From positions 186,001-250,000 of the forward strand of contig NZ_JANTYS010000005.1 in NCBI RefSeq assembly GCF_024808255.1: a stretch of 64,000 nt of DNA, read 5' to 3'. Position 1 is the stretch's first letter; each line of letters starts with the position of its first letter. The notes beneath the pieces were generated by a model. It had not been told where the DNA came from. It saw only the letters and a list, made by a program, of their open reading frames with translations, and searched no databases. The translations under genes were made by a program, and so were the position numbers. This document shows, in pieces, positions 1 to 64,000 of this stretch. The stretch comes from Mucilaginibacter dorajii (GTDB lineage: Bacteria; Bacteroidota; Bacteroidia; Sphingobacteriales; Sphingobacteriaceae).

Positions 1-1119
1 GGATTCATAAAAGGCCCTGCGTTTTTTTTCAGATAAAATATGCAGCATTTTGCTCCTATCGGCCCGCATTGAACCGGGCACAGTACCTTTCATTTCGGCT
101 GCCAATGTATTCTCCCTTTCAGAGTAGGTAAATACGTGCAGGTATGATATATTAAGATCATTAAGGAAATTGTAGGTATCGATAAAATCTTCCCTGGTTT
201 CGCCGGGGAAACCTACAATAACATCAACTCCTATACAGCAATCGGGCATTAACTCCTTTATTTTGGCAACACGGTTTACATACAGGTCGCGCTTGTAGCG
301 GCGGCGCATTAAACCAAGGATCTTATCAGACCCTGATTGCAGCGGTATATGAAAATGCGGTACAAAGCGTTTTGATGTGGCTACAAAGGCTATGATCTCG
401 TCGGTAAGCAGGTTTGGCTCGATGGATGAGATCCTGATACGGTCAATTCCTTCTACTTCATCAAGGGCTTTCACCAGGTCGAAAAACTTATCCTCGCGGT
501 TACCGTTGCGGATCCCGAAATCACCCAGATTAACACCTGTCAATACTATTTCTTTAACTCCCGAAGCACTAATCTGTTTGGCTTGCTCAATAACGTTTTC
601 AATGGTATCGCTTCTGCTTGCACCACGTGCCAATGGGATGGTACAAAAGGTGCAGGAGTAATCGCAACCATCCTGAACTTTCAGGAACGTGCGGGTCCTG
701 TCGCCAAAAGAATAAGCAGGCACAAATTGATTGGCCTCGCTCACCGGCTGGTTGTAAACAACAGCTTTAGGCTTTTTGGTCAAATCGGTAATGTGGTCAA
801 TGATCTGAAATTTTTCGGCGGCGCCTAAAACCATGTCAACGCCGGGTATTTCGGCAATTTCCTGTGGCTTTAGCTGGGCGTAGCAACCAACAATGGTTAC
901 GTAAGCATTCGGGGAGATCTTGAGTGCCTCCTTAACTATCTTTTTACACTTTTTGTCGGCATTTTCGGTAACCGAACAGGTGTTGATCACAAAAACATCC
1001 GGGGTATTGGAAAACTCTACCGTATCATAACCAGCCTGGCTAAACAGCCTGCCGATGGATGATGTTTCGGAGTAATTGAGTTTACAACCTAAAGTATAAA
1101 AAGCGACTTTCTTATTCAT
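1..1119 (-). CDS. mtaB: tRNA t6A37 methylthiotransferase MtaB (3' end cut by window)
   Basis: This radical SAM enzyme adds a methylthio group to t6A37 of tRNAs, using two Fe-S clusters. The reading frame from ATG at 1119 begins MNKKVAFYTLGCKLNYSE, which is the UPF0004 N-terminal domain with its first cluster Cys, followed by FVINTCSVT and IVGCYAQLKP. The radical SAM triad is in VQDGCDYSCTFCTIPLARG. The TLGCKLN opening and the SRS spacing fit MtaB better than MiaB or RimO. The TRAM-containing C-terminus lies outside the window. The gene is followed upstream by a short AT-rich gap with degenerate GAATTATT-type repeats. Confidence 0.9.
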   Translation of the reverse strand, partial: MNKKVAFYTLGCKLNYSETSSIGRLFSQAGYDTVEFSNTPDVFVINTCSVTENADKKCKKIVKEALKISPNAYVTIVGCYAQLKPQEIAEIPGVDMVLGAAEKFQIIDHITDLTKKPKAVVYNQPVSEANQFVPAYSFGDRTRTFLKVQDGCDYSCTFCTIPLARGASRSDTIENVIEQAKQISASGVKEIVLTGVNLGDFGIRNGNREDKFFDLVKALDEVEGIDRIRISSIEPNLLTDEIIAFVATSKRFVPHFHIPLQSGSDKILGLMRRRYKRDLYVNRVAKIKELMPDCCIGVDVIVGFPGETREDFIDTYNFLNDLNISYLHVFTYSERENTLAAEMKGTVPGSMRADRSKMLHILSEKKRRAFYES

Positions 1120-1248
1120 TGCAAGGGCGCAAAGATAAGCAATTATTGAATTACTGAATTATAGAGTTATTGATTTTGACAATCTGTTAATTATTAAGCG
1201 GTTGAAACGTTATATTTACTAAACACTAATCGCCTTAAAATTTACCGT

Positions 1249-2100
1249 ATGAAACCCCAACACGAGCTAATTCGCGAACAGCAAAAACTATCATGGGATA
1301 AGTTTTCACCAGGATGGAAAAAGTGGGACCAATTTAACATGGCGTTTTTGCGACCGATGGGCGAAGCTATTATTGCCGGTTTGCATATTAAAAGTGATGA
1401 TGAAGTATTAGACATCGCGGCGGGAACCGGTGAACCCGGATTGACCATTGCCGCCCTTGCTCCTGATGGACAAGTAACCGGCACCGATCTTTCTGACAAC
1501 ATGCTTAGCGTGGCCCGGTCAAACGCCGAGGCTAAAGGGATCAAGAACTACCAAACCGTAGCAGCGGATGTTTGCGAATTACCTTTTAGGGATAACTATT
1601 TTGATGCGATCAGCTGCCGGATGGGTTTTATGTTTTTCCCGGATATGGATCTGGCAGCCAAAGAAATGCGCCGGGTATTAAAACCAGGGGGCAGAATAGC
1701 CACCTCGGTATGGAGCGGCCCCGAACTGAATAACTGGGTAACTACCATTATGAGCGTTATTCAGAAACACATTGAAATGCCGCCACCGGTTGCAGGGGCA
1801 CCCGGAATGTTCAGATGCGGCAAGCCCGGCCTGATGAAGGAAGTATTTACGCGGGCTGGATTTAATAACATTAAGGAACAGGAAATAAAAGGAAGCGTAG
1901 ATTATAAAAGCTTTGACCAATACTGGGAGATCATGTTAGATGTGGGCGCACCAATTGTAGCTGCCCTGTCAAAAGCCGATGACGAAACAAAAGAAATTAT
2001 CCGGAAAGAAGTTGGGGAATCATTCAGATCAAGAAATGCTGATGGCGAAGCAAAGCTAAACTATGCCTCCATTGTAATTTATGCAGAAAAGACTGTATAG
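1249..2100 (+). CDS. class I SAM-dependent methyltransferase
   Basis: A 283-residue Rossmann-fold methyltransferase. Motif I is VLDIAAGTGEPGLTIA (about residues 54-69), followed by GTDLSDNMLSVA with the acidic residue that binds the SAM ribose. Motif II/III is ISCRMGFMFFPDMDLAAKEMRRVLKPGG, as in UbiE/Methyltransf_11 proteins. The N-terminus FSPGWKKWDQFN is typical of small-molecule methyltransferases in this group. It stands alone between two minus-strand genes and nothing nearby indicates its substrate. It is not UbiE/MenG itself, because the diagnostic C-terminal motifs are absent. Confidence 0.85.
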   Translation: MKPQHELIREQQKLSWDKFSPGWKKWDQFNMAFLRPMGEAIIAGLHIKSDDEVLDIAAGTGEPGLTIAALAPDGQVTGTDLSDNMLSVARSNAEAKGIKNYQTVAADVCELPFRDNYFDAISCRMGFMFFPDMDLAAKEMRRVLKPGGRIATSVWSGPELNNWVTTIMSVIQKHIEMPPPVAGAPGMFRCGKPGLMKEVFTRAGFNNIKEQEIKGSVDYKSFDQYWEIMLDVGAPIVAALSKADDETKEIIRKEVGESFRSRNADGEAKLNYASIVIYAEKTV

Positions 2101-2229
2101 AAGACTTATTTTATTTAGTGCAATATTTAAAATTCCTATAAATCAATACCGTTACACTAATTTCCATCAATAATATAGAGGTTCTATATCAAGAAAAATC
2201 CGAAATCGAAGATCCGAATTCCGAAATTC

Positions 2230-2802
2230 TTACATTCCCTTCCACTCGTAGCTCTCATTCTCCAGACCAATCAAATCAATCACCCGGTTCACAACCGTCA
2301 TGGCCAGTTCTTCAATGGTTTGCGGCTTGCTGTAGTACGAAGGAATGGCCGGGCAAATAATACCGCCTGCTTCGGTAACGGTTGCCATGTTGCGGATATG
2401 AATGAGGTTTAAGGGCGTATCGCGGGCTACCAGGATAAGTTTACGGCGTTCTTTGAGGATTACATCAGCGGCCCGGGTGATTAAATCGTCAGAAATACCT
2501 CCTGCTATCCTGCCCAATGTACCCATAGAACATGGCACAATTACCATGGTATCAAATTTGGCCGAGCCGGAGGCAAACGGCGCCATGAAATCTTTTTTAG
2601 CGTAAAAGCGGTATGGGTGGTTGCTATAATCTTCATTGCCCAATTCAAAACGCCACACGTCTTTAGCGTTATCTGACATTACAACGGCAACTTCTGCTAT
2701 CTGATCTTTTAACTGGCTTAGCTTTTTTAACAACAGATCGGCGTAAATAGCGCCACTGGCTCCCGTAACTGCAACAACAATCTTTTTCTTCCTCATCATC
2801 AT
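2230..2802 (-). CDS. ubiX: flavin prenyltransferase UbiX
   Basis: UbiX prenylates reduced FMN to make the prenyl-FMN cofactor of UbiD-type decarboxylases. The 190-residue length is typical. Seen motifs are VAVTGASGAIYADLLLKKL (FMN-phosphate loop), VVMSDNAKDVW, MVIVPCSMGTLGRIAGGISDDLITRAADV and RKLILVARDTPLN. Three consecutive Met codons open the frame, so the true start is 2802, 2799 or 2796. No ubiD partner is in the window. In this phylum the partner decarboxylase is probably needed for menaquinone synthesis, which is an inference. Confidence 0.93.
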   Translation of the reverse strand: MMMRKKKIVVAVTGASGAIYADLLLKKLSQLKDQIAEVAVVMSDNAKDVWRFELGNEDYSNHPYRFYAKKDFMAPFASGSAKFDTMVIVPCSMGTLGRIAGGISDDLITRAADVILKERRKLILVARDTPLNLIHIRNMATVTEAGGIICPAIPSYYSKPQTIEELAMTVVNRVIDLIGLENESYEWKGM

Positions 2803-2839
2803 AATAACCTCAACAACCCTAACAGCTAAAAGTTATGGG

Positions 2840-2873
2840 CACAAAAAAGGGTCGAATACAAGTACCCGACCCT
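2840..2873 (-). terminator. Rho-independent terminator after ppk-ppx
   Basis: Arms AGGGTCG (2848-2854) and CGACCCT (2867-2873) pair around a 12-nt loop. Read on the minus strand, the stem is followed directly by a run of six T. It lies about 105 bp past the ppx stop and before ubiX, so it probably ends the ppk-ppx transcript. Confidence 0.65.
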
Positions 2874-2979
2874 ACATCTACCTATGAAAAACATGCCCCT
2901 TGAGAGGGCACTACAAATGTACTAACAGTTTTTATATTATAAAACAAATTTGTAAAAATATTTTTACAACAATATTTTG

Positions 2980-3858
2980 TTAAGATAAGTTCTGTTCTAT
3001 TAACGTTTGGATAATACCATCAACCATACCAACACGGGGTACATAGATCTGTTTTATACCCGCGTTTTTCATTACTGTTAAATATATTTCACAGGCAGGG
3101 ATAATCACATCTGCCCTATCCTGGTTTAAACCCAGCACATTAATGCGGTCTTTAAGGGAGAAAGAACTTAAGTATGTGTACAACGATTTTAGCTTGGTAA
3201 AAGCCATTGGTGCTTCATCCCCCTCTTCGGCCAGGCGATGTAGCTTATTGATATTGCCACCTGTACCTATACCCAAAAGTTGTTTGTAGCCCCGGGTATG
3301 CTCACGGATAAATTCGCGCATATCATCCCAGGTTTCCTCGGTGTCCTGGTTATCCAGAATGCGAATGGTACCTATATTGAATGATTTGGAAGCCATCAAT
3401 TCTCCAGCCGAAAATAAAGAAAGCTCGGTACTACCACCGCCAACGTCAATATACAAATAGCTTTTGCTTTTATCTATGGTTTGCTCGGCATGGCTGGCGT
3501 ATATAATCTTGGCTTCTTTTGAGCCATGAATGATCTCCAGGTCGATATTAGCTTCCTCTTTGATGAGTTTTACTACATCCTCGCCATTTTTAGCTTCGCG
3601 CATGGCCGATGTGGCATAAGCCAGGTAATCGGTAACCTTGTACACATCCATCAGGTTACGAAAAGCCGCCATTGATTTCACCAGGTCGGCGGCTTTTTTA
3701 TCAGAGATATGCTGCTGTATAAAAGCATCATCGCCCAAACGCAGGGGCACCCTGATCAGTGTATTTTTTTTGAAGGAATATGAACCATGGTTTTCAATAA
3801 TATCGGCAATAAGCAGCCTTACTGCATTTGAGCCAATATCTATAGCGGCGTATCTCAA
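2980..3858 (-). CDS. ppx: Ppx/GppA-type exopolyphosphatase (short form)
   Basis: The protein is 292 residues with the two ASKHA ATPase lobes of the Ppx/GppA family: AAIDIGSNAVRLLIADI at the N-terminus (phosphate loop 1), IDVGGGSTELSLF around residues 137-149 (loop 2) and GIGTGGNINKLHRLA. It lacks the C-terminal HD-like domain of the long E. coli enzyme, like many bacterial short forms. It should hydrolyse terminal phosphates of polyphosphate, and pppGpp hydrolysis is also possible. The start is TTG at 3858, and the first four bases overlap the ppk stop (TTGA), so translation is probably coupled to ppk. Confidence 0.9.
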   Translation of the reverse strand: MRYAAIDIGSNAVRLLIADIIENHGSYSFKKNTLIRVPLRLGDDAFIQQHISDKKAADLVKSMAAFRNLMDVYKVTDYLAYATSAMREAKNGEDVVKLIKEEANIDLEIIHGSKEAKIIYASHAEQTIDKSKSYLYIDVGGGSTELSLFSAGELMASKSFNIGTIRILDNQDTEETWDDMREFIREHTRGYKQLLGIGTGGNINKLHRLAEEGDEAPMAFTKLKSLYTYLSSFSLKDRINVLGLNQDRADVIIPACEIYLTVMKNAGIKQIYVPRVGMVDGIIQTLIEQNLS

Positions 3859-5906
3859 TTTGTTTTATTTTTAGATTTAAGGTAGTTATAGATCTCTATC
3901 TGTGCCCGGTGCGATTCCGCAGCGTGCGTTTTATGGTATTTGTTATTGTTGGCGCTATTGATCTCACGGGCCTTGGTGTTATCATGCAATTGGATATTGA
4001 TGATATCTTTTACCTCTTTACGCAATTGCCCGTCATAAATAGGAAAGCCAACCTCTACCCTGGTATCAATATTGCGCGACATGAAATCGGCCGAGGTAAG
4101 ATAAATCAATTCATCGCCGCCATTACAGTAAATATGCACGCGGGCATGCTCCAGGTATTTATCAACGATGCTGATCACTTCAATATTTTCGCTGAACCCT
4201 TTTATACCCGGTACCAAACAGCACATACCACGGATGATCATTTTAATTTTTACGCCCGCGTTACTGGCCTGGTAAAGCTTATTGATAATATCTTCATCGG
4301 CAAGGCTGTTCATTTTAAATATCATGTAAGCCTTTTTACCTGCTTTGGCATTCTTGATCTCGTTGTCAATCAACCTGTAAATAGCCGGTCTGGAATCTAT
4401 GGGTGATACGATGAGGTTTTTGAGTCCTTTGGGCAACACATTGCGTTTAAGCGCTTTAAATATGTTAACCAGGTCATCGGTAATCTTTTTATTGACCGTA
4501 AACAGGGTATGGTCGGCGTAGATCCTGGCTGTTTTCTCGTTAAAGTTACCGGTTGACAAACAACCGTAGTAAACCATCTTCTGTTTCTCTAAGCGTGAAA
4601 CCAGGCAAATTTTGGAGTGCACTTTATAACCGGGGATACCGTAAAGCACATTTACGCCCTCCTCCTCCAATCGGTTACTCCATGAAATATTGTTTTGCTC
4701 GTCAAAGCGGGCACGCAGCTCAACCAGGCAGTTTACTTTTTTGCCATTTTTGGCGGCGTTTACCAGGGCGTGTACTATCCTCGAATTTTCGGCAAGGCGG
4801 TAAACCGCTATACTGATCTCTTTAACTTTTGGGTCGATAGCAGCTTCACGTAAAAAGTGGATCACGTAATCATATGATTGGTATGGTGTACTCACCATAT
4901 AATCCTTTTTCGCTATCAACCCTATTAAACTTTTGCCGAAGGAAAGGTCCTCTACCGGTAAAGCAGGGTATTTAGGATATTCCAGCTCGGGCTGCCCAAC
5001 GTTAGGGAACGAGATAAAGTTTTTAAAATTATGATACCTGTTTCCAGGGATAAGGCTTTCGCCGTGCAGGCCCATTTTGGTTACCAGGTACTTTAACATA
5101 TCCATGGGCATTTCGGTATCGTAAAGCAAGCGCATGGGCGTGCCTTTCTTACGTTTTTGTAAGCTTTTGGATAACGCGTCGATAAATTTGCCGCTTACTT
5201 CCTTATCCAGGTCAAGTTCAGCATCGCGGGTAAGCTGTAGGGAATAAGCCTCAATATTATCGTGATCAAAAATGAAAAAGATGTCCTCCAAACTATAACG
5301 GATAATATCATCCAACAGGATGATAAACTTCAGGTTATTAGTTTCGGGCAGTACCACAAATCGGGATAATGTATCCGGAAATTCAATAAGCGCGAACCTT
5401 GATTTTTTATTTTTGGTAAGCTTTACAAAAAAGTAAATGGCGCGATCCCTAAGCTCGGGCAGCGGCAGGCTGTCATCCAGCATTATAGGCACCAATGTGG
5501 CCAGCAGTTTTTCCCTGAAATAGTTTTTCACGAAAGCGCCGCGCGATACGTTCAATTGCTTATCGTTCAGGATAAAGATCTTTTCTTCGGCAAGTTGCTT
5601 AACAATGATATTCTCGTACAGGTTGTTAAACTTGCGTTCCTGCTTAACTACAATGTTTTTGATTTGATTAAGCAGTTTTTTAGGGTTATAACCTAAAATC
5701 TCTTTCGATTTTTCGTTCAAAGCCGCCAGGCGGCTCATCGTAGCAACTCGTACACGGTAAAACTCATCCAGGTTAGATGAAAAGATGGCCAGGAACCTTA
5801 TCCGCTCAATCAGCGGCACCGTTGGGTCGGCAGCTTCCTGTAAAACCCTGTCGTTAAAATATAACCAGCTTATTTCCCTGTTAATTAATGGTGCCTGTTT
5901 ATCCAT
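3855..5906 (-). CDS. ppk1: polyphosphate kinase 1 (first paralogue)
   Basis: PPK1 reversibly transfers the ATP gamma-phosphate to polyphosphate. ATG at 5906 (683 residues) is preferred over GTG at 5930, because MDKQAPLINREISWLYFNDR matches the usual PPK1 N-terminus. Seen are FLAIFSSNLDEFYRVRV, the autophosphorylated His in KVHSK (His430), STGNFNEKTARIYADH and DKYLEHARVHIY. The second E. coli active-site His (His454) aligns with Cys449 here. It is the first gene of a ppk-ppx operon with a 4-bp overlap, a pairing that couples synthesis and breakdown of polyphosphate. A second PPK1 lies at 29069-31108. Confidence 0.93.
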   Translation of the reverse strand: MDKQAPLINREISWLYFNDRVLQEAADPTVPLIERIRFLAIFSSNLDEFYRVRVATMSRLAALNEKSKEILGYNPKKLLNQIKNIVVKQERKFNNLYENIIVKQLAEEKIFILNDKQLNVSRGAFVKNYFREKLLATLVPIMLDDSLPLPELRDRAIYFFVKLTKNKKSRFALIEFPDTLSRFVVLPETNNLKFIILLDDIIRYSLEDIFFIFDHDNIEAYSLQLTRDAELDLDKEVSGKFIDALSKSLQKRKKGTPMRLLYDTEMPMDMLKYLVTKMGLHGESLIPGNRYHNFKNFISFPNVGQPELEYPKYPALPVEDLSFGKSLIGLIAKKDYMVSTPYQSYDYVIHFLREAAIDPKVKEISIAVYRLAENSRIVHALVNAAKNGKKVNCLVELRARFDEQNNISWSNRLEEEGVNVLYGIPGYKVHSKICLVSRLEKQKMVYYGCLSTGNFNEKTARIYADHTLFTVNKKITDDLVNIFKALKRNVLPKGLKNLIVSPIDSRPAIYRLIDNEIKNAKAGKKAYMIFKMNSLADEDIINKLYQASNAGVKIKMIIRGMCCLVPGIKGFSENIEVISIVDKYLEHARVHIYCNGGDELIYLTSADFMSRNIDTRVEVGFPIYDGQLRKEVKDIINIQLHDNTKAREINSANNNKYHKTHAAESHRAQIEIYNYLKSKNKTN

Positions 5907-6017
5907 ATAAATTTGCGGCCCCGGGGCCACGTTTACAAAACTGCTTATTTATTTGTTAACTTAATATTAACTCATCAGCATTTAAGAGGTTTTTATTGAT
6001 TATTATTTATTGCACTA

Positions 6018-6056
6018 TGTAAACAAATTGATAACAACACTGTGTAAATGTTTACA
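6018..6056. promoter_or_regulatory. possible operator: TGTAAA/TTTACA motifs in ppk-yajQ divergent region
   Basis: Between the divergent ppk and yajQ genes there is TGTAAA-TG-TTTACA (6043-6056), and the half-site TGTAAAC also occurs at 6018-6024. Dyads of this form can be regulator sites, but the region is AT-rich and this could be chance. No regulator is assigned. Confidence 0.25.
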
Positions 6057-6062
6057 ATACAT

Positions 6063-6070
6063 TAGTTTTG
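6063..6070 (+). promoter_or_regulatory. Bacteroidota -7 box of yajQ
   Basis: TAGTTTTG matches the TAnnTTTG -7 consensus of this phylum and sits 24 bp upstream of the yajQ ATG. No good -33 TTTG is seen at the usual spacing, so support is partial. Confidence 0.35.
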
Positions 6071-6094
6071 CAAACATTATAAATTCATTTACTT

Positions 6095-6586
6095 ATGCCA
6101 ACCTTTGATATAGTAAGCAAAATAGACGGCCAGACCCTTGATAACGCTATCAACACAGCTAAAAAAGAGATCCTTAACCGCTACGATTTTAACGATTCAA
6201 AAAGCACTATCGACCTGGATAAAAAAACCAACGAGATAACTATAATTACCGAGAATGACATGCGTTTGAAAGCCATCCAGGATAGTATCATCAGCCGTAT
6301 GGTAAAGCAACACCTTGACTCAAGCGCGCTTGATTTTGGTAAAGAGCAATATGCCGCGGGCAATATGATCCGCAAGGAGATTAAAGTTAAAGAAGGTATT
6401 GATAAAGAAACCTCGAAAAAGCTGGTTAAAAAGATAAAAGACAGCGGCCTAAAGGTACAGGCTTCTATCATGGACGACCAGGTGCGGGTGCAAGGCAAAA
6501 AGATCGACGATCTGCAGGCTGTGATCAGCCTTTGCCGTGGCGAAAATTTTGGCCAGCCATTGCAGTTTATCAATATGCGTGACTAA
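6095..6586 (+). CDS. yajQ: YajQ/DUF520 family nucleotide-binding protein
   Basis: A complete 163-residue YajQ protein with two ferredoxin-like domains. The N-terminus MPTFDIVSKIDGQTLDNAI, the segment EILNRYDFNDSK and the C-terminal GENFGQPLQFINMRD are family hallmarks. Members bind nucleotides or RNA, and the Xanthomonas and Pseudomonas homologues bind cyclic di-GMP. Whether this protein binds cyclic di-GMP is unknown. It is monocistronic, divergent from ppk, and followed by a repeat-rich intergenic stretch. Confidence 0.95.
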   Translation: MPTFDIVSKIDGQTLDNAINTAKKEILNRYDFNDSKSTIDLDKKTNEITIITENDMRLKAIQDSIISRMVKQHLDSSALDFGKEQYAAGNMIRKEIKVKEGIDKETSKKLVKKIKDSGLKVQASIMDDQVRVQGKKIDDLQAVISLCRGENFGQPLQFINMRD

Positions 6587-6645
6587 ACTTTAATTAAGTG
6601 GCTTGAGGGAAGCGGAACTTGTTTCAGCATCACAACGCCGTATTT

Positions 6646-6832
6646 ATGTCATTGCGAGTTTTAAAATTCGCGGACTGCGAAGGTGGAAATGACAAAACGA
6701 CGAGAGACTTACGAAGTTTTTAAAACTTCGTAAGTCTGGGATCTACAACTTGTCATGGGCAGCGCGAAGCAATCTCATGCTTACAGAGCGAATCTGCACA
6801 GTTCGCGATTGCTTCGTGCCTCGCAATGACAT
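6646..6832. repeat. composite inverted-repeat element between yajQ and bioB
   Basis: The outer arms ATGTCATTGCGAG (6646-6658) and its exact complement CTCGCAATGACAT (6820-6832) enclose about 160 bp. Inside are further paired pieces (GCGATTGCTTCG against GAAGCAATCTC) and a separate perfect palindrome at 6706-6736. No ORF is carried. It resembles the REP/MITE-like elements that are common between genes in this family. Confidence 0.7.
6706..6736. repeat. 15-bp-arm perfect palindrome, copy 1
   Basis: GACTTACGAAGTTTT is followed by one base and then its exact complement. The same ACTTACGAAGTTTT core occurs as a perfect palindrome at 49751-49783, so this is a dispersed repeat rather than a gene-specific operator. 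Confidence 0.75.
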
Positions 6833-6859
6833 ATTTTATAGATTTTTTCGAATAGCAGG

Positions 6860-7867
6860 TTAATTACCTGCTATTTCCATTTCTTCTTTAACCTGGTTAG
6901 GGCGACCATTTTTGAAAGCCTTACGTGGCGATAAACCCAGCAATTCAAACATAGCCATATCGGTATCAAATGACGGGTTTGGTGTGGTCAACAATTTTTC
7001 GCCAGCGAAAATTGAGTTTGCGCCTGCCATAAAACAAAACGCCTGCTCAACCACACTCATTTCTGTACGCCCTGCTGATAAACGAACAACCGTTTTTGGC
7101 ATAATGATACGGGTTGTAGCAATCATGCGCACCATATCCCAAACAGAAACCCTCGGCTGATCTGCCAGTGGCGTACCTGCAACAGGAACCAGGGCATTAA
7201 TCGGTACAGATTCCGGGTGCTTTGGCAGGTTTGATAATGTTTTCAGCATCGAGATCCTATCGGCAACGGTTTCACCTAAGCCAATGATTCCACCGCTACA
7301 TACGCTGATCTTTGCTTTGCGTACGTGTTTTAAGGTATCTAAACGCTCGTCGTACGTACGAGTGGTAATAATACGCTTATAGTCTTCTTCAGAGGTATCC
7401 AAATTATGATTGTAAGCATACAGACCCGCATCGGCTAAACGTTGCGCCTGGCTCTCGGTAAGCATACCCAGCGTACAGCAAACTTCCATATCAAGACTAT
7501 TTACAGCCTTTACCATATCAATCACTTTGTCAAAATCGCGGTTATCACGCACTTCGCGCCATGCAGCGCCCATACATAACCTTGAAGCACCACCTGCTTT
7601 AGCTTTTTCGGCAGCGGCAATTACTTCGTCTTTTGGCATTATAGCATGCACGTTAACACCGGTGTTGTAACGGGCGGCCTGGGGGCAATAAGCACAATCT
7701 TCAGAACAACCACCTGTTTTGATAGAGATCAACGAGCTGATCTGTACTTCGGCATAGTCGGTATTTTCGCGATGGATTGTTGCCGCCTTGTAAACCAGGT
7801 CGAGCAGTGGTGTATGGTATATTTCGGCTATTTCTTCTTTTGTCCAGTTGTATCTTACTTCAGTCAT
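6860..7867 (-). CDS. bioB: biotin synthase
   Basis: BioB inserts sulfur into dethiobiotin by radical SAM chemistry. The start ATG at 7867 gives 335 residues (MTEVRYNWTKEEI), and an upstream ATG at 7921 would add 18 residues with no family counterpart. The SAM-cluster cysteines are Cys54, Cys58 and Cys61 in GGCSEDCAYCPQ. YNHNLDTSEEDY and the C-terminal ANSIFAGEKLLTTPNP, which help bind SAM and the [2Fe-2S] cluster, are intact. No other bio genes are adjacent and no BirA-type operator was recognised. Confidence 0.96.
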   Translation of the reverse strand: MTEVRYNWTKEEIAEIYHTPLLDLVYKAATIHRENTDYAEVQISSLISIKTGGCSEDCAYCPQAARYNTGVNVHAIMPKDEVIAAAEKAKAGGASRLCMGAAWREVRDNRDFDKVIDMVKAVNSLDMEVCCTLGMLTESQAQRLADAGLYAYNHNLDTSEEDYKRIITTRTYDERLDTLKHVRKAKISVCSGGIIGLGETVADRISMLKTLSNLPKHPESVPINALVPVAGTPLADQPRVSVWDMVRMIATTRIIMPKTVVRLSAGRTEMSVVEQAFCFMAGANSIFAGEKLLTTPNPSFDTDMAMFELLGLSPRKAFKNGRPNQVKEEMEIAGN

Positions 7868-8369
7868 AAGTTCAAATTTATATATCTTACTATTACGTTG
7901 CGCAAAGGCACTAAAACGCAAATATTCAAAGATTATTTACTAATATCGGTATTTCAAATTTATTTTCGTGTTAAAGGTTTAAACAGCAAAGATTTAGATT
8001 TTTCGCGCAAAGCTCGCTGAGACGCAAAGTTTGGCGTGACGTTGATTGAGAGCCTGCAAAAAAAATAAAAAGATTGTTTTGCAAGAGTGAAAATCTGCAG
8101 ACTCTGAAGGAAAGCATGATGTAAACCGGGCGCAGGCGACTCACCCGGTCGACGCTTCGCTGGACCGCCCTCTCTCCACTTCGTGCAACGAGGGCTGGAA
8201 AAAATAACAAAAAAACTTTTAAACCCTCTTTGCGGCTTGCCGGAGAGAGGGTCGGCCAGCGAAGCGTTGCCGGGGTGAGTATTCGCCAGCGTTCAAATCC
8301 AATGTTTATGTAAAATCGAATAGGTCACAGGTAGAAGAAACGACGAAACAATGACGATTCAATAAATAC
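7868..8369. other. 502-bp intergenic region with repeats, no gene seen
   Basis: It carries the bioB promoter side at the left and an inverted-repeat element at 8139-8280. GCGCAAAGCTCGCTGAGACGC (from about 8009) looks like another dispersed intergenic repeat type. The open frames here are short, repeat-derived and lack family features. I see no RNA gene or riboswitch. Confidence 0.6.
8139..8280. repeat. inverted repeat with about 39-bp imperfect arms
   Basis: The left arm, beginning GACTCACCCGGTCGACGC (8139-8177), pairs imperfectly with the right arm ending GCGTTGCCGGGGTGAGT (8242-8280). Both arms contain CCCTCTCTCC/GGAGAGAGG. The loop contains a poly-A/T stretch and further short complementarity. 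This is a nonautonomous intergenic repeat with no ORF. Confidence 0.7.
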
Positions 8370-9725
8370 TTAATGATGTAATAAAAGTTTAGTAGCCAGG
8401 TATAGCGGCAGCAGGAAACCGGCGCAATCTGTAAAGGTGGTGATGATGATGGATGATGCCACAGCAGGATCGATCCCTACCCTTTTTAGTATCAATGGTA
8501 TGGATGCTCCCGTGATGCCGGCAATAATTAAATTGCCCGTCATGGCCAAAAACAACACCAGGCCCAACATAGGGTTACCATCATAAAATAAGGCGATACA
8601 GAACACTACAAGGCCATTGGCGGCACCGTTGATCAAGCCTACTAAAAACTCCTTTATAACCGTGTTATAGGCCTGCCTATCGGTAAGGTTACTTAACGAG
8701 ATACGCCTTACCGTTACCGCGAGGGCTTGCGTAGCCGAGTTACCACCCATACCGGCAATAATGGTCATATAAGCCGCGATACCTTTAACCAGCGCCACCG
8801 TATCATCAAAATGGCGGATCACCGACGCAGCCAGGTAAGCCGTAGCCAGGTTAATCACCAGCCAGGGTAAGCGGCTTTTAACAGCATCTTTCCAGTTACC
8901 GCTTAGTTCTTCATCCTCAGATACACCAGAGATCTTCAGGATGTCCTCGGTGTTTTCCTGCTCCATTACGTCGATGATATCATCTACCGTAACACGGCCA
9001 AGCAGCTTCATATGATCATCAACCACCGGGATGGTAGTCAAATTGTATTGAGATATTAAACGCGCTACCTCTTCCTGGTCAAGGTCGGCTTTTACATAAA
9101 CGGGGTCTATTCTTACCAGGTCTTTAACCTTGGCATCGGCATGGGCCTTTATAACATCTTTTATAGATAAGATCCCTTGCAGGGTGTTGTGATCATCTAC
9201 TACGTAAATGGTGTAAAACTCCTCCATCTCTTCAGATTGACGGATGATCTCATCTATAGCCTCTTTTTTATCAAGCAGGATATTAACCTTAATCAGCTCG
9301 GAGTTCATCAAACCGCCGGCGGTATCCTCGGCGTAGTTCATAAGCGCGCGGATGCTGCTGGCATCTTCGGCATCGATATCCTCTAAAATCTCCTGTTGCT
9401 CATCTTCATCAAGCTGTGATATAATATCGGTAGCATCATCATAATCCAGTTCCTCAACTATCTCGGTACGCTTCTCGGGATGAAGGTTTAAAAGCAACTC
9501 GCCAGGGCTGTGCTCCTCGTCCATTTCCGACAAAACTTCCGAGGCAACATCGGTAGGCAGGATATTGATGATACGTTCTTTAGCTTCCTGCGGAAGCTGT
9601 TCAAACAGAATTGCAATCTCAGAGGCGTGGTAGCCTTGCAGAACAAGCTCTAAATCAACATCATCACCTTCAAGAGCGGTTTTAATGCGGAGCAGGTCGG
9701 TTTTATCTAAGTCAAAAGATTGCAT
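8370..9725 (-). CDS. mgtE: magnesium transporter MgtE
   Basis: A 451-residue inner-membrane Mg2+ channel. The N-terminal superhelical domain spans about residues 1-130 (LPQEAKERIINILP, YDDATDIISQLDEDEQ). Two CBS domains follow (about 135-255; IYVVDDHNTLQGILSIKD and IPVVDDHMKLLGRVTVDDIIDV). Five membrane helices close the protein, with the hallmark AGMGGNSATQALAVTVRRI and IIITTFTDCAGFLLPLYLA. Mg2+ bound between the N and CBS domains normally closes the pore. It is a single gene. A CorA-type transporter is encoded at 18141, so two Mg2+ routes exist. Confidence 0.95.
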   Translation of the reverse strand: MQSFDLDKTDLLRIKTALEGDDVDLELVLQGYHASEIAILFEQLPQEAKERIINILPTDVASEVLSEMDEEHSPGELLLNLHPEKRTEIVEELDYDDATDIISQLDEDEQQEILEDIDAEDASSIRALMNYAEDTAGGLMNSELIKVNILLDKKEAIDEIIRQSEEMEEFYTIYVVDDHNTLQGILSIKDVIKAHADAKVKDLVRIDPVYVKADLDQEEVARLISQYNLTTIPVVDDHMKLLGRVTVDDIIDVMEQENTEDILKISGVSEDEELSGNWKDAVKSRLPWLVINLATAYLAASVIRHFDDTVALVKGIAAYMTIIAGMGGNSATQALAVTVRRISLSNLTDRQAYNTVIKEFLVGLINGAANGLVVFCIALFYDGNPMLGLVLFLAMTGNLIIAGITGASIPLILKRVGIDPAVASSIIITTFTDCAGFLLPLYLATKLLLHH

Positions 9726-9863
9726 ATCCGACTAAATTAGGAATTTATGCCCAAACACAGCGAATTAAAAAGGCGTTAAATGCGTGTTAAAGTAAGCCCC
9801 CAGGGGTAGGCACAATTTAGTATAATCAGATGCCAGAAAACAATTCGGAACGCTATTTAAAGA

Positions 9864-10478
9864 CTATAAGCTTCTGTCATATTTGATCTTCACTCCGCTC
9901 ACTTTGCCTATTTTACCTAAAACCTGCTCAACCTGCATTTTACGAATAGAAAGCTGGATGTTGCAATCGTTATCAAACTGCTGATTCAATACAGTAAGGT
10001 CATCCTCCTTGATGATGCGCATTACATCATTCATCTGTAAGTAATCGAAAGAAACGGTATAGATATCGTTTACTGTTTTTTGAACAATAGTGGCTTGTTT
10101 TAAAGCCTCTTCGGTAGCAACTTTATATGCATTGATAAGACCCGGCACACCCAATAACGTGCCGCCAAAATAGCGTACAACCACAACCAAAATATTGGTA
10201 ACATCTTTAGATAAAAGGATATTCAATATTGGCCTGCCGGCGGTACCCGAAGGCTCGCCATCGTCATTAACCCGAAATACAGACCTATCGGTACCCAGGC
10301 GCATAGCCCAGCAGTGGTGATTGGCTTTGGGGTGTTCGACTTTTAGTTTGGCTACAATGCCTTTGAGATCATTCTCAGAATTGATGGAATAAGCATACCC
10401 GAGGAACTTACTGCCCCTGTCGCGAAAAATACTTTCAGTTGGTTTTTCAATGGTTTGATAGGTGTCGTCAAAAAGCAT
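9864..10478 (-). CDS. YigZ/IMPACT family protein
   Basis: A 204-residue protein of the UPF0029/IMPACT family. SIFRDRGSKFLGYAYSI, HPKANHHCWAMRLG, NDDGEPSGTAGRPIL and VVVRYFGGTLLGVPGLINAY are the conserved N-terminal core, and a DUF1949-type C-terminal domain follows. Eukaryotic IMPACT regulates translation through GCN1, but the bacterial role is not settled. It stands between mgtE and a plus-strand secreted protein. Confidence 0.92.
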   Translation of the reverse strand: MLFDDTYQTIEKPTESIFRDRGSKFLGYAYSINSENDLKGIVAKLKVEHPKANHHCWAMRLGTDRSVFRVNDDGEPSGTAGRPILNILLSKDVTNILVVVVRYFGGTLLGVPGLINAYKVATEEALKQATIVQKTVNDIYTVSFDYLQMNDVMRIIKEDDLTVLNQQFDNDCNIQLSIRKMQVEQVLGKIGKVSGVKIKYDRSL

Positions 10479-10587
10479 TAGTAGTTATATCAAACCACAA
10501 AGCTACCGTTTTTAGATTTGGCCGCTCGTATCATGTTTGTAGTTTGTTCAATTTAGGTTGATGCTAAATATTATTGCGAAAGCCTTA

Positions 10588-10595
10588 TAGGTTTG
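10588..10595 (+). promoter_or_regulatory. candidate -7 box of the TonB-C-like gene
   Basis: TAGGTTTG matches TAnnTTTG and lies 64 bp before the ATG at 10660. No -33 TTTG is correctly spaced, so this is a weak call. Confidence 0.3.
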
Positions 10596-10659
10596 TTTTA
10601 GGAAAAGAAATTAATGACAAAGGCATTGATGGAAAGCACAATTAATTTAAATTTATGGG

Positions 10660-11091
10660 ATGAAAACCTTACTCACTTTTGTTATCTCGGTATTGCTTAT
10701 TAATAATGCTTTTAGCCAAACAGGCCTCATTGCAAAGGATACCCTGGTAAAAGGCAGCATTGAAAAAAACTGCCCGGGCGGATTTGCTGCTTTCAACGAT
10801 TATATCAGTAAAGCTACCCGTGCACCAGCTATGATGTTCGAAAATAATAAAGAGGGTTGTGCACGCGTAGCATTCATTATTGAACCAGACGGTAAACTAA
10901 GCAATATACATGGGACTACAAAACTTGGTTATCAAATGGAAGATGAAGCCATTAGATCGATTAAGATGTCAGTTGGATGGATACCCTCTACAATCGATAG
11001 CAAAAATGTTAGAACGTCAATGGAAGTCGGCATTCAGTATAAAAGACTTTCAAAAAACACTGTAAAGGTTGAGGGCAAAGTTGTCGACTGA
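10660..11091 (+). CDS. secreted TonB C-terminal-domain-like protein
   Basis: A 143-residue exported protein. A signal peptide (MKTLLTFVISVLLINNAFSQ) is followed by a single domain. CARVAFIIEPDGKLSNIHGTTKLGYQMEDEAIRSIKMSVGWIP follows the TonB C-terminal pattern (V.F.I...G.v.......g....ldeeAlr.i....W.P). There is no membrane anchor or proline-rich spacer, so it is not a complete TonB. Similar short periplasmic proteins are abundant in Bacteroidota and of unknown role. It converges on the DMT exporter gene 12 bp downstream. Confidence 0.7.
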   Translation: MKTLLTFVISVLLINNAFSQTGLIAKDTLVKGSIEKNCPGGFAAFNDYISKATRAPAMMFENNKEGCARVAFIIEPDGKLSNIHGTTKLGYQMEDEAIRSIKMSVGWIPSTIDSKNVRTSMEVGIQYKRLSKNTVKVEGKVVD

Positions 11092-11103
11092 TTTATCGAG
11101 GCC

Positions 11104-11994
11104 CTAAATGTGTAGAAAGCTTAATGTTTGCGGGAAATAAATAATAACAATAGCCAGTACCGCTACTGCCAGGCCAATTTTATTGAGTGTGCTTAACTTC
11201 TCTTTAAATATGAGTATGCCTATTAATGCACCAACAACAATAACTCCGATATTCATTGATGAAAACACCGATGATGGATTGTTGGCCAATGCTTTATGTG
11301 CCTTTAAATAAAACAGGATATTCCCGAAGTTAAACAAACCTAAAACCCAGCCAATAAAAATATGCGGCCAGGAAAAGCGCATTTTTTTGGTAAACACCTG
11401 GTAAAGCAACCCGATGAGCGACAATGCGAAGGCCAATATGAAAATAATGAATATGGCAGTTGAAAATGGCACGTTATTAACCTTGGTAAGCTGCTTAAGC
11501 AATACATCAATAACCCCGAAACCAAGAAATACTACAAGCAGATAAATCCATGACCCTTTGCCTGCTTCTTTACTGCTTACCCTGCTGTTTGATTTTTGCC
11601 AGGGGATAGAACATAAAATGGCGATGAAGGCCAAGGCAATGCCGATAAGCTTAACCGTATTAACGGCCTCGCCAAATATTAAAAACGCAGATACGATAGG
11701 GATAAATAACGACAAACGCTGCGCAACATCTGTACGCACGATGCCCGCTACCCTCACCGACGAGGCCATGATCACAAACAGGGATGGGAACAATATACCT
11801 AAAGCGAGATAGTTATAAATTGGCGCACCCTGCAGACTTGGGATAGATGGTTTAAAGAAAAACCACGTGAGCAATATAGCGATAGAATAGTTCCAGGTAA
11901 TGGCCTGGTAAACATCAATATGATAGCGCTTGGCCAGCTTAAGCATAACCGACACAATAACACTACAACAAATACTTAAAAAAACGAACAACAT
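11104..11994 (-). CDS. EamA/DMT family transporter
   Basis: A 296-residue inner-membrane protein with about ten predicted helices in two EamA-like halves. LSLFIPIVSAFLIFGEAVNTVKLIGIALAFIAILCSI ends the first half, and SSVFSSMNIGVIVVGALIGILIFKEKLSTLNKIGLAVAVLAIVIIYF ends the second. These are the paired GE.l...k..G..li signatures of drug/metabolite exporters. The substrate cannot be told from sequence. A repeat element separates it from ribD. Confidence 0.85.
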   Translation of the reverse strand: MLFVFLSICCSVIVSVMLKLAKRYHIDVYQAITWNYSIAILLTWFFFKPSIPSLQGAPIYNYLALGILFPSLFVIMASSVRVAGIVRTDVAQRLSLFIPIVSAFLIFGEAVNTVKLIGIALAFIAILCSIPWQKSNSRVSSKEAGKGSWIYLLVVFLGFGVIDVLLKQLTKVNNVPFSTAIFIIFILAFALSLIGLLYQVFTKKMRFSWPHIFIGWVLGLFNFGNILFYLKAHKALANNPSSVFSSMNIGVIVVGALIGILIFKEKLSTLNKIGLAVAVLAIVIIYFPQTLSFLHI

Positions 11995-12013
11995 AATTTA
12001 GGATTTGAGGAAG

Positions 12014-12133
12014 AATCAAGAGTCAAGAATCAAGAGTTGAGACAAAAGCAAAACGTTGAATGCTTGTAATCCCAAAACGACTATCGGCTTTATTATTTTC
12101 GAGTCTTGATTCTTGACTCTTGACTCTTGATTC
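12014..12133. repeat. heptanucleotide arrays in inverted orientation, entering the ribD 3' end
   Basis: At 12014-12041 there are four 7-bp units of the type A(A/G)TCAAG. At 12104-12133 the complementary units (CTTGATT, CTTGACT) recur. The right array lies inside ribD, whose stop is at 12093-12095, so it encodes the last residues of RibD. The two arrays can pair as a hairpin about 120 nt long. Confidence 0.75.
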
Positions 12134-13166
12134 TAATAATCAAATGATCGTCGCCTACCGACGACTCACCTGCAAGTATACCTGTTATTTGTGGTGATTT
12201 TATACCATTTGTTAAAACTGTTTTACCGGTAAAAATCCGGGCCTCGTCCCACAAACCGGCGTCGATAAAGGTTTGCAGCGTATGTGCGCCCCCCTCAATG
12301 ATCACCGATTGAATATCCTGCAGGTATAACTGGTATAAAATATACTGGGGTACGTATCTTTCAAAATCCTCTAACGCGATATATTTATTTTTCCCGTCTA
12401 CATTAAATTCAACTTCATTAAACACCAGTGTTTCAATAGATTGATCAAATATATTTAAAGTTTTATTTAACTCCAACCGCCTGTCAATCACCACCCGTTT
12501 GGGCGACCGGCCTTCCCAATACCTTACGTTAAGCCGGGGGTTATCTATAGCCGCGGTGTTTTTACCAACCAATATGGCATCTTCCTCGCTGCGCCACTTG
12601 TGTACCAGCCGGCGCGATTCGGGTCCGGTGATCCAAAGCTGACTGCCATCAGCCGGCGCAAAAAAGCCGTTGTTGGTTTCCGCCCATTTCAGGATGATGT
12701 ATGGCCGGTGTTTTTGAACTTTGGTAAAAAATCGACGGTTAAGCCATTGACATTCCTTTTCTAATACACCGCTAATCACTTCAATGCCTGCTTCTTTAAG
12801 TTTTTCGATCCCTTTACCATCAACCTGCGGGAATGGATCGCGGGTGCCGATAACTACCAACGGGATCTGGTGTTTAATGATCAGATCGGCACAGGGCGGG
12901 GTTTTACCGTAGTGTGCGCATGGCTCCAATGAAACATATATGGTTGATTTCTTTAACAATTCGGCAGCGTTATCAAACCTGGCTACTACCTGCGCAATGG
13001 CATTAACTTCGGCATGGGCCTCGCCATACTTTTGATGGTACCCCTCACCTACTATTTTGCCATCATGAACCACAACCGCGCCAACCATGGGGTTCGGACT
13101 CACCAGTCCGGCACCAAGTTCAGCCAGTTCCAGGCAACGCCGCATAAATATTTCATGTTGAACCAT
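12093..13166 (-). CDS. ribD: bifunctional riboflavin biosynthesis deaminase/reductase RibD
   Basis: RibD catalyses the second and third steps of riboflavin synthesis. The N-terminal deaminase domain has the zinc motif HAEVNAI and PCAHYGKTPPCADLI. The C-terminal reductase has RPYIILKWAETNNGFFA, KWRSEEDAILVGKNTAAIDNPRLNVR and VIIEGGAHTLQTFIDAGLWDEARIF. At 357 residues it is normal length. The last dozen residues (IKSQESRIKTRK) are read from an intergenic heptanucleotide repeat and look appended. It is divergent from prmC with only 33 bp between starts, which leaves little room for an FMN riboswitch. None is seen. Confidence 0.94.
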   Translation of the reverse strand: MVQHEIFMRRCLELAELGAGLVSPNPMVGAVVVHDGKIVGEGYHQKYGEAHAEVNAIAQVVARFDNAAELLKKSTIYVSLEPCAHYGKTPPCADLIIKHQIPLVVIGTRDPFPQVDGKGIEKLKEAGIEVISGVLEKECQWLNRRFFTKVQKHRPYIILKWAETNNGFFAPADGSQLWITGPESRRLVHKWRSEEDAILVGKNTAAIDNPRLNVRYWEGRSPKRVVIDRRLELNKTLNIFDQSIETLVFNEVEFNVDGKNKYIALEDFERYVPQYILYQLYLQDIQSVIIEGGAHTLQTFIDAGLWDEARIFTGKTVLTNGIKSPQITGILAGESSVGDDHLIIRIKSQESRIKTRK

Positions 13167-13199
13167 GCTGCAAAAGTAGCTTTTATGTTACTTTGTTGC

Positions 13200-14087
13200 A
13201 TGATTACTATTAAGGATGTTTTTGAAGATTACAAACAGCTGAACAAGATCTATAGCGCCAATGAAACAGAAGCCATTAGCTTATTGACCATCAGCGAAAT
13301 AACAACCCTATCAAAAGCATCCATCAAGGCGTTTCCTGAACGTGAATTGACTGCCCAACAGGCCGAAAGCTTTAAAAATATCCTTGCGGAACTACTAACA
13401 GGCAAACCCATACAATACATTTTAGGTGTTACCGAATTTTACGGCCTGCCATTTAAAGTGAACGCCAACGTACTTATACCGCGCCCGGAAACCGAGGAAT
13501 TGGTGGAATGGATTCTTTTGGAAGGTGAAAGATTAAAGGTGAAAGGCAAAAGGTTTTCGGGGAGGATATTGGATATCGGAACCGGTAGTGGCTGCATTGC
13601 CATTAGTTTAAAAAAGAATTTACCGAATGCACAGGTTTCGGCAATTGATATATCGGAGGGGGCTTTGCAAACGGCGAGTGAAAATGCCAACTTGAATAAC
13701 GTCGATGTCGACTTTATTCATCGCGACATACTGAACTCAGAACTCAGAACCCAGAACTCAGAACTCAGAACTCACCATATCATAGTAAGTAACCCCCCCT
13801 ATGTTACCCTGGAGGATAAAAAGCAGATGCATACCAATGTTACCGATTTTGAGCCCCATACCGCTTTGTTTGTACCGGAGGATGACCCGCTTTTATTTTA
13901 TCGTGCTATCGCCGATTTTGCATTGGTAAATTTAGCTGCAGGCGGGCTGCTTTTTTTCGAGATTAATGAAAGCCTGGGTAAGGAAACAGTTCAGCTATTA
14001 CAAGATAAAGAATTCATAAACATTGAGTTAAGGCAGGACATGAGTGGTAGGGATAGGATGGTTAAAGCCAGTCTGAACCGGGATTAA
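13200..14087 (+). CDS. prmC: release factor glutamine methyltransferase PrmC
   Basis: PrmC methylates the Gln of the GGQ motif in peptide release factors. ATG at 13200 (295 residues) is chosen because the frame upstream overlaps divergent ribD. The helical N-domain is followed by GKPIQYILGVTEFYGLPF, NVLIPRPETEELVEW, the SAM loop LDIGTGSGCIAI and catalytic NPPY (residues 198-201). Residues about 178-192 (NSELRTQNSELRTHH) are encoded by six 7-bp repeats immediately before NPPY. The last few codons (SLNRD) lie in an intergenic inverted repeat. The NPPY codons also carry a run of seven C. Confidence 0.94.
   Translation: MITIKDVFEDYKQLNKIYSANETEAISLLTISEITTLSKASIKAFPERELTAQQAESFKNILAELLTGKPIQYILGVTEFYGLPFKVNANVLIPRPETEELVEWILLEGERLKVKGKRFSGRILDIGTGSGCIAISLKKNLPNAQVSAIDISEGALQTASENANLNNVDVDFIHRDILNSELRTQNSELRTHHIIVSNPPYVTLEDKKQMHTNVTDFEPHTALFVPEDDPLLFYRAIADFALVNLAAGGLLFFEINESLGKETVQLLQDKEFINIELRQDMSGRDRMVKASLNRD
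13733..13774 (+). repeat. 6 x 7-bp tandem repeat inside prmC
   Basis: Six consecutive GAACTCA units, one of them GAACCCA, occupy 42 bp within prmC. The total length is a multiple of three, so the frame is kept, and the array is read as NSELRTQ-type peptide. Gain or loss of one unit would shift the frame just before the catalytic NPPY. Confidence 0.9.
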
Positions 14088-14164
14088 GCAGATTGATTAG
14101 ATTTTTAGGATTTTGACGGAAAAAATCCTGCAAATCCTTTAATCCCATAAATCCCGGTTCAGAC
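14071..14164. repeat. intergenic inverted repeat GTCTGAACCGGGATT
   Basis: Perfect 15-bp arms (14071-14085 and 14150-14164) enclose AT-rich sequence. The left arm overlaps the end of prmC. A related pair occurs at 55334-55460, so this is a dispersed family. Lying between convergent prmC and xer genes, it may also work as a terminator. Confidence 0.75.
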
Positions 14165-14197
14165 AAAACAGCAAACTGCCCACCGTAAACTGCAAAC

Positions 14198-15097
14198 TCA
14201 GGAACGTGGATGAAACTGGCTTATCGTGCTCTTCAAATACTCCCTATCCAAATGGGTATAAATTTCGGTAGTGGTAATGCTTTCATGGCCTAACATTTCC
14301 TGTACTGCACGTAAATCGGCGCCGCCTTCCACAAGGTGCGTGGCAAAAGAATGGCGAAATGTGTGCGGACTGATGGCTTTGTTAAGGCCGATTGTTTGTG
14401 CCAGGCCCTGGATCATCAGGAAGATCATTTGCCGGCTCAACCGTCCTCCCCGGCGATTTAAGAAGACGATATCTTCCTCGCCCTTTTTTACAGCGATATG
14501 CACCCGCAGATTTTCTATATAGATCTTAATGGCTTTTATCGCTTCGCCGCCAATGGGCACCAAACGTTCCTTATTGCCTTTGCCGGCTACCTTTATAAAT
14601 TCAATTTCGAGGTATAAGTTTGATAATTTAAGCTCGGTAAGCTCAGACACACGCAGACCACTGCCATACAGCGTTTCCAGGATGGCTTTATTACGCGGGC
14701 CCTCGGGCTTGGATAGATCGATAGCCGCGATGAGTTTATTGATATCCTGGTAACTTAAGGTATCCGGCAACTTGCGCGTAATCCTGGGCGATTCCAGTAA
14801 TTCTGACGGATCTGTTTTTACCAGGTCTTCCATCAGCATATATTTATAAAAAGCTTTAACGCCTGATAAAATGCGGGCTTGCGACGTTGCTATCATGCCC
14901 AACTCGTTTATCCAGGTAATAAAATTGCGCAGATCGGTTAAAGTAACGGTTTCTGGTTTTAACTTAACTATTTGTATATCAGAAAATTGACACAATCGTT
15001 CTATATCCCTGCTGTAAGCTTCTACAGAGTTATCGGCCAGCGATTTCTCTAATCTTAAATAAGCCTGGAAACCTTTTATTGCCGAACGCCAATCCAA
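14198..15097 (-). CDS. tyrosine recombinase XerC/XerD
   Basis: A 299-residue tyrosine recombinase that fits the chromosome-dimer resolution type. The SAM-like N-domain (FQAYLRLEKSLADNSVEAYSRDI) is followed by the catalytic domain. Catalytic residues are Arg149 (GSGLRVSEL), His245 and Arg248 (SPHTFRHSFATHLVEGGADL), His271 (MLGHESITTTEIY) and the nucleophile Tyr280. The start is TTG at 15097, since no in-frame ATG precedes the conserved N-terminus. It sits next to aroQ rather than a mobile element, which suggests a housekeeping role. XerC and XerD cannot be separated with confidence. Confidence 0.9.
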   Translation of the reverse strand: MDWRSAIKGFQAYLRLEKSLADNSVEAYSRDIERLCQFSDIQIVKLKPETVTLTDLRNFITWINELGMIATSQARILSGVKAFYKYMLMEDLVKTDPSELLESPRITRKLPDTLSYQDINKLIAAIDLSKPEGPRNKAILETLYGSGLRVSELTELKLSNLYLEIEFIKVAGKGNKERLVPIGGEAIKAIKIYIENLRVHIAVKKGEEDIVFLNRRGGRLSRQMIFLMIQGLAQTIGLNKAISPHTFRHSFATHLVEGGADLRAVQEMLGHESITTTEIYTHLDREYLKSTISQFHPRS

Positions 15098-15125
15098 ATT
15101 GATTTTAATTTAATGTATTTATAGT

Positions 15126-15133
15126 TAAGTTTG
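15126..15133 (+). promoter_or_regulatory. -7 box very close to the aroQ start
   Basis: TAAGTTTG matches TAnnTTTG and ends five bases before the aroQ ATG. If it is used, the transcript would begin at or beside the start codon, giving a leaderless message. A TTG at 15099-15101 is further upstream than the usual -33 spacing. Confidence 0.3.
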
Positions 15134-15138
15134 AACCA

Positions 15139-15558
15139 ATGAAGATACAAATTATTAACGGCCCCAATTTAAACCTGCTTGGCGTACGCGAAAAATCAAT
15201 TTACGGCGACGCCAGTTTTGAAAGCTACCTTGTAGAATTGCGTAAACGCTATTCAAACATCGATATTGAATATTACCAAAGCAATGTGGAAGGCGAAATT
15301 ATAAATAAACTTCACCAAATTGGGTTTGAATATGATGGTATAGTAATAAACGCCGGTGCTTATACACACACGTCTATTGCCATTGCCGATGCCATTGCCG
15401 CTATCAATACACCCGTTATTGAGGTGCACATTTCAAACGTATACAAACGCGAGGAATTCAGGCACCACTCCATGCTGGCCGCCAGCTGCCGGGGTGTAAT
15501 TGCCGGCTTCGGTATGGATTCGTATAGGTTGGCTATTGAGAATTTAATCCTGAAATAA
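15139..15558 (+). CDS. aroQ: type II 3-dehydroquinate dehydratase
   Basis: AroQ catalyses the third step of the shikimate pathway. At 139 residues it is typical for this dodecameric enzyme. The opening MKIQIINGPNLNLLGVRE, catalytic Tyr in SIYGD, QSNVEGEIINKLHQ, INAGAYTHTSIAIADAI and VEVHISN-like EVHISNVYKREEFRHHS are all present. It is a single gene, divergent from the xer gene. Confidence 0.96.
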   Translation: MKIQIINGPNLNLLGVREKSIYGDASFESYLVELRKRYSNIDIEYYQSNVEGEIINKLHQIGFEYDGIVINAGAYTHTSIAIADAIAAINTPVIEVHISNVYKREEFRHHSMLAASCRGVIAGFGMDSYRLAIENLILK

Positions 15559-15568
15559 TTGGTATAGC

Positions 15569-16606
15569 TTAATTTAGGCGACCGGGCAAATCTGTAACCC
15601 TGGTTTTCTTTTTTGCGAAGAACTGCCAAACTATGCTGCCCTGGTAAATCCCGGTTAAATCCCATGATTTTGATATAACTTTTGGTTTAGGGCTTTTTCC
15701 TTTTGATTTAAAAAGACTGATCACAAAACTTTGGTGTGCCCTGCTCACTGCCCAGGCGTCTTTGCGTTTTCCATCCGCTAAAAACTTGAGCAAAGCGGCC
15801 AAATCAAGCCACATACGCAGGCTGATAAGCCATACTGCCCGCCAAAAAGGCAAATTCTTTTTAATGAGCCAAAGGTTGTTTCTAAAATTAAGATAGGTTT
15901 TAAAAGGATTTTCGGCATTAAGGGTGCCGCCGCCTACGTGATAAACAGTCGACTCGGCACAATACATTACCTTGTAACCCATATTTTTCAATCGCCAGCA
16001 AAGGTCAATTTCTTCCATATGGGCAAAAAATGATTCATCAAAACCTCCGGCCAAATCCCAATACTTCTTTTTAATAAACAAGGCCGCGCCCGATGCCCAG
16101 AATACCTCGCCCGATTGCTGGTATTGACCATGGTCTTTTTCCACCTCATTGAATAAACGCCCCCTGCAAAATGGGTAGCCGTAAACGTCGATAAATCCAC
16201 CTGCTGCACCGGCATGCTCGAATGTATCTTTATAGGCGTAAGCCAGCAGTTTGGGTGCAGCGGCGGCTATCAGCGCATCGCTTTCCATCAGTTCAATAAC
16301 CGGTTCAATCCAGTTGGGTGTTACTTCCACATCAGAATTGAGCAGGATATAATAATCCGCATCAACCTGGGCTAAAACACGATTATACCCGCCTGTAAAG
16401 CCGTAGTTCTGATCATTTTGAATGATATAAATATTTGGATAGTTCTCCCGTAAAAAAGCGATAGAGCCGTCGGTAGACGCGTTATCACCCACCACAACTT
16501 CAAGACCGGGCCAGGTAGAGGCCATAACAGTGGGAAGAAATTGTTTGAGGTACTTAACACCGTTCCAGTTTAAAATTACTACGGCAACTTTGGGGTTATT
16601 GATCAT
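15569..16606 (-). CDS. family 2 glycosyltransferase
   Basis: A GT2 protein of 345 residues from ATG at 16606. The longer frame to 16657 runs into the upstream gene and is not preferred. KVAVVILNWNGVKYLKQFL, EVVVGDNASTDGSIAFLREN, YNRVLAQVDADYYILLNSDVEV (DXD-like) and MEEIDLCWRLKNMGYKVMY match rhamnosyl- or GT2-type enzymes. The C-terminus carries a hydrophobic, basic segment (WRAVWLISLRMWLDLAALLKFL) that probably contacts the membrane. Its start overlaps the acyltransferase stop by 4 bp, so the two are coupled, and a role in envelope glycolipid synthesis is likely. Confidence 0.88.
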   Translation of the reverse strand: MINNPKVAVVILNWNGVKYLKQFLPTVMASTWPGLEVVVGDNASTDGSIAFLRENYPNIYIIQNDQNYGFTGGYNRVLAQVDADYYILLNSDVEVTPNWIEPVIELMESDALIAAAAPKLLAYAYKDTFEHAGAAGGFIDVYGYPFCRGRLFNEVEKDHGQYQQSGEVFWASGAALFIKKKYWDLAGGFDESFFAHMEEIDLCWRLKNMGYKVMYCAESTVYHVGGGTLNAENPFKTYLNFRNNLWLIKKNLPFWRAVWLISLRMWLDLAALLKFLADGKRKDAWAVSRAHQSFVISLFKSKGKSPKPKVISKSWDLTGIYQGSIVWQFFAKKKTRVTDLPGRLN

Positions 16607-17511
16607 TGTTGCAAGTCCTCCGGCCCAAATTTCCACCTCCTGTGCGACCATATCCAATATTGCGGTTCCCGCCTGATCATGCTATCCAGGTATTGCACAT
16701 GCATATCTGTAATTTCGTGTTCGGCAGTTTCTTTGGGGGTTTCCGTAAGCGGTATTAAAGTATAAGTATAATAGCCGCGTTTAACCCTTTTCATATCGTA
16801 AAAAACAACAGCGGCATCAATGGTTTTGGCTATTTTTTCGATACCTAAAAACACAGCTGTTGGCTGGTTTAAAAAATCAGTAAAGTAATTAACTTCGTGC
16901 CTTACCGGGGTTTGATCGCCAACCAATACGCTTACAGTTAACTCTTTCCTGTACTCCACCATTTTACGCAACGTTTGTTTCATGGCTACAGGCTGCCCAC
17001 CAAAGCGGGAACGGATCTTGATAAAAAAATCATCAAACATTTCGTTCGATAAAGGTTTATACACGATCATGAAACGTTTATCGGTAACAAAATTGAAATT
17101 GAGTGCCGCCATTTCCCAATTGCAATAGTGACCGGCTACCGCGATAATGCTTTTGCCTTTTGCAAAATACTCATGAACCAGTTCGGAGTTGGTGGCCACT
17201 ACCCTTTTTTGAATTTGCTTTTCAGATACGGTGATCATTTTTACCGTCTCTACAATCAAATCGGCAAGGTATCGATAATATTTGCGCTCAATTTGCCGGC
17301 GTTCCTGTACAGATTTTTCGGGGAAGGCATTTGCCAGGTTTTGCTGCACTACAGCCCGGCGGTAATGTACTATGTAGTAGATCACCACAAACAGCACATC
17401 AGAAATAAGGTATAAAAACCAAAAGGGCAATAACGATGTGAGGTATAAAAATACAATCCCCAACCTTAAAAGACCCTTTTTTAACATTATTTTAACCAAT
17501 TTTGACCACAA
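16603..17511 (-). CDS. LpxL/HtrB-like lysophospholipid acyltransferase
   Basis: A 302-residue inner-membrane acyltransferase of the lipid A late-acyltransferase family. An N-terminal hydrophobic segment (LGIVFLYLTSLLPFWFLYLISDVLFVVIYYIVHYRR) is followed by RRAVVQQNLANAFPEKS and the catalytic HX4E box HYCNWE. Later motifs are KPLSNEMFDDFF and RREPQYWIWSHRRWK. It probably acylates lipid A. Its start may be 17511 or ATG at 17487. The GT2 gene follows with a 4-bp overlap. Confidence 0.9.
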   Translation of the reverse strand: MWSKLVKIMLKKGLLRLGIVFLYLTSLLPFWFLYLISDVLFVVIYYIVHYRRAVVQQNLANAFPEKSVQERRQIERKYYRYLADLIVETVKMITVSEKQIQKRVVATNSELVHEYFAKGKSIIAVAGHYCNWEMAALNFNFVTDKRFMIVYKPLSNEMFDDFFIKIRSRFGGQPVAMKQTLRKMVEYRKELTVSVLVGDQTPVRHEVNYFTDFLNQPTAVFLGIEKIAKTIDAAVVFYDMKRVKRGYYTYTLIPLTETPKETAEHEITDMHVQYLDSMIRREPQYWIWSHRRWKFGPEDLQQ

Positions 17512-17522
17512 ACATAAAATAT

Positions 17523-18140
17523 ATGATTGAAAAAGGTGCTGTATTACCTATGTTTTATCTTCCGCCGGTTGAATATTTTGCAAGCTTGAACACTTACAAG
17601 CCTGATATACTGATAGAAAGAGAAGAACATTTCCCTAAGCAAACTTATCGTAACCGGGCCAATATTTACTCGCCCGAAGGGATTCTTACACTGGTTGTGC
17701 CGGTGGTTAAAGGTTCAAAAACGCATACCAAAATTAAAGATGTTAAAATAAGCTACGACTTTCGCTGGCAGCGCATACACTGGCAAAGCCTGGAAGCTTG
17801 TTATCGGCGGTCGGCCTATTTTGAGTATTATGAGGATGATTTTGCCACGTTTTATGACAAACAGAAACAAACAACCTTCCTGTTTGATTTTAACGAAGAG
17901 CTACTGCAGCTGTTACTTAAATTCACCAAAATAAAGGCAGAGATTAAGTATACTGATGAATATCATGCCAAGTATCCGTCGGTACCGGATTTCAGGGCGA
18001 GCATCCACCCAAAAAAAGAATCAGAATTACAACAAAAACCTTATTTTCAGGTTTTTGAAGAGCGGAAAGGTTTCCTGAAAAATCTGAGCATTGTCGACCT
18101 GCTTTTTAACCAGGGTCCGCAAAGCATAAATTATTTATAA
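17523..18140 (+). CDS. WbqC-like family protein
   Basis: A 205-residue WbqC-family protein. ATG at 17523 is preferred to the upstream TTG at 17502, which overlaps the divergent gene. MFYLPPVEYFASLN, NRANIYSPEGILTLVVPV, SYDFRWQRIHWQSLEACYRRSAYFEYYEDDF and LSIVDLLFNQGPQSINYL are family motifs. WbqC genes lie in O-antigen loci elsewhere, but the activity is unknown. The TAA stop abuts the ATG of corA, so the two are one operon. Confidence 0.88.
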   Translation: MIEKGAVLPMFYLPPVEYFASLNTYKPDILIEREEHFPKQTYRNRANIYSPEGILTLVVPVVKGSKTHTKIKDVKISYDFRWQRIHWQSLEACYRRSAYFEYYEDDFATFYDKQKQTTFLFDFNEELLQLLLKFTKIKAEIKYTDEYHAKYPSVPDFRASIHPKKESELQQKPYFQVFEERKGFLKNLSIVDLLFNQGPQSINYL

Positions 18141-19265
18141 ATGAACAACATTATAAAAAGGGTAAAATATGACGCGCGCAGGCACAGCGGTAATGTAGGT
18201 GATCGTCCGGGGCTTGTTGTAGTGCCTGAGGGCGCTTTAAAGCCGCATATAGCCATGTTTAGCTATAATAAGGATGAACTGATCACGTCTGAAGGTAAAG
18301 ACATTAAAGTGATCCTGTCGCAGCTTAAAAAATGTGATAACCATACCCATTGGATCAAAATCAATGGTTTGGGCGATGCCGGCTTGATTGAGCAAATTGG
18401 CGAGCATTTAAAAATTAACCCCTTGGTATTAGAGGATATTGCCAACATTCATCAAAGGCCCAAGTTTGATGAGTATGAGGACTATGCCTTTAGTACCAGC
18501 CGTATTGTGCATTTTAATGACGAAGATGAGCTGATCAACCACCAATTTTCAGCAATCATAAAAGATAATATCATCATCAGTTTTGAGGAAGACCACGTAG
18601 AATGTTTTGAAGCTGTAAAAGCCCGCTTAAAAGCAGGCAAAGGAGCTATACGCACCGCGGGCCCTGGTTATATGTGCTACGCTCTTACGGATACCATTAT
18701 TGATACCTACTTTATACTATTGGCCAAAATTGGCGATAAGTTAGACGCCATTGAAGATAAGGTTTACACCGATGCCGATAAAAGCATCATGTTTAACTCG
18801 CAGCAAATTAAGCGTACGTTGATCATCATCCGCAGGGCAAGCTGGCCCGAGCGGGATAAGATTAATGACATGATCAGGTCTGAAAGTCCGCTGATTACGC
18901 CCGAGGTAAAACTGTTTTTACGTGATGCTTATGACCATTGCATCCAGGCTATGGATCTGATAGAAAACTATAAAGAGGTAACTTCGAGTATCATCGATTT
19001 GTACTTATCCATGGTAAGCAACCGCATGAACGAAATCATGAAGGTGCTAACCATTATATCGGTAATCTTTATCCCCCTCACCTTTATTGCCGGCATTTAC
19101 GGAATGAATTTTGCCCACCAGGATGATAAAGGCCACATTCTTCACAATAACATCCCCGAGCTTTACTGGCCAAATGGTTATCCGTTCGCCTTAATGTTAA
19201 TGTTATCTATCGCGGTTGCCCTGGTAGTTGTATTTTGGAAAAAAGGATGGTTTAATAGATTGTAG
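18141..19265 (+). CDS. corA: CorA-type magnesium/cobalt transporter
   Basis: A 374-residue pentameric divalent-cation channel. The cytoplasmic domain (about residues 30-290) includes HWIKINGLGDAGLIEQIGEHLKINPLVLEDIANIHQRPKFDEYEDYAF. Two C-terminal helices carry the signature GMN in FIPLTFIAGIYGMNFAH and end in a basic tail, as expected. It begins on the base after the WbqC-like stop. A dispersed repeat follows the gene, and msrA converges on it. Confidence 0.93.
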   Translation: MNNIIKRVKYDARRHSGNVGDRPGLVVVPEGALKPHIAMFSYNKDELITSEGKDIKVILSQLKKCDNHTHWIKINGLGDAGLIEQIGEHLKINPLVLEDIANIHQRPKFDEYEDYAFSTSRIVHFNDEDELINHQFSAIIKDNIIISFEEDHVECFEAVKARLKAGKGAIRTAGPGYMCYALTDTIIDTYFILLAKIGDKLDAIEDKVYTDADKSIMFNSQQIKRTLIIIRRASWPERDKINDMIRSESPLITPEVKLFLRDAYDHCIQAMDLIENYKEVTSSIIDLYLSMVSNRMNEIMKVLTIISVIFIPLTFIAGIYGMNFAHQDDKGHILHNNIPELYWPNGYPFALMLMLSIAVALVVVFWKKGWFNRL

Positions 19266-19355
19266 GCCCCTCTAAATCTCCCCTGAAGGGGAGACTTTAA
19301 AAAAAACATAATTTCTCGTTTAAGCCCTACCCTTTAGGGGAGGGTTGGGTGGGGC
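19266..19355. repeat. inverted repeat between corA and msrA
   Basis: GCCCCTCTAAATCTCCCC (from 19266) pairs imperfectly with GGGGAGGGTTGGGTGGGGC (ending 19355), and each side has its own CTCCCCTGAAGGGGAG-like dyad. It lies between convergent genes, so it may terminate both. The right arm overlaps the msrA 3' end. The elements at 22896 and 54061 are similar in design. Confidence 0.65.
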
Positions 19356-20005
19356 TTAAACTCCGGTTTAAGATCGGCTGCCATCGCTTTTCTGAATTTC
19401 ATCACTTTGGGTGTCGAAACTGATTCGATATAAGGCTGATCAAGATGGGTTTTATAATAACCCTGGTGATAGTTTTCGGCAGCATAAAATACTGTAAAAG
19501 GTACTACCTGCGTAACTATGGGGTTATTGTAATGCTTTGATTCGTTTACCTTTTTAATGGTAGCCAGCAGCGTGTTCTTTTCCTCTGGTGTACGATAAAA
19601 AGCAATGGAACGGTAATCGGTACCTTCATCAGGTCCCTGGCGGTTAAGCGTGGTTGGATCGTGGGCAAAAAAGAAAGCATCGGCAATGGTAGCGTAGCTG
19701 ATCACTTTAGGATTGTAATAGATCTGTACTGTTTCGGCATGATTGGTGGCACGGGAACTCACCTCTTCATATGTCGGGTTTTTAGTATTGCCGCCAGCAT
19801 AACCCGAAACTACTTTATTAACTCCCTTAAGTTCAGACATGGCCTCGCTCATGCTCCAGAAACAGCCGCCGCCAAATGTAGCAACCGCCTCACCTGCCTT
19901 AACTTTAGGTAGCGGTGCCATGGCATCACCACCACCTGAAGCCTGTCCGTTTGCGCAGCCAACAAATAAGAACATCCCTGCGATATACAAAATTAGCTTG
20001 TTCAT
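19334..20005 (-). CDS. msrA: peptide methionine-S-sulfoxide reductase MsrA, lipoprotein form
   Basis: MsrA reduces the S form of methionine sulfoxide in oxidised proteins. The 223-residue protein has a lipoprotein signal ending FVGC (Cys17), so it probably acts in the periplasm. The catalytic Cys48 is in TFGGGCFWSMSEAM, followed by VSGYAGGNTKNPTYEEVSS, HAETVQIYYNP and AENYHQGYYKTHLDQPYI. The last residues (KPHPTLP) are encoded by the intergenic inverted repeat that begins downstream, so the normal C-terminus seems to have been replaced or extended by it. It is not fused to MsrB. Confidence 0.94.
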   Translation of the reverse strand: MNKLILYIAGMFLFVGCANGQASGGGDAMAPLPKVKAGEAVATFGGGCFWSMSEAMSELKGVNKVVSGYAGGNTKNPTYEEVSSRATNHAETVQIYYNPKVISYATIADAFFFAHDPTTLNRQGPDEGTDYRSIAFYRTPEEKNTLLATIKKVNESKHYNNPIVTQVVPFTVFYAAENYHQGYYKTHLDQPYIESVSTPKVMKFRKAMAADLKPEFKPHPTLP

Positions 20006-20077
20006 AATCTTTTCTGTGTTTAGACGAATTTACGAAGCAAACCTTACAGCAGATGGTCAGTAAAAAGCAATCTTAAT

Positions 20078-20341
20078 TTACCGTAGTTTAGGGCTGCTAC
20101 CCCCACCCTGTTTAAGTGATTTTTTAACCATGAACAGAATCTCGCTCAAGCCGTTTGTTTTGATCTCGAAAACAGTGGAGAGCATCATACCCATCTTATC
20201 TTTGGTAAAACCTTTACCTGCCATCCATTCCAGGTAGCTGATAGGGATATCCGCAATAATAGTGCCCTTATACTTGCCATAAGGCATAGGCGTTTGCACA
20301 ATGTCTATCAAAATTTGGGGATCGGGTTGTATGTTTTGCAC
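20078..20341 (-). CDS. DUF3820 family protein
   Basis: An 87-residue protein starting at GTG 20341. TPMPYGKYKGTIIADIPISYLEWMAGKGF is the DUF3820 core (M.FGKyKG..i.dlP..YL.W....g), which is also found beside exonuclease domains. The C-terminal KQGGGSSPKLR is low complexity. Its function is unknown. It lies between msrA and an MFS gene on the same strand with short gaps. Confidence 0.85.
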   Translation of the reverse strand: MQNIQPDPQILIDIVQTPMPYGKYKGTIIADIPISYLEWMAGKGFTKDKMGMMLSTVFEIKTNGLSEILFMVKKSLKQGGGSSPKLR

Positions 20342-20365
20342 AGCGGTAAAAGTAGCTGATTTAAA

Positions 20366-21538
20366 TCAGGAAGGTATAACTTCCGGTTGTTTGTTTTCTT
20401 TAAGCTGAAACACCAATATGATGATAAGCGCGCCAAAGCAGGCAACGATTCCAAAGGCCCAACGTAACCCTATAGCCTGCGCAATAAAACCAACAGTTGG
20501 GGGGATAACTAAAAACCCAAGATAGCCTACTGTTGATACGGCTGCCAATGCTTGCCCGGTATTCATACTTTGCGATTTACCGGCCATGCTAAATACGAGT
20601 GGCACAATGCATGACACCCCAACGCCAACCATCGCATAGGCGATGTAAGTGGTAATGACATAAGGTAAAATAATACAGAACAACAAGCCACTGGTGATAA
20701 GGATACCACTTAGCATCAGTACTTTTTTAATACCGGCAGATGCCACCAGTTTATCTCCGGTAAAACGCCCCAGCGTCATGGCAACCATGTACACCACAAA
20801 TGCAGCCGTGGCTGCGGATTTTGAAGGATGTACAACTTTTTGAAAATAGATAGCGCTCCAATCGTACATGGTGTTTTCACAGGCCATGGACGCAAAGCAT
20901 ATCAGCGCGAACTTGATCAGGTACTTATCGGGCAACCTAAAACCCGCAGTACTTGAAGTAACTGCCGGTTTTTCATCGTATATGTACGGATAAAAAATGG
21001 CTGTGATTATCAGCATAGCTATCCCTACCATCAATAAATGCCATGAGGTAGCCACATTAAACGATACCATTAAATACCCTACTGCCGCCCCTGCAAACCC
21101 GGCAATGCTCCAGATGCCGTGAAAAGTCACCATGATTGGCTTATCGTAAAAAACCTGGATGCTCACGGCCTGCGCATTGGTGGATAGATTATAAATATTA
21201 CGAGCTGAGCCAAAAAAGAACAACAGGATAACCAATTGCCACACATAGGTGGTAAAGCCCGGGAGGCATAACAGTAAATTAAAGGCTATAACGCCAACCA
21301 GCATAATCCGTTTGCTGCTAAAGTGCCTAAGCATTTTTGCCGTTATAGGTATGGTGAGCATTAAACCTATTGGCAATGCAAATAAAACAGCCCCTAACTG
21401 CGCTTCATTTAAATGTAAATGCTGTTGTATTGATGGGATACGCGAAGCCCAGGACGAATAACCGAAGCCCGAAATAAAGAAGAAGACTCCGCATGCAAAT
21501 CTCAATCTTGATGGGCTGGGAACAGTGGCATTATCCAT
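20366..21538 (-). CDS. MFS transporter
   Basis: A 390-residue, 12-helix major facilitator. The start MDNATVPSPSRLRFACGVFFFISGFGYSSWASRIPSIQ and HLNEAQLGAVLFALPIGLMLTIPITAKMLRHFSSKRIML match the sugar/FucP-YbjJ-like branch, in which the first cytoplasmic loop follows helix 2. The substrate is not evident. The next gene upstream (21732, DACNV/DAC-like) is divergent. Confidence 0.88.
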   Translation of the reverse strand: MDNATVPSPSRLRFACGVFFFISGFGYSSWASRIPSIQQHLHLNEAQLGAVLFALPIGLMLTIPITAKMLRHFSSKRIMLVGVIAFNLLLCLPGFTTYVWQLVILLFFFGSARNIYNLSTNAQAVSIQVFYDKPIMVTFHGIWSIAGFAGAAVGYLMVSFNVATSWHLLMVGIAMLIITAIFYPYIYDEKPAVTSSTAGFRLPDKYLIKFALICFASMACENTMYDWSAIYFQKVVHPSKSAATAAFVVYMVAMTLGRFTGDKLVASAGIKKVLMLSGILITSGLLFCIILPYVITTYIAYAMVGVGVSCIVPLVFSMAGKSQSMNTGQALAAVSTVGYLGFLVIPPTVGFIAQAIGLRWAFGIVACFGALIIILVFQLKENKQPEVIPS

Positions 21539-21646
21539 GCCGCAAAAGTAAAAAATAAATCACTTGCCGATGCCCCTTTTACAATGCGGGCCAGCGTTTG
21601 GAATATGTGTATCAATTATCGGCTAATTGCAATTTTGAGGCATTTG

Positions 21647-21678
21647 TTTGGGATGCCAATATTTATGGCTTATTTTTG
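21647..21678 (+). promoter_or_regulatory. Bacteroidota sigma-ABfr-type promoter of the DACNV/DAC-like gene
   Basis: TTTG at 21647-21650 is followed after 20 bp by TATTTTTG (21671-21678). This matches the -33 TTTG / -7 TAnnTTTG arrangement at good spacing, and it leaves a leader of roughly 45 nt before ATG 21732. It is the best promoter match I found in the window. Confidence 0.65.
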
Positions 21679-21731
21679 ATAGGGACAAATCATAAAAAGG
21701 GCATACAGCCCCGGTACGTTTAAAAGAAATA

Positions 21732-22892
21732 ATGAAAACAAAAAGCTTATCAGCTGAACCAACATACAAAGCCGCGCGTAATGTAGCCCCTACATTGGAG
21801 CGTCATTTTAAATATTTCCATTCTTTGGTTAATTCCGAAAGTGCGGCCGATTTTTCGGCCCCTACACCGGATATCGCCACTATTGAAACCATTATAGATA
21901 TTTCATTTTGGGCCAGCCTACGCCGCGAGGAAGGTTATTCGCCAAAATTCACCCTGGCTTTTTTACCGCCGGAGAGTGCAGGTCAACCTTTACTATTTGG
22001 CCATAAGATACCATTGGCCCCCAACATCCTTACCAAATTTGCTTCGGCGGTACAACAGCCAGGGATCCATCTGGGTGTTTGGGTTGAGGATGGTGAATTG
22101 TACGTTTGGGGTACTACACTGGCTATCCCCGCCTACTGTTTTGTATTGGAGGTGATTGAACCTGGCCTATTGGTGATTAAACACCGCCGGGTTGATGGCT
22201 TCGGAAAATTCCTGAACATAGCCATTTTAAAGGGCGATGAGATAAAAGTGGTAGATGAGCAGGGTTCTTCGCTGTCCGACTGCCCTACTATTCTTACTTC
22301 GATGCTCGATTTTACGCTTCCATCATTATGGAATGATCCTGTGAATGTACTGGTACAGCTTGCGGCATCAATGCAGGCCCACAAACGCGGGGGAATCCTA
22401 TTAGTAGTACCGGCGGGTAACGACGACTGGATGGAATCCATTATTTCGCCTATTTCCTACCCCGTTTCTCCGGCATTCTCGGGCCTTACCGATCTGATGA
22501 TCCATGAGGGTATCGAAAAATACCACACGTCGTGGCAGGAAAAGCTTCGTCGTGCTGTTGATACCATAGGGGGGTTAACTTCCATTGATGGTGCTACCGT
22601 GATCAATGATAAACACGAGCTGCTTGCTTTCGGCGCTAAAATAGGCCGCTCGTCAAAAAGTACGCGTGTAGAAGAGATCATTGTTACCGAACCTATTGTT
22701 GGCTGCTCTACCAAGGTTATACATCCGGCACAAAATGGCGGTACCAGGCATTTATCGGCGGCTCAGTTTGTGTACGACCAAAAGGATGCCATTGCGTTAG
22801 TAGCCTCGCAAGATGGCCGGTTTACAGTTTTTGCATGGTCGCCAATTGTGAATATGGTACATGCGCATCAGATAGATATATTGTTGCTGTAA
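21732..22892 (+). CDS. DACNV-type sensor with DAC/DisA_N-like C-terminal domain
   Basis: A soluble 386-residue protein. The N-terminal part (about 50-230; FWASLRREEGYSPKFTLAFLPP, LGVWVEDGELYVWGT) fits the DACNV probable sensor domain. The C-terminal part carries the two diadenylate-cyclase signatures in order: DGA at residues 286-288 (SIDGATVI) and GGTRHLSA at 336-343, then DAIALVASQDGRFTVFAW. Canonical enzymes have RHR where this one has RHL. It may make or sense a cyclic dinucleotide, but activity is unproven. It has its own promoter and converges on the 865-residue membrane protein. No signal peptide or membrane helix is seen. Confidence 0.75.
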   Translation: MKTKSLSAEPTYKAARNVAPTLERHFKYFHSLVNSESAADFSAPTPDIATIETIIDISFWASLRREEGYSPKFTLAFLPPESAGQPLLFGHKIPLAPNILTKFASAVQQPGIHLGVWVEDGELYVWGTTLAIPAYCFVLEVIEPGLLVIKHRRVDGFGKFLNIAILKGDEIKVVDEQGSSLSDCPTILTSMLDFTLPSLWNDPVNVLVQLAASMQAHKRGGILLVVPAGNDDWMESIISPISYPVSPAFSGLTDLMIHEGIEKYHTSWQEKLRRAVDTIGGLTSIDGATVINDKHELLAFGAKIGRSSKSTRVEEIIVTEPIVGCSTKVIHPAQNGGTRHLSAAQFVYDQKDAIALVASQDGRFTVFAWSPIVNMVHAHQIDILLL

Positions 22893-22895
22893 AGG

Positions 22896-23004
22896 GCCTC
22901 ACCTAAATACTCTCCAAAGGAGAGGACTTTGAAAAAATAGTTTGAATGACTTCTAAAATACGCAAATCAAAAGTCCTCTCCTTTGGAGAGGATTTAGGTG
23001 AGGC
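22896..23004. repeat. near-perfect 35-bp inverted repeat between convergent genes
   Basis: Left arm 22896-22930 begins GCCTCACCTAAATACTCTCC, and right arm 22970-23004 is its near-exact complement. Each arm contains the smaller dyad CTCTCCAAAGGAGAGG. It lies between the stops of two convergent genes and ends 3 bp before one of them, so it probably also terminates transcription both ways. Confidence 0.8.
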
Positions 23005-23007
23005 TTT

Positions 23008-25605
23008 TTAAAACCTCAATCCAATTGAAATATACGGCAAACTGCCTTCTTTTGAAAAGCCCATTACAGCTTCTATAAGAACCAGTTGGGCTGGGATAAT
23101 ATAGATGCCACCACCGTAGCCATCGTGCCATTGGTCTGATTTTTCGCCGGGAATCCATACACGGCCTACATCATTAAAACCGATCACTCCAAAGGAGCCT
23201 GGCAGCAGGTATGATGTAAAGTCCAGTACTTTAAGCCGCAGTTCCAGGTTGTTGTAGGCTATGGATTTGCCTGTGAACCTGTTGGTATGAAATCCCCTGA
23301 AGTTTTGAAAGCCGCCTAATTTCATTTGTTGAAAGTAAGTGGCATTGCCAATGGTTGTTCCTAAACCTGTTCTATCAGCAATTACTAAAACAGAATCTTT
23401 ATCCGGGTTTAAATAGAAGCTAAATTCAGAAAGGATCTGTCCGTAAGTATTATGACTGTCTTTGCTTAATCCCGTAAAACCGCTAAGTGTTGTGCTCCAG
23501 AAAATACCTTTGGTTGGTATAGTAGCTTTGTTACGGGTATCCAGTTGGGCGGTAGTCTTCAGACCTGTATAGATCTTGGTTCCGAAAACATTATCGCCGG
23601 GATGGGCTTGATTATAATCATTCAAAAAACGAGTTGTGTTATTATCCGCCTTGCTGTTGTAATATTGCCCGGCTATGCCCTCGCTAAATTTCCAGTTATC
23701 CTGTGTTTGTTTCAAGGAAACATCGCCATAAATAAAATCGTAACGGTTACGGTAATAGCTGATCTCTTTATCGCCCTTATTTTCAAAAACGGTATTGTTG
23801 CCTAACCCGAAGAAATTACTCAGGTTATGCGGCCCCATAGAGGTGATGTTAACTGATAAGCCATTATTGCCAATTAACTTAGTCCAATCTGCCTTATAAG
23901 TAAGCAGAAATGATTCCCGCCCAAGGTTATAATTTACCAGAAATTCATCTCTGAAGGCATAAGGTTCTTTACGGAAGCCATGTTTCTCGAAGGACAGGCC
24001 GGCAATTAACGAAATACCAAGATCAGGGCTGTAATTAGCCAGGATGATAGGCTCGAACCGGTCAAACTTAAAACTCTTTTTATCATACTCATTTACAGCA
24101 GTATCTGTAGAGGTCCGAATTTTAGCATCTGATGATGAGGGCAGTTTGTTTTGCTGATCTGAACGGTCATAAACAAAAAGATTGCTTCGGTTATGCAGGT
24201 TTTTATCTACATAAAAACTATCTACCCCGTCGCCGCCAATCATACGCACCCTGATTGGCGATGGCGTTGTGCCGATAACCGAAAACTGATCGTCGCCGTC
24301 AAAACCATATAGTCTTACCTCCTCGGTAACATCGGGCTTAAAGGTTCGCTGATAGGTAACTTTATCAATTGTGCCGTCTTTTTTGATCTTATTTAAGATA
24401 ACAGTTAAGTTGCCGCCGGCTTCATTACTAATAGTGAATTTATCTGTTTTATCGCTTGCCGGGATCTCAACATCTTTAGAGATAAACTTATAATACTCCA
24501 GCGCTTGTTTTTGCAGCGTATTGCGGCGGGCTATCATTTTGCCAATGATCTCGGGGCCGGATAACCTGTAGATGGTATCGGGCATGAGCTTTACAGCACT
24601 TTTGATCAGCTCATCGGTTAGCTTGCTTTGCACGTATGCAATTTGCTCTTTCCAATCGTCTTCACTCAAAGCGTTCAAAAAGTAACGGTCAAAATAGCGG
24701 GCATTAAAATTCCACCCGTTGATATCCCTGATCTCGTTACTATAACCCTGAAATTTTGATTTTAACCACTGATGTGCCACTATCCATGGAAATAAACCCG
24801 AGGTTTTATAGTACACCTGGTCACGATCACGCGGTACAGGTTCATAAACAGTTTCGTGCTTTCCGTCAATTTTTTCCCAACGCCATTGGTCTTCATGCCT
24901 GTCCCAATCGCCCAGCAGCATATCTAACAGGCGCGCGCGAAGCACTATTTTTTGGTCAACCCGGTTGTCATTATCGTCCTGGAGTTTCTTTTGTACTTTG
25001 TCAGTGTTGTCGGTTTTCTCGGCATCCAGTGGTTCACGCTCTTCAAACAAAAAAACCTGGTTGGCAAAATCTTTCTGGTATTGCCCCAATGCTGGATCAT
25101 CTGGTACATACACAATACGTGGATTTGAATGCGGGATGCCCAGCGCTTCGGCCAGCGGTGGAACTGTTAAGGCCGAAAAAGGGTGTGCTGCAGATACCTG
25201 GTCTTGCAAAATATCTTTCGCTACAGTTGGCCGTAAATCAACAGGTAAACCTTTTTCGGGATATTTTTGAATGGTTCTTAAAACCCATTGCTGCCCGGTT
25301 GAATCCTGCAGTCGTAATGATTTGGTTTGCTGTCCCCCTCCTTTTTGCAGGATCTTTAAGCCACCTTTTTCTGATGAGATATGAAAGATTTTTAAAGTAA
25401 CCGGCGCCGCCCAAAGCTTGCGGTAATTTTCGCCCAGGAAAAAACGATGGGTACCACTTACCTTATTATAATCGGGTTCGATGGCCAGTTTGATGCTATC
25501 GCCGGCAACCTGCGCTTTGACGCTGATGTTCGATAACAAGCTTATTCCTAACAGAAAAGGGAATGCTTTTTTTAAATACGCTGTGCTAAAGTAAATGTGT
25601 TTCAA
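23008..25605 (-). CDS. outer-membrane barrel (BamA/TamA-like) with N-terminal kinase-like domain
   Basis: An 865-residue exported protein starting at TTG 25605, with a signal peptide over about residues 1-32. The periplasmic part (40-400) has VLRTIQK (108-114), LLGDWDRHEDQW (230-241) and PVPRDRDQ (256-263), an order that resembles the HipA/FAM20-type kinase catalytic DRH and metal-binding motifs. The C-terminal half is rich in alternating strands and ends SKEGSLPYISIGLRF, with a terminal Phe as in surface antigen/Omp85 barrels. LGGFQNFRGFHTNRF corresponds to the BamA VRGF-type segment. The barrel is well supported. The kinase relation is inference. Confidence 0.75.
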   Translation of the reverse strand: MKHIYFSTAYLKKAFPFLLGISLLSNISVKAQVAGDSIKLAIEPDYNKVSGTHRFFLGENYRKLWAAPVTLKIFHISSEKGGLKILQKGGGQQTKSLRLQDSTGQQWVLRTIQKYPEKGLPVDLRPTVAKDILQDQVSAAHPFSALTVPPLAEALGIPHSNPRIVYVPDDPALGQYQKDFANQVFLFEEREPLDAEKTDNTDKVQKKLQDDNDNRVDQKIVLRARLLDMLLGDWDRHEDQWRWEKIDGKHETVYEPVPRDRDQVYYKTSGLFPWIVAHQWLKSKFQGYSNEIRDINGWNFNARYFDRYFLNALSEDDWKEQIAYVQSKLTDELIKSAVKLMPDTIYRLSGPEIIGKMIARRNTLQKQALEYYKFISKDVEIPASDKTDKFTISNEAGGNLTVILNKIKKDGTIDKVTYQRTFKPDVTEEVRLYGFDGDDQFSVIGTTPSPIRVRMIGGDGVDSFYVDKNLHNRSNLFVYDRSDQQNKLPSSSDAKIRTSTDTAVNEYDKKSFKFDRFEPIILANYSPDLGISLIAGLSFEKHGFRKEPYAFRDEFLVNYNLGRESFLLTYKADWTKLIGNNGLSVNITSMGPHNLSNFFGLGNNTVFENKGDKEISYYRNRYDFIYGDVSLKQTQDNWKFSEGIAGQYYNSKADNNTTRFLNDYNQAHPGDNVFGTKIYTGLKTTAQLDTRNKATIPTKGIFWSTTLSGFTGLSKDSHNTYGQILSEFSFYLNPDKDSVLVIADRTGLGTTIGNATYFQQMKLGGFQNFRGFHTNRFTGKSIAYNNLELRLKVLDFTSYLLPGSFGVIGFNDVGRVWIPGEKSDQWHDGYGGGIYIIPAQLVLIEAVMGFSKEGSLPYISIGLRF

Positions 25606-25658
25606 GGCTAAACAACTATGTAATGCATATTACAAAATAGTTTTTATACCTGATAGTT

Positions 25659-28013
25659 TTATTTTGACGAAGCTGTTTGATAATTAACCCCTACCCTAAG
25701 TGCTTTAAGGCCGGTAACGCCCTGTAGTTCTTCTAAATCAAGGTATTCCAGATCGTCATTTAACACATTTTGCTCCTGCAGGTATTTGATGTACTCGTGA
25801 TATTCGGCGGCCTCATTGGGGTTAAAATACACCATTGCTATTTTGCCTGGCTGTGTAAGGCGTTCAACAGAACCGGCTATCAGTACTTTATCGATACGCT
25901 TTTTGATGATCTCGTACCGGATATTGTAAGCCCCTTCCACATCAAAGCGGCGTTCATCATTCCTGAAACTGATATCGATAGCGTTTGAATGGATAAAGAT
26001 TAATTGCGTGGTTTCCAATGGGCGCTCAATCTGCCCGGCCAACTCATGAGTAAGCTTTGCAATCTCGGCCATCGACTGTAATTGCCACAACCTTATATTT
26101 TTAAGGTACAGCACATCAAACGCACGCGTTGGCGATATAGATTGCCCGATATAAATATCATACTCAACACCATCGGTCCTGAATTTTTCAAAATAACATG
26201 GATAAGATCCCTGCACATCATCCTGTACCAGCTCAAGGTAATGGTTAATGGTATTATTGATCAACTGCATGGAATTTTCCAGGTTACGGCGATTGGCGAA
26301 CGCTATACCGGTATCTTCTGCCAAACATTCAAAATAGGCATCTATAACAGGTTTCTCTTCGGGGTAATTTTCCCTGAAGTAATTGAAGAACGGGTTTACC
26401 TCCTTTTCCAGGAAACTATCAAGCGTTAGTTCATCGTTGGTAGTTATAAAGCCACTTATCTTTTGCTCCCAATCTTTACATTTATAAATGAGGTTATCAA
26501 TCAGGTTTAAATGAATGTGCTCTTTCAGAGTCAATAATGTTTTAATGATGGTAGCCATTAAAGCCTTTAGGTCATCCTGTAAAGCCGTATTGCGCTCAAT
26601 GGTAGAATTACGGATATCGATGGCACCAAATAGCGGGTAAACATTATTAAACACTACTGTTTCAATCTCCTGGCTTTTATTCTTTTTATTGCCTGTTTTA
26701 AGGTAGTTCCAGGCTACTTCGTTAAATTTCCACTGAACTGATGGCTGTAACGAGGTAAACTTTTCTTTGATAACCTTTTCAAGCCTTTCATCAAATTGAT
26801 CTATACTGTTTTGCAGCAGCTGGGCAATAAGCGGCATAGCATTTTGCAGTTTGGAAAGCAATTTTTCATAAAGAGCGATCTCATTGTAGGAGTATACCTC
26901 CATAATGCCTACATTTTTCTTGTTGTAGTACACCGGAAAAATACCGTACGATTTGATCCTGGCCTCTTTCAGTACCTTTAAGAATGGAAATTTTGCTACC
27001 TTTTCATCTGTAATGGTATTGAAAAATACCGGCTTCGGATTTTTATTGTAATCAAAAGCCAGGGCCTGGAAGGTTTCTTCGGCTGCATTAAAATGTTTTG
27101 CCTCAGAAATGATCACACTTTGCGAACACTCAGCGGTGTCAAATATTGGCTGGTTATTAACCTTTAAAAATGGCAGCAAACCAAATTCTATACAAGGGTC
27201 TTCTGATAGTGTTTTCAGCGAGCTGATAATGTGCTCATATTGCTCAGCTTCATTGGCCGAGTGGTTGACCAATTCGTCCCTGATGCTTTCCATAGCGTGG
27301 CTAAGTGTAACATCGGTTAAAGTGATCACCGTAAAACCCTGGAACATAAAGTTAGATAGTGGCAGTATGCGTTCCAATATCTCTATCCCTTCAAAATCGT
27401 TCAAATAAGGTTCAATAGTTTCAAACTTCAGTTCGGGCAATTCGCCCCTGAGCACAATTTTAACAAACTCCGCATTGGTAAAAATGCTGTAAAAACGTGT
27501 TAGCTTGGTTTCGGGATCTACATAGCTGTAAAGCAGTTCGTTTTTAAGTACGGTACTAAAACCATACATCCGCTCCAATATCAGGTTGTATATGAATCTT
27601 TTCTGACGCTGGGTAAACAACTCATCATCGGGCATATTCACTGCGTACAAACCAGAATGGTGGCTTGAATGAAAATTAAAAAACGCCTCTGTACTAAAAA
27701 ATATCTTTTCGGGCACAGGGGTACTTAAAGCCCAGTAAAACTCTTTTTCGTTAAGTATTGGCGGGGTAAGGATACTGTAAATAAGCTCAAGCGATTCTCT
27801 AAACCCTTCCGCGTTTTCCGGCTGTATATCCAGGCTAATGCAGGGATCTGCCTCAAACTTGTTTAATACATATTTATAAAACTCAGTTTTCAGGGTCTTT
27901 TCGGTAAGTACACGCTCCTTCAAATGCTCCACAAACGGGTTAAATGTAAGGCACATATCTACCTGGCAAATGGTGCAGTTATTCTTACTTATATTGATTA
28001 CTTCTGTATGCAT
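25659..28013 (-). CDS. 784-residue GAF-like regulatory protein, function unknown
   Basis: A large soluble protein with no signal peptide or membrane helix. The middle (about 300-400) includes IKSYGIFPVYYNKKNVGIMEVYSYNEIALYEKLLSKLQNAMPLIAQLLQNSI, which looks like the end of a GAF domain. It is followed by VVFNNVYPLFGAIDIRNSTIERNTALQDDLK and a mostly helical C-terminal half. The DIRNST string recalls class III cyclases, but the expected second metal Asp and base-binding motifs do not follow. Similar proteins in this phylum are annotated only as GAF proteins. It is the last gene in a same-strand run with the PPK1/HD-PycTM genes. Confidence 0.6.
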   Translation of the reverse strand: MHTEVINISKNNCTICQVDMCLTFNPFVEHLKERVLTEKTLKTEFYKYVLNKFEADPCISLDIQPENAEGFRESLELIYSILTPPILNEKEFYWALSTPVPEKIFFSTEAFFNFHSSHHSGLYAVNMPDDELFTQRQKRFIYNLILERMYGFSTVLKNELLYSYVDPETKLTRFYSIFTNAEFVKIVLRGELPELKFETIEPYLNDFEGIEILERILPLSNFMFQGFTVITLTDVTLSHAMESIRDELVNHSANEAEQYEHIISSLKTLSEDPCIEFGLLPFLKVNNQPIFDTAECSQSVIISEAKHFNAAEETFQALAFDYNKNPKPVFFNTITDEKVAKFPFLKVLKEARIKSYGIFPVYYNKKNVGIMEVYSYNEIALYEKLLSKLQNAMPLIAQLLQNSIDQFDERLEKVIKEKFTSLQPSVQWKFNEVAWNYLKTGNKKNKSQEIETVVFNNVYPLFGAIDIRNSTIERNTALQDDLKALMATIIKTLLTLKEHIHLNLIDNLIYKCKDWEQKISGFITTNDELTLDSFLEKEVNPFFNYFRENYPEEKPVIDAYFECLAEDTGIAFANRRNLENSMQLINNTINHYLELVQDDVQGSYPCYFEKFRTDGVEYDIYIGQSISPTRAFDVLYLKNIRLWQLQSMAEIAKLTHELAGQIERPLETTQLIFIHSNAIDISFRNDERRFDVEGAYNIRYEIIKKRIDKVLIAGSVERLTQPGKIAMVYFNPNEAAEYHEYIKYLQEQNVLNDDLEYLDLEELQGVTGLKALRVGVNYQTASSK

Positions 28014-28029
28014 TATAAAAACCTATGGG

Positions 28030-28037
28030 CAAAGGTA
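28030..28037 (-). promoter_or_regulatory. candidate -7 box before the 784-residue gene
   Basis: On the minus strand TACCTTTG matches TAnnTTTG and ends 16 bp before the ATG at 28013. It suggests that this gene has its own promoter inside the 135-bp gap after the ppk1 operon. No well-spaced -33 box was found. Confidence 0.3.
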
Positions 28038-28148
28038 TAACTATGGCAATTATTTATAAGTAATGATTTTGTAAATAATCTGTAGATTTTGACACCAGCT
28101 AAAATCTTAATATTCAGATGACTGTAAACTGATGTTCATATGATAATG

Positions 28149-29072
28149 TCAGGGAGTATAACTGAATTTCAGAACGTTTCCCATGTTTAATTTTCCGCCT
28201 TCATTTGATATATACAAATTTTGCTGTGCATCAAAAGCGATTCCCTCAGGCTGGTTAAATGCCGAATTTAACGGGTAAACAGCCTTGATTTTCCATGAAG
28301 CGTCGGCCACCACCAGTATTTTATTTACCGACGATAAAATATACCATTCATTAGTAGCCTGATTTTTTGTCAATGCCGATGGATGGAAAGATATTTTCTT
28401 TTGACCGGCTAATTTTTCAATCGCCTTTACATCTACACTAAAGGTGCCCGTTTGCTTGATTGTACCATTTGTTTGGATACTTAAAATATAGCCGCTGCTG
28501 GCTTTGGTTGTTTTGTCATCGGCACAATGTTTACATAGCACATATAATGATTTTGATTTTTCATCGGCATACATCCCTTCGTACTCGCCTTCGGGTAAAA
28601 TACCATCCTGTTTCTGCGCGTTTACCTCAGCGTTTTTCACCTGGCTAAACGGAAACGTAAATAACGCACCATCACTCCTTAATACAACCACCTGCCCGTT
28701 GCAAATGCCGAGATCTTCATAATCCCCCTTTTTACCAAAACGAACGTAGTTAGCCTGTTTATCGCCCAATTTAAGGTAGTAAACGCGACCGCTCTCATCT
28801 TCTTCGGCATAAAGCATATCGCTGCTGCCGTTAAAAAACGTGATACCCGAAATTTCAAGTAAACTTTCGGGCATATTAAATTTCTCCGGTTTCGACAGAT
28901 CGTAGCCTTTGGGATTACCACTTGTTGCTGTTTCACCTGCCGCCTCAACCGCCTCTGTTGAGCCAGATTCACCTTGCTTTTGCGTACATGCCAAATTGAT
29001 CATCAATCCGGCACATATCAGCAGGACGATAAAGAGATTGGCAGTTATATTTTTATTCCGTTTAACCCTCAT
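28149..29072 (-). CDS. SdiA-regulated/YjiK-like beta-propeller lipoprotein
   Basis: A 307-residue protein. The N-terminal signal LFIVLLICAGLMINLACTQ has a lipobox (LAC), so it should be a periplasmic or outer-membrane lipoprotein. LLEISGITFFNGSSDMLYAEEDESGRVYYLKL, YEDLGICNGQVVVLRSDGALFTF, EGMYADEKSKSLYVLCKHC and QPEGIAFDAQQNLYISNEGG are repeated blades of the SdiA-regulated (YjiK) family. It starts inside the last four bases of the second ppk1 (ATGA overlap), so it is translationally coupled. A role related to phosphate or polyphosphate is suggested only by context. Confidence 0.75.
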   Translation of the reverse strand: MRVKRNKNITANLFIVLLICAGLMINLACTQKQGESGSTEAVEAAGETATSGNPKGYDLSKPEKFNMPESLLEISGITFFNGSSDMLYAEEDESGRVYYLKLGDKQANYVRFGKKGDYEDLGICNGQVVVLRSDGALFTFPFSQVKNAEVNAQKQDGILPEGEYEGMYADEKSKSLYVLCKHCADDKTTKASSGYILSIQTNGTIKQTGTFSVDVKAIEKLAGQKKISFHPSALTKNQATNEWYILSSVNKILVVADASWKIKAVYPLNSAFNQPEGIAFDAQQNLYISNEGGKLNMGNVLKFSYTP

Positions 29073-31108
29073 ACACTTTTAGCACTTAAAAATTCATAAA
29101 TAGCCCTTTGCGATTGTATGGAAGGTTCCCCTTTGTCAACCGGGATATTTTGTAGCTGCGTATCTAATTTTACAGCCTGCACATTATCGTTGAGCTGTAA
29201 ATCGAGCATCTGTATTACTTCGGCTTTAACGCTTTCATCATAAACGGGGAAACAAACTTCAACACGCCGGTAAACATTGCGGTTCATCCAATCGGCCGAG
29301 CCCATAAATACCTTTGGGGCATTGTTATTATTGAACACAAAAATGCGGCCATGCTCCAGGTAGCGGTCAACAATACGCGTAATAGTAATATTTTCGCTCA
29401 TACCGGCTACGCCGGGAATAAGGCAGCAAATACTGCGGACGATCATATTTATTTTTACCCCCGCCTGCGATGCATCGTATAATTTGGCTATCAGGATGCG
29501 CTCCTCCAGGTTGTTCAGCTTAATAGTAATACCAGCCGGCAAACCTTGCTTCGCATTTTCTATCTCTTGATCTATGAGCGCTAAAAAGCCATCCTGTAAA
29601 TTAAACTGGGCAACTAACAGGTGCTTAAAATCAACCGGGTAATCATCTGCCGATTTAACCCTTTTAGCCAGGAACATAAACACCAGTTCCATTTCGCGAA
29701 GCAAGGCCGGATTGGCGGTCATTAAAATATGATCAGTATAAAAGGCCGCGGTGCTTTCGTTAAAATTACCGGTGGCTAATAAGCCCGAATACTTTTCGCG
29801 ACCATCCACATGTCTTTTAACCAAAGCAATTTTCGCGTGCACTTTAAGCTCCTTGTGGCTGTAAATGATCTCCACACCCGCAGCTTTCATTTTTTTTGCC
29901 CACTTGATATTATTAGCTTCATCAAACCGGGCTTTAAGCTCAACCATTACACGCACCTTTTTGCCATTGGTAGCCGCGCTGATGAGCGCGTTCACAATCC
30001 TCGAATCGCTGGCAACACGGTATAATGTTACCGAGATCTCCGTAACGGTAACATCTGTAGCAGCCTCGTTAAAAAAGCGCAGGATATTATTGTATGATAA
30101 ATATGGTGGATGAAAAATGTAGTCTTTTTTATCTATCTGCTCAAAAAAGGAACCTTCCTCGGGGTGAATGCCACTTAAAATGGCTGGCCATTTGCTGTAC
30201 TTCAAGGCAGAGTTATTTGCCGGTAAGCCCATCAAATCTTTCAGGTTGTGGTACATCCCCCCTTCTACAATACTTGTTCCCAGCAGGTTAAATTTATCGG
30301 CAATAAAGTTGAGGGTCCGTAACGGAATGCCTGGCTGGTGTAAAAATCGGGTAGCTATACCTGCATCACGTTTAAGCAACTGCTTTTCTATTTGTTCTGA
30401 TACGTCACCCTCAAACTCGCCGTCCAGGTCAAGTTCCGCATCGCGGTTTACTTTAAAAGTGTAACAGCCGCTTAGCGTTTCGGTTTTGAACAGCTTATCC
30501 AGGTTATGCCTTATAATATCATCCAGGAAAACAATATACTGAACACCATCGCTGGCACCGATACTCAAAAAACGGGGCAATTGATTTGATGGAATGTTAA
30601 GGATAACATTCCGTTCAGTTTTGGCATCATTGCTCAAACTGATCAAAAAGTATAATTTGTTATTCTCCGGAAAGAATTTCTTTTTAGCATCAGTCAAATC
30701 AAGCGGCTGCAAAAAGGCAAGTACCTGGCTAAAAAAATAATCACTTACTTTATCGGCAATGATGTTAGGTATCGGCTCGTTAAAAAGCAAGTTGACTTTG
30801 CTTTCTTTTAAAAGCGGGATCAACCGCTCCCGTAACACTTTCCCAAATCGTTCCTGCTGATGGCCAACCAACTCCTGCGCCCGGTGAAAAACATCCTCTT
30901 TTTCACTTTTGTTATCTTCACCTAAGGAGTGCAATGCCATTAAAACAGGAATCCGCACCCGGTAAAATTCATCAAGATTTGATGAAAATATACCCAGGAA
31001 ATTTACCCTTTCCATAGTGGGCAGCTCGTCCCTTTCGGCTTCCATCAAAATACGCTCATTAAAAAGCAACCAGCTCAGGTCCCTGTCAAAAAACGAATAT
31101 TGTTTCAT
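29069..31108 (-). CDS. polyphosphate kinase 1 (second paralogue)
   Basis: A 679-residue PPK1 from ATG 31108. Three further codons upstream are possible, but MKQYSFFDRDLSWLLFNERIL is the family N-terminus. FLGIFSSNLDEFYRVRIPV, KVHAK (His424, the phosphorylated residue), ATGNFNESTAAFYTDH and DRYLEHGRIFVF are present. The residue aligned with E. coli His454 is Leu443. It is clearly diverged from the first PPK1 at 3855. It lies between an HD-PycTM gene upstream (37-bp gap) and an SdiA-regulated-like lipoprotein downstream (4-bp overlap), not beside a ppx gene. Confidence 0.9.
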   Translation of the reverse strand: MKQYSFFDRDLSWLLFNERILMEAERDELPTMERVNFLGIFSSNLDEFYRVRIPVLMALHSLGEDNKSEKEDVFHRAQELVGHQQERFGKVLRERLIPLLKESKVNLLFNEPIPNIIADKVSDYFFSQVLAFLQPLDLTDAKKKFFPENNKLYFLISLSNDAKTERNVILNIPSNQLPRFLSIGASDGVQYIVFLDDIIRHNLDKLFKTETLSGCYTFKVNRDAELDLDGEFEGDVSEQIEKQLLKRDAGIATRFLHQPGIPLRTLNFIADKFNLLGTSIVEGGMYHNLKDLMGLPANNSALKYSKWPAILSGIHPEEGSFFEQIDKKDYIFHPPYLSYNNILRFFNEAATDVTVTEISVTLYRVASDSRIVNALISAATNGKKVRVMVELKARFDEANNIKWAKKMKAAGVEIIYSHKELKVHAKIALVKRHVDGREKYSGLLATGNFNESTAAFYTDHILMTANPALLREMELVFMFLAKRVKSADDYPVDFKHLLVAQFNLQDGFLALIDQEIENAKQGLPAGITIKLNNLEERILIAKLYDASQAGVKINMIVRSICCLIPGVAGMSENITITRIVDRYLEHGRIFVFNNNNAPKVFMGSADWMNRNVYRRVEVCFPVYDESVKAEVIQMLDLQLNDNVQAVKLDTQLQNIPVDKGEPSIQSQRAIYEFLSAKSV

Positions 31109-31145
31109 AAATAGCAAATTATGTATTAGCAGTAAATGCTATTAA

Positions 31146-32411
31146 TTATATCACCGAAAATATTATGTAGGCAATTACCGCGGCTATTAAACCAAACATG
31201 AATATGTTATAGGAAACCCTTAACAAGCGATATTTTTTACCAAGTACCACGCCCTGCGAGTAATTATCGCGGATAAGGCTACCGTATAAAAACTCGCTAT
31301 CGTCCATCATCTTCAGCATCCCATCGCTATAATCCTCATAACTCATGCGGTAAAAATTACCAAAGAAAAGCAGGTTTGTGGTTTTATTGGCGATGTCCTC
31401 ACGCGTAAAAACGCCCATCGGGATAGATGGCCTGGTAGCCAGGATAGAGAATGTAATGGTAAGCAAACTAACGGTAAGCAGCATAAATGTAGGCCACAAT
31501 AACTGCGAATGCTCATCCATTTTACGCAGCACCAAACTAATAATGGCCGAAAGGATGATGGAGTTAACCGTGATCATGATGTGCGCCTTATTATCGGCCA
31601 TATCACTTAAGCGCTGATGATTTGCAGAACTGATACGAAACATGGTTTCGATACCTTTTTCGGGTTTCTTTTTCCTGAGGCTTTTTGAATGCTTTTCTAT
31701 ATCCTCGGCTACAGTTGTATCGTCGTCATCATCGGTATCAACTTCATCGTCGTCGTCATCATCCGTTATGATGGTGCTACCTGCAAGCGGCTCTATCAAC
31801 GGTTTCTTGTCTTTTACCTCTTCCTGCTTTTTAATTAATTTATCCAGGTTCTTCTGCTGCTGATCGCCTAACAATAACCGGCAGTAATCGGTAAAGTATT
31901 GATGGCCCTGCAATAGTTCAATACTCTTTTCACGCCAAACATCTTTATCAATGGTGATACCTTTTACAATCTCAAACTCCTTGCGTACCATTTTGCTTTT
32001 CTCCTGGAAATCGCTGCTCCCTAAATGGAAAAGATCGGCATCGCAAATAATTTCCTGTAATAAACCATTGGGTTTTTGCGGCATTTCCGTAGCCAAAATA
32101 CAGCCTTTAACTTTATCAATAACCTGCTGGCTAACCTTCAATTGCTTTAACTCATGCTCGGCAAGGCTAATACTTTTGGCTTCATGTTCGGCTTTATCGG
32201 TAAAATATCCTGTATCATGGAACCAGGCCGCTGCCACCACTGCAAAAAAGTCTTCGTCACTTAACTGGTAGTGATTGGCAATTTTGGTAGCGGCAGATAC
32301 AACATCTTTGGTATGCTTTAAATCGTGATATATGAGGTGAGGATCCTGGTAGGCATCAAAGTAAGAAACAACATAATGCTTTACATCCTCTAATAACTGT
32401 TGAAATTTCAT
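31146..32411 (-). CDS. HD phosphohydrolase fused to PycTM-like membrane domain
   Basis: A 421-residue two-part protein. The N-terminal HD domain has YHDLKHTKDV (His33), AAWFHDTGYF (His65, Asp66) and ICDADLFHLG (Asp124/126), so a metal-dependent phosphohydrolase is expected. An Asp-rich linker (217-231) leads to SDMADNKAHIMITVNSIILSA (269-289) and helices at about 278-297, 304-325 and 402-420. This is the pattern of Pycsar-effector (PycTM) domains. In Pycsar defence PycTM responds to cCMP or cUMP, but no Pyc cyclase is encoded nearby. It heads an operon with ppk1 and a lipoprotein. Confidence 0.8.
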   Translation of the reverse strand: MKFQQLLEDVKHYVVSYFDAYQDPHLIYHDLKHTKDVVSAATKIANHYQLSDEDFFAVVAAAWFHDTGYFTDKAEHEAKSISLAEHELKQLKVSQQVIDKVKGCILATEMPQKPNGLLQEIICDADLFHLGSSDFQEKSKMVRKEFEIVKGITIDKDVWREKSIELLQGHQYFTDYCRLLLGDQQQKNLDKLIKKQEEVKDKKPLIEPLAGSTIITDDDDDDEVDTDDDDDTTVAEDIEKHSKSLRKKKPEKGIETMFRISSANHQRLSDMADNKAHIMITVNSIILSAIISLVLRKMDEHSQLLWPTFMLLTVSLLTITFSILATRPSIPMGVFTREDIANKTTNLLFFGNFYRMSYEDYSDGMLKMMDDSEFLYGSLIRDNYSQGVVLGKKYRLLRVSYNIFMFGLIAAVIAYIIFSVI

Positions 32412-32434
32412 TTGGGCAGTGTAATTGTTTTTAT

Positions 32435-32442
32435 CAAATTTA
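32435..32442 (-). promoter_or_regulatory. candidate -7 box of the HD-PycTM/ppk1 operon
   Basis: TAAATTTG on the minus strand matches TAnnTTTG and lies 23 bp before ATG 32411, a sensible position for the operon promoter. The -33 element is not recognisable. Confidence 0.35.
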
Positions 32443-32663
32443 TTCTAAAAATCTTTATTTACGGCTGAATTAAAATTATAAGCCCGATAATTAATAAGAA
32501 TTTACATATAAACGAAATAGATTCTTGATCATACGCTGTATTCAAATAACAGGCCATCTCAAAAACCAACTGACAATCAGACGCGTAGCAAATCAATCGC
32601 CATTATAAAAAACGATGTATCGTTAAATTCATCAACAAAGCCGGTATACGATATGTAGCTTTG

Positions 32664-35249
32664 TTACTTTGATTCGGAACGATGAGCATCCGGCCCCTCA
32701 TAACTGTAGTTATACGGAGGGTACGGTACGATAAAAGTATGCTCCACCCGCGATGATCTTCTAAAATAAGAGATCCAAATTATCGAAACTAAAATTGCGC
32801 GCACCAAAGCAAATTGTGCATCCTGGTTTAGTTTGTATTGTTGCGGCCCTTGCGTTGTTAAAGTTATAAAGTAATAGATGAATGCAAAAACAGTACTGTA
32901 AGCAAAATATCCGATGATGGCTTTGGGCAATATATCACGTTTGTTCAAAAGCAATACCAGGTTAAAAATAGCGTAGCCCATTAATATAATATTACCAACC
33001 ACCGTAGTAACAATAAGTACCCTATAGTTTAAAGTAAATTTCCCAGCGAAACTATTCCAGTAACCCAATTCAAAAAACTTTCCTGTATAAAGGTTTATCA
33101 GCACATTAATGGCTGTGGCACCCAGTCCTATGGCTACCAAAATTAGCCAGCCACCAATGGGTGTAAAGGTTGTACCATGGCTAAACACAATACCCGGCGT
33201 TTCGCGCTGGTAAACCCATACACCTAAAAATACAAGGCCTACCGTAAGAAAGCCAGCCAGCATCACCATATAGCCGTTAACACTTGATTCCGGCTCGTGT
33301 ACAGTACCATAACTAAAGCTGTAGCTTAAGCCGTCGTAATTAAGCTTTTTAATATCAGCTCTAAATTCGGCCAGCTTATTAGCCGGAACATAATCTTTAA
33401 GATAATTCAGTTTATAGTTAAGCAGCAGCGTATCGCCCGATGCCGAATAATCGGATGCGAACTTATAATAATCCCTGTTGATAGCTTCCTTACGGGTGGT
33501 AATATCCCAGCCACCAGGCAAGATCACGCTGATGGTATAATCATAATTGAGCGGATAGCTAAGCGATACCGGTGTTTTAGTTTGCCCGTTAATAGATGGC
33601 AGTTGATGCGAGATATAGTTTGCATACAAATCAACAGATCGTTTATTGGTTTCAGAATCTGTTGTGAAAAAGTCTTTGATAATATAGGTTTCTTTTGTGG
33701 TCAATACATTCTTCTCCAGGTCGTCGGTTACCGTTACAGAATCCTTGGGTTCAATTTTTGAATAGGTTTTGGCGTAATATTCCAGGTAGTTCTTTTCAGT
33801 TTCGGCCATACCACTCGATGCTAACCTGTTACGGATGTCATCTGCTTCATTTAGGGTATAAGTCGTTTTTACGGTAAACTCAACGGAAGCCTTATCGTTT
33901 TTTATTTTATAAATATCATTGAAAACTATTTTGCCGGCCTTTGATGGCGGTATACTTGTAAGCGAGGTATTACCTGGTTTTAAAACCAGGCCCATGGCAT
34001 AATTGGGGAAATAAATATCAGTCCCGGCGCCGCCCTGGTAATCAATAGTAGCGTCAACCCACACTTGTTTACCGTTTACGTTGGCGGTAACCACCGCGTG
34101 GTCAAAGGCGTAATACGTTGGGATATAATCGGCGATATGTTCACGCACACTGGAGTTAACCAACACCATAGATGCATCTATTCCGCCTGCTTTAAGCATA
34201 GAAACCAGCAACAGCGATTTGTCTTTACAATCGCCATAACGTTGCTTAAAAACCTTTTCGGGATTATTGGCACGATGCGAGTACTGCCCTATTTCTATCC
34301 CCATATATCTCACCTCATCCTGCACAGTTCTTACCGCTTCGCGAAAGTATTTTACTTTATCCGTACCTGTTTTTGCTTTTATTTCGGCAATGCGGGCTGC
34401 CAGCTCTCCTTTTATATTAACGTCGGCCGGGTTAATTCCCAACGACCAGTTGACTACCTCGGCCCAACTGCCAAACTCGCTGATCTGTACCCTGGCCCTC
34501 CCCTCGTACCATGCAGGCTGGGTATCGTCATCGCGGGCAGCTGGTACCTGGAAAGCTTCATATTCATATCGCCTCAAACCGCCGCTTTCTGTTATGGTAG
34601 CCTTGGGTATGGTGTTGAAAGCCTTAAAGTTTAATTTTCTTTGTGCCGATGTGATGAGCACCGTGTATTGGTGCGCTATAGGCTGATACCATTGCAATGT
34701 AATATCATCGCAATACCGGCCATTAAATATGGGGTTACGGCCGGTAAGCGTGTACGAATATTCGATCCTATCGCCCTTCCGGATATCATCCAAGATCAAC
34801 AAGGCAGAGTAGCTTCCCTGGTAAATAAAGTTAGATAGGTCCTTTTCATCGGCTATTACTTTGAAGCCCGATACGTTTAGGCGATTGATAGGTTGCCCGG
34901 CACGCCAAACTATGATTTCATGAAAATCAAGTCGCTGAAAACTGGGATCGAAGCCAACATTTATTTGCGACGCGTTTTGGATACCTGTTTCGGATATGAT
35001 CTCTTTGATCACATGGTGATAGTCGGCTTGTTTTTCAACCTGTACCTGCTGCTCTATCAGGGCATAAAAGTAACCGTTCTCTATAGTGCGGGCAGATGGC
35101 TTTTGATTATAAGGTTTGCAGACGCTTAACCAGTTTGGCTTTGGCGAAACGTGTACCGCGGGATCACTGGCTTTAGCAACAAACGCGCTGATCAGTACAA
35201 ATAAAACAATTACCGGGGATGTTAAATAAAATTTAAAACGTTTTTGCAT
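32664..35249 (-). CDS. DUF3857 / transglutaminase-like / DUF2569 membrane protein
   Basis: An 861-residue exported protein from ATG 35249 (a GTG lies just before it). After a signal peptide (about 1-27) comes a DUF3857 domain (about 60-230; ENGYFYALIEQQVQVEKQ, GDRIEYSYTLTGRNP). A transglutaminase core follows (about 290-400; QDEVRYMGIEIG, YGDCKDKSLLLVSMLKAGGIDA with the catalytic Cys, YAFDHAVV and WVDAT). At the end (about 650-830) is a four-helix DUF2569-like segment. Proteins of this layout are frequent in Bacteroidota, and their substrates are unknown. Confidence 0.87.
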   Translation of the reverse strand: MQKRFKFYLTSPVIVLFVLISAFVAKASDPAVHVSPKPNWLSVCKPYNQKPSARTIENGYFYALIEQQVQVEKQADYHHVIKEIISETGIQNASQINVGFDPSFQRLDFHEIIVWRAGQPINRLNVSGFKVIADEKDLSNFIYQGSYSALLILDDIRKGDRIEYSYTLTGRNPIFNGRYCDDITLQWYQPIAHQYTVLITSAQRKLNFKAFNTIPKATITESGGLRRYEYEAFQVPAARDDDTQPAWYEGRARVQISEFGSWAEVVNWSLGINPADVNIKGELAARIAEIKAKTGTDKVKYFREAVRTVQDEVRYMGIEIGQYSHRANNPEKVFKQRYGDCKDKSLLLVSMLKAGGIDASMVLVNSSVREHIADYIPTYYAFDHAVVTANVNGKQVWVDATIDYQGGAGTDIYFPNYAMGLVLKPGNTSLTSIPPSKAGKIVFNDIYKIKNDKASVEFTVKTTYTLNEADDIRNRLASSGMAETEKNYLEYYAKTYSKIEPKDSVTVTDDLEKNVLTTKETYIIKDFFTTDSETNKRSVDLYANYISHQLPSINGQTKTPVSLSYPLNYDYTISVILPGGWDITTRKEAINRDYYKFASDYSASGDTLLLNYKLNYLKDYVPANKLAEFRADIKKLNYDGLSYSFSYGTVHEPESSVNGYMVMLAGFLTVGLVFLGVWVYQRETPGIVFSHGTTFTPIGGWLILVAIGLGATAINVLINLYTGKFFELGYWNSFAGKFTLNYRVLIVTTVVGNIILMGYAIFNLVLLLNKRDILPKAIIGYFAYSTVFAFIYYFITLTTQGPQQYKLNQDAQFALVRAILVSIIWISYFRRSSRVEHTFIVPYPPYNYSYEGPDAHRSESK

Positions 35250-35870
35250 CACGGCTATGAAAATAAATAAACAAGCCGACTTTATAATATTTATTTGATA
35301 TTTAAAACGGGATACCCCTAAAGCAGGGAAATCGCTTTTACCCCCAAGTAATGCATTCGTGTTATCTTAAGGCGCCTTTTTTTTTGAGTTAGACGCGAAT
35401 GCCCGCCGCCCCGGTTACAATTTGATCGAATTTCACGAATTCCGGAGTTGATCGGTAGCACAAATCAGGGCAAACGCATCTAAATAATTAACGGGAATAA
35501 GCTGTAATCTAATAATAGGTAAGGGAATAAGCTTAAGGAGTAGGAAAGCGATAAGCATCAAACAATACCTTGTTTTTATTGCCCGGTTCTGGTTAAATGA
35601 TCCCGGTATTGAAGGGACTTGTATTGACCAGCAACAGGCACAAATATTGGGTGTGCCTAAATTGCACGGCACATCATTTTTGTGTTAACCTTGTTAAAAT
35701 ACAAAATATTGATTATTAGGAAATTAATATGAATTTTATCTGAAATATGTTAAGTTATGTTAACCCAATTAACTGCGTTTTCCCTTCCCCCTAAAGAACA
35801 CAAGCCCTCTAAAACAAAAAATGGAACTATCTTTTAAGGATAGTTCCATCATAGTCATTAAAAAGCCGTT
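35250..35870. other. 620-bp intergenic region, no gene supported
   Basis: Next to the DUF3857 gene is an AT-rich promoter side with TACCCCTAAAGCAGGG and TTTACCCCC (about 35310-35346), which may be a regulator site. A T9 run occurs near 35375. The middle has short frames only, the longest about 79 codons at 35433-35672 with no family likeness. The right end is the DUF2723 terminator. Confidence 0.55.
35811..35849 (-). terminator. Rho-independent terminator of the DUF2723 gene
   Basis: ATGGAACTATC (35821-35831) and GATAGTTCCAT (35839-35849) form a perfect 11-bp stem with a 7-nt loop. On the minus strand it is followed by TTTTTGTTTT. It lies about 20 bp past the stop codon. Confidence 0.85.
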
Positions 35871-38800
35871 TTATTGTTGGCTGCCCAAAACAGGCTGAAA
35901 TTTTTTAACGTAATCTTTCAGCTGACCGTCAAACTTCTTGAATAAACCGGTTTGGTTATTATCTTTCGCAAAATCGGCCATGCCGTTTAACACCTGCAGG
36001 CTAATTTGCACGTTACGCATATCTAACCCGCTGCCATTGCTGCTTAATAAATGATAATTATAATCAAGCTGATCAACCGCGTAGTTATCAATATTAGTCA
36101 TCATGCGGGTACCTAAAACAACATCATTTAATTGAAAAGCCATTTGAGCTAAAAACATTTTACGCCCTGCAATATCAATGTACGGGTTAATATCAGGCAT
36201 TTCCTGGTCGTATTTATGCAGTGCTTTTAACGCCAGGTCATTGTGACCTTCTTTCATCAGGTTTTGGATCAAATCGCTAAAAGTGGTCACCATTACCGGG
36301 TAAAACATCGATGTTGATTCATGATCAAGGTATTTAGCGGTTTTGAAATTGCCAAATTTAAACTTGGTCATAATGTTATTATACATCACCAAAGTATTGG
36401 TTTTGCTTAGTTGATCGCGAATGGTAGTATCTTTTTGGAAAGGTATTAAATGATAAGTAAAACCTTCTTTGTATAAGTAAGGCTGTAAACCAATCAGGTT
36501 TTCGTTACCAATAGTGGTAGTGAAACAGATAGGCCTTTTCCAATGGTTATGTGCCAGGATATCTAATATAGCCAGGTTTTCTTTAGTCACGTAATTTGGC
36601 GGAAATTTCCAATCCATCGTAGTCGCCAACCTGCTTTTTTGATCTGGTGTAATAACACCATTGCTTACAACCTCCTCGGGGTTGATAGTCAATTTCAGAT
36701 TTTTGGTTGGCATATAATTGCCGTAATCTCCGCTTTGGTATTCAACCTGTGCAGCTTTATCATCAGATGTAATAAAGTCAAATACTTCTTTTACTTCCTG
36801 CGGGCCGTCAAGCTTACGGTCGCTGTAATAAATAGCATCCCTTACACCCTCTTTGTATTTATCGTAAGGCATGGTGATAGGCAACGGTTCAGACTGGTTC
36901 ATTTTACCCTGCATCTGGCGGATATACCAATCACCGGTAAATAAGCTCAGGTTTACAATGCGAACGTCGGGCCTTATGCCTTCTACTTCCTGATCGTACC
37001 ATAATGAATAAGTATCATTATCGCCATAAGTAAATAAAATAGCATTTGGTGGGCAAGATATCAGGTAATTGTATGCCATATCATGCGGGGTAAGCTTGGT
37101 TGAACGATCATGATCGCCCCACTCTTTACTTGCCAGCAATACAGGTGCTGCCAAAAGACAAATAACGGTAGAGCCGATAGCAGCCGTTTTGCCATCCAAA
37201 AACTTCCGCGCTCCTTCGGCAATAGCAATTACACCCAGGCCTATCCATATGGCAAACGCGTAGAAGGACCCCACGTAGGAGTAATCCCGTTCGCGGGGCT
37301 GTACGTTAGCTTGGTTTACATACAATACAATAGCAAGACCAGTAAAGAAGAATAACAGCAATACTACCAGCGCGTCTTTTTGTTTACGGGTAAAATGATA
37401 GGCTGCACCAATTAAGCCAATTATTAGCGGCAAGGCATATAAGGGTGTATAAGTTACAGCACCGGTTACTGATTTTGGCAAGTGCTTACTGCCATCAAAA
37501 ATACCGGTAGTCCAGTTACCATCAATGCTTTCGGTGCTTTGCTGACCGTCGGCATCGTTATAACGGCCCACAAAATTCCACATAAAATAGCGCCAGTACA
37601 TCTGGTACATTTGCCAGCTAAACATCCATTTTAAGTTATCGGTAAAGGTTGGTGCCTGCCCTTCAGGAATCTTTAACCATTCTTTATAAAACTGTACATC
37701 CTGCGCCTCGGCACTGTACATACGCGGTAAAAAAGTAGTATGATCATACTCATAGTCGGTTTTTTTACCGGCGTTTTCATACTTAGTTTTTCCCTTACGG
37801 TAAATGATGTTACCATCCTTTTGACCGGTTACCTGGGCATCATAATATTGGCCAAATAACAATGGGTTTTCACCGTACTGGATACGATTTAAATAACCGT
37901 AAAGTGTAAAAGCATTATCAGGGTGTGAGTTATTCAAATCGGGATTTGCAGTGGCCCTGATAGGGATGTAAGCAAATGACGAATAGCCCAAATAAATAAA
38001 CGATACACATAATAATGCCAGGTTCAAAACCGGTTTGTTATTACGGATACTGTAAACAATACCGGCTACTAACGCCGCCACAATCAATAATACAAAAAAT
38101 AGCGCTCCGCTGCCGAAGCCTAAACCTAAGGTATTTACAAAGAAAAGATCAAAGTAAGCAGCAAATTTGATAGTGTATCCCCTGATGCCGTATTGTACCA
38201 AACCAAGTATAACAATACCGGCTAAAATTGCCAGTATGCCATTACTCACGGTAACTTTTTTACTTCTGCGGAAGAAATAAACTATGGCCAAAGCAGGTAT
38301 GGTTAATAAGTTTAATAAGTGAATACCAATTGATAAACCAATAACATAGGCTATAAAAATGAGCCATTTATCGGCACCTTTTTCATCGGCATGAGCATCC
38401 CATTTCAGGATAGCCCAAAATACGATAGCGGTGCATAATGATGATAATGCGAATACAATAGTTTCAACAGCCGAAAACCAAAACGTATCGGTATAAGTAA
38501 AGGCTAAAGCACCAACAAGACCGGCCCCCATAATGAGGATAAGATTTGTTTGATCAACAACATCGTCACGTTTGTTTAAGAGTAACTTTTTTGCCAATGC
38601 AGTAATTGTCCAAAACAAAAACATGATAGTGGCACCACTGGCAATTGCCGAACCCATATTGGTATAGTAAGGCACCTTTGCATTATTGCCGAATGAAAGC
38701 AGTGAAAAAAGTTTGCCCAGCATGGCGAATACAGGGTATCCCGGTTGGTGAGCTACTTGTAAACGGTAGGCGCACGAAATAAATTCGCCGCAATCCCAAA

Positions 38801-38894
38801 AACTTACAGAAGGTTCTAAGGTTAAGATGTAGGTTACAGAAGCTATAACAAAGCAAAGCCAGCCTAAAAGGTTATTGATTTTTTTGTACTGCAT
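35871..38894 (-). CDS. DUF2723 protein O-mannosyltransferase-like membrane glycosyltransferase
   Basis: A 1007-residue membrane protein. The N-terminal half has about ten to twelve helices and opens with LEPSVSFWDCGEFISCAYRLQVAHQPGYPVF, the DUF2723 signature, with acidic Asp/Glu in the first loop as in GT-C enzymes. YVNQANVQPRERDYSYVGSFYAFAIWIGLGVIA marks the last helices. A periplasmic C-terminal region follows (YGDNDTYSLWYDQEVEGIRPDVRIVNLSLF). This family is linked to O-glycosylation of exported proteins in Bacteroidota. It is a single gene with its own terminator. Confidence 0.9.
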   Translation of the reverse strand: MQYKKINNLLGWLCFVIASVTYILTLEPSVSFWDCGEFISCAYRLQVAHQPGYPVFAMLGKLFSLLSFGNNAKVPYYTNMGSAIASGATIMFLFWTITALAKKLLLNKRDDVVDQTNLILIMGAGLVGALAFTYTDTFWFSAVETIVFALSSLCTAIVFWAILKWDAHADEKGADKWLIFIAYVIGLSIGIHLLNLLTIPALAIVYFFRRSKKVTVSNGILAILAGIVILGLVQYGIRGYTIKFAAYFDLFFVNTLGLGFGSGALFFVLLIVAALVAGIVYSIRNNKPVLNLALLCVSFIYLGYSSFAYIPIRATANPDLNNSHPDNAFTLYGYLNRIQYGENPLLFGQYYDAQVTGQKDGNIIYRKGKTKYENAGKKTDYEYDHTTFLPRMYSAEAQDVQFYKEWLKIPEGQAPTFTDNLKWMFSWQMYQMYWRYFMWNFVGRYNDADGQQSTESIDGNWTTGIFDGSKHLPKSVTGAVTYTPLYALPLIIGLIGAAYHFTRKQKDALVVLLLFFFTGLAIVLYVNQANVQPRERDYSYVGSFYAFAIWIGLGVIAIAEGARKFLDGKTAAIGSTVICLLAAPVLLASKEWGDHDRSTKLTPHDMAYNYLISCPPNAILFTYGDNDTYSLWYDQEVEGIRPDVRIVNLSLFTGDWYIRQMQGKMNQSEPLPITMPYDKYKEGVRDAIYYSDRKLDGPQEVKEVFDFITSDDKAAQVEYQSGDYGNYMPTKNLKLTINPEEVVSNGVITPDQKSRLATTMDWKFPPNYVTKENLAILDILAHNHWKRPICFTTTIGNENLIGLQPYLYKEGFTYHLIPFQKDTTIRDQLSKTNTLVMYNNIMTKFKFGNFKTAKYLDHESTSMFYPVMVTTFSDLIQNLMKEGHNDLALKALHKYDQEMPDINPYIDIAGRKMFLAQMAFQLNDVVLGTRMMTNIDNYAVDQLDYNYHLLSSNGSGLDMRNVQISLQVLNGMADFAKDNNQTGLFKKFDGQLKDYVKKFQPVLGSQQ

Positions 38895-39022
38895 TTAATA
38901 ATTAATAGTAGTGTTTTATCGCGCGGGCAAATATCATGATTTTTATGCCTTATTTAAAAAAAACCAATGTCGCCGGTCAAATTTAACATTTATTAACTTT
39001 TTTTGGAGCAAAGATTTTTGGA

Positions 39023-39085
39023 GCAAAGAGTAAGGATACATTTAACGACGCGAAACTCTCCCGTTTTATCCTTGTTCCTTTGTCC
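39023..39085. repeat. purine/pyrimidine oligomer inverted repeat
   Basis: GCAAAGAGTAAGGATA (39023-39038) pairs loosely with TATCCTTGTTCCTTTG (39067 onward). The same A/G-rich and C/T-rich words recur in larger arrays at 42774-42940, so it is one of several dispersed oligomer families here. Confidence 0.45.
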
Positions 39086-39161
39086 GAAAATCTTTAATCT
39101 TCAAAAAAACTAACAGAAACGAAATTTTTATGTTATGATAAATAATACTTATTTTGTTGCG

Positions 39162-40784
39162 ATGCAAAAACTCTACTTCTTTAGTTTCAAAAAAACTTTT
39201 TTGTTAGCAGGAATTATCCTGTTTTCGGTGCAATTAAGTAACGCGCAGTCTACTTATCTGCCCGACTCGTACCAGTTATATCAAAAATTCAACGCTGATA
39301 TTTATTCAACAAAAAGTGCGTTCCATACTTCTATGCGCCCTTTTTTGATTGATAGCCTAATTCAGCACACTTATGATTCGGTGATGAATGTGGGGGTAAG
39401 TGATAAAAGAAAAAGCTGGCTTAACCGTAAAATATTTAATGAGCACCTGTTTGACGTAAAAAAAGCCGACTATACTTTTTACGGCGACGTGATCCTGGAC
39501 GAAACCATTGGCCGCGATTTCACCGGGAAAAAATCTACATATTTAAATACCCGCGGCTACCAATTTGGCGGTACAGTTGGCACTAAATTTTCATTTTTTA
39601 CCAGCGGTTTTGAAAATGCGGCAAAATTCCCTACCTATTATAATAATGTTGTTGGGTCTACCGGATTTATTCCTGGTCAGGCTTACCTGCGCAATTATAT
39701 AGGGCAAACAAAAAATACAGCGGATTGGTCGTACGTTACTGCCATTTTATCATACAATGTTACCCCAAATGTTAACATTACCATGGGTGAGGATAAAATG
39801 TTTATAGGTGACGGATACAGGTCATTATTACTATCAGATTATGCCGCCAATATGCCCTTATTAAGAGTTACCCTAAACTTAGGCAAACATGTGCAATACA
39901 TGGCTACATGGGCTTACCTTGAAGACACACGTGAAAAACGATACGACACCTTTGGTGGCAATCGTCGTAAATGGGCATTTTTCCATTACATAGATTGGAA
40001 TGTGAGTAACCGGGTTTCTTTCGGTTTCTTCAATGCGGTGATCTCGCCAGAAGCCGATGAAAACGGCAACAGACGAGGGTTTGACGTTAACTTCATAAAC
40101 CCTATCTTATTTTCGAGTTCATTAGGCCCATCTCAGCAACCAAAGGACAACACCCTTGTTGGCTTTACAGGCAAGTATAAAATACTGGATAAAACCGCTT
40201 TATATGCGCAATTACTGTTAGATAGATTTAAAGGCAGTGATTTCTTCTCGGGCAAAACCAATGATAATACTAACGGCGTACAGGTTGGGATCCGCGGGGC
40301 CGATTTATTGGCTGTTAAACGTTTTAACTATTTATTTGAGTTTAATACTGTTAAGCCATACACCTATCAAAACACCAACACTATTAGCAGTTACGCTTTT
40401 TATGGCGATCCGCTTGCCCATCCATATGGCGCAAACTTTAGGGAGTTTTTAGGGATTCTTAATTACTCCATTGGAAGAATAGATTTGCAGGGGCAATTGA
40501 ACTATGCTAAATATGGCCTGGATGCTACTACCACTATAAACAACGGTAAAATAGTAACCAAGCCAATTGTACCAGACGGCAGTACAACAATTGGGCAGGG
40601 TTTAAATACACAACTGTATTATGCCGAAGGTACCGTGTCATTCCTGATCAACCCAAAATACAACCTGCGCTTTGAATTAAGCGGACTTTACCGCAAGGAA
40701 AGCAACAGTGCCGCAGATAATAAAACCACCATGTTAACCTTTGGCTTGCGGAGCTCGTTCAGAAATTTATACCACGATTTTTAA
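39162..40784 (+). CDS. Wzi/RemB-like outer-membrane barrel
   Basis: A 540-residue protein from ATG 39162. The upstream ATG at 39135 would precede the signal peptide (MQKLYFFSFKKTFLLAGIILFSVQLSNAQ) with nine extra residues. NVTPNVNITMGEDKMFIGDGYRSLLLSDYAANMPLLRV is the conserved segment of capsule-assembly Wzi and gliding-motility RemB proteins. The rest is alternating strands, ending in aromatic residues. It probably binds surface polysaccharide. Gliding is possible but not shown. A clear terminator follows. Confidence 0.8.
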   Translation: MQKLYFFSFKKTFLLAGIILFSVQLSNAQSTYLPDSYQLYQKFNADIYSTKSAFHTSMRPFLIDSLIQHTYDSVMNVGVSDKRKSWLNRKIFNEHLFDVKKADYTFYGDVILDETIGRDFTGKKSTYLNTRGYQFGGTVGTKFSFFTSGFENAAKFPTYYNNVVGSTGFIPGQAYLRNYIGQTKNTADWSYVTAILSYNVTPNVNITMGEDKMFIGDGYRSLLLSDYAANMPLLRVTLNLGKHVQYMATWAYLEDTREKRYDTFGGNRRKWAFFHYIDWNVSNRVSFGFFNAVISPEADENGNRRGFDVNFINPILFSSSLGPSQQPKDNTLVGFTGKYKILDKTALYAQLLLDRFKGSDFFSGKTNDNTNGVQVGIRGADLLAVKRFNYLFEFNTVKPYTYQNTNTISSYAFYGDPLAHPYGANFREFLGILNYSIGRIDLQGQLNYAKYGLDATTTINNGKIVTKPIVPDGSTTIGQGLNTQLYYAEGTVSFLINPKYNLRFELSGLYRKESNSAADNKTTMLTFGLRSSFRNLYHDF

Positions 40785-40819
40785 ACCGACTTTAATCTTA
40801 GATAACTAAAAATATTGTT

Positions 40820-40854
40820 TGACCGGGATGAGTAATTTTTCCGGTCATTTTTTT
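40820..40854 (+). terminator. Rho-independent terminator after the Wzi-like gene
   Basis: TGACCGG (40820-40826) and CCGGTCA (40841-40847) flank a 14-nt loop and are followed by seven T. It lies 36 bp past the stop. The stem's right arm contains the stop codon of the small minus-strand gene at 40845. Confidence 0.85.
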
Positions 40855-40979
40855 ACACTCATAATGGTGCCGGTTACAACACCTATGGCAATACCAGCCT
40901 TAAAACTATGCAACGCAATACCTATTACTATACCTATTACAAATCCGCCTGCAAAATAATTTCCGTTTAGTCTATTCAT
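40845..40979 (-). CDS. 44-residue glycine-rich membrane mini-protein
   Basis: An ATG-to-TGA frame of 44 codons reads MNRLNGNYFAGGFVIGIV and continues with I-G-I-A-L-H-S-F-K-A-G and A-I-G-V-V-T-G-T, ending MSVKK. It has two short hydrophobic stretches with regular Gly spacing (glycine-zipper-like) and a basic tail, typical of small membrane proteins. It lies alone between two plus-strand genes. Expression is unproven. The composition argues for a gene over chance. Confidence 0.5.
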   Translation of the reverse strand: MNRLNGNYFAGGFVIGIVIGIALHSFKAGIAIGVVTGTIMSVKK

Positions 40980-41058
40980 TAGTTTTATATTGTTTCTATT
41001 GCTGACAGGCTGTTGTCATTTCGGCGTGGTAAATTTATAAAATATTAATAGCGTTACT

Positions 41059-42105
41059 ATGGATGATCATCGCCTTGCCGACTTAAGAGTATACAACCAG
41101 CATATCAATAACCCTAAATTTAAAAACCCTGAAGACGTAGTTAAAACTATGCTGGCCATGCAGGCCCAGGATTACGCCGGTGCGAAATGGGCTATTGGTT
41201 TAAGAATGCAGAAAGCAAATGAGGCACTTATTGAGCAAGCTATAACCGATGGTAAAATATTGCGTACGCACTTATTAAGGCCAACCTGGCACTTTGTTTC
41301 TCCATACGATATCCGTTGGCTATTGGCACTTACCAGGCCACGAATAGACTCGATAAATGCCGGTATGTATAAAAAATTTGAACTTGATGCAGCCATTTTA
41401 AATAAAGGCAATGATGTATTTGCTAAAGCCCTGCAAGGCAACAAACAGCTTACCCGTGCCGAATTGGTGGAAGTTTTAAACCAAAACAGTATCCCTACAG
41501 ACGACCTGCGATTTACTTTATTACTCATGCACGCCGAACTTGACGCGGTTATTTGCAGTGGTGCCCGTGTTGGTAAACAATTCACTTATGCTTTACTTGA
41601 TGAACGCGCACCTGCTACCCCACAATTAAGTCGACAGGAAGCATTAACAAAATTAGCGGAGGCTTATTTCAACACACGCGGCCCGGCTACAGTACATGAT
41701 TTTGCCACATGGTGTGGCCTTACCATCGCAGATTGCATCATTGGATTAGAAAACGTAAAACAGCAATTGGCAAGCGAAGTAATAGATGGTAAAACATATT
41801 GGATGCCAAATGATATTGAAGAAGTATCTACAAAACACAAAGCTTACCTGTTACCCGCGTATGATGAATTTGCCATTGCTTATAAAGACCGCGAGGCCCT
41901 GGTAAACCCTAAATACCTGGCACAGGCACGTCACGTAATTTTTGACCCCGTTGTTGTAGTTGATAACCAGGTTGTAGGAAACTGGAAAAGGACTATTAAA
42001 ACAAGTAAAATCGACATCAGCCTTAATCTGTATGGTAAGTTGAATAAACAGCAGCTTAAAGCAGTTGAGGCAGCGGTCAAAAGCTACCAAAAATTTATGG
42101 AGTAA
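41059..42105 (+). CDS. winged-helix AlkZ-like DNA glycosylase family protein
   Basis: A 348-residue protein of the HTH_42/winged-helix DNA-binding family. AlkZ/YcaQ members excise alkylated or crosslinked bases and use a QxQ catalytic motif. Here MLAMQAQDYAGAKWAIGLRM carries QAQ in the expected place, followed by ILRTHLLRPTWHFVSPYDIRWLLALT and AYFNTRGPATVHDFATWCGLT. The C-terminal YLLPAYDEFAIAYKDR is conserved in the family. It lies near an Fpg/Nei-type glycosylase, which hints at a repair role. Whether it cuts crosslinks or simple alkyl adducts is unknown. Confidence 0.8.
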   Translation: MDDHRLADLRVYNQHINNPKFKNPEDVVKTMLAMQAQDYAGAKWAIGLRMQKANEALIEQAITDGKILRTHLLRPTWHFVSPYDIRWLLALTRPRIDSINAGMYKKFELDAAILNKGNDVFAKALQGNKQLTRAELVEVLNQNSIPTDDLRFTLLLMHAELDAVICSGARVGKQFTYALLDERAPATPQLSRQEALTKLAEAYFNTRGPATVHDFATWCGLTIADCIIGLENVKQQLASEVIDGKTYWMPNDIEEVSTKHKAYLLPAYDEFAIAYKDREALVNPKYLAQARHVIFDPVVVVDNQVVGNWKRTIKTSKIDISLNLYGKLNKQQLKAVEAAVKSYQKFME

Positions 42106-42212
42106 ACCGCCTGGGAAAATTGTCCATGCATTGACGAAGTTCATCCATGTTATAAAATTGCCGGCAGTTGCATTTTTGTATTGTCAATAACGACAAATAA
42201 AAAATTACAACA

Positions 42213-42767
42213 ATGACACGTTTAAAAGCACTAAATCCAGACGAAGCTACAGGTAAAACAAAAGAATTATTTAACGCCATACAAAGTAAATTAGGTGTAG
42301 TACCCAACATGATGCGTACCATGGGTAACTCGCCCGCGCTATTAGAAGGTTACCTTAACCTGAGCGGCGCACTTAGCCACGGTAAACTTGGCGCAAAAAC
42401 AGGTGAGTTGCTTGCATTAGCTATATCAGAAAAGAACAATTGTGATTATTGTTTATCAGCACATACCTACATTGGCGAAAAACTGGTTCACATTGATGCC
42501 GAAGCTTTAAACAATGCCCGCAGCGCAAACAGTGCAGATGCTAAAACAGCGGCAATTTTAAACTTTGCCAATGTGATAACCACAAAACAAGGTATGGTAA
42601 GCGATGCCGATGTTAATGCGATAAAAGAAGCCGGACTTACTGATGGTGAAATTGGCGAAATTGTTGGTCACGTTGCATTAAACGTTTTAACCAACTACTT
42701 TAACAATATAGCTAAAACAGCGATAGATTTCCCGGTTGTACGGGCTTACAACTCAGTTGAAGCATAA
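42213..42767 (+). CDS. AhpD/carboxymuconolactone decarboxylase-like peroxidase family protein
   Basis: A 184-residue all-helical protein. The redox pair Cys77-Cys80 and His84 in NNCDYCLSAHTYIGEKL is the AhpD active-site motif. PNMMRTMGNSPALLEGYLNLSGAL is the conserved N-terminal helix pair. Such proteins reduce peroxides or recycle thiol carriers. Asp/Ser-rich segments match the peroxidase-related subfamily. It is followed by a strong hairpin and an oligomer-repeat zone. Confidence 0.88.
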   Translation: MTRLKALNPDEATGKTKELFNAIQSKLGVVPNMMRTMGNSPALLEGYLNLSGALSHGKLGAKTGELLALAISEKNNCDYCLSAHTYIGEKLVHIDAEALNNARSANSADAKTAAILNFANVITTKQGMVSDADVNAIKEAGLTDGEIGEIVGHVALNVLTNYFNNIAKTAIDFPVVRAYNSVEA

Positions 42768-42773
42768 TTTAGG

Positions 42774-42940
42774 GAACAAGGATAAAGAGAGCAAGGAATA
42801 AGGACAAAGAGAATAAGGATAAAAGAACAATGTCATAATGTTATGTCATTGTTCTTTTATCTTCTGTTCGATCTTTGTTCCTTGATCCTTTTATCCTTTA
42901 TCTTTGATACTCCTTTTATCCTTTACTTTGATATTCCTTT
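42774..42940. repeat. facing purine-rich and pyrimidine-rich oligomer arrays
   Basis: From about 42774 to 42830 the sequence is repeated A/G words such as AAGGATAAAG and AAGGACAAAGAG. From 42851 to 42940 it is their C/T complements (CTTTTATCCTTTA, CTTTGATATTCC). The two arrays can fold on each other, and a compact hairpin sits at the junction. No gene is present. Confidence 0.65.
42821..42858. terminator. hairpin at repeat junction, probable terminator of the AhpD-like gene
   Basis: AAAAGAACAATGTCATA and TATGTCATTGTTCTTTT pair with one mismatch around a 4-nt loop. Both ends carry A/T runs, so it could terminate in either direction. It is 53 bp past the AhpD-like stop. Confidence 0.6.
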
Positions 42941-42957
42941 CACCTAAAAAACACATC

Positions 42958-43374
42958 ATGGAAAACAAACGTTACCCCCTCCCTCCTTTTAATATGGAAA
43001 CCGCCCTGCAAAAAGTGCAGGCCGCCGAAGATGCATGGAATACCCGCGACCCTGAAAAGGTTTGCCTTGCATACACCATTGATACCGAATGGCGCAACCG
43101 CACCGACTTTATTAATGGCCGCGAAGAAGTTAAACAATTTTTAAAAGCCAAATGGGAAAAAGAGCTGGATTACAAACTCAAAAAAGAACTTTGGGGTTTT
43201 CGTGAAAACCGGATGGCTGTGCGATTTGAATATGAATGGCATGATAAAACCGGCCAATGGTACCGCAGCTACGGAAACGAATTATGGGAGTTTGATGCTG
43301 ATGGCTATATGCAAAAAAGATTTGCCAGTATTAATGATCTGCCCATAGCAGAAGCAGACAGGAAACTATTTTAA
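42958..43374 (+). CDS. DUF1348 / NTF2-like (SnoaL fold) protein
   Basis: A 138-residue protein. ATG 42958 is chosen because the frame upstream (to 42904) reads through repeat sequence. [59 protein letters not shown] and [30 protein letters not shown] are DUF1348 hallmarks. Members have a cystatin-like barrel and unknown substrates. The AraC regulator begins 9 bp downstream, so the two may be an operon. Confidence 0.9.
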
Positions 43375-43383
43375 GCGTTTTAA

Positions 43384-44280
43384 ATGACCGACCAATCTAA
43401 TACTTTCACCCTGGTTGATCCTATAAAAGGCAACCTTGCCTTTAAACTGTTTTCGTTTGAAAACAACAGCTATTTTGATCACCTGCAGCGCAATAATTAT
43501 TTTTCCATAATCTGGATAAAGGAAGGATCGGGCAAACTGAAATCCGATTTTTCGTCATATAGCTTTGATACGGATACCCTTTTAGCTTTTGCACCTTATC
43601 AGCCTTTTATGCTGTCAACAGATAAACCAATAAAGGGCGTTTCTATTCAATTTCATCCCGATTTTTTTTGTATCCATAAGCATCATAAAGAGGTATCATG
43701 CAGCGGGGTTTTGTTTGACAATATTTATCATCCACCATATGTAAAAGTTGACACCACAAGCGCGGCAACTTTCAACCTGATCATAAACCAGGTAAAAGCC
43801 GAAATACCCAACGATGGCCTGGCACAGTATGAGATATTAGTATCCTACCTCAAAATCTTCCTGATTACCGCGTCGAGATTAAAAACCGAGCAGCAGGTGA
43901 TGGCCAAAATGCCGGATGATGCTAATAAAGAACCTTTTATTTTGCAGAACCTTAAGGAGGCTATTGAAGAGCATTACAAAACCAGGCATAGCGCCAGTGA
44001 TTATGCCGATTTGCTTAACATTTCGGCAAAAGCACTTGCCCGTATCACCAAAACACACTTTAATAAAACCATCAGTAACCTGATTGCCGAACGCATTATT
44101 ATTGAAGCAAAAAGAGAATTGTATTTAACCAACAAGCCAGTAAAAGAAATTGCCTGGGAGCTGGGTTATGAAGATGAATACTATTTCAGCAGGTTTTTTA
44201 AAACTAATGCCGACGTTTCACCCCAGCTTTACCGTGATACTGTCGGCTTTAACCGGATGGCAGATTTGGCTATAAACTAA
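43384..44280 (+). CDS. AraC-family transcriptional regulator
   Basis: A 298-residue regulator. The N-terminal cupin-like sensor (about 1-160; YFSIIWIKEGSGKLKSDFSSYSFDTDTLLAFAPYQPFML) is followed by two HTH motifs (about 190-290). These are SASDYADLLNISAKALARITKTHFNKTISNLIAERIIIEAKRELY and KPVKEIAWELGYEDEYYFSRFFKTNADVSPQLYR. This is the standard AraC layout. The sensed ligand is unknown, and the DUF1348 gene immediately upstream is a possible target. Confidence 0.93.
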   Translation: MTDQSNTFTLVDPIKGNLAFKLFSFENNSYFDHLQRNNYFSIIWIKEGSGKLKSDFSSYSFDTDTLLAFAPYQPFMLSTDKPIKGVSIQFHPDFFCIHKHHKEVSCSGVLFDNIYHPPYVKVDTTSAATFNLIINQVKAEIPNDGLAQYEILVSYLKIFLITASRLKTEQQVMAKMPDDANKEPFILQNLKEAIEEHYKTRHSASDYADLLNISAKALARITKTHFNKTISNLIAERIIIEAKRELYLTNKPVKEIAWELGYEDEYYFSRFFKTNADVSPQLYRDTVGFNRMADLAIN

Positions 44281-44324
44281 AACTTATACCCCTATATTTG
44301 GTTAAATCTATAAAGACGTATAAC

Positions 44325-45101
44325 ATGCCAGAACTACCAGATCTTCAAGCTTTCAGCTATAATCTTGATAAAAAACTTGCCGGTAAAACAATTAAAGAGA
44401 TTGTTACTGTTAACGCGAAAAAACTAAACGTTACTCATCAAGTATTGAAAGAAACCCTGGAAGGACAAAAGCTTGATAAAATTTATCGCGAAGGTAAAGA
44501 GCTTTATATTAAATTTAGCAAAGGCGATATATTAGGTTTACACCTGATGCTCCATGGTAAGTTATACCTCACTCATGGCAAAAACGACAATAAATACCCC
44601 ATTATTGAATTATATTTTAATGATGATACCGGCCTTGTGCTTACCGATTTTCAGGGGATAGCTACGCCTACCTTAAATCCCGAAGAAAAGGAAGCGCCAG
44701 ATGCTTTATCAAAAGAAGCCGGTGCAGATTATCTTATCAATATCTTACAAAAGAAAAAAACCAACGTCAAAACCATCCTGCTTGATCAAAAGATCATCCG
44801 TGGAATTGGTAATGCTTATGCCGATGAGATCCTTTGGCATGCCGGCATCTCGCCTTTTTCTATAAGTAATAAAATCCCCACTAATAAAGTAAAAGACTTA
44901 GCTAAATCGATTGACGCGGTATTGAAAGATGCCGAAAAGTCAATCTTAAAATCAAACCCTGATATTATCAATGGCGAGGTAAGGGATTTTATGCTGATTC
45001 ACAATTCAAAGAAAACCCACAGCCCCAAAGGTGCCGAAATCAAAATAAAAGACGGTTCACGTAAAACTTATTATACAGACGAGCAGGATCTGTTTGAATA
45101 A
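44325..45101 (+). CDS. Fpg/Nei family DNA glycosylase with zincless finger
   Basis: A 258-residue bifunctional base-excision enzyme. ATG 44325 gives MPELPDLQAF, where Pro2 is the catalytic amine and Glu3 the acid, so the longer frame from 44298 cannot be right. EGKELYIKF has the conserved Lys. LLDQKIIRGIGNAYADEILWHAGISP is the H2TH DNA-binding region. The C-terminal finger GAEIKIKDGSRKTYYTDEQD has no Cys where the zinc ligands should be. It is therefore zincless, as in some eukaryotic NEIL1 and plant/fungal enzymes. Substrate choice cannot be inferred. Confidence 0.88.
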   Translation: MPELPDLQAFSYNLDKKLAGKTIKEIVTVNAKKLNVTHQVLKETLEGQKLDKIYREGKELYIKFSKGDILGLHLMLHGKLYLTHGKNDNKYPIIELYFNDDTGLVLTDFQGIATPTLNPEEKEAPDALSKEAGADYLINILQKKKTNVKTILLDQKIIRGIGNAYADEILWHAGISPFSISNKIPTNKVKDLAKSIDAVLKDAEKSILKSNPDIINGEVRDFMLIHNSKKTHSPKGAEIKIKDGSRKTYYTDEQDLFE

Positions 45102-45106
45102 AAGCG

Positions 45107-45144
45107 TTTTTGCTCATCTTCAAATCAATTAAAGATGAGCAAAA
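45107..45144. terminator. bidirectional terminator between fpg-like and secreted-protein genes
   Basis: TTTTGCTCATCTT (45108-45120) and AAGATGAGCAAAA (45132-45144) are exact complements with an 11-nt loop. The outer stem is A/T rich on both sides, as in terminators shared by convergent genes. Confidence 0.8.
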
Positions 45145-45147
45145 TAA

Positions 45148-45735
45148 TTACTTCAGCTTTTTAACCAGCACATTAAAATCGGCACCAACTACCGGTACCT
45201 TTTTCCAGGGATTTGTTGTGCCATCTTTATGAAACATACCCCCATTGAGCAAGCCACAGGCAAAACCAATATTCGATCCGTTTTTTGTGGTTAAAAACTC
45301 AATTGAAACGAGGATATCCCCCGAAACAATAACGTGATATGCAGAAAGATCAACACTTATCAGCTGATCTCCTGATAGGCTATATTTTTTGATATAACCA
45401 CCAATCTCTGCTTTAACCAGGTTACTATCGGCGGGTAATTTTCCGGCCATTTGGTAAACATTTACTTTAAACGGAATGCTATCATTTGAGCGGTTATTAC
45501 AATGAAATTTCAACGTAAGTAGTTCCACTTTTTTGTGGCCCGCATTCATGCGGACGCCTACCTGTGCACCCTTCACAGCGTCAAATGAAGTATTTACTGA
45601 ACCTTCCCTTGGTTTATTACCTATGGTTTTGGTTTTATCCTGTGCAAATGAAGCTATTACGGTAAAACAGAATAAACCGGTAAGGAAAGTTCTTAAAATG
45701 ATTTTTTGAAATTGATGATAAAAATGAGTTTTCAT
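45148..45735 (-). CDS. secreted protein of unknown function
   Basis: A 195-residue protein with a signal peptide (basic start, then ILRTFLTGLFCFTVIASFAQ). The mature part reads as a single beta-rich domain: GHKKVELLTLKFHCNNRSNDSIPFKVNVYQM and SVDLSAYHVIVSGDILVSIEFL. No catalytic motif or family is recognised. The layout resembles the carbohydrate-binding-like or jelly-roll domains of other Bacteroidota exported proteins, which is only a guess. It stands alone. Confidence 0.7.
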   Translation of the reverse strand: MKTHFYHQFQKIILRTFLTGLFCFTVIASFAQDKTKTIGNKPREGSVNTSFDAVKGAQVGVRMNAGHKKVELLTLKFHCNNRSNDSIPFKVNVYQMAGKLPADSNLVKAEIGGYIKKYSLSGDQLISVDLSAYHVIVSGDILVSIEFLTTKNGSNIGFACGLLNGGMFHKDGTTNPWKKVPVVGADFNVLVKKLK

Positions 45736-45846
45736 AAGGCTATATATTATATAAGGTATCTAATTAAATGGAAGACGATGCTTTGCCAAAATTGGTTGCA
45801 TCGCAATTCTATTATTATTTAGTACATTGTATATAGCAGTATGTTG

Positions 45847-46272
45847 TTAACTTTTTACCATTTTAAAATGTTTAATACCGGCCTCTTCAAACTCGTCCCC
45901 CATTACTTCAAAGCCGAATCTTTTATAAAGCGATACTGCCGGGGTTTGCGCATGCAGGTATATATAATCTGCATCGGCAGGCAAATCGTCAAGTACAGTT
46001 TGAACCATAGCCTGCCCTACACCAAATCCCCTAAATTTTTTTAATACCGCAAAGCGCTCCAGTTTATAACCTTTGTCTGTTTTTCTCCAGCGGCATGCAC
46101 CGGCAGGTTCGGCATCAACTGTTGCTAAAAAATGAATAGATACATCTTCATTTTCCCATTCTAACTCAGGCGGGCAATTTTGTTCAACAACAAAAACTTC
46201 GCGCCTTAGCGCGAAAACAATGTCAAGATCGGCTTGTTCGCTAACTCTTTTTACTATGACTGTTGCGGGCAT
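45847..46272 (-). CDS. GNAT family N-acetyltransferase
   Basis: A 141-residue GNAT protein. VFALRREVFVVEQNCPPELEWENEDVSIHFLATVDAEPAGACRWR is the ElaA/YjcF-like N-terminal part. LERFAVLKKFRGFGVGQAMVQTVL holds the R/Q-x-x-G-x-G/A acetyl-CoA loop, and YLHAQTPAVSLYKRFGFEVMGDEFEEAGIKHFKM is the C-terminal lobe. Its first 32 bp overlap the end of the iron permease gene in another frame, so the two are co-transcribed. The substrate is unknown. Confidence 0.9.
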   Translation of the reverse strand: MPATVIVKRVSEQADLDIVFALRREVFVVEQNCPPELEWENEDVSIHFLATVDAEPAGACRWRKTDKGYKLERFAVLKKFRGFGVGQAMVQTVLDDLPADADYIYLHAQTPAVSLYKRFGFEVMGDEFEEAGIKHFKMVKS

Positions 46273-46747
46273 TGATGTAATGAGGTTTTGTTTTAAGGTG
46301 ATCCAATTTGCTGATATGGTTGGCTTCGGCAGCGTCTATTGAGTGTGTGCAGGTAATATCATCCTCCAGCTCGGCCAGTTCAGATAGTTGCACATAAAAC
46401 TTGTGCAGTTGATCAAGTTCTTTTTCGTTGAGATCTTCAATATCAACCATACGGTTACTTGCGCCCTGGTGCGAGGCCAATAACTCATTTAACTTTAAAT
46501 GGATTGCCTTTGAATCTTTATTTTGTGATTTTTGAATCAAAAAAACCATTAAAAAAGTAACAATGGTAGTTCCGGTATTAATAATTAACTGCCAGGTATC
46601 AGAGTATTTAAATATCGGGCCAGTTACCCCCCATACAATAATTATAGATATTGCTATTAAAAAAGCGGCCGAGCTACCGGTAGCTATAGTTGCCCAGTTG
46701 GCAAATCTTTCAAATAAATTTTTATTCTTCTTAGCGTTTGCTGCCAT
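46241..46747 (-). CDS. low-affinity iron permease family protein
   Basis: A 168-residue membrane protein of the low-affinity iron permease family (PF04120 type). FERFANWATIATGSSAAFLIAISIIIVWGVTGPIFKYSDTWQLIINTGTTIVTFLMVFLIQKSQNKDSKAIHLKLNELL is the core, with two helices and the conserved NTGTTIVTFLMVFLIQ. Despite the name, iron transport by bacterial members is poorly shown. The C-terminal 40 residues are hydrophilic. It overlaps the GNAT gene by 32 bp. Confidence 0.88.
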   Translation of the reverse strand: MAANAKKNKNLFERFANWATIATGSSAAFLIAISIIIVWGVTGPIFKYSDTWQLIINTGTTIVTFLMVFLIQKSQNKDSKAIHLKLNELLASHQGASNRMVDIEDLNEKELDQLHKFYVQLSELAELEDDITCTHSIDAAEANHISKLDHLKTKPHYINARNSHSKKS

Positions 46748-46787
46748 GTTTTAATTGTTTTTGTGTGGGTTACGCTAAGTTATAAAC

Positions 46788-46826
46788 AACAAAGCGCCGT
46801 TACAACAAATGTAACAGCGCTTTGTT
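46788..46826 (-). terminator. hairpin after fba
   Basis: AACAAAGCGC and GCGCTTTGTT, with inner GTTAC and GTAAC pairs, form a long stem. It starts about 15 bp past the fba stop on the minus strand. The following T-run is short (GTTTATAAC), so it may be a weak terminator before the iron permease gene. Confidence 0.6.
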
Positions 46827-46841
46827 AGGTTTTGATGAATA

Positions 46842-47921
46842 TTATAGTTTGCTATTTACATCAACGCAGTTAAGGTCTTCAAAAGCAGCAGCTAACCTTT
46901 TTACAAAAGTTTCTTCGCCTTTGCGTAACCATACGCGTGGATCATAGTATTTTTTGTTTGGAGAATCTTCACCTTCAGGGTTACCAATCTGGTGTTGTAA
47001 ATAAGCTTCTTTTGAAATGTAGTAATCTTTAATACCTTCCCAGTATGCCCATTGCATATCTGTATCGATATTCATTTTTACTGCACCATATGATATTGCT
47101 TCGCGGATCTCTTCCTGGCTCGAACCAGAACCACCGTGAAATACAAAGTTGATAGGTTTATCGGCAGTTAAGCCAAATTTTTGTTTTACATACTCCTGTG
47201 AATTATGCAAAATAACCGGTTGTAATTTAACGTTACCTGGTTTGTAAACACCGTGTACGTTACCAAAAGCAGCAGCAACTGTAAAACGTGGACTAACTTT
47301 TGAAAGATGCTCATATGAATATGAAACCTCTTCTGGCTGGGTATATAAGCGTGAGCTATCAACGTCAGAGTTGTCAACACCGTCTTCTTCACCACCTGTA
47401 ACACCTAATTCAATTTCAAGGGTCATGCCCATTTTGGCCATACGCGCAAGATATTTAGCGCTGATCTCTATGTTTTCTTCAATAGGCTCTTCAGAAAGAT
47501 CAAGCATATGTGATGAGAACAAAGGTTTACCGGTTTCGGCAAAGAATTTTTCACCATGATCAAGCAAGCCATCTATCCACGGCAAAAATTTCATCGCGGC
47601 GTGGTCGGTATGCAATATAACGGCAACACCATAGTGCTCCGCTAATAAATGAACGTGTTTAGCTGCAGATACGGCACCTAATATACAGGCCAGCAGTTTT
47701 GAATTATCTAATGATTTGCCGGCGTAAAACTGCGCGCCACCATTTGAAAGTTGAATAATTACCGGTGAATTTACCTTTTTAGCAGTTTCCATCACTGCGT
47801 TAATGGTATTGGTACCGATAACATTTACTGCCGGTAAAGCAAACTGATGCTTTTTGGCTGCTTCAAATAGTTCCTGCACCTGATCGCCGTGCAGAACACC
47901 TTTATAATTTTTTAAATCCAT
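46842..47921 (-). CDS. fbaA: class II fructose-bisphosphate aldolase
   Basis: FbaA cleaves fructose-1,6-bisphosphate in glycolysis and runs in reverse in gluconeogenesis. The 359-residue length and motifs are of the E. coli class IIA form. VILHTDHAAMKFLPWIDGLLDHGEKFF holds the catalytic Asp and zinc His. SSHMLDLSEEPIEENIE, LEIELGVTGGEEDGVDN, FGNVHGVYKPGN, VFHGGSGSSQEEI and VKMNIDTDMQWAYWEG are all present. It is a single gene facing away from accD, with a 299-bp shared upstream region. Confidence 0.97.
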   Translation of the reverse strand: MDLKNYKGVLHGDQVQELFEAAKKHQFALPAVNVIGTNTINAVMETAKKVNSPVIIQLSNGGAQFYAGKSLDNSKLLACILGAVSAAKHVHLLAEHYGVAVILHTDHAAMKFLPWIDGLLDHGEKFFAETGKPLFSSHMLDLSEEPIEENIEISAKYLARMAKMGMTLEIELGVTGGEEDGVDNSDVDSSRLYTQPEEVSYSYEHLSKVSPRFTVAAAFGNVHGVYKPGNVKLQPVILHNSQEYVKQKFGLTADKPINFVFHGGSGSSQEEIREAISYGAVKMNIDTDMQWAYWEGIKDYYISKEAYLQHQIGNPEGEDSPNKKYYDPRVWLRKGEETFVKRLAAAFEDLNCVDVNSKL

Positions 47922-48220
47922 GAGCTTTTATTTGGGCCTCGAAGTTATAAAATTTCTTTGTTTTTGATAAGAAATGATTGAATATTAACATTTTGTTCAG
48001 CAAAATTGGCAAAGTATATTAAAACGGTAGTAAAAATGGGATAAATCGCCCCATTTAATGTATTTTCATAAATAACTTGCCCATTTTTTGCAAATTTCAC
48101 ATAAAACCGCCGTTCTTAATTTTTGTTAAATAATTTAAGGTTGTAAGTTTTTTATTGAGTTAGTACTTGTTTTAATATTTTTCGTTTCTTTGTAGTCAAT
48201 TGAAAGAGTTAGACATAGAT

Positions 48221-49066
48221 ATGGCGTGGTTTAAACGAGAGTTGAAAGGGATAATTACGACTACTGAGGAAAAGAAGGAAGCCCCTGATGGCATCTGGAA
48301 TAAATGCCCCAATTGTAAGAAACCTTTACACTATTCTGAGCAGGTTGAAAATCAATATGTTTGCCATTACTGTGGCTTTCACCTGCGCATAGGTTCAAAA
48401 GAATATTTTTCTGTTTTATTTGATAATAACGAGTTTACTGAGTTATTTCCTGACCTTACATCCGGCGATCCGCTACACTTTGAGGACACCAAAAAATATG
48501 TAGACAGGCTTAAAGAAACACAAGCAAAAACCGGCCTCAAGGATGCTATCCGCGCCGCGGTTGGTAAAATTGACGGTCAGGACATTGTGATAGCCTGTAT
48601 GGATTTTAATTTCATAGGTGGTTCCATGGGATCTGTGGTAGGCGAAAAAATTGCCCGATCTATTGACCACAGCATTGCCAATAAGATCCCTTTTATGATG
48701 ATCTCCAAATCTGGTGGTGCGCGTATGATGGAAGCTGCGTTTTCGTTAATGCAAATGGCCAAAACATCGGCTAAACTGGCTTTACTTGCCCAGGCTAAAG
48801 TTCCTTATATCTCTTTATTAACTGATCCTACAACAGGAGGTGTTACCGCATCATATGCTATGCTTGGCGACGTTAATATTGCTGAACCAGGTGCATTGAT
48901 AGGATTTGCCGGCCCAAGGGTAATTAAAGAGACCATTAAAAAAGATCTCCCTAAAGGTTTCCAAACTGCAGAATTTGTGCAGGAACATGGTTTTCTTGAC
49001 TTTATAGTTGACCGCAGGGAAATGAAAGAAAAATTAGCATCATTTTTAAAGATGATGAAAAATTAA
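48221..49066 (+). CDS. accD: acetyl-CoA carboxylase carboxyltransferase subunit beta
   Basis: AccD forms the carboxyltransferase of acetyl-CoA carboxylase, the first step of fatty-acid synthesis. ATG 48221 ([11 protein letters not shown], 281 residues) is preferred to TTG 48200. The zinc ribbon is Cys29, Cys32, Cys48 and Cys51. The crotonase-type core has [77 protein letters not shown] and [23 protein letters not shown]. The partner accA is not in the window. A strong terminator follows. Confidence 0.96.
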
Positions 49067-49089
49067 ATAGTTATTAAAGCTATCATAAA

Positions 49090-49120
49090 GAAGGCTACCC
49101 AGATGAGGTAGCCTTTCTTA
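49090..49120 (+). terminator. Rho-independent terminator of accD
   Basis: AAGGCTACC (49091-49099) and GGTAGCCTT (49107-49115) form a perfect 9-bp stem with a 7-nt loop and are followed by TCTTATTT. It lies 24 bp past the accD stop. Confidence 0.85.
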
Positions 49121-49199
49121 TTTATAATGATCAAGCAGCGAGTTACTTTGCTATAAGGACATCCGCAGTTATTGCCCAAGCCTTATAATCACCTATAAT

Positions 49200-49595
49200 T
49201 TATATTCCTTCGGTACCAGGCTCATGACCTACCATTCTGCCCGTAGTTCTGCCTTGTGGCCGACTTGCAAAATCTGTTTTGGAAGGTCCTACTGAATGGA
49301 ATTCATGTTTATTTGGCGGGGTTACGTCGGTTTGTTCGCTGTATGAAGCATCTGCACTTCTATCCGGCTGATCCACCTCGGCCTGGCTGTGTCTTCCAAC
49401 ACCTTCTGTCCTGGTTTTACGTTCTTCAGGTGTTTCGTTTGGATATTCGCCAGTTAGGTCATCTTCATCCGAGTCATCACTGTCATCTTCCAGATCAGCA
49501 TTTCTCCTGTAAGCATTACTACCATTAACAGAACCTGAATTGGTATTTTCAAAATCGCTATCCCGGTTTTCCCAGGTTTCATTTTGTATATCCAT
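49200..49595 (-). CDS. acidic, disordered hypothetical protein
   Basis: A 131-residue hydrophilic protein with no signal, helix pattern or Cys. It is strongly acidic in the first half (DLEDDSDDSDEDDLTGEYPNETPEERKTR) and rich in Gly, Arg and Ser in the second, ending GRMVGHEPGTEGI. Such low-complexity proteins occur widely in Sphingobacteriaceae, and some are stress-induced, which is only a loose association. No domain is recognised. The ATG, length and absence of an opposite-strand gene support a real gene. Confidence 0.55.
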   Translation of the reverse strand: MDIQNETWENRDSDFENTNSGSVNGSNAYRRNADLEDDSDDSDEDDLTGEYPNETPEERKTRTEGVGRHSQAEVDQPDRSADASYSEQTDVTPPNKHEFHSVGPSKTDFASRPQGRTTGRMVGHEPGTEGI

Positions 49596-49750
49596 AGGTT
49601 TTAATTTTAGTTGCTAATTAAATAACCTATAGAAAAACGCTATTGTTTTCCAATTAAGAAAATAATTTTCAATAAATGCGCAGATATGCAGATTAACTTC
49701 GTTGAGTGCTTTGCGGTTTCAGATGTGCAGATGAAGTTGGAGGTAGGATT

Positions 49751-49783
49751 AAACTTACGAAGTTTTAAAAACTTCGTAAGTTT
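49751..49783. repeat. 16-bp-arm perfect palindrome, copy 2
   Basis: AAACTTACGAAGTTTT is followed by one base and then its exact complement. The core is the same as at 6706-6736. It lies 13 bp past the iscS-like stop on the minus strand and could terminate that transcript. The nearby GATGTGCAGATG words at 49681-49735 belong to the family seen at 55281. Confidence 0.75.
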
Positions 49784-49795
49784 TCGTGAGGGCAA

Positions 49796-50932
49796 TTATG
49801 CGTTTACCAGGCAAAGTTCTTTTACCTTGGCAACAGTAAAATCAACTTCTTCTTTGGTATTATATTTTGAGAATGAGAATCTAACTGATGGGCGAGATGA
49901 ACTTGCGCCAATAGCGGTAAGTACATGCGAACCAATATCGGTACCCGAGCTACAGGCGCTCCCACCCGATGCGGAGATCCCGGCAATATCCAGGTTAAAC
50001 AACAACATATCGGCCATTTCCATTTCTGGGAAGGCCACGTTTAATACGGTATACAAGCTTTTATCCGCATCCGTTTCGCCATTAAAAGCAACACCCGGAA
50101 TCTCGTGGGTAAGCTTACCTAACATATATGATTTTAAACCCTGGATGTGGTTTTGGTGTTGTTCCATTTCGGCATAAGCCAGTTCAAGTGCTTTGGCCAG
50201 GCCAACAATACCATAAATATTTTCGGTACCACCACGCATGTTGCGTTCTTGTGATCCGCCGTAAATAAATGGTTTAATCTTAATTTTATGGTTAATGTGC
50301 AGGAAACCTACGCCTTTAGGTCCGTGTAATTTATGACCGGCGCAAACTAAAAAATGCGTTTTAAGCTTGCTCAAATCATGTTGATAATGCCCCATCGTTT
50401 GTACGGTATCACAATGATAAATGGCGTTATACGCCTCGCAAAGGTCACCAATGCGGCTCATATCTGATAGGGTACCTATCTCGTTATTGGCATGCATAAT
50501 AGATACCAGGCTGCGCTCGTTATCTTTCAGCAAGGTTTCCAGGTGGTCATAATCAACATTGCCTTTGCTATCTATATTAACAAAGCTTAGTTTGATAACT
50601 CCGGATTTTTCCAGTGCTTCCAATGTATGAAGCACGGCGTGGTGCTCAATATGGCTGGTAATGGCATGTGTAAGTTTATGATCGGCAATGCTGCAACGAA
50701 TAGCGGTATTATCAGCCTCGGTACCGCTTGATGTAAAAAATATTTCGGCAGGCGATGCATGAAGCAGATTAGCTATCGTTTTACGCGATCTTTCAATTAA
50801 AGTGCGTGCTTCGCGCCCGTGCGAATGAATTGACGATGGATTACCATAGTGGTTTTCCATCACTTTGTACATTTCTTTTAAAACTTCAGGGTCAAGCGGC
50901 GTTGTAGCAGCATTATCAAAATAAACACGCAT
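49796..50932 (-). CDS. cysteine desulfurase, IscS/NifS type
   Basis: A 378-residue PLP enzyme that takes sulfur from cysteine for Fe-S clusters and thiolated tRNA. MRVYFDNAATTPLDPEVLKEM, SSGTEADNTAIR, HANNEIGT and HCDTVQTMGH are standard. The PLP Lys is Lys201 in CAGHKLHGPKG, and the mobile-loop Cys is Cys327 in SGGSACSSGTD. Its group I short-loop form is that of IscS/NifS. No iscU or iscA is adjacent, so whether it serves Fe-S assembly or tRNA sulfur transfer is open. A repeat-rich gap separates it from glmM upstream. Confidence 0.92.
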   Translation of the reverse strand: MRVYFDNAATTPLDPEVLKEMYKVMENHYGNPSSIHSHGREARTLIERSRKTIANLLHASPAEIFFTSSGTEADNTAIRCSIADHKLTHAITSHIEHHAVLHTLEALEKSGVIKLSFVNIDSKGNVDYDHLETLLKDNERSLVSIMHANNEIGTLSDMSRIGDLCEAYNAIYHCDTVQTMGHYQHDLSKLKTHFLVCAGHKLHGPKGVGFLHINHKIKIKPFIYGGSQERNMRGGTENIYGIVGLAKALELAYAEMEQHQNHIQGLKSYMLGKLTHEIPGVAFNGETDADKSLYTVLNVAFPEMEMADMLLFNLDIAGISASGGSACSSGTDIGSHVLTAIGASSSRPSVRFSFSKYNTKEEVDFTVAKVKELCLVNA

Positions 50933-50942
50933 CCTTTTGGCA

Positions 50943-51127
50943 ATTAATGAATTACCGAATTATTGAATTACTGAATTAAATTGATCCTCTTCAAATCAAT
51001 AATTCAGTAATTCAATAATTCAGCAAATGGGTCAGTTAACTTGTAAAAACTCTTAATTGAATTTATAACTTAAATATTGTGCTATCCTCTAACTCAATAA
51101 TTATTAAATCAATAATTCAATAATTAA
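50943..51127. repeat. GAATTACT-type 8-bp oligomer repeats, inverted
   Basis: GAATTACC, GAATTATT, GAATTACT and GAATTAAA run in tandem at about 50949-50980. Their complements (AATAATTCAGTAATTC) run at 50997-51023, and further copies lie at 51091-51127 up to the glmM stop. The same words occur near 1140-1165 beside mtaB. The gap holds no gene. Confidence 0.65.
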
Positions 51128-52506
51128 TTCAAAATCTCTTTAATATCAGCAATTATCTTATTTGCTAAACCGTTGGCAACAGTTTCTGAGTTGCCTTCGG
51201 AGTAAATACGGATAATCGGTTCAGTATTTGAACGGCGCAAATGTACCCATTCTTTATCAAATTCTATCTTCAAGCCATCAATTGTTGAGTGCGGTTGTTT
51301 CATGTATTTCTGCTCTACCTTAGCTAAAAGAGCATCTATATCCATTTCTGGTGTTAAAGTTATTTTGTTTTTGGAGATAAAATAACCTGGATATGACCTG
51401 CGCAGGTTTGAAACCGACTGGCCATATTTAGCCAGGTGCGTTAAAAACAGAGCGATACCAACTAAAGCATCGCGGCCGTAATGTATTTCGGGGTAAATAA
51501 TGCCGCCGTTACCTTCGCCACCTATTACCGCGTTAACAGCCTTCATTTGGTTAACCACATTAACCTCCCCTACTGCTGATGCGTGATATTCACCACCTGC
51601 ACTTTCTGTAACATCGCGAAGCGCACGGGTTGATGACAGGTTTGATACCGTATTCCCTAAATTATTCTGCAACACATAATCGGCAACGGCAACCAGGGTA
51701 TATTCTTCGCCAAACATATTGCCATCCTCGCACACAAAGCAAAGGCGGTCAACATCCGGATCAACAGCAATACCCAAGTGTGCCCTTTTATTTAAAACTT
51801 CCTTTGAAAGCGCGGTCAGGTTTTCGGGCAACGGTTCTGGATTGTGTGGAAAATTACCGTCAGGCTCGCAATACAATTCGTGCACGGTTTTAACGCCTAA
51901 AGCTTTTAATAAAGCCGGCACAAAAATGCCACCTGTAGAATTTACGCAATCAATAACAATATTAAAATCAGCTTTCTTAATAGCTTCCACATCAACCAAC
52001 GGTAAAGCCAATACCAGGTCAATATGCTTTTGAAGCCAGCTATCATCTTGAGTTACCTTACCAAGGTCATTTACGTCGGCATAGCTAAAATCGCTGCTTT
52101 CGGCAATTTCCAATACTTCCTTGCCATCGGCATCGCTTATAAATTCGCCATCTGCGTTAAGCAACTTAAGAGCGTTCCATTGTTTAGGGTTATGGCTTGC
52201 AGTAAGAATGATACCACCACCGGCCTGTTCGCCTGTAACAGCCACTTCCACAGTTGGGGTGGTTGACAAACCAAGATCTATCACATCAATGCCCAATCCC
52301 TGCAACGTACCAATAACCAGGTTATTAACCATAGTACCCGAAATACGGGCATCCCTGCCAACAACTATTTTTTTAATACCTGATTTTTTTACCGCCCAGG
52401 CACCATAGGCCGAGGTAAATTTTACAATATCTAAAGGTGTTAAACCATCACCAACAGCACCGCCAATGGTACCGCGTATCCCCGAAATTGATTTTATAAG
52501 TGTCAA
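51124..52506 (-). CDS. glmM: phosphoglucosamine mutase GlmM
   Basis: GlmM converts glucosamine-6-P to glucosamine-1-P for UDP-GlcNAc synthesis. TTG at 52506 is preferred, because it gives TLIKSISGIRGTIGG, the usual start in this phylum. The longer frame begins at TTG 52533, inside a -7 box. The phosphorylated Ser104 is in TASHNPKQWNALKLL. The metal loop is AVDPDVDRL, the sugar loop is GGEGNGGIIYPEIHYGRDAL, and the phosphate loop is RRSNTEPIIRIYSE. GlmM rather than ManB is favoured by the GEGNGG and HYGRD sequence, but phosphomannomutase activity cannot be excluded. Confidence 0.88.
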   Translation of the reverse strand: MTLIKSISGIRGTIGGAVGDGLTPLDIVKFTSAYGAWAVKKSGIKKIVVGRDARISGTMVNNLVIGTLQGLGIDVIDLGLSTTPTVEVAVTGEQAGGGIILTASHNPKQWNALKLLNADGEFISDADGKEVLEIAESSDFSYADVNDLGKVTQDDSWLQKHIDLVLALPLVDVEAIKKADFNIVIDCVNSTGGIFVPALLKALGVKTVHELYCEPDGNFPHNPEPLPENLTALSKEVLNKRAHLGIAVDPDVDRLCFVCEDGNMFGEEYTLVAVADYVLQNNLGNTVSNLSSTRALRDVTESAGGEYHASAVGEVNVVNQMKAVNAVIGGEGNGGIIYPEIHYGRDALVGIALFLTHLAKYGQSVSNLRRSYPGYFISKNKITLTPEMDIDALLAKVEQKYMKQPHSTIDGLKIEFDKEWVHLRRSNTEPIIRIYSEGNSETVANGLANKIIADIKEILN

Positions 52507-52530
52507 AGTTGTTATTGTTTTTTTGTTGGA

Positions 52531-52538
52531 CAAAAATA
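52531..52538 (-). promoter_or_regulatory. -7 box of glmM that decides its start
   Basis: TATTTTTG on the minus strand matches TAnnTTTG. It covers the possible TTG start at 52533, so a transcript made from it could only be translated from the TTG at 52506. No well-spaced -33 is seen. Confidence 0.4.
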
Positions 52539-52742
52539 AACTATTAAACCAATAGCCGTGTACTAATTGTGGAGTTTCTGCAAACGTTTGCTCATTGAAA
52601 ACTGGCTAAAAACGCTGACGAAGCCATTTTATACCTGCTCTTTTTTGATAAACGATACTCAGTTATTTTATTACAATAGCAATTAAATAATCATTGTGCC
52701 GTAATAACTGCGTGGTTGTAAAAGTTGTTTTAAAGTAATTGA

Positions 52743-52750
52743 TAACTTTG
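52743..52750 (+). promoter_or_regulatory. -7 box of the PAP2-ZIP operon
   Basis: TAACTTTG matches TAnnTTTG and lies 30 bp before the PAP2 ATG. TTG triplets upstream are not at the usual distance. Confidence 0.35.
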
Positions 52751-52780
52751 GGGTAAAATCATACTATTTAAATTACATCG

Positions 52781-53344
52781 ATGCCCGAATTTATTTTAAA
52801 CTTTGACCGGCATTTATTTTATTTCATTAACCACGACCTTACCAATCCGTTTTTTGATGTGGTGATGCCTTACCTGCGCAACCCTAAATTCTGGATCCCG
52901 CTATACATTTTCATTATTGGCTTTTGTTTATGGCGATACCGTAAAACCGGAGCCATCATTATCATTATGCTGGCAACCACAGCTGGCTTTGCCGATTTCA
53001 CCAGCGCCAGCATTATTAAATACAACGTAAAACGACTTCGCCCCTGCCGTGATCCAATAGTGAGCACAACCGATATAGCCCGTGTTCCCTGCGGAACAGG
53101 ATACAGCTTCCCATCAACCCATGCTACCGATCATTTTGCCATGGCTATATTCATGTGCATGTTGTTTGGAAAAAAATGGCGTTGGATTTGGTTTTGGGCT
53201 ATCTTATGGGCTGGGTTAATCAGCTTTGCCCAGGTATATGTCGGTGTGCATTTCCCGGTAGATGTTATTTGCGGCGCTATTTACGGTTCGCTTGTAGGAG
53301 TTCTGTTTGCTTACCTGTTTAAAAAAATACAACCTGCCTTTTAA
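52781..53344 (+). CDS. PAP2-family membrane phosphatase
   Basis: A 187-residue inner-membrane phosphatase with about five helices. The three PAP2 motifs are KYNVKRLRP (Lys80, Arg87, Pro88), PSTH (His114) and QVYVGVHFPVD (His157, Asp161). The Arg that usually precedes motif 3 (SR-x5-H) is Gln151 here. Likely substrates are undecaprenyl-diphosphate or other lipid phosphates. Its TAA stop shares one base with the ATG of the ZIP gene, so the two are co-translated. Confidence 0.9.
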   Translation: MPEFILNFDRHLFYFINHDLTNPFFDVVMPYLRNPKFWIPLYIFIIGFCLWRYRKTGAIIIIMLATTAGFADFTSASIIKYNVKRLRPCRDPIVSTTDIARVPCGTGYSFPSTHATDHFAMAIFMCMLFGKKWRWIWFWAILWAGLISFAQVYVGVHFPVDVICGAIYGSLVGVLFAYLFKKIQPAF

Positions 53345-54060
53345 TGGAGTTTTGGAAAGTTTTAATCTTATTTTTTAGCGCATCATTCGGTGGGCTCTCT
53401 GTATTCCTGTTTAAGGGCGATAATCATAAAATGCTCAAACTGGTGCTGTCTTTTAGCGGTGCTTACTTGTTTGGCATTACTGTACTGCATTTAATTCCGG
53501 ATGCTTATCATGGTAATGACAACTATGTGGGGGTATTTATACTCATCGGTTTCCTGTTCCAGATAGTGCTGGAGCAATTTTCGGATGGGATAGAACACGG
53601 TCATATGCATAAACATGTGCATGATGTTGCTGTCTTCCCAATCGGGATCATGGTAAGCCTTTGCCTGCACGCTTTTTTAGAGGGAATGCCGCTTGCACAG
53701 GGTAACCAGGACCAGTTGGTTTATGGTATAGCCTTGCACCATATCCCGGCAGCGTTTGCTTTAGGTACAGTGCTGTTAACCAACAAACAAGGCAAGCAGA
53801 AAACAATATTCTTTATCCTACTATTCGCGATAATGGCACCGGCGGGTTACTTTTTCAGTAACGCCTTAAGCACAGGTAACATTGGCAACCTGCAACACTA
53901 CTTTAACCGCATCATGGGCATAGTGATCGGCATTTTCCTTCATATTTCAACCACCATCCTATTTGAATCAAGCTCGGATCATAAATTTAACATGCGCAAA
54001 ATGATAGCCGTATTACTGGGCGTAGGGATTGCTTTGGTAACATTCCTGGGCGAGTTGTAG
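53344..54060 (+). CDS. ZIP family metal transporter
   Basis: A 238-residue membrane protein of the ZIP family with about seven to eight helices. ITVLHLIPDAYHG and GLxLHxxxEG-like SLCLHAFLEGMPLAQG contain metal-site residues, and YGIALHHIPAAFALGTVLL is the helix-V-type metal motif. The His-rich loop (EHGHMHKHVHD) is a probable zinc or iron binding loop. It overlaps the PAP2 stop by one base. A repeat/terminator follows. Confidence 0.87.
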   Translation: MEFWKVLILFFSASFGGLSVFLFKGDNHKMLKLVLSFSGAYLFGITVLHLIPDAYHGNDNYVGVFILIGFLFQIVLEQFSDGIEHGHMHKHVHDVAVFPIGIMVSLCLHAFLEGMPLAQGNQDQLVYGIALHHIPAAFALGTVLLTNKQGKQKTIFFILLFAIMAPAGYFFSNALSTGNIGNLQHYFNRIMGIVIGIFLHISTTILFESSSDHKFNMRKMIAVLLGVGIALVTFLGEL

Positions 54061-54158
54061 AAGCCTTGCCCCCTAACCCCCTAAAGGGGCAACTAAAGCG
54101 GCAAAGTTTTTAGATCCTGCAATTCAAAAGCTCCCCCTTTAGGGGGCTGGGGGGCTTT
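54061..54158. repeat. inverted repeat between ZIP and argE-like genes
   Basis: GCCCCCTAACCCCCTAAAGG (from 54068) pairs with CCCCCTTTAGGGGGCTGGGG (ending near 54153), separated by about 40 bp. Each arm carries its own CCCCTAAAGGGG dyad. It lies between convergent stops and probably ends both transcripts. It is the same design as at 19266 and 22896. Confidence 0.75.
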
Positions 54159-55221
54159 AGTTTATACTCTCCAACATCTTAATATACAGCTCTATCCCTT
54201 CCCTGATCTCCTCAACATAAACAAACTCATCTGCAGTATGTGAACGTGCCGAATCGCCGGGGCCAACTTTAATAGATGGGATATCCAACAATGATTGATC
54301 TGACGTGGTAGGCGAACCGTAGGTTGTTCTGCCTAAAGCGATACCAGCCTGAACTATCGGGTGTTCTTTGGGTATAGACGATGGTTTTAAGCGAATAGAA
54401 CGCGGCACCACATCACAACTTACATGCTGGCGAATGATCTCTAAAACCTCCTCGTTACGGTAAGCATCCGTCACCCGAACATCTACCGTAAATACACAAC
54501 TGGCCGGCACCACGTTATGTTGTGAACCCGCATTGATAATGGTAACCGACATTTTTATCGGCCCAAATACTTCCGACTCATTAGGGAATTTAAAGCTGCG
54601 GAACCATTCAATATCGGTTAGCGCTTTGTAAATGGCGTTTTCACCTTCTTCACGTGCGGCGTGCCCTGCCCTGCCATGAGCGGTGCAATCCAACACCATT
54701 AAACCACGCTCGGCAATGGCTAATTGCATCAGGGTAGGCTCTCCTACTATTCCAAAATCCAACTTACCAAGCTCAGGAATGATCAATTCAAGACCGTTAA
54801 CACCCGAAATCTCCTCTTCGGCGGTTGTGGCCAGGCAAAAGTTATATTTTAGGTTCTCACGGTCGTGAAAATAAAGGAATACCGCTATAAGCGATACCAG
54901 GCAGCCACCGGCATCATTACTCCCCAAACCAAATAACTTACCATCTTCTATTTTAGCGTCATAAGGATCGCGGGTATAACCAGAATTTGGTTTTACAGTG
55001 TCATGGTGCGAGTTAAGCAGTATGGTGGGTTTAGCCGGATCAAAATATCTGTTCCAGGCCCAGATGTTATTGAGTTTGCGATGTGTGGTTACACCATGCT
55101 GTTGTAATAGTTGATCAATAAGATCGGCAGTGCGGTCTTCCTCTTTACTAAAAGAAGGTATAGATATCAGTTGTTGGAGTAATGTAACTGCCAGCTGAAA
55201 AAGATTGTTAGTATCGGTCAT
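54157..55221 (-). CDS. M20 family deacylase, ArgE/DapE type
   Basis: A 354-residue binuclear zinc hydrolase. ILLNSHHDTVKP supplies the first ligand and catalytic Asp, GLGSNDAGGCL the bridging Asp, ATTAEEEISG the general-base Glu and ligand, GIVGEPT the fourth ligand, and ARSHTADEFV the C-terminal His ligand. The lid domain carries GRAGHAAREEGENAIYKAL. This form is used for N-acetyl- or N-succinyl-ornithine/citrulline deacylation in Bacteroidota arginine synthesis. No other arg genes are in the window, so the exact substrate is inferred. Confidence 0.82.
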   Translation of the reverse strand: MTDTNNLFQLAVTLLQQLISIPSFSKEEDRTADLIDQLLQQHGVTTHRKLNNIWAWNRYFDPAKPTILLNSHHDTVKPNSGYTRDPYDAKIEDGKLFGLGSNDAGGCLVSLIAVFLYFHDRENLKYNFCLATTAEEEISGVNGLELIIPELGKLDFGIVGEPTLMQLAIAERGLMVLDCTAHGRAGHAAREEGENAIYKALTDIEWFRSFKFPNESEVFGPIKMSVTIINAGSQHNVVPASCVFTVDVRVTDAYRNEEVLEIIRQHVSCDVVPRSIRLKPSSIPKEHPIVQAGIALGRTTYGSPTTSDQSLLDIPSIKVGPGDSARSHTADEFVYVEEIREGIELYIKMLESIN

Positions 55222-55525
55222 AGATGTTGGGTCAGTCTGCCCATAATGTTAAGCGGGCAAAATTAATAACTTTTTAGACTAGATGTGCAGATGTGCAAAT
55301 TTCAGATGTGCAGATGAATTTTGCCTGAACCGCGATTTTGTCTGAACCCGGATTAATGGGGGGCGGTGACTAGATTTTGAGATTTTAATTGAACATATCC
55401 CCCTGCAAATCAAGATCCCATCAATCCAAAAATCTGTTTAATCTGAGTTCAGACAAAATCATTCTCAAATTTTCAAATTAAAAAAATCATCTGCACATCT
55501 GAAATCTGCACATCTGCATATCGGT
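55222..55525. other. 304-bp gap filled by nested repeats
   Basis: The gap between two minus-strand genes is almost wholly made of the nested inverted repeats at 55281-55519. I see no gene. Confidence 0.65.
55281..55519. repeat. nested inverted repeats: GATGTGCA words outside, TCTGAACCCGG inside
   Basis: Outer arms are tandem AGATGTGCAG-type words (55281-55320) and their complements (55484-55519). Inner arms are GATTTTGTCTGAACCCGG (from 55334) and TCTGAGTTCAGACAAAATC (ending 55460). The inner pair belongs to the family at 14071-14164. It appears that one repeat type sits inside another. Confidence 0.75.
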
Positions 55526-56830
55526 TTACTCCTCTTCCATCTTCGAGTGTTTTTTTGTATCCCTCATCGTTATATAAAGTAACAATGACAATGCAATACA
55601 AACGGTTACATACCAGTAAAACCATTGGCTGTGATGCAATATCTTAAAGCCCAAAGCAATATACTCTGCCGAGCCGCCGAATATAGATACAGCTATAGCA
55701 TATGGAAAACCAACGCCAAGGGCTCGGATATTTGCCGGAAAAAGCTCGGCTTTTACTACGGCGTTTATGGATGTATAGCCACTTATAATGATCAACGCCC
55801 CTAAAATTAGCGCAAAGGCAACCCAGGCATCTTTTGTACCACCAAGCAAGGTTAATATAGGGATAGTGGTGAGCGTGCCTAAAACACCAAAACCTATCAA
55901 CAATGGCTTACGACCAATTTTATCAGATAGCAGGCCAAACAGCGGCTGCACCAGCATAAAAACCAAAAGGGTAAGGCTTGATATTAAAGTAGCTTCGGCT
56001 TTGTTAAAACCCGAGGTATCTACCAAAAACTTTTGCATGTAAGTGGTAAAAGTATAAAAGGCCAATGTGCCGCCCGCGGTAAGGCCAATTACGGTAAGTA
56101 CCGCTTTAGGGTGTTTAGCCAATTCGGCAATGGTGCCATGCGTGATACCTGTTTTATCTTTTTCTTTAGTGAAAGATGCAGATTCCTTTAAACTACGGCG
56201 TAAATACATTGTAATAATGGCTAAAAAAGCGCCTATACCAAAAGCTATTCGCCAACCCCAATCATGCAATTGTTGCTCTGTTAAAAAGATCCGCTGCAAT
56301 AGTATTAGCAAGCCCAGGGCAAGCAGTTGCCCCATAATAAGGGTTACATACTGAAAACTGGAATAAAAGCCCCGGTGTTTTCGGCCGGCCATTTCACTTA
56401 AATAAGTAGCGCTGGTGCCATATTCCCCGCCTACACTTAAGCCTTGAATAATTCTTGCCAAAACCAACAACAACGGCGCAGCAACACCTATAGTTTTATA
56501 CCCCGGTGTAATCGCTATTAAAAGCGAGCCGAAGCTCATCAGTAAAACCGATACCGTAAGCGCTTTTTTACGGCCTTGCTTATCGGCATAGGTCCCCATT
56601 AACCAGCCGCCTATTGGCCGCATCAAAAAACCAAGGGCAAATACCCCCGCTGTATTTAAAAGTTGTGCGGTTTGATCACCTTTAGGAAAAAAAGTATTGG
56701 AAAAATAAAGCGAAAATGCTGAGTATACATACCAATCATACCATTCCACCAAATTACCTAATGAGCCACCTACAATAGATTTGATACGATCTCCCGTTGT
56801 TTTGAGACTATAGGTAGTTGAATTAGTCAT
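55526..56830 (-). CDS. MHS-family MFS transporter (KgtP-like)
   Basis: A 434-residue, 12-helix symporter of the metabolite:H+ (MHS) branch. GNLVEWYDWYVYSAFSLYFSNTFFP, RPIGGWLMGTYADKQGRKKALT and RIIQGLSVGGEYGTSATYLSEMAGRKHRGFYSSFQYV match the alpha-ketoglutarate permease type. PLFGLLSDKIGRKPLL is the second MFS loop motif. It may take up 2-oxoglutarate or another dicarboxylate, but the substrate is not fixed by sequence. Confidence 0.87.
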   Translation of the reverse strand: MTNSTTYSLKTTGDRIKSIVGGSLGNLVEWYDWYVYSAFSLYFSNTFFPKGDQTAQLLNTAGVFALGFLMRPIGGWLMGTYADKQGRKKALTVSVLLMSFGSLLIAITPGYKTIGVAAPLLLVLARIIQGLSVGGEYGTSATYLSEMAGRKHRGFYSSFQYVTLIMGQLLALGLLILLQRIFLTEQQLHDWGWRIAFGIGAFLAIITMYLRRSLKESASFTKEKDKTGITHGTIAELAKHPKAVLTVIGLTAGGTLAFYTFTTYMQKFLVDTSGFNKAEATLISSLTLLVFMLVQPLFGLLSDKIGRKPLLIGFGVLGTLTTIPILTLLGGTKDAWVAFALILGALIIISGYTSINAVVKAELFPANIRALGVGFPYAIAVSIFGGSAEYIALGFKILHHSQWFYWYVTVCIALSLLLYITMRDTKKHSKMEEE

Positions 56831-56938
56831 AAATTGGTATTGTGCAGATTAGAAGCTAAATGTACCATAATCAAATTAGCCAACAAAAAACTTAATCAAC
56901 CTAATCCAACTAAATCAACAGCTCACTATATTTAGCCC

Positions 56939-58225
56939 ATGCTTTTTACCGAAGACTTTTTGCACTACGTATGGAAATTCAGATTGTTTGATCGCACCGA
57001 TCTGCAAACAGAGGATGGGGAAGCATTAGAGATCTTTAGTACCGGCGTCCACAATACTGATTCGGGCCCTGATTTTCAAACCGCCCGCATTAAAATTGGC
57101 GATACCCTTTGGGCCGGTAATGTGGAGGTACACCTATCTGCTTCCGACTGGCAAAAGCACGGGCATACTACCGATAATGCTTATGACAACGTGATCCTGC
57201 ACGTGGTTTACAATAACGACTTGCCCTTAGAATTAGCCAATAAACGTAAAGTACCCACCCTGCAATTAAAAGACAGGATCCCTGCCGAATTATACGCCCG
57301 CTATCACCAAATGGTATTTGGCAATCAAACTATCATTCCCTGCGAAGCGAGTATAGGCAGCATTGACGGCCTTATTATGCAAAACTGGCTTACCAGGGTA
57401 TTGGTTGAACGATTGGAAAAGAAATCGACAGCAGTAGAAGCGGCTTTAGTGATTAATCGTGGTGACTGGGAAGAAACTTTTTACCAGTTTTTGGCCGCTA
57501 ATTTTGGTTTTAAGACTAATGCTTTGCCATTTGAGCTATTGGCAAAATCGTTACCTCAACTCACCCTTGCCAAACATAAAAACAACCCAATGCAGGTTGA
57601 GGCCCTGATATTTGGCCAGGCCGGCTTTTTGGAGGGCGAATTAAAAGACGAATACCCGCTTAAACTCAAAAAAGAATATGATTTTCTGCGGAAAAAATAC
57701 AGTCTTAAACCGATAGAAAATCATCTATGGAAGTTTATGCGACTAAGGCCACAAAATTTCCCAACGGTGAGGCTGGCGCAATTTGCCGCGCTGATTGTAA
57801 ACTCCAATCACCTGTTTTCAAAAATTTTAGAGATCAAAGAGATTGACGCGTTAAGAAACCTCTTTGCATCCATCAAAACGAATGACTACTGGGACGATCA
57901 TTTTAGGTTTGATGTGCCGTCGAAACCTGCCCCAAAAACAATGGGCGCTTCCTCGGTTGATATACTGCTGATCAATACGCTCGCATTATTCCTATTTAGC
58001 TATGGCACACACCATAAGCAGCAATATTATATTAGCCGGGCATTAAAACTTTTAGAAAATTTACCGGCCGAAAAGAACAATATTACCGATGATTTTGTTA
58101 CCTTAGGGCTGAAAATTACAAACGCGTTTGAGTCGCAGGCACTGCTGGAACTAAAAAATAATTATTGTAATTACAAGAAATGCCTGCAATGCGGCGTTGG
58201 TAATAAAATATTAAAGCTTAGCTAA
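56939..58225 (+). CDS. DUF2851 family protein
   Basis: A 428-residue protein conserved in Bacteroidota. TEDFLHYVWKFRLFDRTDLQTEDGEALEIFSTGVHNTDSGPDFQTARIKIG and WAGNVEVHLSASDWQKHGHTTDNAYDNVILHVVYN are the family N-terminus. The C-terminus has NNYCNYKKCLQCGVGNKIL with three Cys that could bind metal. Its function is unknown. The D-x-x-E-x-H pattern and Cys cluster suggest a nuclease-like or metal-binding fold, which I cannot confirm. The PspC-like gene starts 1 bp after the stop. Confidence 0.88.
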   Translation: MLFTEDFLHYVWKFRLFDRTDLQTEDGEALEIFSTGVHNTDSGPDFQTARIKIGDTLWAGNVEVHLSASDWQKHGHTTDNAYDNVILHVVYNNDLPLELANKRKVPTLQLKDRIPAELYARYHQMVFGNQTIIPCEASIGSIDGLIMQNWLTRVLVERLEKKSTAVEAALVINRGDWEETFYQFLAANFGFKTNALPFELLAKSLPQLTLAKHKNNPMQVEALIFGQAGFLEGELKDEYPLKLKKEYDFLRKKYSLKPIENHLWKFMRLRPQNFPTVRLAQFAALIVNSNHLFSKILEIKEIDALRNLFASIKTNDYWDDHFRFDVPSKPAPKTMGASSVDILLINTLALFLFSYGTHHKQQYYISRALKLLENLPAEKNNITDDFVTLGLKITNAFESQALLELKNNYCNYKKCLQCGVGNKILKLS

Positions 58226-58226
58226 C

Positions 58227-58448
58227 ATGCTACAAAGAATCCTCACTTTTTTTGAACGGTACTCCTTCGGTGTATGCACTTACCTTGGCGAAAAGTTTAA
58301 TGTACCCATCGCCAAAATCCGTTTGTTTTTCATATACTCTTCGTTTTTAGCTGTAGGTTTCCCGTTGATATTTTACTTTTTTGCCGGCATTGTATTAGAT
58401 ATCCGCCGGTATGTAAAACGCAGCCATACAAGGGCTACCGATCTTTAA
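58227..58448 (+). CDS. PspC-domain small membrane protein
   Basis: A 73-residue protein. SFGVCTYLGEKFNVPIAKIRLFFIYSSFLAVGFPLIFYFFAGIVLDIRRYV matches the PspC domain (G.c.glaeyf.i....iRl.f), with one or two membrane segments and a basic tail. PspC proteins act in envelope stress responses in proteobacteria. No psp partners are nearby. The TAA-C-ATG arrangement with the DUF2851 gene implies co-transcription. Confidence 0.8.
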   Translation: MLQRILTFFERYSFGVCTYLGEKFNVPIAKIRLFFIYSSFLAVGFPLIFYFFAGIVLDIRRYVKRSHTRATDL

Positions 58449-58482
58449 TACTGGAAAAAGAACCAATTAATTATAAGGAAGT

Positions 58483-58863
58483 TTATACCAGCATACCGGT
58501 AATCACGGCATCCTGCAGGTTGCGCACCCTAAATTTTGGCTTATAGCAATAGTGCGCCAATTGTTTTACCCAGATGCTATTGTAACCAAACATCATTTTT
58601 ATAACCCTTACCCGGGTTGAGCCTTTGGGATAGCCATATTTATACCAGGTAAATTTAGATTGATCGACGTTAAACTGGTCGGCAAAATCGGCAAGAAAAA
58701 GATCAATTTCAATATCAAAAATATCCAGATCAAGATCGATACTGGTATCCAAACATAAACTGCGTGGATCAACACTACGGATCTTATAACGATTGCAATA
58801 ATCAACAATAAATTCTTTTAAAGGAGGCAATATATCTTCCATCATTTGAATAGGTTTGATCAT
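58483..58863 (-). CDS. DUF1493 family protein (acyl-carrier-like)
   Basis: A 126-residue acidic protein. FIVDYCNRYKIRSVDPRSLCLDTSIDLDLDIFDIEIDLFLADFADQFNVDQSKF follows the DUF1493 pattern (D..sle.DL.i.gdd...ll..F...F.Vd). It resembles an acyl carrier protein in outline but lacks the DSL phosphopantetheine Ser. It lies 240 bp downstream of the radical SAM/methyltransferase operon on the same strand, and any link to it is speculative. Confidence 0.6.
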   Translation of the reverse strand: MIKPIQMMEDILPPLKEFIVDYCNRYKIRSVDPRSLCLDTSIDLDLDIFDIEIDLFLADFADQFNVDQSKFTWYKYGYPKGSTRVRVIKMMFGYNSIWVKQLAHYCYKPKFRVRNLQDAVITGMLV

Positions 58864-59102
58864 TTTGTTTATAGGACGTCAATAAAAAAACAAAGGTTGC
58901 ATCGTGGAGACTTATTTTTTGAAAAAAGGTTACTAAAACATTGAAATTATTAAAACAACAGCATCAATAATCCTTAAAACGATGATACTGTGAAAGTTAT
59001 TTTACAATTAAAGAAAAAATGCGAAACGAAATGCTGAGAAGCCCTTACCCTCTTGTTTGGACAGGCTCATGACACCTTTTGCCGACTCCCAGCTTTGAAA
59101 AA

Positions 59103-59915
59103 TTATTTCTTCTGTAAAGAAATGATAAAGTAATCACCCATATATTTCCATGGCCAGCTGCTTTTGAACTTATCTTCCTTTGAGCGGAGATAATTATAAA
59201 ATTTGGGATGTTTTTCTGCAAAGCCTTCAATGTACGATGGCGGGACTATCGTACATAAACCCTCCACGCCTAATACATCAAATGATTTACGCAAGGTATT
59301 GATAACGAAAGATGGGGTATGATAAAAACACTTAAAATAAGTCCCCTCAATATGGGCTGTTCTGCCTTTGCGGGCGAAGAAGCGCCTTGTGGCTGTTTTG
59401 AATTTGCCTTTAAAGATCAGCAGTGTTTCCCAAAGGCAAAAAGGCGGGATAATAACCATGGTTACTTTGCCTCCAGGCTTAAGTAGTTCATCAAATGAAA
59501 GCAGCACTTTTTCCAATTCGCCGGTACAATTAAGGCCGCCGAAGTTGGAAAAAATATGATCATAGGGGCCTTGTTGTTTCAACAGATCAAGCTGGGTATA
59601 TGAACAGGTTTCCAGGCTGATCCGATCCCGATAGGACTCTGATTTCTGTTTCAAAACAGCCTGCATCCCGGTTGACACATCGGTAGCATGCACGAAATGA
59701 CCCTGTTGCGCAAAATAAATGGCATCCTCGCCGGTACCACTGTTGAGTTCCAGTATCCTGCTGCCGGGTTTCAGGTATTGCATTACATGCTCCCTAACCC
59801 GTGCACGTTTATAGTTGATGATGGTATTGGCCGAATAAATTTCATCAAACACCACTGACTGCCTGCTAAAGGCATCCGAAGCACTGATTTCGTTATCTGC
59901 AACAACCTGGCTCAT
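59103..59915 (-). CDS. SAM methyltransferase in radical SAM operon
   Basis: A 270-residue class I methyltransferase. ILELNSGTGEDAIYFAQQGHFVHATDVSTGMQAVLKQK is motif I with the ribose-binding Asp. YDHIFSNFGGLNCTGELEKVLLSFDELLKPGGKVTMVIIPPFCLWE gives motifs II-III. The following WETLLIFKGKFKTATRRFFARKGR is basic and may contact a lipid or membrane-bound acceptor. It overlaps the B12-type radical SAM gene upstream by 4 bp and is the last gene of the operon. Confidence 0.85.
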   Translation of the reverse strand: MSQVVADNEISASDAFSRQSVVFDEIYSANTIINYKRARVREHVMQYLKPGSRILELNSGTGEDAIYFAQQGHFVHATDVSTGMQAVLKQKSESYRDRISLETCSYTQLDLLKQQGPYDHIFSNFGGLNCTGELEKVLLSFDELLKPGGKVTMVIIPPFCLWETLLIFKGKFKTATRRFFARKGRTAHIEGTYFKCFYHTPSFVINTLRKSFDVLGVEGLCTIVPPSYIEGFAEKHPKFYNYLRSKEDKFKSSWPWKYMGDYFIISLQKK

Positions 59916-61384
59916 ATTACCTTTTCCAATTTATTTAATTTAAATCCCTCTATTAAGGTTGCCGGCGCATGGTATAAAAAGGATGCCGCTTTGCGGATGC
60001 GTTTTATGTTTGGTTTAAACGGATCTTTGAGCAATTTAAGCAGGTTGTATTTGGCAAGGTGGGCGTGGTAATTCTGGTGCACATAGCGGTGCAATTGCTT
60101 ATAGTATGCCGGGGTAAAGGTGTTGCTGAACATCAAAGCCATCTCATCGCTATCCGTCCAGTTGGTTTTTTGTAGTAGCTCGGCCTTTACTTTCTCGAAG
60201 AATAAGGTGCCTGGTAAAGGGTACGATACCGAGATACCTATTTCATGCGGCAGCAATTCATTGATCATGCTGATGGTTAAGCCGATGTCCTCTTTGGTTT
60301 CGCCGGGATAGCCAAATTGAATGAAAAACGACGGTTTGATGCCATGCTTTTTCATCAGTTTAGTAGCGGTACCAATCTGACCAATGGTAGTCCCTTTATC
60401 CATCGCGTCCAGTATCCGTTGAGAACCACTTTCGGCACCTATCCATACGTTTTCACAACCCGATGAGGCCATTGCCGCCACCTCAACGTTATCCAATAGC
60501 AAATCGGCGCGGGATTGGATCTTGTACCGTAGCGTCAGCCCCTCCTGGTTAACCAATCTGGCAAACTCTTTTACCCATCCTGGCTTCAATCCAAAAATGT
60601 CATCACAAAACCAGATGTGATCCATGTTGAACATTTGCTTCATCAGCTTTAGCTCGGTGATCACATTTTGCGGACTGCGTGAATTATACCTGTTGCCATA
60701 AATGGGCTTTGCGCACCAGTTGCATTTAAAGGGGCAGCCACGGGTAGTACCCACATTCATTGAAAAATAGCCGGCGTGGCTAAGCCAGCTTTCGCGGTAC
60801 GGCGCAATATCAATCAGATCCCAGGCTGGCAGTGGCAAGCTATCCAGATCTTTTAAAACAGGGCGGGCCGGGGTTCTAAAAGGAAAGTTATCTTTCAGGT
60901 ATGCAAGTCCTTGTATGTTGGATACATCGATGGCGCCATCTTTTATGGCATTGGTTAGTTCCAGTAGTGTTTGCTCGGCCTCGCCAATGATCACATAGTC
61001 GGCACCCTCCTGCAGGTATTCTTTGTAGCGATCTGTTGAATCGGAACTGGAAACAATTACGATGCAGCCACGCTGTTTGGCCAGCTTGCACATTTCAAAA
61101 GCGGCCTCGCGCATATTGGTGAGGCACATTTTGGTAAGGTAGTTAAAGCCATCGTCATAAATAACAAAAAAGCCGGGCTTTACCCTATCAATAACAGGCA
61201 CCACATCGTTGGCGCTATGGCCAAACATATTATCAAAAAACGATACCTGGTAACCATGCACCCGCATATTGGATGCCGCGTACAAGGTGCCCAACGGCGC
61301 GTATGGCTGACCAATGGCCCACTGCTTAGGGTCGAACCTTAAAAAATAAGAGTGGGTAAACAATATGTTATTCAACTGCTCCAT
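59912..61384 (-). CDS. B12-binding-type radical SAM protein
   Basis: A 490-residue protein. The N-terminal Rossmann-like domain (about 1-150; PYAPLGTLYAASNMRVHGYQVSFFDNMFG, GADYVIIGEAEQTLLEL) is of the B12-binding class, but the cobalamin His motif DxHxxG is not evident. The radical SAM core has Cys217, Cys221 and Cys224 in RGCPFKCNWC, then IWFCDDIFGLKP and WIGAESGSQRILDAMDKGTT. The C-terminal about 90 residues are basic and unassigned. Relatives include BchE/HpnJ-like enzymes that act on cyclic or lipid substrates. Confidence 0.85.
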   Translation of the reverse strand: MEQLNNILFTHSYFLRFDPKQWAIGQPYAPLGTLYAASNMRVHGYQVSFFDNMFGHSANDVVPVIDRVKPGFFVIYDDGFNYLTKMCLTNMREAAFEMCKLAKQRGCIVIVSSSDSTDRYKEYLQEGADYVIIGEAEQTLLELTNAIKDGAIDVSNIQGLAYLKDNFPFRTPARPVLKDLDSLPLPAWDLIDIAPYRESWLSHAGYFSMNVGTTRGCPFKCNWCAKPIYGNRYNSRSPQNVITELKLMKQMFNMDHIWFCDDIFGLKPGWVKEFARLVNQEGLTLRYKIQSRADLLLDNVEVAAMASSGCENVWIGAESGSQRILDAMDKGTTIGQIGTATKLMKKHGIKPSFFIQFGYPGETKEDIGLTISMINELLPHEIGISVSYPLPGTLFFEKVKAELLQKTNWTDSDEMALMFSNTFTPAYYKQLHRYVHQNYHAHLAKYNLLKLLKDPFKPNIKRIRKAASFLYHAPATLIEGFKLNKLEKVI

Positions 61385-61388
61385 ATAG

Positions 61389-62438
61389 CTAAGACAGGTG
61401 AGTTAAAGGTGATAAATTGAGCGAACAAACGCATTTTACACAGGTTGGGTGTGCAGAGGTATTCAGCGTGCGCCTAAATTCAATAGCCGCAGTGCTATTC
61501 AAAATATTATTCAATGACGTATCGCGGATATTCCCCATTGATTCCAGGAAAAAGCATGGCCGCACGGTGCCATCAGCCTCCACAACGGTAGATACCCAGG
61601 GCGCGTTGCATTTTTTAAAGGGGAAAGGGTTTAGCTGGTAAAACGCGGCGTAATAGTGATACACGTCCTGGATTTTCTCCTTGCTTTCGGCAATAAAGCC
61701 ATTATGAAATTCCTGGTTAAACTCCTTAAACAGGTAGCTGATCACTTCGCAAAGCTCAGGTAGTTCTTTTTCCGATATCAGGATCTCGTGCTGCTTGGGT
61801 TCTTCCCAGGCTTGCTGGCGGTTAAAGGCGTGGCTGCTAACATCGGCTGGTAAAAAACTTACCTGGTTAAGGCCCATCTTTTTAGCCTCGGTAATGATAG
61901 CCGGCCAGTTGCGGTAGTTAAGCCGGTGAATTACCGTGCGCCCGGTAATGTGATAAGCCGGGTTCAGTTTTTTGATGTGCTCCACTCCTTCCTTTAGCTT
62001 TTTAAAGGCATTGGGAATGTTCCTGATAGCGTCATGCAGCATTTCATCGCCATCGATAGATACAATTACTTCGCTTACGTATTTTAAAATATCATCGGCA
62101 TTGGCTTTAATAGATAGCCCGGTGGTAAGTAACACCACGCTAATGCCGGCAGATTTGAGGATACGGCACAAAGCGAAAAAGTTAGTGTTCAGCAAAGCTT
62201 CCCCGCCAGACATGAGCACCTGGCTTGTACCCAGTTCCTTCAATGAAGCCAGTAAATCGGTAATATCCGCCTCGGTCAGTTGTTTCAGGTTTTTGTTATC
62301 CTTCCAGATATCACACATCACACAACGGCAGTTACAGGCGCTGTGCGGCATTAAAATCACGATAGGCAATGCCGATATCCTGTGTGTTTGCAGGGTACGG
62401 TAGCGCTTGTAAGTATGCAATACGGTTTGCGCGTTCAT
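61389..62438 (-). CDS. radical SAM protein with SPASM-like C-terminus
   Basis: A 349-residue protein. Cluster Cys35, Cys39 and Cys42 are in CNCRCVMC, with an extra Cys37. LMSGGEALLNTNFFALCRIL and VSIDGDEMLHDAIRN are radical SAM core motifs. The C-terminal cysteines (FKKCNAPW, VRPCFF, CVKCVCS) fit a SPASM/twitch auxiliary cluster like those of MoaA- and peptide-modifying enzymes. It lies 4 bp from the B12-type gene and 3 bp from a methyltransferase gene. Its substrate is unknown. Confidence 0.85.
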   Translation of the reverse strand: MNAQTVLHTYKRYRTLQTHRISALPIVILMPHSACNCRCVMCDIWKDNKNLKQLTEADITDLLASLKELGTSQVLMSGGEALLNTNFFALCRILKSAGISVVLLTTGLSIKANADDILKYVSEVIVSIDGDEMLHDAIRNIPNAFKKLKEGVEHIKKLNPAYHITGRTVIHRLNYRNWPAIITEAKKMGLNQVSFLPADVSSHAFNRQQAWEEPKQHEILISEKELPELCEVISYLFKEFNQEFHNGFIAESKEKIQDVYHYYAAFYQLNPFPFKKCNAPWVSTVVEADGTVRPCFFLESMGNIRDTSLNNILNSTAAIEFRRTLNTSAHPTCVKCVCSLNLSPLTHLS

Positions 62439-62441
62439 TGC

Positions 62442-63200
62442 TCAGGGTTTTAATTTTATCCAGTAAAAAATTCCCTGCCTTTTAAGCCTGTTCAAAAGGG
62501 TTGTGGGGTCAAACATAATTTTATGCTTAAAATGCATTACATCCTTCAGCAAATGATGAAAATAGTATGGCGCCATTTGTGGATAACCCAATGATGTAAA
62601 ATATTCCAGGCTCCGCTCCGTAGCAATTTTCAGTTCACCGGCATGATAAAAATGCGTATCCAGTACATGCATCCGCCCATTTGCACTAAGCAGATCGAAG
62701 GCATTTTTAACAACATCTTTCAGCACCGGGAAATATTGGATAGAGGCAGCAAAAACGATCACGTCAAACTTTCCCCCGTCATTAAAACTATTGGCGCTAA
62801 ATGAACCGTGAATAAATTTCAAATTGGGCTTTTTAAAAACACGGATCGCCTGGTCAATTTCTATCCGGTTAGGGTCAATTCCTGTTACTTTGGCGTTTGG
62901 AATCCTCGCAAGCTTTGCAGAGAACCAGCCATTACCACATCCAACCTCCAGGATATTTAACGACTTGCGTTCTTTTTTAAGAGAATCGATCAATTGCTCT
63001 GCCGAATGTTTCCTCAGCTTCCACTCTTTATAATACCGATGCCCGGCGTCAATATGGGGCAAGGCAGCCACTTGCTTGTCGCTATATAACCTGCCTTCTT
63101 TATCGCGCACAGCAACATACATTTCCTCAAACGCTTCATCGGCAGTTGGGTTGTACTTAGGGGTAATATCAGTTACAGCGCTTTTCAAATGTTCAATCAA
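62442..63200 (-). CDS. SAM methyltransferase, operon member
   Basis: A 252-residue methyltransferase. The start is TTG 63200, directly after the TAA of the upstream radical SAM gene. ILEVGCGNGWFSAKLARIPNAKVTGIDPNRIEIDQAIRVF is motif I, and FDVIVFAASIQYFPVLKDVVKNAFDLLSANGRMHVLDTHFY gives motifs II-III. The N-terminal part (GRLYSDKQVAALPHIDAGHRYYKEWKLRKHSAEQL) resembles that of other operon-linked methyltransferases. The product is unknown. Confidence 0.85.
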   Translation of the reverse strand: MIEHLKSAVTDITPKYNPTADEAFEEMYVAVRDKEGRLYSDKQVAALPHIDAGHRYYKEWKLRKHSAEQLIDSLKKERKSLNILEVGCGNGWFSAKLARIPNAKVTGIDPNRIEIDQAIRVFKKPNLKFIHGSFSANSFNDGGKFDVIVFAASIQYFPVLKDVVKNAFDLLSANGRMHVLDTHFYHAGELKIATERSLEYFTSLGYPQMAPYYFHHLLKDVMHFKHKIMFDPTTLLNRLKRQGIFYWIKLKP

Positions 63201-64000
63201 TTAAAATCCCTGGATCTCTGGCTGGCGGTATTCCCACAACCTTTGCAACAGTTTTATCTCGTAAGGATATTTATACAGGTTTGCTTTGTAACGGATGGTT
63301 GATACCAGCTTAATGGCTTTTCTTTTCAGCTCATTTAGCTTAATATCGGTAACTGTTGGATATACGCCGTTAAGCACCGTTTCAAAATTTCTGATCTTAT
63401 CAATCATCTCGGGCGTTAACCAGGGCGTTAAAGGATTTTTACGCAGATCAAAACTTTCCCAGGCCGGGCTTACCCAGTCTTCCAGTGTTTGTGGATATTT
63501 AAACCCTTCGGCCTGCACCTGTTTAAACAACTCCGATCCTTCGGTAGGTACCGGTGTATAGGTGTAGATCACGATCTCGGTGTCGGGGTTTACAGCCTTC
63601 ACCTTCTTTATAAAGTTGATATCAAAATCAATTTGCGCCTGTACTTTTTCCGGCGATGAAGCTGGCGTGCCTAAAACAAAGGAATATTCGGGGATGATAT
63701 CAAATTTCTTCAACCGTTCTGCAAAGCGGATAATCTGCTCGCCGGTTTGGGTACCGCCTTTGTCCATTTGTGCAAGTACCTCGTCGTTACCGCTTTCGGC
63801 ACCAAAAAAGATACATTTACAGCCCGAGCGACGGATAAGCTCCAACGAACTATCCTTAAACTTATCCATGGTATCAATACGGGCCATGCCCCACCAGGTC
63901 ATATTTTCGGGTTCAATCAGTTTGGCAAAGTCAACCGCCCGTTTTTCAGATACAAAAAAGTTATTATCATGAAACTCAATGGCATCGGCACCATATTTAT
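63201..64000 (-). CDS. radical SAM protein, 5' end beyond window
   Basis: The frame is open from 63201 to the window edge, so the start lies outside. The reading begins KYGADAIEFHDNNFFVSEKRAVDF and continues with MTWWGMARIDTMDKF and CKCIFFGAESGNDEVLAQMDKGGT, which are the later strands of a radical SAM barrel of the B12-binding class. The CxxxCxxC motif is not in view. YTYTPVPTEGSELFKQV and a helical tail follow. It is the upstream member of the operon with the 62442 and 61389 genes. Confidence 0.85.
   Translation of the reverse strand, partial: KYGADAIEFHDNNFFVSEKRAVDFAKLIEPENMTWWGMARIDTMDKFKDSSLELIRRSGCKCIFFGAESGNDEVLAQMDKGGTQTGEQIIRFAERLKKFDIIPEYSFVLGTPASSPEKVQAQIDFDINFIKKVKAVNPDTEIVIYTYTPVPTEGSELFKQVQAEGFKYPQTLEDWVSPAWESFDLRKNPLTPWLTPEMIDKIRNFETVLNGVYPTVTDIKLNELKRKAIKLVSTIRYKANLYKYPYEIKLLQRLWEYRQPEIQGF

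Follow-up and report, generated by a model that had tools for sequence, protein, structure and literature searches.

What might a bacterium build with two cobalamin-binding-type radical SAM enzymes, a third radical SAM protein and two methyltransferases, all encoded in one tightly packed operon? The question is raised by the right-hand end of the Mucilaginibacter dorajii DNA analysed here (the window, 64,000 nucleotides in all). A preliminary description had read there five minus-strand genes spaced by -4 to +4 bp, encoding two B12-class and one SPASM-like radical SAM proteins and two methyltransferases, and both statements bear up: the gaps between the genes, here called A to E, measure -4, +4, +3 and 0 bp, and the domain matches agree with the assignments, the B12-binding match of B being a sub-cut-off one.

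A: 59103..59915, minus strand; class I SAM methyltransferase of 270 aa, the operon's last gene (Pfam Methyltransf_25, 45.8 bits).
B: 59912..61384, minus strand; cobalamin-binding-type radical SAM enzyme of 490 aa, partner of a nucleotidyltransferase (NTase) (Radical_SAM, 62.5 bits).
C: 61389..62438, minus strand; radical SAM/SPASM protein of 349 aa (Radical_SAM 58.5 bits, SPASM 48.6 bits).
D: 62442..63200, minus strand; class I SAM methyltransferase of 252 aa with a TTG start, an optional member (Methyltransf_25, 57.9 bits).
E: 63201..64000 in the window, minus strand; cobalamin-binding-type radical SAM enzyme of 499 aa (Radical_SAM 43.2 bits, B12-binding 39.1 bits).

In both B and E the Radical_SAM match lies above its cut-off, whereas the B12-binding match (cut-off 32.1 bits) does so in E but not in B, which scores 23.1 bits. 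C combines a radical SAM core with a C-terminal SPASM domain, both above cut-off (21.5 bits for SPASM). The CxxxCxxC motif is invariant in each of the larger enzymes, at 217/221/224 across 35 aligned B rows and at 200/204/207 across 36 aligned E rows.

The operon had been expected to continue past the window edge, and one gene of it does: reading beyond base 64000 completed E (L002:9201-10700, where all 499 aa are present), whose 5' part lies outside the window. The operon ends with E, which is its first gene, since the genes that follow are divergent and form an operon of three:

F: beyond 64000, divergent from A–E; methyltransferase.
G: beyond 64000, divergent from A–E; metal-dependent amidohydrolase.
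H: beyond 64000, divergent from A–E; GT4 glycosyltransferase.

This F–G–H operon belongs together with A–E. The metal ligands and catalytic Glu of G (HxH, H, E, H and D) are invariant in 21 aligned proteins, and G groups with deaminase-type amidohydrolases, its best PDB profile match being TM0936 (E 2.1e-9, 40.2 bits). TM0936 acts on SAH and methylthioadenosine; the match to TM0936-type deaminases (Amidohydro_1) spans residues 157–300 of G only, however, and thus does not name its substrate, and among NCBIfam models none has its cut-off reached by G.

Little was added by regulatory signals. No Rfam family, the cobalamin riboswitch included, matches in the window, L002 or L159 (103 kb). Of 68 loci, 3 have the Bacteroidota-type promoter element TAnnTTTG on one strand of the gap between E and F and 7 have it on the other strand, and it is absent from that gap in the window's genome. 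Sigma-70 matches (18) fall below the mean of shuffled sequence (22.1) and terminator-like matches (19) exceed it (11.9); promoter and terminator matches were left out of the interpretation.

Conservation was followed in the best 80 of 547 matches in named genomes, a choice that favours synteny; these loci come mostly from Mucilaginibacter but also from Chitinophagaceae and Dyadobacter, and their genes were called by a simple longest-ORF method. Among these best 80 matches, 59 of the 62 loci that could be tested contain the full set of A, B, C, E, F and G, and singly A is present in 65/65, B in 66/66 and C in 73/73. The earlier expectation that the five genes are conserved together in relatives therefore stands for the core, kept across genera, and fails for D, which is optional (49 of 74 testable loci among the same best matches). 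In one locus (L022), B is split into two ORFs. Chance is excluded as the source of the arrangement by this conserved synteny. The DUF1493 gene that the preliminary description had entertained as a possible member is rejected: it is found in two of 81 loci – those of the window and of a near relative, M. flavus (L017) – and a tblastn search among 92 loci found L017 only.

Of the eight proteins, E is the best conserved, with a median identity to the window of 80.9% (80 loci), followed by B (71.5%), C (70.9%), A (64.9%), F (57.5%), G (53.3%), D (47.9%) and, least conserved, H (42.2%). Across the phylum E is patchy, being present in 17 of 395 Bacteroidota genomes, and its tree nests Dyadobacter within Mucilaginibacter (support 91), which suggests transfer.

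The surroundings of the block in relatives tell more about its role. There it sits within a surface-glycan locus that includes a Wzx flippase, a PglK-like ABC exporter, two Wzy_C-type membrane proteins, glycosyltransferases and the pol-beta-fold NTase. Counted in the best 80 of 547 matches, the glycan neighbours are gt4b (62), NTase (58), the ABC exporter (54), Wzy1 (49), gt4c (43), gt2 (40), gt4d (37) and Wzy2 (33), all lower bounds because the flanks reach at most 10 kb; an initiating sugar transferase (Bac_transf) is found in nine of these 80 loci. Pfam matches of the neighbours include Wzy_C (64.8 bits) and Polysacc_synt, the Wzx match (55.8 bits), besides Glycos_transf_2, Polysacc_deac_1, Bac_transf, GT87 and GT9. 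The PglK model is matched over its whole length by the ABC protein (8–555 on 5–555 of 558), at 180 bits against a cut-off of 1000, and CydD and type I secretion models slightly outscore PglK on the ATPase part of this protein. Taken together, the surface-glycan context of the block is well supported.

In the window's own genome the block does not adjoin glycan genes. These lie on two other contigs, C28 (NTase, Wzy1, three glycosyltransferases, Wzy2, Wzx and GT2) and C29 (gt4b and the ABC exporter), so that the preliminary description saw one part of a split locus; flippase, polymerase or ligase and glycosyltransferases, which share the block's locus in relatives, are here found on C28. The genes flanking the block were searched for in eight relatives and lie apart wherever both were found, except in M. 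flavus, which shares the split; in two of the eight (G586 and G587) the right-hand gene has no match. This pattern yields neither a clean empty site nor a mechanism by which the locus was split.

One glycan-locus neighbour is tied to the block especially closely. B is present in 27 of 395 Bacteroidota genomes; all 27 also carry the NTase, and in 26 it lies within 5 kb of B, as measured between matched stretches. The pairing of the two is an old one. In 21 of the 27, the stretch retrieved around B holds one or more genes labelled as a glycosyltransferase, an exporter or a flippase; the pair may have a wider role, because the remaining six (G203, G272, G298, G434, G449 and G453) show no labelled glycan gene nearby. 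In the labelling of these phylum-wide neighbourhoods, an 85-aa remnant in G487 was tallied as E. The NTase motif GS..DxD is invariant in aligned rows, and the protein matches no NCBIfam model and, by profile, no relative among solved structures (best E 0.38).

Which reaction the radical SAM enzymes might catalyse is less easily read from their relatives. According to predicted models (mean pLDDT 76.6 for B and 77.6 for E), both fold as full-length cobalamin-binding radical SAM enzymes with an N-terminal Rossmann-type B12 domain, as in OxsB, TsrM, CysS, TokK and MgmA, and both may bind and use cobalamin. OxsB is matched at Z 26.3 by the B model and Z 20.6 by the E model; AprD4, the radical SAM diol dehydratase of apramycin biosynthesis, at Z 24.2 over 402 residues and Z 19.1 over 379. 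AprD4, which has the same fold, is not known to need cobalamin. It is the nearest or second-nearest solved sequence of B and E and acts on a sugar, paromamine, but shares 14–17% identity with them and comes from an aminoglycoside cluster rather than a glycan locus; as OxsB, TsrM, CysS and MgmA tie with it by fold, the likeness is weak and not selective. Both proteins also fall below every curated family cut-off, including that of the AprD4 model (NF033070; 86.9 for B and 35.7 for E, cut-off 500) and that of their top NCBIfam match, HpnJ (TIGR03471; 133.6 and 103.7, cut-off 577.6), with BchE and PhpK scoring nearly as high. With all of OxsB, AprD4, TsrM, CysS and MgmA matching, fold and profile searches name no reaction for B or E. 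C weakly resembles BlsE, the cytosylglucuronate decarboxylase, which acts on cytosylglucuronate and is its nearest solved sequence (44.5 bits), yet the BlsE model (TIGR04466) gives 51.9 against a cut-off of 400.

The HpnJ match brings to mind the hopanoid cyclitol ether pathway (HpnI–HpnK–HpnJ), in which, according to PMC12583986, a lipid-bound sugar is worked on by a glycosyltransferase together with a radical SAM enzyme of the B12 type, HpnJ acting on lipid-linked glucosamine. Two B12-type radical SAM enzymes, three methyltransferases, the NTase and glycan polymerisation genes are extra here. That B and E act on a membrane lipid or on the polyprenyl carrier itself, with glycosyltransferases attaching a head group in the manner of hopanoid or glycolipid biosynthesis, is nonetheless fairly unlikely. 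The matches of B and E include HpnJ, BchE, HpnR and the ladderane-lipid model TIGR04072, and a PglK/MsbA-type exporter is nearby, but every lipid model stays far under its cut-off, and fatty-acid or isoprenoid genes do not recur among the annotated neighbour families. The basic C-terminal tails, noted earlier as a hint of a membrane-associated substrate, speak for a lipid too: they are present in A, B and D (K+R against D+E in the last 40 residues: 9 against 4, 9 against 3 and 8 against 2) – though not in C (3 against 1) – and B is predicted to end in two helices (460–467 and 469–488). A hopanoid in particular is rejected, given the HpnJ scores and the genome's lack of any match to squalene-hopene cyclase (TIGR01507).

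Quite unlikely, too, is a small exported glycoside or nucleoside, aminoglycoside-like, made by NTase, B, E, C, deaminase G and the methyltransferases and exported by the ABC protein. It would suit AprD4 and cytosylglucuronate decarboxylase as nearest solved sequences, the deaminase-type G and the patchy, apparently transferred E; against it, the genes for the Wzx flippase and the two Wzy_C-type proteins are of the polysaccharide or glycan-ligation kind, and no resistance or regulatory gene recurs among annotated neighbour families. Peptide modification, one of the locus types suggested earlier, is very improbable: C weakly matches many SPASM peptide maturases, but the largest small-ORF group occupies six of 81 loci (146 gaps between cluster genes), A–E leave no gap above 4 bp, and no conserved precursor gene was recognised in the gaps, the preliminary description having seen neither a precursor peptide nor a known product gene. 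An anti-phage system with C as a viperin-like enzyme is scarcely credible and was rejected, as the 53-bit match of C to PADLOC pVip models covers the shared radical core only (33–199) of a protein that carries SPASM, the NCBIfam viperin model gives C 43.4 where 180 is required, and the methyltransferase matches to mad2 reflect a common domain.

We consider it reasonably probable, instead, that A–E and F–G–H form the tailoring core of a Bacteroidota surface-glycan locus, for exopolysaccharide or glycan ligation – a context that the preliminary description mentioned only as something to search for. The most likely task of the enzyme set is to produce or decorate an unusual sugar of a cell-surface polysaccharide, and the best reading is that a lipid-linked surface glycan has one of its sugars tailored by the radical SAM and methyltransferase module, a substrate and reaction that we infer. 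The catalytic motifs are intact in B, E, G and NTase. B and E would perform 5'-deoxyadenosyl (perhaps cobalamin-methyl) chemistry on a nucleotide- or polyprenyl-phosphate-carried sugar, and C an additional radical-based alteration, for example an oxidation, a decarboxylation or an epimerisation; the sugar would receive methyl groups from A and F, and from D in the loci that have it, while NTase would activate, or transfer a nucleotide to, the substrate or product of B. G may deaminate a pathway intermediate, or else leftover 5'-deoxyadenosine or SAH, for which the three radical SAM enzymes and three methyltransferases would be the source. The chain would then be assembled by GT4 and GT2 enzymes, flipped by Wzx or the PglK-like exporter, and polymerised or ligated by proteins of the Wzy_C family. 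The order of conservation, with H lowest and E highest, would be expected of strain-specific chains into which one unvarying special residue is set.

Wzx (Polysacc_synt), Wzy_C proteins and GT4/GT2 enzymes are parts shared with Wzx/Wzy exopolysaccharide or O-antigen loci, and the whole-length PglK match recalls flippases of lipid-linked oligosaccharides. We know of no Wzx/Wzy locus in which three radical SAM enzymes, two of the B12 type and one with SPASM, are the most conserved part. Searches of openly licensed PubMed Central text found none, nor any chemistry or description of this locus, PMC10599522, PMC6260751 and PMC12583986 included; a matching characterised cluster was likewise looked for and none found.

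Radical SAM sugar chemistry is known chiefly from antibiotics and hopanoids. A bolder and distinctly tentative proposal is that an undescribed radical pathway extends across the phylum, with the NTase–B pair as its obligatory start and with E, C, deaminase G and the three methyltransferases completing it; its product would be a monosaccharide whose carbon skeleton has been remodelled by C-methylation, deoxygenation or a ring change and which is then built into Bacteroidota surface glycans, perhaps including the mucilage that gave Mucilaginibacter its name. In this genome the locus is spread over three contigs, so that the role of the block is concealed when it is read on its own. With two B12-type radical SAM enzymes as its best-conserved members and an NTase accompanying B in every genome examined, this widespread surface-glycan locus suggests a so far undescribed sugar or lipid-linked saccharide, and NTase together with A–G provides a defined gene set for finding it.

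On gene check, the five-gene minus-strand layout of the preliminary description – methyltransferases A and D, cobalamin-binding-type radical SAM proteins B and E, and radical SAM/SPASM protein C – came out the same (window: G000:C5:186001-250000). The expected continuation of the operon past the window edge amounts to the completion of E, after which three genes follow on the other strand:

F: outside window, strand opposite to E, methyltransferase
G: outside window, strand opposite to E, amidohydrolase
H: outside window, strand opposite to E, GT4 glycosyltransferase

F is called at 274 aa with a TTG start; as its homologues in the clustered loci have a median of ~249 aa, an internal ATG is the likelier true start. 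Downstream of A lies a DUF1493 (acyl-carrier-like) gene (window 58483-58863), which turned up in just 2 of 81 loci.

A single scan for E across named genomes yielded 547 relatives, of which the best 80 (L017-L096) were retained. Most are Mucilaginibacter; Chitinophagaceae, Segetibacter, Pinibacter and Dyadobacter frigoris are also represented. A search with all eight proteins gave the order H-G-F facing E-D-C-B-A in these best 80 of 547. Counting only those with enough sequence, A occurs in 65/65, B in 66/66, C in 73/73, D in 49/74, F in 71/74 and G in 72/73, and A, B, C, E, F and G jointly in 59/62; as the 80 were chosen on E similarity, these figures are valid for close relatives. In Mucilaginibacter pineti (L022, ~13315-14787), B is read as separate ORFs of 334 and 147 aa, through a frameshift or a sequencing error. 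The block is patchy within the source genome's family, since E occurs in 13 of 201 genomes, 11 of them from the same genus. Dyadobacter falls within Mucilaginibacter in the E tree, at an SH-aLRT support of 91 that is below the starred level; this placement suggests that the cluster has been transferred.

Clustering the genes of 81 loci (these 80 and the window's own, excluded from the counts) revealed further recurring gene families, their counts being lower bounds because flanks reached at most 10 kb: a GT4 enzyme, gt4b, in at least 62/80, a pol-beta-fold nucleotidyltransferase (NTase) in at least 58, a PglK-like ABC exporter in at least 54, a Wzy_C protein in at least 49 and a second Wzy-like protein in at least 33, with further glycosyltransferase families in at least 43, 40 and 37. 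Rarer are GNAT and flavin-reductase-like proteins (at least 29 each), polysaccharide deacetylase (at least 25), PMT-like proteins (at least 13) and an initiating sugar transferase (at least 9); a Wzx flippase and one more GT4 appear in longer stretches taken from complete genomes. In several loci (L033-L095) the PMT-like protein, a membrane glycosyltransferase, is inserted so as to separate C from B. Of the 65 loci whose sequence extends 10 kb downstream of E, 55 have the NTase within that distance; the other 10 include a near relative, M. flavus (L017).

The source genome's locus is complete, yet in at least three pieces, the remaining glycan genes having been found on two other contigs:

C28, in order: NTase, Wzy1, gt4c, gt4d, gt2, Wzy2, Wzx, GT2
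C29: gt4b, ABC, OmpA-like gene; polysaccharide export protein ~4 kb off

The NTase, ABC exporter and Wzy2 there lack inner stops, and identity is 80% for the NTase, measured against that of L018, and 75% for the exporter.

A sample of 395 Bacteroidota genomes contained 17 with E (threshold E <= 1e-60), 27 with B, 31 matching the NTase profile and 10 matching the G profile. B is present in all 17 E and all 10 G genomes, and the NTase in 27/27 B genomes; in the four further NTase genomes every match is weak. Measured between matched stretches, NTase and B lie within 300 bases in 19/27, 700 bases in 21/27 and 5 kb in 26/27, and only in the source genome are they on different contigs. GT87, GT9 and Wzx-like genes occur in distant loci. 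As counter-evidence, the fetched stretch received no glycan gene label in 6 of the 27 B genomes (G203, G272, G298, G434, G449, G453), and some other labels are weak, as in G430 with only a 36% gt4b match. In G453, G298 and G434 neither A nor E nor a labelled glycan gene accompanies the pair nearby, so it may have a separate function.

Seven genomes (G130, G272, G282, G449, G464, G482, G499) have, in or near the locus, an additional radical SAM protein resembling B (32-37% identity). In G216 (L162), G317 (L165) and G453 (L169), A or B is followed by a deaminase with an N-terminal hydrophobic stretch, named CDA/TadA-like from its motif as read by eye rather than a family search; G and E are absent from all three genomes, where an unrelated deaminase may have replaced G.

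Predicted models of E and B (mean pLDDT 76.6 and 77.6; below 50 in the loop with the cluster cysteines) align from end to end with cobalamin-dependent radical SAM enzymes, at Z 20.6 and 26.3 for OxsB and Z 19.1 and 24.2 for AprD4. Neither reaches an NCBIfam cut-off, the top model being HpnJ. The closest solved sequence to C is cytosylglucuronate decarboxylase (44.5 bits). G, whose top PDB profile match is TM0936, keeps HxH (55, 57), H165, E168, H195 and D241 in 21/21 rows; in the NTase, GS and DxD are conserved across 27/27 aligned rows, and 22/26 distant NTases have a simple GS/GT...DxD pattern.

Judged by its genes, the locus is best classed as one of surface-glycan type, with a core of unnamed radical SAM families. 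No description of it was seen among the papers listed by searches of openly licensed PubMed Central text; an M. pedocola genome paper (PMC6260751) lists EPS genes by KEGG, and the passages covered make no mention of radical SAM genes. Since the best-studied relatives of the radical SAM enzymes act on sugars and the setting is one of glycan assembly, we argue that three radical SAM enzymes, an NTase and three methyltransferases would together yield a modified sugar, its production either preceding or following transfer to a lipid carrier. Among the proteins, conservation is highest for E (median identity 80.9%) and lowest for H (42.2%), as would be expected if one invariant special residue were set into chains that vary.
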